Of a stretch of DNA of 24,193 bases, positions 1 through 24,193 are shown piece by piece. This DNA comes from a virus. Position numbers and translations under genes: made by a program. The stretch's first letter is position 1; every line of letters begins with the position of its first letter. The notes beneath the pieces were generated by a model. The model was not told the DNA's origin. It saw only the letters and a list, made by a program, of their open reading frames with translations, and did not search any database. The stretch covers positions 1-24,193 of IMG/VR virus record IMGVR_UViG_3300030061_000374. The stretch is one strand, 5' to 3'.

Positions 1-192
1 AGGCTCTATACCGCCCATCTGTCTAAGTGATTCTCTAAGGTCAGTGCTGTGTGACTTTGTCATAGACATACTGTTAGTGAACTTATCCATTTGGGTTTGA
101 AGTGCTTTCATATTTTTCTGCGCTTCTTGACTATATCTCTTAAAGTTCTCCATCGCATCGACGGACCTTGGGTCAATTTCTCCATCTACCAT
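1..192 (-). CDS. Tape measure protein, N-terminal 64 codons (partial at left edge)
   Basis: The frame opens with ATG at 192-190 and stays open to base 1, so only the first 64 residues are present. The sequence (begins MVDGEIDPRSVDAMENFK) is polar, rich in Gln, Lys, Met and Ser, and looks like one long amphipathic helix, as expected for the start of a tape measure protein. In siphoviruses this protein sets tail length and is ejected with the DNA. The SD GGAGGGGAG lies just before the ATG. The start overlaps the last 7 bases of the preceding tail-chaperone frame. The call rests mainly on position: the gene directly after a frameshifted chaperone pair is normally the tape measure. The rest of the gene is outside the window, so length and later domains cannot be judged. 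Confidence 0.6.
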   Translation of the reverse strand, partial: MVDGEIDPRSVDAMENFKRYSQEAQKNMKALQTQMDKFTNSMSMTKSHSTDLRESLRQMGGIEP

Positions 193-461
193 TGGCTCCC
201 CTCCAGTGGTGGGACAGTGTCATACCCCAAGTAGACTTTGTTTTCTGAGACCTGTTCTTCTCCCTGCATAGCCTGTGCCCAATACAAAAGTTGCTTAGCA
301 TCATCTATCTCCAAATCTCTAACCTCCTTTATTCCCATTCCGTAGTGTGTCATTAGTAGATATTCCATTCCTTCTTTTTGAAAGCGAAGCCGGTCAGTTA
401 CTGTTCTCCCGTAGACGAACCGTTTGATGTTGCCAACTTCGCTTCCCGAAAAACTAGCCAA
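186..461 (-). CDS. Tail assembly chaperone, second frame (gpT-like extension made by -1 frameshift)
   Basis: This frame lies one base back (-1) from the gene at 398-673 and overlaps its last part. It ends with TAG at 188-186, seven bases inside the tape measure start. Upstream it is closed by TAG and TGA at 476-471, and the only nearby start, TTG at 461, has no SD. That is unusual here, where nearly every gene has a strong one, and it suggests the frame is entered by slippage rather than initiation. Lambda gpG/gpGT and many siphoviruses make a chaperone and a longer frameshifted form from this position; the longer form binds the tape measure and recruits tail-tube subunits. Shifting at the T-run near 453-449 would give a fusion of about 162 residues. 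Role inferred from layout, not from recognised motifs. Confidence 0.6.
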   Translation of the reverse strand: MASFSGSEVGNIKRFVYGRTVTDRLRFQKEGMEYLLMTHYGMGIKEVRDLEIDDAKQLLYWAQAMQGEEQVSENKVYLGYDTVPPLEGSQW

Positions 462-673
462 CCCATAACTTCACTAGGCGTTAATCCTTCGATGTCTATG
501 TAGTCGTCGCAGACTAACCACTTTTCAAAAGCATGTCTCCAGTATTGTGAGAAATCCATTGTACCATCCATAAGTAACGGCGCAACTGCTTGTACATCAA
601 AGAATGTCAAGCGTTTTGCTGTAATTTCTAAAGGTCGGCCATTTATTTTTATTTTATTCTTCTTCGGTGACAT
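398..673 (-). CDS. Tail assembly chaperone, first frame (gpG-like)
   Basis: A 91-residue protein that begins ATG at 673 within the end of the acidic gene before it (20-base overlap). The SD-like GAAGTGAG sits 6 bases upstream. The N-terminus is basic (MSPKKNKIKINGRPLEI) and the rest is a compact helical sequence containing FFDVQAVAPLL, an aromatic stretch SQYWRHAFEKW and LTPSEVMGWLVF. Small helical proteins placed between the tail tube and the tape measure, with a second overlapping frame at -1, are the hallmark of siphovirus tail assembly chaperones, which hold the tape measure during tail polymerisation and are absent from the virion. No family signature is recognisable by eye. The C-terminal residues after the slip site (TSNGSSTGEQ) are polar and look dispensable, as in other short chaperone forms. 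Confidence 0.6.
   Translation of the reverse strand: MSPKKNKIKINGRPLEITAKRLTFFDVQAVAPLLMDGTMDFSQYWRHAFEKWLVCDDYIDIEGLTPSEVMGWLVFREAKLATSNGSSTGEQ
448..454 (-). promoter_or_regulatory. Candidate -1 frameshift site, GTTTTTC
   Basis: On the coding strand the zero-frame codons CTA GTT TTT CGG contain a five-T run. A Phe tRNA on TTT can move back one base and re-pair perfectly with TTT, which enters the frame ending at 186. It is not a perfect X XXY YYZ heptamer, but it is the best slip site I found in the shared open window (470-398). Confidence 0.4.
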
Positions 674-860
674 ACTTACTCACTTCTTTATCATTCGATG
701 CAGCCTCTTCTGAGGGGGCATCATTAGCAAGGTGGGCGAACGGGTCGTCGCTGGCTTTCCCTGCTTCGGGGTCAAAGAGGTATTCTCCTCCTTCTTCTTC
801 TTCTTCTTCTGCCAAATCTACTACAGGCGAGTGAAGGTTTTTCCAAATCTTCAACGGCAT
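654..860 (-). CDS. Small acidic protein between tail tube and chaperones
   Basis: A 68-residue protein, strongly acidic, with a run of six Glu near residue 18 and more acidic stretches to the C-terminal EEE. It starts at ATG 860 with SD GAGATGAT six bases upstream. I recognise no family. The sequence looks intrinsically disordered. Its position just after the tail-tube candidate and overlapping the chaperone start suggests a tail-assembly helper or a disordered extension once fused to a neighbour, but this is only inferred from context. An overlap of 20 bases with the next gene implies translational coupling. Confidence 0.55.
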   Translation of the reverse strand: MPLKIWKNLHSPVVDLAEEEEEEGGEYLFDPEAGKASDDPFAHLANDAPSEEAASNDKEVSKYVTEEE

Positions 861-869
861 AGTATCATC

Positions 870-2936
870 TCAACAGTGGTAAAGCGTATCTTCGCTTATG
901 ACTTTTAGGTTCCTAGGCTCTAGCCTAATTTTAGAATGCAACAATCCCTTGTCATCAGGGACAGGTATAGGTGCTGCGGTAATAATATAATCATCTAATA
1001 ATATCCTCATAGACTGTACAGCGGTGTTATCAGAAGATAAATCAGCGGTAGCAGTCGCCGGTTTAGTGAAGTAAAGATGGATTAAGTTTCCAGTGGAACC
1101 TACTGTGCCGCTCTGTTCAATGTGAGTTCTTAATTGGTGGAATAGTGTAGCATCAGTTAAGACTACATCTATTTCCATCTCAAACTCTTCACGACCTTCA
1201 CGGATAATTGAAGCATTTCGTGTACCGCCGTAAGGTACTTGTTTAAGGCTTAGTCCTGTACCAGTATCTGTGCTTTCTGCAACAGGGTTGCTTTGAATTG
1301 TATGGAATACTTCTACTCCAGTCTTACCTCTCAATTCAAACGCACTTACATATCCTAAACTAGAGCCGAATGCTTCTACGCTTCCGTTGTAAAACATAAA
1401 CGGTTTCTCTGTACCGCTCGCTATGCCGGAAGCCTTTCTTGATGTTTCGTCAGTAGCAACATTTTGGAACATACGATGAGAATTATACCTGTCACCTTTG
1501 TGCGACGACTCAAGTCTACCCGTATCTGTATAACAGGAGAGCGCATCAAAGATGCACCTGTACTTGAGTTCAGCGTCTACAGTTGAGGACAATTCCCATT
1601 CTACTACTTTGCAGCCTCTAAAGATGCGAGTCAGTTGCTTACTGTCTGTAGAACCACCCGGTGCATTTACACCGTCTCCTGTTTCAGCATAATAAGAACC
1701 TACATCTCTGTTTCTAATACTGTGCTCTATACAGAAAGAAGGAATAGTATCTGCTGAAAAGAATAGTTTCCTTACAGGCCACTCTACTAGATTAGAAGAT
1801 GATATATGAGGTCCAGCACTATTAGTAGTGAAATACCTTCTGATTCCAACAGGGTCGTTTGAGTGAGCAAATTGCCAAGGGTCATCTACGAATATCCTAT
1901 AGCCGCTACTCAGAGCCTCGGCTGCAACTATGCGCCTGCACTCACTTGTCTCTGCCCACTCAAAGTGATGAGCGTCAGAACCTAAAGTACTGTTTGTGGA
2001 TGCAAGATTAGCGCCCGGAGGCCAGTACTTGCTAGTAGCCAAAGAAGGTGCTTTGTATGTTGTAGTAGGGCTTCTTGTAGAATCCTTGATTATAATATAT
2101 TGACCTACGACATAGTCCTCATCCCCTGCCGTCAGATTTAATGTAACTGAACCAAAGTTCAAATCGGGTATATCAATGTAAGTTTGACCCGGAGACACAG
2201 TGTAAGTAAAGTCAGTTTGGTCAGAGCCCATGACCTTACCACAGTTGTAAGCATCTACGACTTCTCTACCAAGACTGTAGTATAACCAGCGAGGATTGTG
2301 CAAAGGCATCTCAAGCGCTCCGCCCATATGATGTACTTTGCCTGTCTGCTGTACTGCTGCTTGTCTACCAAGCCCTACGACATGGTATTTGTGAAGGTCA
2401 ACCTTTGTGTCAGGTAAAGTCATGAAAGAAGCCAGCCCTACAAACTGGTCTATTAGACTAATCTCCTTGGAAACTTTAGCCTGAGAGTTTAGTGAAAACT
2501 CGGTGCTTGCCGTAATCGTAGGCATACCTAAAGAATGAATGGAAATTATATCAGTACTGGAACTAGTAACATTCCCACCTAGTGCAGGTACAATCTTAAT
2601 CTTAGTATATGTGTCAAATGTATGGTCTACGATACTGAAAATCTTACCATTTAGGCCGTCATAATAGTGACTTGCAAAGGCACCACTAGTACCATGAAAA
2701 GTCATCTTTGTACCAATCAACATGCCTACAGGCACAGACAGGACACCAGTGGTGCTGTGACGACCTATTGTACCGTTAACGCTTCCAATAGCCCCACCGA
2801 ATACAATTTCTGTATAATCTGTATAGTTAGTAGCGACCCATGTAAAAGGCTGGCCGTGCTCTAAGTGCAGGCCAGTCTCGTGACCCATAGTGACTTCCGA
2901 GACATCTCCCTTGTAATGTGCGCCAAACCCACTCAT
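870..2936 (-). CDS. Tail tube protein candidate, oversized (688 aa)
   Basis: Starts at ATG 2936 with SD GGAGG eight bases upstream; the start overlaps the preceding stop as ATGA. The protein is beta-rich with many Gly, Thr and Ser and lacks membrane segments or a signal peptide. It sits where the major tail protein belongs: after the adaptor and tail-completion genes and before the chaperones and tape measure. Tail tube subunits are usually roughly 150 to 300 residues, so 688 implies inserted domains or a duplication. Near residues 430-470 and 590-620 there are stretches (GCKVVEWELSSTVDAELKY; EFEMEIDVVLTDATLF) that look like strands of a tube-type sandwich. Alternatives are a tail-surface or baseplate protein. 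No active-site motif seen. Confidence 0.45.
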   Translation of the reverse strand: MSGFGAHYKGDVSEVTMGHETGLHLEHGQPFTWVATNYTDYTEIVFGGAIGSVNGTIGRHSTTGVLSVPVGMLIGTKMTFHGTSGAFASHYYDGLNGKIFSIVDHTFDTYTKIKIVPALGGNVTSSSTDIISIHSLGMPTITASTEFSLNSQAKVSKEISLIDQFVGLASFMTLPDTKVDLHKYHVVGLGRQAAVQQTGKVHHMGGALEMPLHNPRWLYYSLGREVVDAYNCGKVMGSDQTDFTYTVSPGQTYIDIPDLNFGSVTLNLTAGDEDYVVGQYIIIKDSTRSPTTTYKAPSLATSKYWPPGANLASTNSTLGSDAHHFEWAETSECRRIVAAEALSSGYRIFVDDPWQFAHSNDPVGIRRYFTTNSAGPHISSSNLVEWPVRKLFFSADTIPSFCIEHSIRNRDVGSYYAETGDGVNAPGGSTDSKQLTRIFRGCKVVEWELSSTVDAELKYRCIFDALSCYTDTGRLESSHKGDRYNSHRMFQNVATDETSRKASGIASGTEKPFMFYNGSVEAFGSSLGYVSAFELRGKTGVEVFHTIQSNPVAESTDTGTGLSLKQVPYGGTRNASIIREGREEFEMEIDVVLTDATLFHQLRTHIEQSGTVGSTGNLIHLYFTKPATATADLSSDNTAVQSMRILLDDYIITAAPIPVPDDKGLLHSKIRLEPRNLKVISEDTLYHC

Positions 2937-3406
2937 GGTATCGCCTCCGCAAGTATCACTACTTCTACTTGGAATGTATGTCTGAATAGTTTCTTAGTTC
3001 TGTCACTCAAATCTGTACGAGTCTTGAGAATCATGCGGTCAAAGTTAACTCCATCTCCCTTTCGTGACACATGGATTATGCGACGCATCTCATCTTCCAT
3101 TTTACGCAACCTTGAGCGACCCTTTGCGGTCCTCATGTCTACTGTGATGTTTACACGAGTTGTGACGAAATTATAGAATAGGTCAGGGACTTCTTCGTTA
3201 AGTGCAGTTTCATAGCATAGGATATAGTCACTACGCTCTAAGTCCAAGCGCTTACCACGCTCAGGCCCTTCGCTGGCTATGTCTAACACAATCGGCTTGA
3301 TGTTGTCAGAGTTTGCTCTGTTCCAGCCAGTAGAGTCGCTGGCAGCAAAGTTAGCCTTTAGCATATCAACAACTGTCTCAAGAGGCTCTTTCCATGTAGC
3401 CGTCAC
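2933..3406 (-). CDS. Tail completion / neck protein candidate
   Basis: A 157-residue protein starting at GTG 3406; the start overlaps the adaptor stop as GTGA, with SD-like GGTGGT upstream. The N-terminus MTATWKEPLETVVDMLKAN reads as a helix, then strands (IKPIVLDIAS, YILCYETAL, TTRVNITVDMRT), a basic helix (RSRLRKMEDEMRRIIHVSRK) and a final strand (HTFQVEVVILAEAI). A helix-strands-helix-strand order with a terminal strand that contacts the ring is typical of tail terminator or tail-completion proteins that cap the tail at the neck. The gene lies between the head-tail adaptor and the tail-tube candidate, exactly where that protein is normally encoded. Family assignment is from fold pattern and synteny only. 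Confidence 0.5.
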   Translation of the reverse strand: MTATWKEPLETVVDMLKANFAASDSTGWNRANSDNIKPIVLDIASEGPERGKRLDLERSDYILCYETALNEEVPDLFYNFVTTRVNITVDMRTAKGRSRLRKMEDEMRRIIHVSRKGDGVNFDRMILKTRTDLSDRTKKLFRHTFQVEVVILAEAIP

Positions 3407-5121
3407 GAGAATACCACCACTTCTTTGTAGCGGCTTAGTATCTGCATTGCTTCTTTTCTGTACAACTGTATCTTAGAGCCGAGGTCGACATTTTGAGAGC
3501 CTTCGGGGATGAGTACGGAACGGTCATCTGACATAAGTAAGTCAGCAGCCACTAACTTAGTAGCCGCTTCTTCAATAGCCTTTTCCAAATATCGCTCGCC
3601 ATAAATGTAAGTAGCCTTTACAGCATTCCACTCAAAGAATGGATAAGAGTTGTTGAAGTAAATGATTCCCATTTCGTGGTCAAGCCACCAGTCGCCCAGC
3701 CTCGCTTGCTCGCCAACTCCACCTTGCGTTTCGACTGTAGTCTCTCCTGTAACTGCGTCTACGATTGTAGTCGAGCCTGTAGATTGAGCACCTATGTCAG
3801 TCTTGAACTTGTGTTGAGTGACAGTAACCGTACCATTGCCCGGATAATTACCATGTATTTTGAAACCTGAATCTAAGAAATTATTGGCTCTATCGTGGGC
3901 TGTATAACCTATGATTCCTAAACTACCATCAGTGCTTTCCAAAGTTACCAATCCGAAGTCTACAAAGTCAGAAGAGTCGGTAAAGGTAAGTCTGACATTA
4001 CCATCATTAGTTATGTTACTTAGTACACCAGTTTTAGTCACTGAAGTGGTTTGAGAGATTTGCAACTTGGTTAAATCGCTACTAGCAATAGTAGCAGTTT
4101 CCCCACCTTTAGTTTGTTGCATGCTAGTAATCTTTAACTTGCCGTTACCGTAATCAGAGTTAGCCGAAGCCAAGAACTCGTCATTCACATTGATATTTAC
4201 ATTTCCTGATGCGCCGGGCTGAGTGTAAGTAGTCCCGCCCGGACTTGCATTTCCCGATGCGGCTGTAGCAGTTGTAAAACTCACAGCACCTCTGCTAGTC
4301 CTGTCCTCTTTGTTGATTAGGTCTGCAAGGTTTTGAGCGGTGGTCACTTTGTTAAAATTGGCTTCCCACTGTTGGGTACCAGTACCTGCTGCCAATTTAG
4401 CAAATCCTCCTCCTCCGGGGCAGAGTACAAGTGCACCTCCAATCATCCCTTTGTAATCTAACAAGTTTAACCTAGCCTCTGCACTAGCGAGTTCTCTGTA
4501 ATCGTCTCCTTGCCACAGTTCGATTCTCAAGATTTGTTGAACATTCCTAAACAATAGGGGGGTAGTACCTACATAGTCAGTGTAGTATCGCCTTCGGTAA
4601 GGCTTGTATGTGTCGAAGTTGATGTATTCTGCGACTGCAAGGTAAGGTCTCCAAGCGTTGTGAGTAAAGTTATCAATGCGGTCTTGAACCTCTTTGATGC
4701 GTTGCTCGACTGTAGATTTCTTCATTCCACGAGTCTTGCCGTTAGTGAACGATGCTTGGTTTTGAATGTAAGTATTAAGGGCTGTTGTAAAAGTTGCCTC
4801 TACAAAGTCAACAGTGACAGAATCAAATGCTAACTTAACTCCGCTAGCACCACCATCTGTAATAGCAGTGATTACCCTCTCATCACCAAGTGCGGAACTG
4901 TCGCTGTAAATTAGTATAGTATCTCCTACTGCAAATCCGTGACTTCTGTAATCTGCACCAGTGACATATACACCATCGTCTACCGAATTAGCACTTGCTA
5001 AGACCGCTTCGCCCGGTCCAATGCCGAGTAAATCCGCTACTTTTTGAGCGGTGGTATATACTATGCCATCAGGGTCAAGAGGTCTTGTTTCAGCCTCACC
5101 GGGAGAGAATACTGCTGGCAT
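3403..5121 (-). CDS. Head-tail adaptor (connector) protein with large insertion
   Basis: A 572-residue protein that starts at ATG 5121 with GAGGGG upstream. Its C-terminal 60 residues (ERYLEKAIEEAATKLVAADL, then VLIPEG and a final helix containing EAMQILSRYK) resemble the helical head-tail adaptors of the HK97 gp6 or SPP1 gp15 type, which form the ring beneath the portal. These are usually about 100-200 residues. Here the N-terminal part has a small domain (about 1-110), a helix with KSTVEQRIKEVQDRIDNF near residue 130, a Tyr/Arg-rich stretch, and then a long Gly/Thr/Ser-rich beta segment (about 240-480) that looks inserted. The insertion could be exposed on the neck as a decoration or whisker-like domain. 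It overlaps the next gene by four bases (GTGA). Confidence 0.5.
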   Translation of the reverse strand: MPAVFSPGEAETRPLDPDGIVYTTAQKVADLLGIGPGEAVLASANSVDDGVYVTGADYRSHGFAVGDTILIYSDSSALGDERVITAITDGGASGVKLAFDSVTVDFVEATFTTALNTYIQNQASFTNGKTRGMKKSTVEQRIKEVQDRIDNFTHNAWRPYLAVAEYINFDTYKPYRRRYYTDYVGTTPLLFRNVQQILRIELWQGDDYRELASAEARLNLLDYKGMIGGALVLCPGGGGFAKLAAGTGTQQWEANFNKVTTAQNLADLINKEDRTSRGAVSFTTATAASGNASPGGTTYTQPGASGNVNINVNDEFLASANSDYGNGKLKITSMQQTKGGETATIASSDLTKLQISQTTSVTKTGVLSNITNDGNVRLTFTDSSDFVDFGLVTLESTDGSLGIIGYTAHDRANNFLDSGFKIHGNYPGNGTVTVTQHKFKTDIGAQSTGSTTIVDAVTGETTVETQGGVGEQARLGDWWLDHEMGIIYFNNSYPFFEWNAVKATYIYGERYLEKAIEEAATKLVAADLLMSDDRSVLIPEGSQNVDLGSKIQLYRKEAMQILSRYKEVVVFS

Positions 5122-5179
5122 GTTTCATTCCCCTCACCTAAGCCACGCTATACCTCTTCAATAACCCTGTCGCCAAAGA

Positions 5180-5464
5180 TTACATCTCCTTCTTGCCTAA
5201 ATTGAAATCGATGTGGGCTCCACAAGTTCTACACTTGTCAACCCAGCAAAAGTAAAGCATTCCGCAACTCTTGCATCGAGTGCCTGAACCAATGTTCAGT
5301 ACATCGCCTGCGTTCTTGTTACGGTTCCTTTGCTTGAGAGTGAGCCCGTCTAGGGGCTTATCTTCGTTAGTTCTGACTGCTGCGCCGTATGATTCGTTAA
5401 GACGAATGCCACGCTTCTCTAAGCGCTTTATGTCATCGAGGCCAAGGCTACCGAATCCTTCCAC
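5180..5464 (-). CDS. Small zinc-knuckle protein
   Basis: A 94-residue protein starting at GTG 5464, fixed by the box GAGGTGATTAA directly before it. The C-terminal third has C64-x2-C67, an extra C73, and C78-x2-C81, a treble-clef or zinc-ribbon type metal site. The N-terminal part is charged and probably helical (LDDIKRLEKRGIRL), followed by a Lys/Arg/Asn-rich linker. Its place inside the head-tail gene block suggests a minor structural or assembly role, though small zinc proteins can also bind nucleic acid or act on transcription. I do not recognise a named family. The 58-base gap after it (5122-5179) is one of the longest in the window and contains nothing I can call. Confidence 0.6.
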   Translation of the reverse strand: MEGFGSLGLDDIKRLEKRGIRLNESYGAAVRTNEDKPLDGLTLKQRNRNKNAGDVLNIGSGTRCKSCGMLYFCWVDKCRTCGAHIDFNLGKKEM

Positions 5465-5475
5465 TTAATCACCTC
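5465..5475 (-). promoter_or_regulatory. Stop-SD box GAGGTGATTAA (copy 2)
   Basis: Identical 11-base box, again with the upstream TGA built into it. It is followed directly by GTG, which decides the start of the zinc-knuckle protein. Confidence 0.65.
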
Positions 5476-5665
5476 ATAGATAAGTGATTAATATGTAGTA
5501 ATTTCCTAAGACTAACATTGGGTCTGATGCTACTAGGCTAGAAGTAGTAAGGCCAGTCAATGTACCTACATCGCTTTCTATTAAAGCCAGCAATGTGGTC
5601 TTATCTGAAAATTGTCTAGGAGAATAAGGTCCTACCAGTTTGAACTTTGGTTCTAATGTTGCCAT
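5474..5665 (-). CDS. Small hypothetical structural protein (63 aa)
   Basis: Begins at ATG 5665 with SD-like GGAAGTGAT spaced three bases from the start; the SD contains the preceding gene's TGA stop. The sequence starts MATLEPKFKLVGPYSPRQF and ends in a hydrophobic, strand-like stretch (PMLVLGNYYILITYL). It does not align obviously with the four paralogs upstream. Its own stop TGA is part of the next gene's SD box. Size and position between the decoration-like proteins and the adaptor suggest a minor head component. Function unknown. Confidence 0.5.
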   Translation of the reverse strand: MATLEPKFKLVGPYSPRQFSDKTTLLALIESDVGTLTGLTTSSLVASDPMLVLGNYYILITYL

Positions 5666-5669
5666 CTAA

Positions 5670-5990
5670 TCACTTCCTTCCAATTATTATACCTGATGTT
5701 TTGCCTTCGATTGTAGAAGTTATTGTGGCCGCAGCGTTATCTGCTTGCTTTAGAGTCACAGTGGTACCGCTTAATTCTACACAAATTGGTATGTGTAACT
5801 CAAAAGGATTACTACCGTTATCAAATGTACTACGGGCAAGGGTTGCCTGACCAACAGGGTTAACCACTACGCTGTAAATCTCTCTCATGTATGGCGATGC
5901 ATCAAGAGTTACTGCTTGGTTCTCATCAGATTTGAATGCCACTATTATTAGCCCATTGACATTAGTAGGGTTATCAAATGTTACTGCCAT
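5670..5990 (-). CDS. Decoration-like protein, paralog 4 of 4
   Basis: A 106-residue protein starting at ATG 5990 in a TAATG overlap with the preceding stop; SD GGGAGG upstream. It opens MAVTFDNPTNVNG, continues with a block like its siblings (LDASPYMREIYSVVV) and ends IIIGRK. The shared pattern in the family is MA-V-x-F-[DE]-x-RP at the start, a central D-x-SPYM-R-x-[IV]-x-SV motif, and IGRK at the end. This copy is the most diverged near its N-terminus, having lost the RP and GD residues. All look like small beta sandwiches without membrane segments. Four such genes just after the capsid gene suggest head decoration or cement subunits, but a vertex or tail role is possible. Confidence 0.6.
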   Translation of the reverse strand: MAVTFDNPTNVNGLIIVAFKSDENQAVTLDASPYMREIYSVVVNPVGQATLARSTFDNGSNPFELHIPICVELSGTTVTLKQADNAAATITSTIEGKTSGIIIGRK

Positions 5991-6322
5991 TAGCCCTTCC
6001 TCCCTATTGCTATGAAGTGGCCTGCTGCCGTAGCGCCGCCACCCACCGCTCCACCGAATAATGTAACTGATGTGCCGCTTGTTCCTGTTATGTGACAGCC
6101 GTCAGGTGTTGGAACATTTCTATTCACACTACCACCTGCTTCGTTATCGCATCCTATAGATGTGACTGGAGTGGCAATCCCTGTTGGTAACATTAACTGT
6201 ACGCTATCAACTATCCTCATGTAAGGGCTTAGGTCTATAGTAGTATCAGAAGCAGCGTATGTGCCTCTAATCATAACTTGGTCTCCGAGATTTACTGGTC
6301 TCGTTTCAAAAACTACTGCCAT
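5990..6322 (-). CDS. Decoration-like protein, paralog 3 of 4
   Basis: A 110-residue protein from ATG 6322 in a TAATG overlap, SD GGGAGGAG upstream. It begins MAVVFETRPVNLGDQVMI, has the family motif LSPYMRIVDSVQL near residues 31-43 and ends FIAIGRKG. Between them is a Gly/Thr/Ser-rich loop region (GGAVGGGATAAG) that varies between copies. It pairs closely with paralog 2 in the N-terminal RP-x2-LGD motif and with paralog 4 in the SPYM-R motif, so it bridges the family and supports one common origin. Probable surface subunit of the capsid, inferred from position after the major capsid gene. Confidence 0.62.
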   Translation of the reverse strand: MAVVFETRPVNLGDQVMIRGTYAASDTTIDLSPYMRIVDSVQLMLPTGIATPVTSIGCDNEAGGSVNRNVPTPDGCHITGTSGTSVTLFGGAVGGGATAAGHFIAIGRKG

Positions 6323-6636
6323 TATGCTCTCCTCCCATAAATCATTAACTTGCCAGCACCATTGTTTGTGCCGAAGCCTGAGCCTCCGCCTAGTATAGTG
6401 AATGACCTTCTGTCAGTACCAAGAATAGCCTGAGTCGCCGTATTCGTGTTACCTGCCGTTAGCATGTTAACATTGGTAGGTGCTTCAGTATTCATTACAA
6501 TTATCGCATCTATCAACATACCGGGCACTTTGATTGGAAGTGACGCTGCCACATCCGTTTCTGCAGCAGTATATTCTGCTGTTAGAATAATTCTGTCACC
6601 GAGGTAAATCGGTCTTTTGTCAAAGGTCACTGCCAA
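6322..6636 (-). CDS. Decoration-like protein, paralog 2 of 4 (TTG start)
   Basis: A 104-residue protein that starts at TTG 6636. Two facts fix this rare start: the box GAGGTGATTAA lies two bases upstream, and the resulting N-terminus MAVTFDKRPIYLGDRIIL lines up residue for residue with paralogs 1 and 3. The C-terminus is LMIYGRRA, matching the family's IGRK ending. The middle carries a longer strand segment (IDAIIVMNTE) and a Gly/Asn-rich loop. The stop overlaps the next start as TAATG. Function as for the rest of the family: likely a capsid decoration or minor surface protein. Confidence 0.62.
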   Translation of the reverse strand: MAVTFDKRPIYLGDRIILTAEYTAAETDVAASLPIKVPGMLIDAIIVMNTEAPTNVNMLTAGNTNTATQAILGTDRRSFTILGGGSGFGTNNGAGKLMIYGRRA

Positions 6637-6638
6637 GG

Positions 6639-6649
6639 TTAATCACCTC
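6639..6649 (-). promoter_or_regulatory. Stop-SD box GAGGTGATTAA (copy 3)
   Basis: Identical box, two bases before TTG 6636, with the TGA of the 81-residue gene inside it. It decides the TTG start of decoration paralog 2. Confidence 0.65.
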
Positions 6650-6893
6650 AGCGTGTTCCTATTGCCATCCAAGTACCGCCACCACTACCTGCTTCTGTAG
6701 CATGTGCTGTTGTTCCGTTGATGGAAGTCACCATTGCTCTTGCTGTAGCGTCTGCCTCATTACATGCAAAGAATATAATCTTTGAAAGATGTGAAGAAAG
6801 GTCTACTGAAATAGTATCGCCGTTTGCAAATGTTCCTGTTATTACTACCAAGTCACCAATTACATGTGGTCTTGGGTCAGTTGTTATAGCCAT
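6648..6893 (-). CDS. Decoration-like protein, paralog 1 of 4 (shortest)
   Basis: An 81-residue protein from ATG 6893 with SD GGAGATGA upstream. It begins MAITTDPRPHVIGDLVVI, aligning with the MAVTFDKRP-x2-LGD start of paralogs 2 and 3, has a matching ISVDLSSHLSKI stretch and ends WMAIGTR, the family's short C-terminal strand. It is about 25 residues shorter than its siblings, missing the variable loop. The shared head and tail with a variable middle suggest a duplicated beta-sandwich scaffold whose exposed loop differs between copies. Confidence 0.6.
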   Translation of the reverse strand: MAITTDPRPHVIGDLVVITGTFANGDTISVDLSSHLSKIIFFACNEADATARAMVTSINGTTAHATEAGSGGGTWMAIGTR

Positions 6894-6895
6894 GA

Positions 6896-7294
6896 TTATT
6901 CATCTCCTGATGATTCATCCACTGGGTCTTCGACTATAGTCTCTTCGACTATTTCTTCGACTACAGGCTCAGGAGCAGGCGGGTTGAGAGTGGTCTTTAC
7001 CATGTCGAGCAATTTGCTCTTGGTAGTATATCCACTTACAACCTCGCCTTTTCCTTTAAGCCATGCACTTATGTCTTTCTTAGTCCAACCGCTGTCAGGG
7101 AGTCCGTCGTTTCCAGCGTCTACAGTAACACCTTCATCGCCTTCAATTTTGAAGTGCTTAGGTGCTGCTCTGTATCGTGCGTTGTGGTTAAGCCATTCCT
7201 GACTAACCTCGACAGGTTCTCCTCTAACCCAGTTTCCATTCATACCAAGCATGCGCCTGTACATGTACGGACCTAGATAGGTTATAGTAGGCAA
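6896..7294 (-). CDS. HeH/SAP-like domain protein with acidic tail
   Basis: A 132-residue protein from TTG 7294, supported by a strong SD (GAGGTGAGG) overlapping the previous stop; no ATG with an SD lies near. Residues 1-45 form a short N-terminal region (TYLGPYMYRRMLGMNG). Residues about 67-103 (WTKKDISAWLKGKG, then TTKSKLLDMVK) have the helix-extension-helix pattern of HeH/LEM or SAP-like domains, which are common in small proteins encoded next to phage capsid genes and can bind DNA or partner proteins. The last 25 residues are Pro/Val/Glu-rich and acidic, probably disordered. Likely a minor head or connector component. Confidence 0.55.
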   Translation of the reverse strand: MPTITYLGPYMYRRMLGMNGNWVRGEPVEVSQEWLNHNARYRAAPKHFKIEGDEGVTVDAGNDGLPDSGWTKKDISAWLKGKGEVVSGYTTKSKLLDMVKTTLNPPAPEPVVEEIVEETIVEDPVDESSGDE

Positions 7295-7305
7295 GTTTCC
7301 TCACC

Positions 7306-7749
7306 TCACTGAACTATCATCCAGCAAGTTACTAAAGCATCAGATGTTGAAGTTACTTTGAACTTAGCCGCAGGCTTTGATACGCCCGCTGAATCGTTAG
7401 CACTAGATGTACCAATTGCTTCTTTTAGCGTTACACCTGCTGCAGCAGTACTGTTGTCTCCAATTATTACTGCTAGGATTTTCGTTGCTGCTCCTTCTAA
7501 TACTAGAGTTTCATCATTAGCAAGGTTAGTTGTGAATCTTCCACACACTAATTTAGCCCCTGCTGTTGCTGCTCCGCCAGTGTTACTTGCTGTAAATCCA
7601 GCCAAGGAACCCGGATAAGTACCCGCAATACCTGCGTTACCCTTCAACCACTCGGTGTCAGAGTTCAGTGTACCTGCATAAAGGTCAAGACTAAAATCTT
7701 CTGTAAAGACTCCGCTTCCACTTGTTGTATATGTTATCGTATTTGTCAT
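7306..7749 (-). CDS. Small beta-rich capsid-associated protein
   Basis: I choose ATG 7749 (147 residues) over ATG 7758 because the SD AGGAG directly touches the upstream ATG but sits nine bases from the downstream one. The protein begins MTNTITYTTSGSGVF and is rich in Gly, Ala, Thr and Ser, with strand-like segments (ETLVLEGAATKILAVIIGDN, KFKVTSTSDALVTCWMIV). No motif, membrane segment or signal peptide is seen. It is the first gene after the major capsid gene, the usual place of a decoration or head-stabilising protein. It does not obviously share the start and end motifs of the four-paralog family that follows. Confidence 0.55.
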   Translation of the reverse strand: MTNTITYTTSGSGVFTEDFSLDLYAGTLNSDTEWLKGNAGIAGTYPGSLAGFTASNTGGAATAGAKLVCGRFTTNLANDETLVLEGAATKILAVIIGDNSTAAAGVTLKEAIGTSSANDSAGVSKPAAKFKVTSTSDALVTCWMIVQ

Positions 7750-7783
7750 ATCATTCATCTCCTATTATTTATCACAGTTAACC

Positions 7784-8962
7784 TCAAGACAAGTCTCGGA
7801 TTGAACCTTGACCTCCAAAGAAAGTAGTCCAAACTTCACCCATTGTGCGGTAAAGTCCTTCCTGTCCAAGCCTGTTAACAGCGAATGGGTCTCCAGTCTC
7901 GATACCGGACTCAAAGTATTGAGTTGGTTTCGCAGTACTGTAGTATAGGTAATCTGTGTCTAAGCAGTAGATTCTGCTAATACCGTCAGTTTCAGCAGTT
8001 ACATCCTTAGATGGGATAATTGGGACACCGTTGTAAGTTGCGACTATAAATCCAGCCTCAACACCCGGTACACCTTTGACACCGTTGTAAGTTGGTACAA
8101 CTCTCTTCTCTTCCATGAATCTCTGCTGAGACTGTAGAAGTTGCTGAATACGCATTAGAGTGTCATATCCTGTTAGCATAACCTTAGGGTTACCACCACG
8201 AATCCAGATTTTCTGGAACATTTCGTCAAGATGGTCAAGGGATAATACTGCGTTACCTGAACGAGTACCACTTGCTGTATTAGCCAAGACTACTTCTGCA
8301 TCAGACCAAGTGTTAGCACTTCGGTCAATGCTGTAGATGTCAAGGTCAGTAGCAGTGCTTGCGTGAGCCACTGGAGGGCTTGCAGTTGAAGAACCGCTTA
8401 CATCCATTGCAGCAGCGCTTGCAGTAACACGGTCCAAGGACTCGATGTCGTTACCTGCAGGTGTGTCTACATCCTGTGTTAGCATTTGGTTGATGTGCTC
8501 AGCGTGGTGCTTACCCATCTCTTCCTTTAGGACAGAGCGAATGTCGCCCAGTCCGTCATCCTTGTCATTCAAGAAGATTGCAACTTCAGACATATCGAAT
8601 GTGTGTGCGATAGTCTTAGGCTTTGCAGCAATGTTTTGGAATGTAGGCTTGGTAGTCTCAGGAAGTGTTGCGTTCTCTGCTACTCCGCCACCGACTGCTG
8701 TCGAAGGCTTTGCAGTTACAACTCTCCATCCACTGCGGTCCCAAGGCTTCTTAGGTAGAATGGAGAATGCGTTGAACTCTTGGTTCAACTGACTCCATAC
8801 TTTGCGTCCGTAGATTGCTTGGTATGTACCAGCGGTTGTGCTCAATAGTGGAGCATCTGCTTTCAATAGTTCGCTTCCACTGTAGGTGTAGCCCATTGAA
8901 CTACCTGCTCCGTAATAGTAGCGTTCCATATCGTTAACTGTTCTCATGTAATTTCGTGCCAT
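7784..8962 (-). CDS. Major capsid protein, HK97 fold
   Basis: A 392-residue protein with the best SD of the window (AAGGAGG, seven bases before ATG 8962). It directly follows the protease-scaffold gene, the standard HK97-type order. The N-terminal arm is followed by a probable E-loop (SGWRVVTAKPSTAVGGG), a spine-like helix region (IRSVLKEEMGKHHAEHINQM), and a C-terminal part with PKVMLTGYDTLMRIQQL, GVPIIPSKDV and RIYCLDTDYLYY, the typical A-domain run ending in TMGEVWTTFFGG. A Ser/Ala/Thr-rich stretch near residues 180-220 is probably an inserted surface loop. No covalent cross-linking residues can be assigned by eye. It forms the icosahedral shell. Confidence 0.8.
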   Translation of the reverse strand: MARNYMRTVNDMERYYYGAGSSMGYTYSGSELLKADAPLLSTTAGTYQAIYGRKVWSQLNQEFNAFSILPKKPWDRSGWRVVTAKPSTAVGGGVAENATLPETTKPTFQNIAAKPKTIAHTFDMSEVAIFLNDKDDGLGDIRSVLKEEMGKHHAEHINQMLTQDVDTPAGNDIESLDRVTASAAAMDVSGSSTASPPVAHASTATDLDIYSIDRSANTWSDAEVVLANTASGTRSGNAVLSLDHLDEMFQKIWIRGGNPKVMLTGYDTLMRIQQLLQSQQRFMEEKRVVPTYNGVKGVPGVEAGFIVATYNGVPIIPSKDVTAETDGISRIYCLDTDYLYYSTAKPTQYFESGIETGDPFAVNRLGQEGLYRTMGEVWTTFFGGQGSIRDLS

Positions 8963-8978
8963 GTCAATTCCTCCTTAT

Positions 8979-9860
8979 TTATTCCCAAACCGTCCCTGCG
9001 AGACTGTGTACTTCGTCCCACGACATATTTGCTAGTTCCTGTGTAGATGGTATTTCTACGGTGGAAGATGAATCCGACTTGCGGATAGTTGATTCTGCCG
9101 GAGCAGTACTAATGTTGTCAATGCGATTGCTTAGGTCAGAAAGCGCCTTTTCAATGTTAGATAGTGGTGTACGAGCGTCGAACTGTGCTGCTGCACGAGC
9201 CTCTGCTTCATGGTTAAGTTCCTTAGAAAGGCGGTCACTGAATACAGCGCCAAGGTTACCCTTGAACTGCTCTTCTAGTGCTGCAGCCTTGTAAACTTCA
9301 TATGCAGCCTCAATATCTGTTGAAGATACATTAGTTGGACTTAGATAACCTTTAGCAACTTCTTTGCCGGAGTTAATCTTTCCAACTGCTCCAGTTGATG
9401 GTGAACCATTTTCTGTTGCACGGCCTTTAACTTGGCCTGCAAAGTAGTCTGCTCCATCTCCAATCTGTTCAGGGGTACTGCCGAGGTTAGCCTTTGCAAC
9501 ATCATCAAAGTGAGTCCTTGCGCCGGAAATGTCTACGCCCTGAGATTTCAGAGTGTTTTCCATCCAGTTAAGGTATTCGCTTGTGATAACATCTGAGTAG
9601 CCATCGCTCTTCTGTGCCATATCGTGTCCTTGTCCATACATTGCTTCTTTTTCATCTTTGTCAGCCATTCGCTCACCTTTGTCTTTCTCAGTTTTTTTGT
9701 CATCGCCTGAATTAGATTCGTCCTTTTCGTCCTTTTCGTCCTTTTCGTCTTTCGGCTTTAGGAAAGGAGGTAATTCGCCCTTCTCCATTGCGTCCATACG
9801 ATGGTTTAGTCTATCCAATACAGTAGATAATTCGCTTAATGCGCCATTTTCGTTTGTCAT
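8979..9860 (-). CDS. Scaffold protein from an internal start in the protease gene
   Basis: Inside the protease frame, ATG at 9860-9858 (codon 180 when counted from 10397) is preceded by AAAGGAGG with an eight-base spacer. That SD is as strong as the one for the major capsid gene. The ATG lies just after the catalytic domain. Initiation there would give a 293-residue protein (begins MTNENGALSELSTVLDRL) made of helical and charged segments, without protease residues. This matches lambda, where scaffold Nu3 is the C-terminal part of the C protease gene, made from an internal start. A weaker second candidate is ATG 9668, with AAGGTGAG upstream. Expression is inferred. Confidence 0.6.
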   Translation of the reverse strand: MTNENGALSELSTVLDRLNHRMDAMEKGELPPFLKPKDEKDEKDEKDESNSGDDKKTEKDKGERMADKDEKEAMYGQGHDMAQKSDGYSDVITSEYLNWMENTLKSQGVDISGARTHFDDVAKANLGSTPEQIGDGADYFAGQVKGRATENGSPSTGAVGKINSGKEVAKGYLSPTNVSSTDIEAAYEVYKAAALEEQFKGNLGAVFSDRLSKELNHEAEARAAAQFDARTPLSNIEKALSDLSNRIDNISTAPAESTIRKSDSSSTVEIPSTQELANMSWDEVHSLAGTVWE

Positions 9861-10397
9861 GCTTGTGTCCTCCTTTAGTATTCTAAAAGTTGCTTCAGGG
9901 TTGATGCCCTTTTCACAAATAGTCACTTCGTGTAGTTCCAGTTTGGAGATTTCAGTGTAGTCACCATGTTGTTGGTCACTCTTTCGCATTCTCTTGAATG
10001 CTTGTCCTCCAATACTGAAGCCTCTTAGTGCTCCTTTGCGAATCTCACTGGCAACTTCTCTTGCCTTTTCGATGTCATCTCTTAGTTGGATGACTACGAA
10101 CATACCAGCGTCATCAACGCCGGATTTCCATACACGACCATCAGAGTCTGTGTACTGTGGTATTACACTACCAACTTGTATGTTAGAGTGTGCGAGTTGT
10201 ACATTGCGGAACCCGTCAGCCTTCATGAAGTCGCCAAATGCGTTCTTCAATGCTCCACGGGTAATTAGGTCGCCTTGCTTATCTACCATCTCTACAGATG
10301 CGTAGCCAGCAATTACGAGGTCATTGTCAGCCTTGACTATGCTAATACTACCCGTGTGGTTAACAGGGGATGTACGCAGGGTCATCGAGGCCGACAT
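8979..10397 (-). CDS. Prohead maturation protease fused to a scaffold-like domain
   Basis: The N-terminal 175 residues are an HK97-family (U35-type) prohead protease: H70 in LAHSNIQVGSV, S128 in RGFSIGG and E157 in ELHEVTI are spaced as the expected triad. It trims the scaffold and capsid arms during head maturation. After this comes a charged linker with a KDE repeat (about residues 211-260) and a long helical region to residue 472, which looks like a scaffold. I choose ATG 10397 (472 residues), preceded by GGTGG; TTG 10409 and ATG 10385 are alternatives. An in-frame internal start is described separately. The next gene is the major capsid protein, 16 bases on. Confidence 0.75.
   Translation of the reverse strand: MSASMTLRTSPVNHTGSISIVKADNDLVIAGYASVEMVDKQGDLITRGALKNAFGDFMKADGFRNVQLAHSNIQVGSVIPQYTDSDGRVWKSGVDDAGMFVVIQLRDDIEKAREVASEIRKGALRGFSIGGQAFKRMRKSDQQHGDYTEISKLELHEVTICEKGINPEATFRILKEDTSMTNENGALSELSTVLDRLNHRMDAMEKGELPPFLKPKDEKDEKDEKDESNSGDDKKTEKDKGERMADKDEKEAMYGQGHDMAQKSDGYSDVITSEYLNWMENTLKSQGVDISGARTHFDDVAKANLGSTPEQIGDGADYFAGQVKGRATENGSPSTGAVGKINSGKEVAKGYLSPTNVSSTDIEAAYEVYKAAALEEQFKGNLGAVFSDRLSKELNHEAEARAAAQFDARTPLSNIEKALSDLSNRIDNISTAPAESTIRKSDSSSTVEIPSTQELANMSWDEVHSLAGTVWE
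9719..9754 (-). repeat. Nine-base tandem repeat encoding Lys-Asp-Glu
   Basis: The plus strand carries CGTCCTTTT three times in a row, then a degenerate fourth unit. On the coding strand it gives repeated KDE triplets in the linker between the protease and the scaffold-like region. Such a repeat is prone to change in length by slippage, which would alter only linker length. Confidence 0.75.
9869..9876 (-). promoter_or_regulatory. Internal ribosome binding site within the protease gene
   Basis: On the coding strand AAAGGAGG is followed by ACACAAGC and ATG. It lies within codons for Lys-Glu-Asp, so it also encodes protein, but its match and spacing equal those of genuine gene starts here. Confidence 0.6.
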
Positions 10398-10421
10398 TGT
10401 TTCCACCAAATCTGTTCATAC

Positions 10422-10428
10422 TATTTAA
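10422..10428 (-). promoter_or_regulatory. Weak TATA-like element before protease gene
   Basis: TTAAATA on the coding strand, inside the 31-base gap after the giant gene. Its centre is about 28 bases before ATG 10397, so an archaeal promoter here could give a nearly leaderless protease transcript. AT-rich heptamers are frequent by chance, so this is only a candidate. Confidence 0.22.
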
Positions 10429-13400
10429 TCAAGTACGGAATGTGGCAGAGTCGGGTGTTACTTCAAGAGTGCCCTCTTCTAAGGGTATAGTCATATGCTT
10501 AGCAGGCTCTTCGTCCTTCGTTCCCGGCTCTATAGAGTAATCTTCACCGGGGCGTTTTCTAGTATCAAAGTCAGGCATTGTCTTAGAATCGTGTAGGTTA
10601 GTCGGACCAGTAGGCGATTCTATAGGAGTAGCGTACCCTATGCCTAATCCCATAGCACCTGTGCTAGATTGACCAACTGCTCCTACTCCACTCTTTAGTA
10701 TCTTTTCAACCAGTACTAATCCTTTGACAAGTATCTTTCTTTTCTGTTCCTCGTCCCACCAATCAGTACCTTTGACTTTCTTAGGCTTAACTAGAGGTTC
10801 CCCCGGCTCTACTGAGTCGGTAGCAAATCCGCCATTTTCGTTTTCTTCTTCTCTAATGTCTAAGTCTGCCTTTAACAAAGCACCCGCAACTGGACTCCAG
10901 TATTCTCTTTGACTTTCAGACAAACGGATGAGATAAGAGTTGGAAGCCAGCGGACTATGTACTGTCCACATACTACCAGTCTGTGTACACTTGTACAGCA
11001 CATCTCCTTGAGGCATAGTTACTCTGATACCAGTACTGGCTCTCGATACTTCGCATAACCACTGCGAAGATTCGGACTTAGCAAGTAAACCTAGGGTTTC
11101 TTGACTAACAAGTCCTTCTCCTTCTGCTTCCTCTTTGATGTCGGTAGATGTAACAGTGTACAGTTTCTGACCATTAGCGGTTTCAGATTCGCCTACATTA
11201 GATACATTGACACTAACATGGTCTCCTTCGTTATACTTTTCAGAACTACCAAAGGCTGCACCTACATCCATGTAAGTCTCTCCGCCTGATTCAACTGCTC
11301 TATCACCCAAGTCATCTTCTTGTGTAATTGGCCCAGTGCCTAAGCGGTATGTGTAAGGTCCTTCGCCTCTTCTTTCAAGTACTCTCAGTACCACATCACT
11401 ACCTTCGTTAAGCATAACCCATTTAGGATGACGCATTTCTCCTACCATGTAAGTAGACTTAGCGTCTCGTAAAAGCAACTTGTCATGTTCTTTCTGCAGG
11501 TCTTCTACTATTAGTTCAAGGCCTGCATCGTCTGTAAGCCTTGTATCGCTGGCACTTGGAACATGTATATTCTCTACTCCTTCCATGCCGCCTCTTAGAA
11601 TCTTAATACGGTCATCTAGTAATGTATCGTGTACTTTCTTGTCATCGTATTCTAATACATCAAAGATGTAGTAACCGTCTTCTGTCTTTATGACATCAGC
11701 GTGGAAATTGTTATCTGTAACTTTCTTGAAGTTCTCTTTATCTTCATCTGACAATGTGAACGGTTTGGCTGAGATTTTATCATCATCTTTCTTTACGAAT
11801 CCTCTTTCACCTTCAGGCATTACTGAAACCAACCAGTCGCCTGTAAAGCCACGAAGGTGCTCTAAGTCTTCTAATTTGAATATACGATGCATCGGTTGTA
11901 GAAGAGGTACTTCTTTTCCAAGTTCTTTTCTGATTATGTCAGGGTTAGTTAAAGACGCTAATCCCATTTCGGACTTAGCAGTTGCTTCGGTGTCAGAACC
12001 ATGAATATAACCTTCCCCAGTCATATGCTTATGTGGCCCCAACCTGTCATTATGTATTAGTTGCTCAGCAGTCATCCCGTCATGGTGTGTGTAATCAGGG
12101 TGCAACATATGTGATAAGTGAGGGGCGATTGACTCAAATATATTTTGTAGCGGATTTAACAAACGCATTTTTCTTCTACTGTCTTTGAGTGTAACCGTAC
12201 CATCAGGTGAGATACTGTAATCGAATGAAGGTGTTACTCTTTCTCCAAACTCATGCCTTAGACCATTAGAATTGTAAATACTAGGGACAGAATGTGAGTT
12301 TGGGCCGAATGCATCTATAGGTACTTCGCCAAACCCAATCTGACTAGTACTGACGCTTTGCGCTTCTTTAGGCTCAATGTTAGGGTCACTGAATAACAAA
12401 GAGTTCAAAACCTGCTGTGCATTGTAAGCCTTGGAAGTTCTCTTTCCGTCTTTACTTTCTTTCTTTTTACCTGACCTTTCTTTAGTAGGTTCGCTTATAC
12501 GGTGGTCAGAACTATGAGCGGTGTGATAAAGAAGACCTAATTGCTCGTTTAGTTTGTCAATATCAGCCTTTGCGCCTCTTCCTTTTCCGCCCTCATGAGG
12601 CTTTACATGGCTAGAAATCTGAGTGGTCAATTGCAACAACTCTTTGTTAGCCTTAGGGCTTCTAGTTTTGAGCATGTCAATCTCGTTTTGGAAATCCATG
12701 TCAGGGTCTACTTTGCCAGTAGCCTTCAGATACTGACCTACTGTCATAACAGGGAGTTGGAAATTAGGGTCATTTCCTGATTCTACAAACTTCTTTTCAA
12801 ACATGTTAAGGAAATTAGTGATAGTATGCTGCACATGTGGGTTAGAATCATAATCAGGTAGCCCTAATTTTTCAACAAGACCTTTGTAATCCATCAAGTC
12901 CTTTATGCCCATCTTGACAGGGCTATCATGCACTACTTGCTTTATGTCACTAGACAGTGCTGCACCGGGCATTGCTCTCTCAACCGCATGGTCATCTATA
13001 CCCATTGTAGTCAGACCGTGTGCTTCATGAGGTGCAATATGTGCATAGTCGTTAACCATTTTAGCGAACATTCTAACATTTGCTTCTAAGGTCTCAAGAG
13101 GTAAACTGGGGTCGAACATTGCATCATAATCTGATTCACTAACAATTCCTTTGTCTATCATTATACCAGCAAGGTCTTCAAATGCTTTAGAGGTGTGGTG
13201 AAACTGTTCATATTCTAAATCAGATGGATTATAATTTAATTGAGTAGGTGTACCTTCTACGACGGCTCTATTTTTGTGAGAGATTTCTTCGTTCAATTTA
13301 TGAAGTTCTTGCTCTAAGCGACTTCTATCTTCCTCAGTTAAATCTTCACCTTCAAAGGTAGGAGTCGGTTCATGTCTTTCTTCAACAGGAGTTCCCCTCC

Positions 13401-16400
13401 TGTGAGATTCATCAAAGGTTATTTGCTTACCTGCTTTTAATTGCGCTTCTATCAAGCCTGCTTTTTCTTGAAGAGTATGTAACTCGTCTTCGTCTTCTGA
13501 GAAAAAGGGCTCGGCAGCGGTGTGCATGGACAGTCGTTTGTCCTCTTCTTCTGCCATCGACGCAGCGGGGTTAACAGTTGCTAAGTTTTCTGAATACTGT
13601 CTGCCCATCAAAGACCGATGTTGAGAGGGGTCGTGAATAAATCGCTGATTTAGTCTTTCTAATCGACGCTCGTGCGCTCCTTTAATTGCTTCAATATGCT
13701 GCGCTTTGATTTCTTCCGAGGTAAATGAGTGCTTAGTCCCATCTTCAAGTGTATATGTCTCAGGCTTAGGGTTACTCGCCTCAACATTAGCCAACTGTAT
13801 TCTTAACATTCTGTCCAAACTATCTTTGTAATTTTCTACATCTTCTTCAGTTTTGAGTGATATACCTTCAGGGTCTTTTGTCTCTAAGTCCTTTAGGTCT
13901 TGGAGTCCGTCAAATGTAGTCATACCTGTTCTTTCATTAGATGCGGCTGTTAGTCGCTGTATACCCGTACCCGGACTCAAGGCAGGGCTAGCCACTCTCC
14001 ACATTGAGCCAATTCTATGATAAGTATGGGCATTCGCTTTGATTTTTTTACCATACTCATAAGCGCCTCCTTTACCTGTAAATGGATTACTGGTAGCCAA
14101 AGCGCCTCCTTGCATTCCATTAGTTAATATCTTGTGTAGGCGCCTAGCCTCTTTGACATCATTCCTTAACCTAGCCTCATGATATTGGTCATAAATCCTA
14201 TTCATGAAAGCAGGGCTATAAGAAGAAGAATGTCTCATAACTTGTATAGCCGGTACAGAACCCTTCACTCTTGAACTATATCTCTTGTTGTGAGGGTTTC
14301 CAGTAACACCGTGGTGCCCCTCGCCTTCGTCTCCTGTCAAAGCAACTGTCTGCTCTTTGCCCCCAACATTCATTCTAGTCAATTCGTGATTGGGTTGTCC
14401 AAAGTTACCAGTAATTCCTAAAGTATGATTACCACCCGGTACTAGTGAGCCGTCGCTTGGATTATATTCGTGACGAGCATTAATGTGCTGTTTACTTCTT
14501 GAAAATAACAAACTATCTTCTTGCTTGTGTTTGTTTCGCCTAACCTTGTAACCTATGCCCGCATCCCGTCTTTCTTTTTCTGCAAAATGTTCATCATAGT
14601 CAAACTCTTTTTCTTCTTCTTCTTTTTCAGGCTCAAGTTCTGCTCCTTCATCAGGGTCATACAACAAAGATGCTTGATGCAAAAGGTCAAACAGTTGGTT
14701 AGGAGGCTTAGCCATGCCCCCTCTTACCCAAGGTTTCTGCCAATATGTACTGAGCGTTTCGTGAGGCTTATCGTCACCTTCTATAACATACTCAGGGTAA
14801 GTATTGTGGTCAATGGCGTCACCTACCATGAAAGCAGTTTCGTTTTCAGTTATGCGACGATTAAACTCTTGTTTCTTTTTACTTCCAGCCAACTTAACAA
14901 GTTTAGTAACTTCCTCTTGGCTAATAGGCGATTCAGAAGATTTCCAATCGTCGTAAAGAGGATGTTCGCCGTCAGAGTATATGTTGCCATCATTGTCTGC
15001 ATTTAACAAAAGCATGAGCATTTCTCTGTTTATTCCAGCGTATTTATCATCAGCAGACCTTCTATCAGTTCCTTTACTAGGCTTAGACCTAGAACGAAAC
15101 TGTATGCTTTTCCCGCCATTAGCAAAGGTAGCCTGAACGCCCTTTACTTGTGCTTCCGCTTCAGTTGCTTCATCAGTATGAATGTAAGGCTTACCTACAG
15201 TAGATGGGCTGCCGTTCATACCGGCCCTGTCCATCATATAATTCATAAGTAACTCATAGGTGTTACCTTTGCCCATAGTAGTGCTTTGAGTCAAAGTATC
15301 ATACCAGTGATGCGGTGAGACAAACTCAGACCTTTCAGGCATTGGTTTTCTTTTCTGCCTTCCAGCATTACCGGGCATGCTTGGGTCTCTTACCCAGTGG
15401 TCATACATTCCCGCAAACCTTTGGTCAAAACTGCGCTTAATTCTAGGCATCCAGTTAATAAACTGATGTCCAGTGTTATTACCATTAAACGCCTCCCGAT
15501 AACCTTTGTCTCCAAGGTGTTTGTAAAAGTCATTTCTATGTTCAGGAGTCATCCATTCCAAACCAAACATATAGTCCCAAAATCCTAAGTTCTGTTTCCA
15601 CTCTTGTTTCTTCTCATTGATGTGAGAGAGTCTTATTCGATGGTCTATTTCATCAGCAGAATAGCCTTCATTTTCTAACTCAAGTCTTCTGTTAGCAATT
15701 GCTCTGTCATTACTAGCGTCCCAATTAGCAAAGTCTTTTTCATAAAGTGCTTGCATAGTTGACAAACCGTCAATTTCACCATAGTGTGAAGGACTTAGTA
15801 AAAAATCATGACCCATTTCACTATTGTGCTCATCCCAAGCCAACTCTTTGTGATGGTCTTTTTGGCTCTGAGCCTTGCCACCCATCCACCCATTGGCACC
15901 CGGATTTACATAGAAGTCACCTACATGTTCATGCATCATACCATGTAGTGGATTGAAGTCAGGGCCAAAGAAATCGTGAGTGGCGTAAGGGTCGTCAGGG
16001 TCACCATCTACCATTTCAGGATGATAGCCTGACAAACCTTGTCCGGGTTCAGGCGGAACTATCCTACCGTCTCTGTAAGAGCCATCTACTAGTTGTTGAC
16101 CCATAAGCAAGTTATTCATACTAACTTGAGTATAGTCAGTAGTCCTTAGCGGCACACCTCCTTCCATTTCTTGCTGAAGGTTCAGGCTGCCCCCCGCAGA
16201 CTGTTCGATGCCCCCCTCTCCGTATCGCTCATCCTTCATAACATGGTAAACCATCTTAACGAGAGCAGTATCGTCTGCGCTAAGGACATAGCCCTTACGC
16301 TGAGCGCTAATTGAACTAAAGTAAAACTCAGCAGCGGAGTCGGCTTTATCTATGCCGTCAGAAAGGGACTTTAGGAAATAGTATCTTGACCTGTCAAGAA

Positions 16401-16422
16401 TGTCTAATGGTCCTTCTCTCAT
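10429..16422 (-). CDS. Giant head-region protein (1997 aa) with a dead DNA-ligase-like domain
   Basis: Starts at ATG 16422 with GGGTGAT upstream, ends at 10429. It fills the gap between the portal cluster and the protease, where minor head or internal proteins are encoded. No signal peptide or membrane segment is visible. Residues about 1-650 are rich in His, Asp, Met and Trp; about 540-1250 includes highly charged, probably coiled-coil stretches. Residues about 1510-1765 follow an ATP-dependent DNA ligase core: MPEGER at 1535-1540 where KxDGxR is expected, YIFDVLEYDD (D1588) then LLDDR like motif IIIa, LLLRD-x4-Y-x2-G ending W1668 like motifs IV and V, then an OB-like segment. The catalytic Lys is Met, so catalysis is unlikely. 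The C-terminal 100 residues are disordered. Probably a virion or assembly protein. Confidence 0.65.
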   Translation of the reverse strand: MREGPLDILDRSRYYFLKSLSDGIDKADSAAEFYFSSISAQRKGYVLSADDTALVKMVYHVMKDERYGEGGIEQSAGGSLNLQQEMEGGVPLRTTDYTQVSMNNLLMGQQLVDGSYRDGRIVPPEPGQGLSGYHPEMVDGDPDDPYATHDFFGPDFNPLHGMMHEHVGDFYVNPGANGWMGGKAQSQKDHHKELAWDEHNSEMGHDFLLSPSHYGEIDGLSTMQALYEKDFANWDASNDRAIANRRLELENEGYSADEIDHRIRLSHINEKKQEWKQNLGFWDYMFGLEWMTPEHRNDFYKHLGDKGYREAFNGNNTGHQFINWMPRIKRSFDQRFAGMYDHWVRDPSMPGNAGRQKRKPMPERSEFVSPHHWYDTLTQSTTMGKGNTYELLMNYMMDRAGMNGSPSTVGKPYIHTDEATEAEAQVKGVQATFANGGKSIQFRSRSKPSKGTDRRSADDKYAGINREMLMLLLNADNDGNIYSDGEHPLYDDWKSSESPISQEEVTKLVKLAGSKKKQEFNRRITENETAFMVGDAIDHNTYPEYVIEGDDKPHETLSTYWQKPWVRGGMAKPPNQLFDLLHQASLLYDPDEGAELEPEKEEEEKEFDYDEHFAEKERRDAGIGYKVRRNKHKQEDSLLFSRSKQHINARHEYNPSDGSLVPGGNHTLGITGNFGQPNHELTRMNVGGKEQTVALTGDEGEGHHGVTGNPHNKRYSSRVKGSVPAIQVMRHSSSYSPAFMNRIYDQYHEARLRNDVKEARRLHKILTNGMQGGALATSNPFTGKGGAYEYGKKIKANAHTYHRIGSMWRVASPALSPGTGIQRLTAASNERTGMTTFDGLQDLKDLETKDPEGISLKTEEDVENYKDSLDRMLRIQLANVEASNPKPETYTLEDGTKHSFTSEEIKAQHIEAIKGAHERRLERLNQRFIHDPSQHRSLMGRQYSENLATVNPAASMAEEEDKRLSMHTAAEPFFSEDEDELHTLQEKAGLIEAQLKAGKQITFDESHRRGTPVEERHEPTPTFEGEDLTEEDRSRLEQELHKLNEEISHKNRAVVEGTPTQLNYNPSDLEYEQFHHTSKAFEDLAGIMIDKGIVSESDYDAMFDPSLPLETLEANVRMFAKMVNDYAHIAPHEAHGLTTMGIDDHAVERAMPGAALSSDIKQVVHDSPVKMGIKDLMDYKGLVEKLGLPDYDSNPHVQHTITNFLNMFEKKFVESGNDPNFQLPVMTVGQYLKATGKVDPDMDFQNEIDMLKTRSPKANKELLQLTTQISSHVKPHEGGKGRGAKADIDKLNEQLGLLYHTAHSSDHRISEPTKERSGKKKESKDGKRTSKAYNAQQVLNSLLFSDPNIEPKEAQSVSTSQIGFGEVPIDAFGPNSHSVPSIYNSNGLRHEFGERVTPSFDYSISPDGTVTLKDSRRKMRLLNPLQNIFESIAPHLSHMLHPDYTHHDGMTAEQLIHNDRLGPHKHMTGEGYIHGSDTEATAKSEMGLASLTNPDIIRKELGKEVPLLQPMHRIFKLEDLEHLRGFTGDWLVSVMPEGERGFVKKDDDKISAKPFTLSDEDKENFKKVTDNNFHADVIKTEDGYYIFDVLEYDDKKVHDTLLDDRIKILRGGMEGVENIHVPSASDTRLTDDAGLELIVEDLQKEHDKLLLRDAKSTYMVGEMRHPKWVMLNEGSDVVLRVLERRGEGPYTYRLGTGPITQEDDLGDRAVESGGETYMDVGAAFGSSEKYNEGDHVSVNVSNVGESETANGQKLYTVTSTDIKEEAEGEGLVSQETLGLLAKSESSQWLCEVSRASTGIRVTMPQGDVLYKCTQTGSMWTVHSPLASNSYLIRLSESQREYWSPVAGALLKADLDIREEENENGGFATDSVEPGEPLVKPKKVKGTDWWDEEQKRKILVKGLVLVEKILKSGVGAVGQSSTGAMGLGIGYATPIESPTGPTNLHDSKTMPDFDTRKRPGEDYSIEPGTKDEEPAKHMTIPLEEGTLEVTPDSATFRT
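11125..11905 (-). other. Pseudo-ligase domain (nucleotidyltransferase plus OB fold) within the giant protein
   Basis: Motif order and spacing match an ATP-dependent DNA ligase: motif I equivalent at residue 1535, IIIa at 1585-1603, IV at 1647-1652 and V at 1668. The OB-like part contains GETYMDVGAAFG and GDHVSVNVSNV followed by a Lys-Leu-Tyr strand. Substitutions remove function: motif I Lys to Met, motif I Asp to Glu, motif IV Glu-Gly to Asp-Lys, and motif V W-x-K-x-K to WVMLN. The fold call is by eye from motif pattern. Confidence 0.6.
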
Positions 16423-16433
16423 TTGCCATCACC

Positions 16434-16454
16434 CGCCGTTTAGTTTTAACGGCG
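16434..16454 (-). other. Hairpin at a gene junction, before the giant gene
   Basis: A perfect 7-bp inverted repeat, CGCCGTT and AACGGCG, with a 7-base loop. It overlaps the stop codon of the 117-residue gene and ends just before the SD (GGGTGAT) of the giant gene. It may tune translation of the giant protein or mark RNA processing. It is not followed by a T-run, so it is not a typical terminator. Confidence 0.45.
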
Positions 16455-16799
16455 AGTTTTAGCACCTTCACCTTTCTCATTTATTCTATAAGAGGTGTGG
16501 TCTTTGAATGCAGTAGGGTACTGTGTCGGTTTGTCAAGCACCTTGCTGCTTTCTGAAGTAGCGCCTGCGTTCTTGACATCTTCTGACTCAGGGATTACAT
16601 TGTTAGTATTATACTGAGCGTTAGGAACTTTACCTCTTGCTGTTTCAAACCTAGCGTGTCCTACAGTAGAGCCTTCCTTTTGGTTACTGTACAGAGGCTG
16701 ACTAGACTGTTCTGCCTTTTGTATACGCTCTTCCAAAGACTTTGCTTCTTTCAACATAATTTCTAATTGCGATGTCTTGGCTTCAAATCGTGGCTTCAT
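16446..16799 (-). CDS. Small hypothetical protein with N-terminal coiled coil
   Basis: A 117-residue protein starting at ATG 16799, SD GGAGTGAT seven bases upstream; the SD contains the preceding TGA. Residues 1-32 (FEAKTSQLEIMLKEAKSLEE and onwards) predict a coiled coil. The rest is polar, rich in Asn, Ser, Thr and Lys, and looks disordered, ending KGEGAKTRR. It is the third of three short helical proteins between the portal and the giant protein. Such genes often encode minor head, internal or portal-associated proteins. No family recognised. Confidence 0.5.
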   Translation of the reverse strand: MKPRFEAKTSQLEIMLKEAKSLEERIQKAEQSSQPLYSNQKEGSTVGHARFETARGKVPNAQYNTNNVIPESEDVKNAGATSESSKVLDKPTQYPTAFKDHTSYRINEKGEGAKTRR

Positions 16800-16803
16800 A
16801 TTA

Positions 16804-17175
16804 TCACTCCATTCCTAACTGGTTACCTACTGCGCCTGAACTCTTTGCTTGCTCAGCGAGTGCGTGAATATCTGCCCATTCCGTTTTGTGAAAATCTGCG
16901 TTAGTTCTAGGTACTGATAGGTCGTCTCCATCCATGCCTTTTAGAATTGTATCTCCAACTTCTTCTCTGAACCCATCATCCAATACATCGTGTGGCCTAT
17001 GGGTAGAGCCTGTAACAAAGCCTGCCTTTTTCAAGAGGGTTGCTGGATTATTCATCATCTTCCTCAACTCTCTATTCTCGGCCTTAATCGTCTGTAGGCT
17101 TTCGTCCATATTTTCCATTTTGCTAATCAAAGCACCCATTAGGCGCTCAGCGACATTTTCCCTCTCGTCACTCAT
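16804..17175 (-). CDS. Small hypothetical protein with coiled coil
   Basis: A 123-residue protein from ATG 17175, placed directly after the box GAGGTGATTAA. Residues about 5-42 (ENVAERLMGALISKMENMDE and the following heptad pattern) form a likely coiled coil; then come NPATLLKKAGFVTG and an acidic region (HDVLDDGFREEVGDTI). The last 30 residues (WADIHALAEQAKSSGAV) may be another helix. Function unknown; context suggests a portal- or capsid-associated helper. Its stop TGA is embedded in the next gene's SD. Confidence 0.5.
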   Translation of the reverse strand: MSDERENVAERLMGALISKMENMDESLQTIKAENRELRKMMNNPATLLKKAGFVTGSTHRPHDVLDDGFREEVGDTILKGMDGDDLSVPRTNADFHKTEWADIHALAEQAKSSGAVGNQLGME

Positions 17176-17186
17176 TTAATCACCTC
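17176..17186 (-). promoter_or_regulatory. Stop-SD box GAGGTGATTAA (copy 1)
   Basis: Coding-strand box whose first G and A complete the previous gene's TGA stop and whose GAGGTGAT pairs with the 16S rRNA tail. The ATG of the 123-residue gene follows immediately. Confidence 0.65.
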
Positions 17187-17520
17187 AAAGGGTGCGGTTA
17201 GACAACCGCTGGTTAATGTTACCAAATCTGTTAGTTCTGATAGTTCCCGGCAACACATTGGTTGTACTTTCATGAACAGTCTGAACTTCATTAAACTTCA
17301 TAACCGGCACTCCGCCAGCAAATCTATCATTGACTCCGATTGATTTTTCAATCTTAGTAACTGCCTTTTCTACATCGTTACTAAGATAGTCTGCATACTT
17401 TGTAATCTCGTTAATATGAGAGCGAGCAGTGTGTGCATCTTGGTCATCTAGTGCTTTGTAAAATGCGTCAATGTGTGTACGCATCTTGCGAGCCATTGGG
17501 TCCAATTTCTTCAGGTCCAT
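17185..17520 (-). CDS. Small hypothetical helical protein following the portal
   Basis: A 111-residue protein from ATG 17520. Residues 1-65 are helical and charged (DPMARKMRTHIDAFYKALDD, then ITKYADYLSNDVEKAVTKIE), the rest is a polar tail with NRFGNINQRLSNR. Its SD is weak (GGGAG twelve bases upstream) and it lies three bases after an 11-codon mini-ORF that overlaps the portal stop, so its translation may depend on ribosomes arriving from upstream. Function unknown; it may be a portal-associated or internal head protein. Confidence 0.5.
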   Translation of the reverse strand: MDLKKLDPMARKMRTHIDAFYKALDDQDAHTARSHINEITKYADYLSNDVEKAVTKIEKSIGVNDRFAGGVPVMKFNEVQTVHESTTNVLPGTIRTNRFGNINQRLSNRTL

Positions 17521-17523
17521 GCG

Positions 17524-17559
17524 TTAGCCACTCTCCCACTTAACTTTAACCTTACTCAT
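17524..17559 (-). CDS. 11-codon mini-ORF between portal and next gene
   Basis: ATG at 17559-17557 overlaps the portal stop as ATGA. It encodes MSKVKVKWESG, then TAA at 17526-17524, three bases before the next ATG. It fills the whole gap between the two genes. It may act as a coupling device that carries ribosomes across a gap where the next gene's SD is weak, rather than making a functional peptide. Chance is possible in such a short space. Confidence 0.3.
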   Translation of the reverse strand: MSKVKVKWESG

Positions 17560-19322
17560 GCCCCTTTGAAATTACGGGCATCTAGTATACTTTGACTGGC
17601 TTGTTGAACTCCGCCCATCGGCATGCCTCTTTGCTGAACGCTAGAAGTAGGAGAGCCTGCTCCCATCGATGTTCTATTCTGAGGGCTGGCTGGTCCGCTT
17701 GGTGTACGAATACCTGCTCCTTCTCCACCCGGCTGACTCATACCTACTTGTCTAGCCATCTGTGCTGCACCTTGCGGACTTATGTTGCGGCCCGGCAAAG
17801 CGCCCGGAGTGCCCATTCCTCCGCCCATTCTCATACCGCCCATTGGCATTCCGCCCATGCCCGGTGGCATTCCGCCCATGCCCGGTGGACCCGGAGGAGG
17901 TTGTTGATTTGGGTCAGGTTGTTTGTAGATGAAACGGATGTCTCGGTTAGCATCTTGGTTTAGCGTAGGCTGGTAGCCCAACATCATCATGCGCTGTGCA
18001 ATGTTAACTTCCATTTCGTCACGACGCAGCCGAGTAACTTCGTCTTCTTCTTCATTAGGATAAAGCGTCAATTTCCAATCGGTTACATCCATTTGCTCGG
18101 ACATGCGTGGGAATAGATGGTCTGTGTAAACTTTATGACCAAACTCAACCGCTCGGTTAGTAACAAGAATCTGCATACCTTCATTGTTTAATCCACCGGA
18201 TTTACCAGTGTCCATCATAAACACATTAGACACTCCATAGAATGCAGCAATCCTTTGTCTCATTTCATCACGAGCAGGTATGTACTGCATCTCTTCAAGG
18301 CTGTCCATCAACTTAACCCAGTTGACTCCACCTTTACCGCTACCTTCTGTAGCAATCTTAGGAATGTAATGTGGGTCACGCTCTAACTTTTCATCAGTAG
18401 ATTTCCAAAAAGCCTTCATAGACTCAAGGTTGTCAGTGTTGATGCTAAGTATTCCTCTAGGGATTCTGCGCTTTGAGTAGGCAGTATACATGTAATTATC
18501 CATCGCTGTCAAAGTCATAGCCTGTCGCCAAAGTGTAGAAACAGGAGAGCGACCATACAACTTAGATGGATTATACTTACTAACATGGATTACTTCTCCT
18601 TTCAGATAGTATTGTGTTTTACCACTACCTGCTGTATTAACATGGTGTACATCTTCTAACTCATGTCCACAAATGTCACAGGTTTTTTCTTCTTGGCTGA
18701 AAGACTTCACTTGGTCACGGTGCACTGGACAAACTCTGAATCTACCGCCCCTTACTCCACGCTTATCTGCAATGATACGCATAAAGATAGGGTCTCCTCT
18801 AACTAACTCCTTTACTCTGTAAAATGAAACTTCGTTAGTTTCAGGGTCAATGTAGTACTCTTTGATTAGAATTAAGAATGCATCGTCTGTGATATTCAAG
18901 TCATATTCTATTTCTCTCAAGACATCCATAAAGGACTGCTCCATAGAATTGCGTTGCTCTAATAACCACTTAGGGTATACTAGTTGGTCCGGCTCAGGGT
19001 CACGGACTTCTCCGCCACATTCATCGCAGGTTTCAACATCGTGTTGATATTCTTTATCACACTGTACGCACTTTTTGTGAAACTTCTTTTCCCAATAGTA
19101 ACCACGGCGAAAGATTTCTTGCTGAAGAGTAGAAAGTACAGTTCTAAGAATTAGGTTTTCTTGAGACACTGCATAAAGTGCAGGTATAGTAATACCTTGT
19201 ACAAGCACGGGCTCTTGAATACCAGTAGTCCACAATGGCATCTGTGGTTCAGGTGTCCTTCTTCTTCTGAATGGACTTGCCATCGATTCTAGTATTCTAC
19301 CTATTCTTCCTTTTTCTGCCAT
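17556..19322 (-). CDS. Portal protein with two metal-binding knuckles
   Basis: I start it at ATG 19322 (588 residues): this overlaps the previous stop as TAATG and GGAGG lies seven bases upstream. Portals form the dodecameric DNA channel at one vertex. The order terminase, portal, protease, capsid and the sequence pattern fit: GVSNVFMMDTGKSGG-like loop, YTAYSKRRIPRGIL, and EEMQYIPARDEMRQRIAAFYG near the stem. Unusual are two Cys/His sites: C85-x2-C88 with C99-x2-C102, and C198-x2-H201 with C215-x2-C218. The last 120 residues are a Pro/Gly/Met/Gln-rich tail, probably disordered. The portal identity is from these features and synteny, and is fairly secure. Confidence 0.75.
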   Translation of the reverse strand: MAEKGRIGRILESMASPFRRRRTPEPQMPLWTTGIQEPVLVQGITIPALYAVSQENLILRTVLSTLQQEIFRRGYYWEKKFHKKCVQCDKEYQHDVETCDECGGEVRDPEPDQLVYPKWLLEQRNSMEQSFMDVLREIEYDLNITDDAFLILIKEYYIDPETNEVSFYRVKELVRGDPIFMRIIADKRGVRGGRFRVCPVHRDQVKSFSQEEKTCDICGHELEDVHHVNTAGSGKTQYYLKGEVIHVSKYNPSKLYGRSPVSTLWRQAMTLTAMDNYMYTAYSKRRIPRGILSINTDNLESMKAFWKSTDEKLERDPHYIPKIATEGSGKGGVNWVKLMDSLEEMQYIPARDEMRQRIAAFYGVSNVFMMDTGKSGGLNNEGMQILVTNRAVEFGHKVYTDHLFPRMSEQMDVTDWKLTLYPNEEEDEVTRLRRDEMEVNIAQRMMMLGYQPTLNQDANRDIRFIYKQPDPNQQPPPGPPGMGGMPPGMGGMPMGGMRMGGGMGTPGALPGRNISPQGAAQMARQVGMSQPGGEGAGIRTPSGPASPQNRTSMGAGSPTSSVQQRGMPMGGVQQASQSILDARNFKGA

Positions 19323-20623
19323 TACAAATCCTCCGCCCAACTTATTATAGTGTCTCTATCAATTCCCCACTCTTTCAAAGACTCTTCACCCTTTGTAGTA
19401 CCGTCTCTGTTAGAGAACTGCACGAATCTCTTTAATTGAGTTTTGCGTAATGGGTCTTTTTCGCCAAGGAAGGCAACCACCGCTTTGGCCTGCCTATCTT
19501 TCATTCTAAGATGAGGAGTAATCTTGTCTAGTAATTTAGTCAAATCGTCTTTAGAATAGAAACTTACTCTGTGCTGACTGCGTTGACCATCCTTGTACAC
19601 CTTTTGGTCAAGTTGTAAAACGCCTGCTCCGAGATTTTTGTGCAACTGCTCACAATGCATACGCCCTCTGTCACCTGTAGCGATGAAACCTGCACGGGGC
19701 TCTCCTCTTTCTGTGATAGTGATGTAGCCGTCAGCATCAAGGAAGCCCGCTGCATAAGCCCAAGGGTCTTTGATAATCAGTCCGTCTTTGGACAGACACA
19801 TGTATTCGCCTTTACGAGGTGCTTTGATAATGTTAATCTCTTCACCATACATATTAAGTAACTTTGATAATCGATTAGAGTTCAGCCTAGGTACTCCTTT
19901 TTCAATGAGATTTCCTGTAATAACCCTAGCAGTCATGGCACCCTTTTCAGTCATTTCTTCTTTAGCAAGTTTCAACCACTTCTGCTGCTCTTTAGAAAGG
20001 GCATCAAACTGGTGCAAAGATGTTCTCCACATCTTTCTTGCATCTTGCTTTTGTTGCATAGCACCTACCCAAGCGTTCTGCTCTTCTTCGCCCCATACAT
20101 CTTGAAACTCATCTAACTTAGAAAGAGAATCCTCTGCGCTTTGCCATAGATTGCAAGCCCTGACCAAACTAGATTTTCTTGTATTACCAAACAACCTAAG
20201 AGCCTTTAGGTCTTTGTCACTTATGCCCATCTTCCTCATAGTGTCATTATGGTCTTGTCCCCAATCTAATTTACTAATGGTGGCTTCCACTTCCATGCTT
20301 TTGAGTTTCCTTATACTGGAGATGATGTTATCGATTTCTCCCTTATCTTCTTTGAAAACTCGGCGAGCCTTTCTCAAGTCCCTGATAATACTGTTAGCAC
20401 TTTTGCCTAGTTTATCTTCAAACCAACCGTCACCAGTAGGACAAAAGGGAGCATAGTTAACAGGAGAGTTATCTTCTACAATAATAGATTGAGACGCTAT
20501 GGACTTCGCAACCCTTTCGTCAACCAAAGGGTGGGACAATAAACTACTAGCAATAGTCGTCATAATGTCATGGCCCATGTCGACCAATCGATTTGATTCT
20601 CCTACACTAAGACTTGCCCACAT
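19322..20623 (-). CDS. Winged-helix plus LAGLIDADG protein
   Basis: Start set at ATG 20623 (433 residues): GGAG lies six bases before it, whereas GTG 20635 has no SD. It sits between terminase and portal, genes that are usually neighbours. Residues about 1-220 are helical and charged and not recognised. Residues about 225-280 look like a winged helix (ITGNLIEKGVPRLNSNRLSK, then KGEYMCL). From residue 289 comes a LAGLIDADG-type domain: YAAGFLDADGY with D296 and D298, then strands and helices up to 400. Only one such motif is seen, so a nuclease would need to dimerise. It could be a free-standing homing endonuclease, or a domesticated DNA-binding regulator or packaging factor. The flanking genes are intact. 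Confidence 0.7.
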   Translation of the reverse strand: MWASLSVGESNRLVDMGHDIMTTIASSLLSHPLVDERVAKSIASQSIIVEDNSPVNYAPFCPTGDGWFEDKLGKSANSIIRDLRKARRVFKEDKGEIDNIISSIRKLKSMEVEATISKLDWGQDHNDTMRKMGISDKDLKALRLFGNTRKSSLVRACNLWQSAEDSLSKLDEFQDVWGEEEQNAWVGAMQQKQDARKMWRTSLHQFDALSKEQQKWLKLAKEEMTEKGAMTARVITGNLIEKGVPRLNSNRLSKLLNMYGEEINIIKAPRKGEYMCLSKDGLIIKDPWAYAAGFLDADGYITITERGEPRAGFIATGDRGRMHCEQLHKNLGAGVLQLDQKVYKDGQRSQHRVSFYSKDDLTKLLDKITPHLRMKDRQAKAVVAFLGEKDPLRKTQLKRFVQFSNRDGTTKGEESLKEWGIDRDTIISWAEDL

Positions 20624-20646
20624 ATGCTTCTCCACTTTTTGGTGTC

Positions 20647-20654
20647 ATTTAATA
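20647..20654 (-). promoter_or_regulatory. Weak TATA-like element before the LAGLIDADG gene
   Basis: TATTAAAT on the coding strand in the 32-base gap after the terminase gene, centred about 27 bases before ATG 20623. It is compatible with an archaeal promoter giving a leaderless mRNA, but the SD at the same start argues that read-through expression also occurs. Chance match possible. Confidence 0.22.
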
Positions 20655-20655
20655 C

Positions 20656-22137
20656 TTAGGCTACGAACCAGTCAACTCCCGCTACTCTGCTCTGAGGAAC
20701 ATCCCCAAACCATTTATCGAATCCATCGAGATAATCGTCAAGCATAACTATGCTACCCTTGAACTCTTTAGTAGCCCAATTAGCCAATGCTAAGGACATA
20801 GCCAAGTCATCGTGAGTACCCACGGACTCTAAGCGCCCGTTCTTCTGCATACCGAATCTACTGAGTTGAGTTTCTAATATACGAGTAAACTCTTTGCTCT
20901 TTTCATTACCCCAAGGTGTCTTTATCTTACCTTGCTCAAATGCCATGAGTAGAGACATAAACATACTCTCTTTCTTCTGACGAGTGGTCATGAAAGTTTT
21001 GATAGGAATATCGTCTCTCATTTCTTTCAACTCGGCTTCAAACATTCGCTGGAAGTTGTTACCTTCCAACTCAATCAAGTCAGGTCTAAATCGACTGTTG
21101 AGTAAAATAATTTGGCGCTTCTGCGCTGCGCCTCCAAGTCCTTTTTCATTAAGCATGTAAATCAACTGCTTCTCTTCGCTATCAGGTAACATGCGTAGCA
21201 AACTCATTGCAGTGTAATCTGCATTGGCGTCAGAGGCAATTGCAGGGTCCCAGCCTATGAAGTGCTGACCGAATACTCCTTGAGATTCGCCTTCTTCGTC
21301 AAACTGTTGCTCAGCCTTGTCTAGTAAAATCAAGTTCTTGTCCCTTGCTTTTTCTAACATAGCCATTGGGAACATACTGCTCAGGTCGTGTATAGGTTCG
21401 CACAGGTACTCACGAGCGAACTTAATCGCAGGCATAGACTCTTCACGCTGTTTCAAAGCGTCAAGAGGCCAACGGCTAGGCCAAAGTGGTTCACCGTTAG
21501 GTAGAATAGCCGGATAAGTTTCGACTTGGAATGTATCTTTGTCCTCCAATTCTGCGTACAAGTCATTGTAACTGAAAGGTGTACCGACCATCATGAGTCG
21601 ACCTGTGTGATGCAGAACCGGAAGTAAAACTGTATAGAACCAATCAGCCGCTCGTTGTAGTTCTCCTGTTGTGGTACCCCAAAGAATATCGTCACATACT
21701 ACGACATCAGGGTGGAAACCACGAGTTGCACCACCAACGGACTTAGCCATCATACGGCTACCGTTAGTGAACTCAAAGTAAGACTTAGCCCAAGGTTTAC
21801 CCTGTGGCTTCAAGTCTTTTAGAATGTCAGAGGTTTCTATGTTATTTCTGATAAATCTCATGTGCTCAAGTGTCTGCTCAAGCGAATGGCTGAATACCAT
21901 AACATGCGTATTGGGATTGAATGCCGCTATCCAAAGAGCATAGGACATGAAGAATACAGACTTACCGTGGTCACGACTCGCTTTGACACAGTAGTATCGA
22001 TGGCCGTTTAATCCATCCAGCCACTGCTTGTGATGGTCGGAGAACTCAAATCCCAAGATTTCAGTGAAGAAGTATTCAAATGATTTCTTGGACATCTGTA
22101 TGTCCATGTCCTTGACCAGTTCATCGACTCCTCCCAC
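20656..22137 (-). CDS. terL: Terminase large subunit (packaging ATPase and nuclease)
   Basis: A 493-residue terminase from GTG 22137, with GGAG nine bases upstream and an in-frame stop just above it. The ATPase half shows a Walker A variant (ASRDHGKS, K59), Walker B VVVCDD at 145-150 and a coupling motif (MMVGTPFSYND). The RNase H-like nuclease half has D297 in GWDPA, E356 in LIELEG and D443-D444 in GTHDDLA, the expected acidic triad. It powers DNA entry through the portal and cuts the concatemer. Length and motif order are normal for the family. The upstream gene stop lies 12 bases before the start. Confidence 0.92.
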   Translation of the reverse strand: MGGVDELVKDMDIQMSKKSFEYFFTEILGFEFSDHHKQWLDGLNGHRYYCVKASRDHGKSVFFMSYALWIAAFNPNTHVMVFSHSLEQTLEHMRFIRNNIETSDILKDLKPQGKPWAKSYFEFTNGSRMMAKSVGGATRGFHPDVVVCDDILWGTTTGELQRAADWFYTVLLPVLHHTGRLMMVGTPFSYNDLYAELEDKDTFQVETYPAILPNGEPLWPSRWPLDALKQREESMPAIKFAREYLCEPIHDLSSMFPMAMLEKARDKNLILLDKAEQQFDEEGESQGVFGQHFIGWDPAIASDANADYTAMSLLRMLPDSEEKQLIYMLNEKGLGGAAQKRQIILLNSRFRPDLIELEGNNFQRMFEAELKEMRDDIPIKTFMTTRQKKESMFMSLLMAFEQGKIKTPWGNEKSKEFTRILETQLSRFGMQKNGRLESVGTHDDLAMSLALANWATKEFKGSIVMLDDYLDGFDKWFGDVPQSRVAGVDWFVA

Positions 22138-22149
22138 ATCTCATCACTC

Positions 22150-23367
22150 CTATCTGTAGTAAAACGCCATCATCTTGAGTAACCGGAATGCCATGTCCAT
22201 CGGCTCACCAGTCATTAGAGCATTGGGGTCGACATAATCAGGGAATGCATTTCCAAAGTCTAAATTGTTTTGGCCTTCGTAGGCTTGGTTCATTGCTATT
22301 TCAGCAGTAAGCCTATTTATTTTTTCAGCCTCTAAGTCTGCTCCTCTTTGTCTTGCGCTTCTGCCATGAGAAGTATCTGCAAAGAGAGAGCGTGTCGGGC
22401 TTTGTCCTTCGGGATAGATTGTACCTTGCCCTTCCCGTGCAGGCCTAGAAAACGCTGGCCTAGAGTTAAGATTCATCGCTGCTTCTGCCGCTTTATCATC
22501 TGCTGCGATTTCTTGCGAGGCACCAGCAGCAACTGGCTGAATCATATTCACTGCCCCCATACCCATTTCGTCTATAGTATGAACATCGTTACCTGCAGCA
22601 TCTACTCCACCTTTTACACCTGTGGTGTAATCGTCAAATAATCCTCGCTGCGTTGTATCATCAACAAGCACCTGATTACTCTTAGGATTCAGTTGTTGCT
22701 GTATTGCAGCCTCTTGCTCAGGGCTCATAGCGTCAAGCGGGTTACCAGTCTCGGCACCAGCAAGTGGATTGCTGGAATCGGTAACATTCACTTCACCGGG
22801 ACCCGGTATTCTGTTCTCAGATGTTGCCGCATTTATTACATTACTAGCAGCAGAGGTGCTTGTACCTTCAGTCCCATCCTCCCTAGGAGAGCCACCAGTG
22901 ACCTGTACTTTTCCTCCTACTATCGGTTGACCTCTATATGTAAGTCGAGAGCCGCCCTTATTCTGTTCACGAGGCATTCTTGCAAATTGTCTACCCATTC
23001 TTTCAGTAGGACTGCCTCTCATATCATACGCCGCTTTTGTGCCGACGCCAACGAGTCCTCCGGTCTTTTCACCAAGTCCTCGGCCAAGTGCAGAACCTGT
23101 CGCTGCACCTGAAATTGCACCTTGTAACAGCGAACCGGCTGACCTGTGCCTACCTGTAAGGGTACCTAGTGCACCTAATCCGCCACCAGCAAGCGCCCCT
23201 GCACCACCAAGTATTCTCACAGGTAGACTTTTCTTTTTACGAGGCGCTCCTCCCCCTCCTCCGGTAAGTACCATTTGAGCCGGTCCTCCGCTAATTGGGA
23301 ATTGAGGCTGTATTGCCTTAACAAGTACCTCGTTTGACTTTCTAATTACTTTCACTTTATCTTTCAT
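22150..23367 (-). CDS. Glycine-rich protein before the terminase
   Basis: A 405-residue protein from ATG 23367, SD GGAGG eight bases upstream. The N-terminus is basic; residues about 32-108 are very rich in Gly and Ala with GxxxG-like spacing (GGAGALAGGGLGALGTL, then GAISGAATGSALGRGLG), like a glycine-zipper segment, though too polar to call as membrane helices. The remainder is Gln/Asn/Ser-rich and probably disordered, and it contains the motif QRGLFDDY at 240-247. The C-terminus (MAFRLLKMMAFYYR) is hydrophobic and basic. I do not recognise it. Position suggests a packaging or internal virion role; a small terminase is possible but not supported by motifs. Confidence 0.5.
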   Translation of the reverse strand: MKDKVKVIRKSNEVLVKAIQPQFPISGGPAQMVLTGGGGGAPRKKKSLPVRILGGAGALAGGGLGALGTLTGRHRSAGSLLQGAISGAATGSALGRGLGEKTGGLVGVGTKAAYDMRGSPTERMGRQFARMPREQNKGGSRLTYRGQPIVGGKVQVTGGSPREDGTEGTSTSAASNVINAATSENRIPGPGEVNVTDSSNPLAGAETGNPLDAMSPEQEAAIQQQLNPKSNQVLVDDTTQRGLFDDYTTGVKGGVDAAGNDVHTIDEMGMGAVNMIQPVAAGASQEIAADDKAAEAAMNLNSRPAFSRPAREGQGTIYPEGQSPTRSLFADTSHGRSARQRGADLEAEKINRLTAEIAMNQAYEGQNNLDFGNAFPDYVDPNALMTGEPMDMAFRLLKMMAFYYR

Positions 23368-23368
23368 A

Positions 23369-24193
23369 TCAATTGCCTCCGAAGGCTACTTTGACTGCCT
23401 TTACAACCTCAGGTTGTACATTCCACTGGTCGGCAATCTTGTACCAGTCTCCTTGACTTTGATAAAGTCCGTGAACATCTACACTAGTGAGTCCTAAACT
23501 CTTAGCAATAATCTGAACATCCCAAAAAGAGTCGATTGAAACTAATTTGTTAGGAAGCATCTTTGTAATCGTCGGGTCTTGTCTAGCGTCAAGTACCTGA
23601 ACCATCTCTATCTTTTTCATAATGTCGTCTATGCTAGAGACTGTATCATTAGAGCGTTGCACTAGCGCACCTGAACCTATGTCAAATGTACGCTGAGCAG
23701 GGTCTGTACCAAGCATTTGGTGATATTGCTGCTCCAAAGGAGAAGCCTGTCGAGTAGGATATGCACTAGCCATTGCTGGTGCTGGAGGAGTGTAACGGTC
23801 AAACAATGTTCGCTGAGCAGGGTCTACAGGCGGTGCAGCAGGCGGTGCTGCTACAGGTGGTGCAGCAGGCGGTGCTGCTACAGGCGGTGCTGCTACAGGT
23901 GGTGCAGCCTCTTCTTGCCTTTCACCTTCACCTACAGGTGCCATCAGATGGTTTCCAATAATAACACGCTTACCCCAATGGTCGGGTATTTCGTGATGCG
24001 ATTCCATCATATCTTCAGGTAAACCAGTTGCTGCTCTTCCTGTCGGTAAGTTAATGCTGTCCAAAGTAAATGCTTCGTGACCACTTTGACCAAGCATAGC
24101 ATCAATCAAAGTCTCTGTCTTTTCTCTTATACCTTCTTCTTCAGTGAACCTAGAGTTAGTAGAAGCCTCAGATTCACGCATTCTTCTAACTGC
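23369..24193 (-). CDS. Pro/Ala-repeat protein, probably partial at right edge
   Basis: An in-frame ATG lies at 24181, but it has no SD and the frame stays open to the window edge (residues AVRR before it), so I read the gene as partial. Counted from that ATG it has 270 residues: a charged N-terminal part, a Pro/Ala/Val repeat (about 93-119), two DPAQRT motifs (Q123 and Q163; the first continues LFDRY), and a C-terminal domain (FWDVQIIAKSLGLTSVDV, then WYKIADQWNVQPEVVKAVK) with a helix-turn-helix look. A small DNA-binding domain just before the terminase could be the small terminase subunit, but this is weak. Ends one base before the next ATG. Confidence 0.5.
   Translation of the reverse strand, partial: AVRRMRESEASTNSRFTEEEGIREKTETLIDAMLGQSGHEAFTLDSINLPTGRAATGLPEDMMESHHEIPDHWGKRVIIGNHLMAPVGEGERQEEAAPPVAAPPVAAPPAAPPVAAPPAAPPVDPAQRTLFDRYTPPAPAMASAYPTRQASPLEQQYHQMLGTDPAQRTFDIGSGALVQRSNDTVSSIDDIMKKIEMVQVLDARQDPTITKMLPNKLVSIDSFWDVQIIAKSLGLTSVDVHGLYQSQGDWYKIADQWNVQPEVVKAVKVAFGGN
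23826..23909 (-). repeat. Tandem repeat encoding a Pro/Ala linker
   Basis: Imperfect repeats built on GGCGGTGCTGCTACA (15 bases, plus strand) encode alternating APPV and APPA units. The array joins two parts of the protein and is probably an extended, flexible linker. Its copy number may vary between relatives. Confidence 0.75.

Follow-up and report, generated by a model that had tools for sequence, protein, structure and literature searches.

We analysed a 24,193-nucleotide viral contig (IMG/VR record IMGVR_UViG_3300030061_000374), referred to below as the window, and found that a 1997-aa protein encoded in its gene block for the head carries a DNA-ligase domain that appears to have lost its nucleotide chemistry. 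Profile and model evidence confirms the predicted fold of residues about 1496–1775, a nucleotidyltransferase (NTase) domain followed by an OB domain. On balance, we favour a reading in which this pseudoligase no longer catalyses anything and serves a minor or internal head protein as a module for binding or docking, its chemistry having been lost before the sampled lineages diverged. An earlier note on the same DNA had described a catalytically dead ligase fold in a giant head-region protein and had proposed a structural or DNA-end or nick-binding role; the observation is confirmed, and the interpretation is partly supported.

The head-to-tail block of this 24-kb contig is encoded on the minus strand. 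It runs from the terminase large subunit (TerL; 20656–22137; phrog_38, E = 1.4e-62) through an HNH/LAGLIDADG-like gene, the portal protein (17556–19340; phrog_18178, E = 5.3e-67, and PF04860) and three small genes to the giant protein, a single ORF at 10429–16422. The next gene downstream encodes an S78 prohead protease (8979–10409; PF04586, E = 2.4e-11) and is followed by the HK97-fold major capsid protein (7784–8962; phrog_24667, E = 4.9e-54) and the tail genes. In tblastn comparisons, the capsid protein is 32–34% identical to those of HCTV-1, HCTV-5 and HVTV-1, which are haloviruses of the Druskaviridae, a family to which magroviruses are distantly related (PMC10768690). This capsid likeness, together with a family-B DNA polymerase (PolB) found in all 12 related contigs tested and the existence of related contigs of up to 109 kb, points to an assignment of the window to the magrovirus group, whose members infect Marine Group II archaea. 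Orthologues of the giant occupy the same place in 23 of 23 related loci, representing all sampled clades: after the portal and the small genes, and before the protease and the capsid protein, with one short locus among them whose contig stops ahead of the protease. As would be expected of a virion-structural gene, the giant thus lies within the conserved head block at every locus, in keeping with the location first reported for it.

Relatives of the window giant are known here from metagenomes. Scans of viral contigs returned 281–508 relatives each, at most 80 per scan being taken into the analysis, and the near-complete homologues (n = 294) range from 1505 to 2038 aa, with a median of 1895. 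No relatives were found in prokaryote genomes, nor in annotated phage records searched by tblastn with two different queries. The protein can be divided into a fast-evolving N-terminal part (residues 1–1480; 11983–16422), which gave no family or PDB match of note, the NTase-fold pseudoligase domain (residues 1496–1675; 11398–11937), an OB-like domain with approximate boundaries (residues 1676–1775; 11098–11397), and a conserved C-terminal beta domain and tail with SPxGPT and PDxD elements (residues 1776–1997; 10432–11097), all on the minus strand. Domains other than the pseudoligase were not recognised in 21 full-length giants.

The ligase family profile PF01068 matches the whole 1997-aa protein with E = 3.6e-5, just under Pfam's curated cut-off, and the window domain alone with E = 6.6e-6 to 3.2e-6. 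It also matches each of 68 diverse relatives individually, the best at 2.4e-8. A profile of the viral family in turn matches the archaeal DNA ligase 4eq5 (E = 5e-5), and its hhalign comparison with eight genuine phage ligases, including those of HGTV-1 and SPO1, gives E = 8.9e-5 and a probability of 60%. An AlphaFold (AF2) model of residues 1496–1868 (10819–11937, minus strand), comprising the NTase, the OB and a small beta domain, was built from the 68 relatives and has a mean pLDDT of 81.1, with 84–96 in the NTase blocks, and a pTM of 0.62; it was used instead of an earlier, poor model of 514 aa from 29 close relatives (pLDDT 52.5). When this model was searched with Foldseek, the 50 best PDB matches were almost all DNA ligases, the best of them archaeal (E down to 4.5e-11). 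The alignments span NTase and OB, with modest TM-scores of 0.3–0.5 that we ascribe to domain orientation. The OB assignment draws on predicted beta strands and on Foldseek and hhalign alignments that extend into this region. A chance resemblance of motifs was considered as well, and is ruled out by the profile, profile–profile and fold evidence. HMM–HMM alignment with the phage ligases and the structural search uphold the predicted fold that the earlier note had read from the order and spacing of motifs.

Compared with archaeal-type ATP-dependent DNA ligases (PF01068/TIGR00574; Thermococcus sibiricus 4eq5 and Pyrococcus furiosus 2cfm), the giant shares the NTase–OB arrangement, the motif order and spacing, and the fold residues around motifs I, IIIa and IV–V. 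It differs from them in lacking the motif I Lys, the motif III Glu, the motif IV Glu, the motif V Lys and a recognised N-terminal DNA-binding domain, and in the position of the viral domain near the C-terminus of a ~1,900-aa head-module protein.

The motif equivalents lie where they had initially been placed, within 11125–11905 on the minus strand (residues about 1507–1765). Motif I is MPEGER (residues 1535–1540; 11803–11820) and motif IIIa is YIFDVLEYDD (residues 1585–1594; 11641–11670), while LLLRD (1649–1653) and W1668 belong to the motif IV to V segment DKLLLRDAKSTYMVGEMRHPKW (residues 1647–1668; 11419–11484). Two alignment methods, HMMER against 4eq5 (EIKYDGAR) and hhalign against the phage ligases, place the adenylated Lys on M1535; the Arg of motif I is kept. 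Across 161 distinct sequences covering the site, which reach down to about 33% pairwise identity, this position is occupied by M (54), W (47), Y (24), F (18), L (15) or I (3) and never by K, and no relative has the KxDGxR motif with the adenylated Lys of a functional ligase. Recent loss or sequencing error is ruled out by the missing Lys in 161/161 sequences: since relatives never have it, the replacement in the window is not a recent mutation. The other residues whose roles in a working ligase are documented (PMC6698739) are also replaced, as had been claimed for motifs IV and V. The motif III Glu is mostly I or V across the family, the motif IV Glu is variable and not kept, the motif IV Lys is Arg in 157 of 161 sequences, and the motif V Lys is L, M or V. 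The motif III Glu, IV Glu and V Lys are gone in all clades examined, and the combination of motif III Glu, motif IV Glu/Lys and motif V Lys that marks a functional ligase is missing from the giant's domain. R1540, R1605, D1653, S1656, Y1658, R1664, K1667 and W1668 are invariant, as are the S, Y, G, R, K and W of the motif IV–V segment. Some clades keep WYDGKR and LDGIL, which resemble KYDGxR and LDGEx with single replacements and look like remnants of an active ancestral ligase. Judged by these residues, nucleotide chemistry would be excluded, short of an assay.

The domain is under strong constraint. In a comparison with the nearest relative, the NTase (residues 1484–1675) has a dN/dS of 0.046, the OB 0.052 and the C-terminal tail 0.09, compared with about 0.27 for residues 1–1040 and 0.27–0.32 over residues 1–1480. 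The positions that are invariant among 21 distant full-length giants all fall within residues 1511–1953. The pseudoligase is the most constrained part of the giant, and its fold residues are invariant.

Given the place of the gene, the constant C-terminal part and the variable remainder, we favour a docking module. On this view, the NTase and OB domains descend from an ATP-dependent DNA ligase core whose nucleotide chemistry was lost before the sampled magrovirus-group lineages split. The dead core would since have been retained, under tighter constraint than any other part, in a ~1,900-aa protein whose gene lies between those for the portal and the prohead protease. The conserved C-terminal quarter, consisting of pseudoligase, OB, beta domain and tail, may anchor the giant either in the head close to the portal or to packaged DNA, with the fast-evolving N-terminal part possibly performing lineage-specific or host-facing work; a conserved C-terminus and a variable N-terminus would suit a protein that is docked at one end and changes at its working end. 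Invariant residues peculiar to the family, MHR at 1511–1513 and those of the motif IV–V segment (with RDAKSTYMVGEMRHPKW at residues 1652–1668), suggest a putative new binding site near the old pocket. We infer the virion location of the giant purely from synteny, and we also infer its binding partner and the division of labour between its N- and C-terminal parts. Fixed gene order is by itself no proof of a structural role for the giant, and the same data are also compatible with a chaperone, a scaffold or a protein injected early. More tentatively, the dead ligase clamp may be an essential portal-side or inner-head module of the virion, in viruses that have no DNA ligase and use that of the host for replication.

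In ligases, the NTase and OB domains together form the core that clamps DNA. The dead version could in principle still grip ends or nicks, either inside the head or on the genome after ejection, for instance to protect termini or to recruit the host ligase. The motif I Arg R1540 and the pre-motif V Arg R1664 are invariant, at least 95% of relatives have a basic residue at each of nine further positions of NTase and OB, and the giant is encoded beside portal and terminase. We nonetheless regard such an end or nick sensor as unlikely: the second nick-contacting Arg (R42 of ChlV-Lig, R187 of Pmar-Lig; PMC6698739) has no conserved equivalent at residues 1541–1575, the net charge of NTase plus OB is negative in most relatives (median −8), and the N-terminal DNA-binding domain of ligases was not recognised in the giant. 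The DNA-end or nick-binding role put forward in the earlier note is thus not established, and nick binding through the usual ligase contacts is weakly supported and not favoured.

The giant might instead be a polyvalent-type effector that is delivered by the virion and injected with the DNA, with the pseudoligase acting as effector or decoy on host nucleic acids or repair. Packaging and injection have been predicted for polyvalent proteins, and the MuF head protein of phage Mu carries a catalytically inactive PBECR domain (PMC5512222), a precedent for a dead nucleic-acid enzyme domain in a head protein. In Druskaviridae, the interval from portal to protease and capsid protein holds zeta toxin-annotated proteins of 1,200–1,300 aa (with a ParB nuclease in HCTV-5), as well as an ADP-ribosyltransferase (HCTV-5) and MuF-like or head-assembly proteins. 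The magrovirus giant resembles the polyvalent and MuF-fusion proteins and the Druskaviridae zeta-toxin/ParB giants in being a large protein of the portal–protease region, but it has no detectable homology to them and no recognised second enzymatic domain. Neither several effector domains nor a MuF or portal fusion was found in the 21 full-length giants, and a ligase domain is not among the polyvalent-protein domains in the passages of PMC5512222 consulted. Homology to the Druskaviridae zeta-toxin giant, including sequence similarity to that of HCTV-5, is not detectable, and the pseudoligase is absent from the Druskaviridae regions searched. An effector would moreover be expected to vary, yet the pseudoligase is the most constant part of the giant, and we consider this explanation quite improbable.

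Among dead enzymes of this fold, the nearest precedent is snurportin-1, whose m3G-cap-binding domain (PF21974) is a covalent-nucleotidyltransferase fold that lacks the motif I Lys, is used for binding, and has PxG(K/E)R in place of xDGxR. Its CPVGKR stands at the place of the viral MPEGER; PF21974 matches 13 of the 68 relatives (best 2.5e-6), the window itself giving no match, the mRNA capping enzyme family matches 16 of the 68, and aromatic residues are common at position 1535. Non-chemical binding of a modified nucleotide or a capped end in the old nucleotide pocket is still very doubtful, given that motifs IV–V and the OB resemble DNA ligases and not snurportin, that PDB snurportin chains matched weakly (E = 0.027), that no modified-end ligand is known in the magrovirus system, and that the resemblance to this eukaryotic nuclear-import adaptor is weak and limited to the motif I–IIIa region. 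It is scarcely credible that the domain is an atypical ligase or nucleotidyltransferase that remains active through a different residue: although 49 of 161 sequences have a Lys one residue upstream of the register (mostly K1534–W1535) and the motif IV Lys position holds Arg or Lys, that upstream Lys is out of register, would face the other side in a beta strand and is missing in most relatives including the window, and the remaining catalytic residues are gone as described above.

The dead domain bears on the published account of magrovirus replication. An ATP-dependent DNA ligase, or simply a DNA ligase, is attributed to magroviruses in ICTV profiles and in a survey (PMC10768690, PMC12999244, PMC10160649). 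The profiles class it among replication and repair genes, and magroviruses are described with an extensive replication gene set that includes an ATP-dependent DNA ligase (PMC10768690, PMC12999244); PMC7318539 places the magrovirus ligase beside the prohead protease. In 30 of 31 contigs of 47–109 kb, PF01068 matched inside the open frame of the giant and nowhere else. The remaining contig, G019, has no PF01068 match anywhere although it carries the giant (L187), and the profile is therefore at its limit there. No second, genuine ligase was found elsewhere by PF01068 in the 31 contigs, whereas the same search detects the genuine HGTV-1 ligase at 1.2e-27. The NAD-ligase (PF01653) and ligase C-terminal (PF04679) families were absent from the six contigs checked, and the RNA-ligase family PF09414 from the twelve checked. 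Because it has the same neighbour, belongs to the same virus group and would correspond to the sole PF01068 match in magrovirus-group contigs, the ligase published for magroviruses is very probably the dead domain of the giant.

The earlier note had known of no described phage head protein of this kind. The domain sequence is apparently already listed as the magrovirus ‘ATP-dependent DNA ligase’, but the magrovirus papers cited here report neither that the domain is dead nor that it is part of a giant head-module protein, and the literature searched here gave nothing on ligase pseudoenzymes in virions. If the published ligase is the dead domain, the replication model of these abundant marine archaeal viruses would be wrong on this point, the host would have to seal nicks, and a repurposed enzyme within a head-module protein would have gone unnoticed behind automatic annotation. 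More than 300 sampled viral loci in which a ligase fold is conserved solely for binding would also offer a natural experiment for telling the parts of the ligase core that serve fold and binding from those that serve chemistry.

Several further features were observed. The HNH/LAGLIDADG-like gene (19322–20635, minus strand) encodes a 437-aa protein, with the HNH/LAGLIDADG-like part at its C-terminus, that lies between TerL and portal in 23 of 23 related loci and is 41–78% identical among them; a mobile homing endonuclease would not be expected to be so constant, which suggests that the protein has a role in packaging. Near its N-terminus, at residues about 89–112, the portal protein contains a zinc-ribbon-like CxxC...CxxC insert. 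In HCTV-5, HVTV-1 and HCTV-1 (loci L062, L065 and L066), genes for zeta-toxin giants lie in the portal–protease interval that in the magrovirus group holds the gene for the giant pseudoligase protein, and the HCTV-5 interval also contains ADP-ribosyltransferase and sialidase genes. A 94-aa protein with two CxxC pairs (5180–5464, minus strand; zinc-ribbon-like) is conserved in 21 of 23 related loci at about 39–84% identity. Finally, four small tandem genes on the minus strand (5670–5990, 5990–6322, 6322–6636 and 6648–6893) encode proteins with similar N-terminal parts. These small head or tail proteins appear to form a local family, and in several relatives a single ORF matches at this site.
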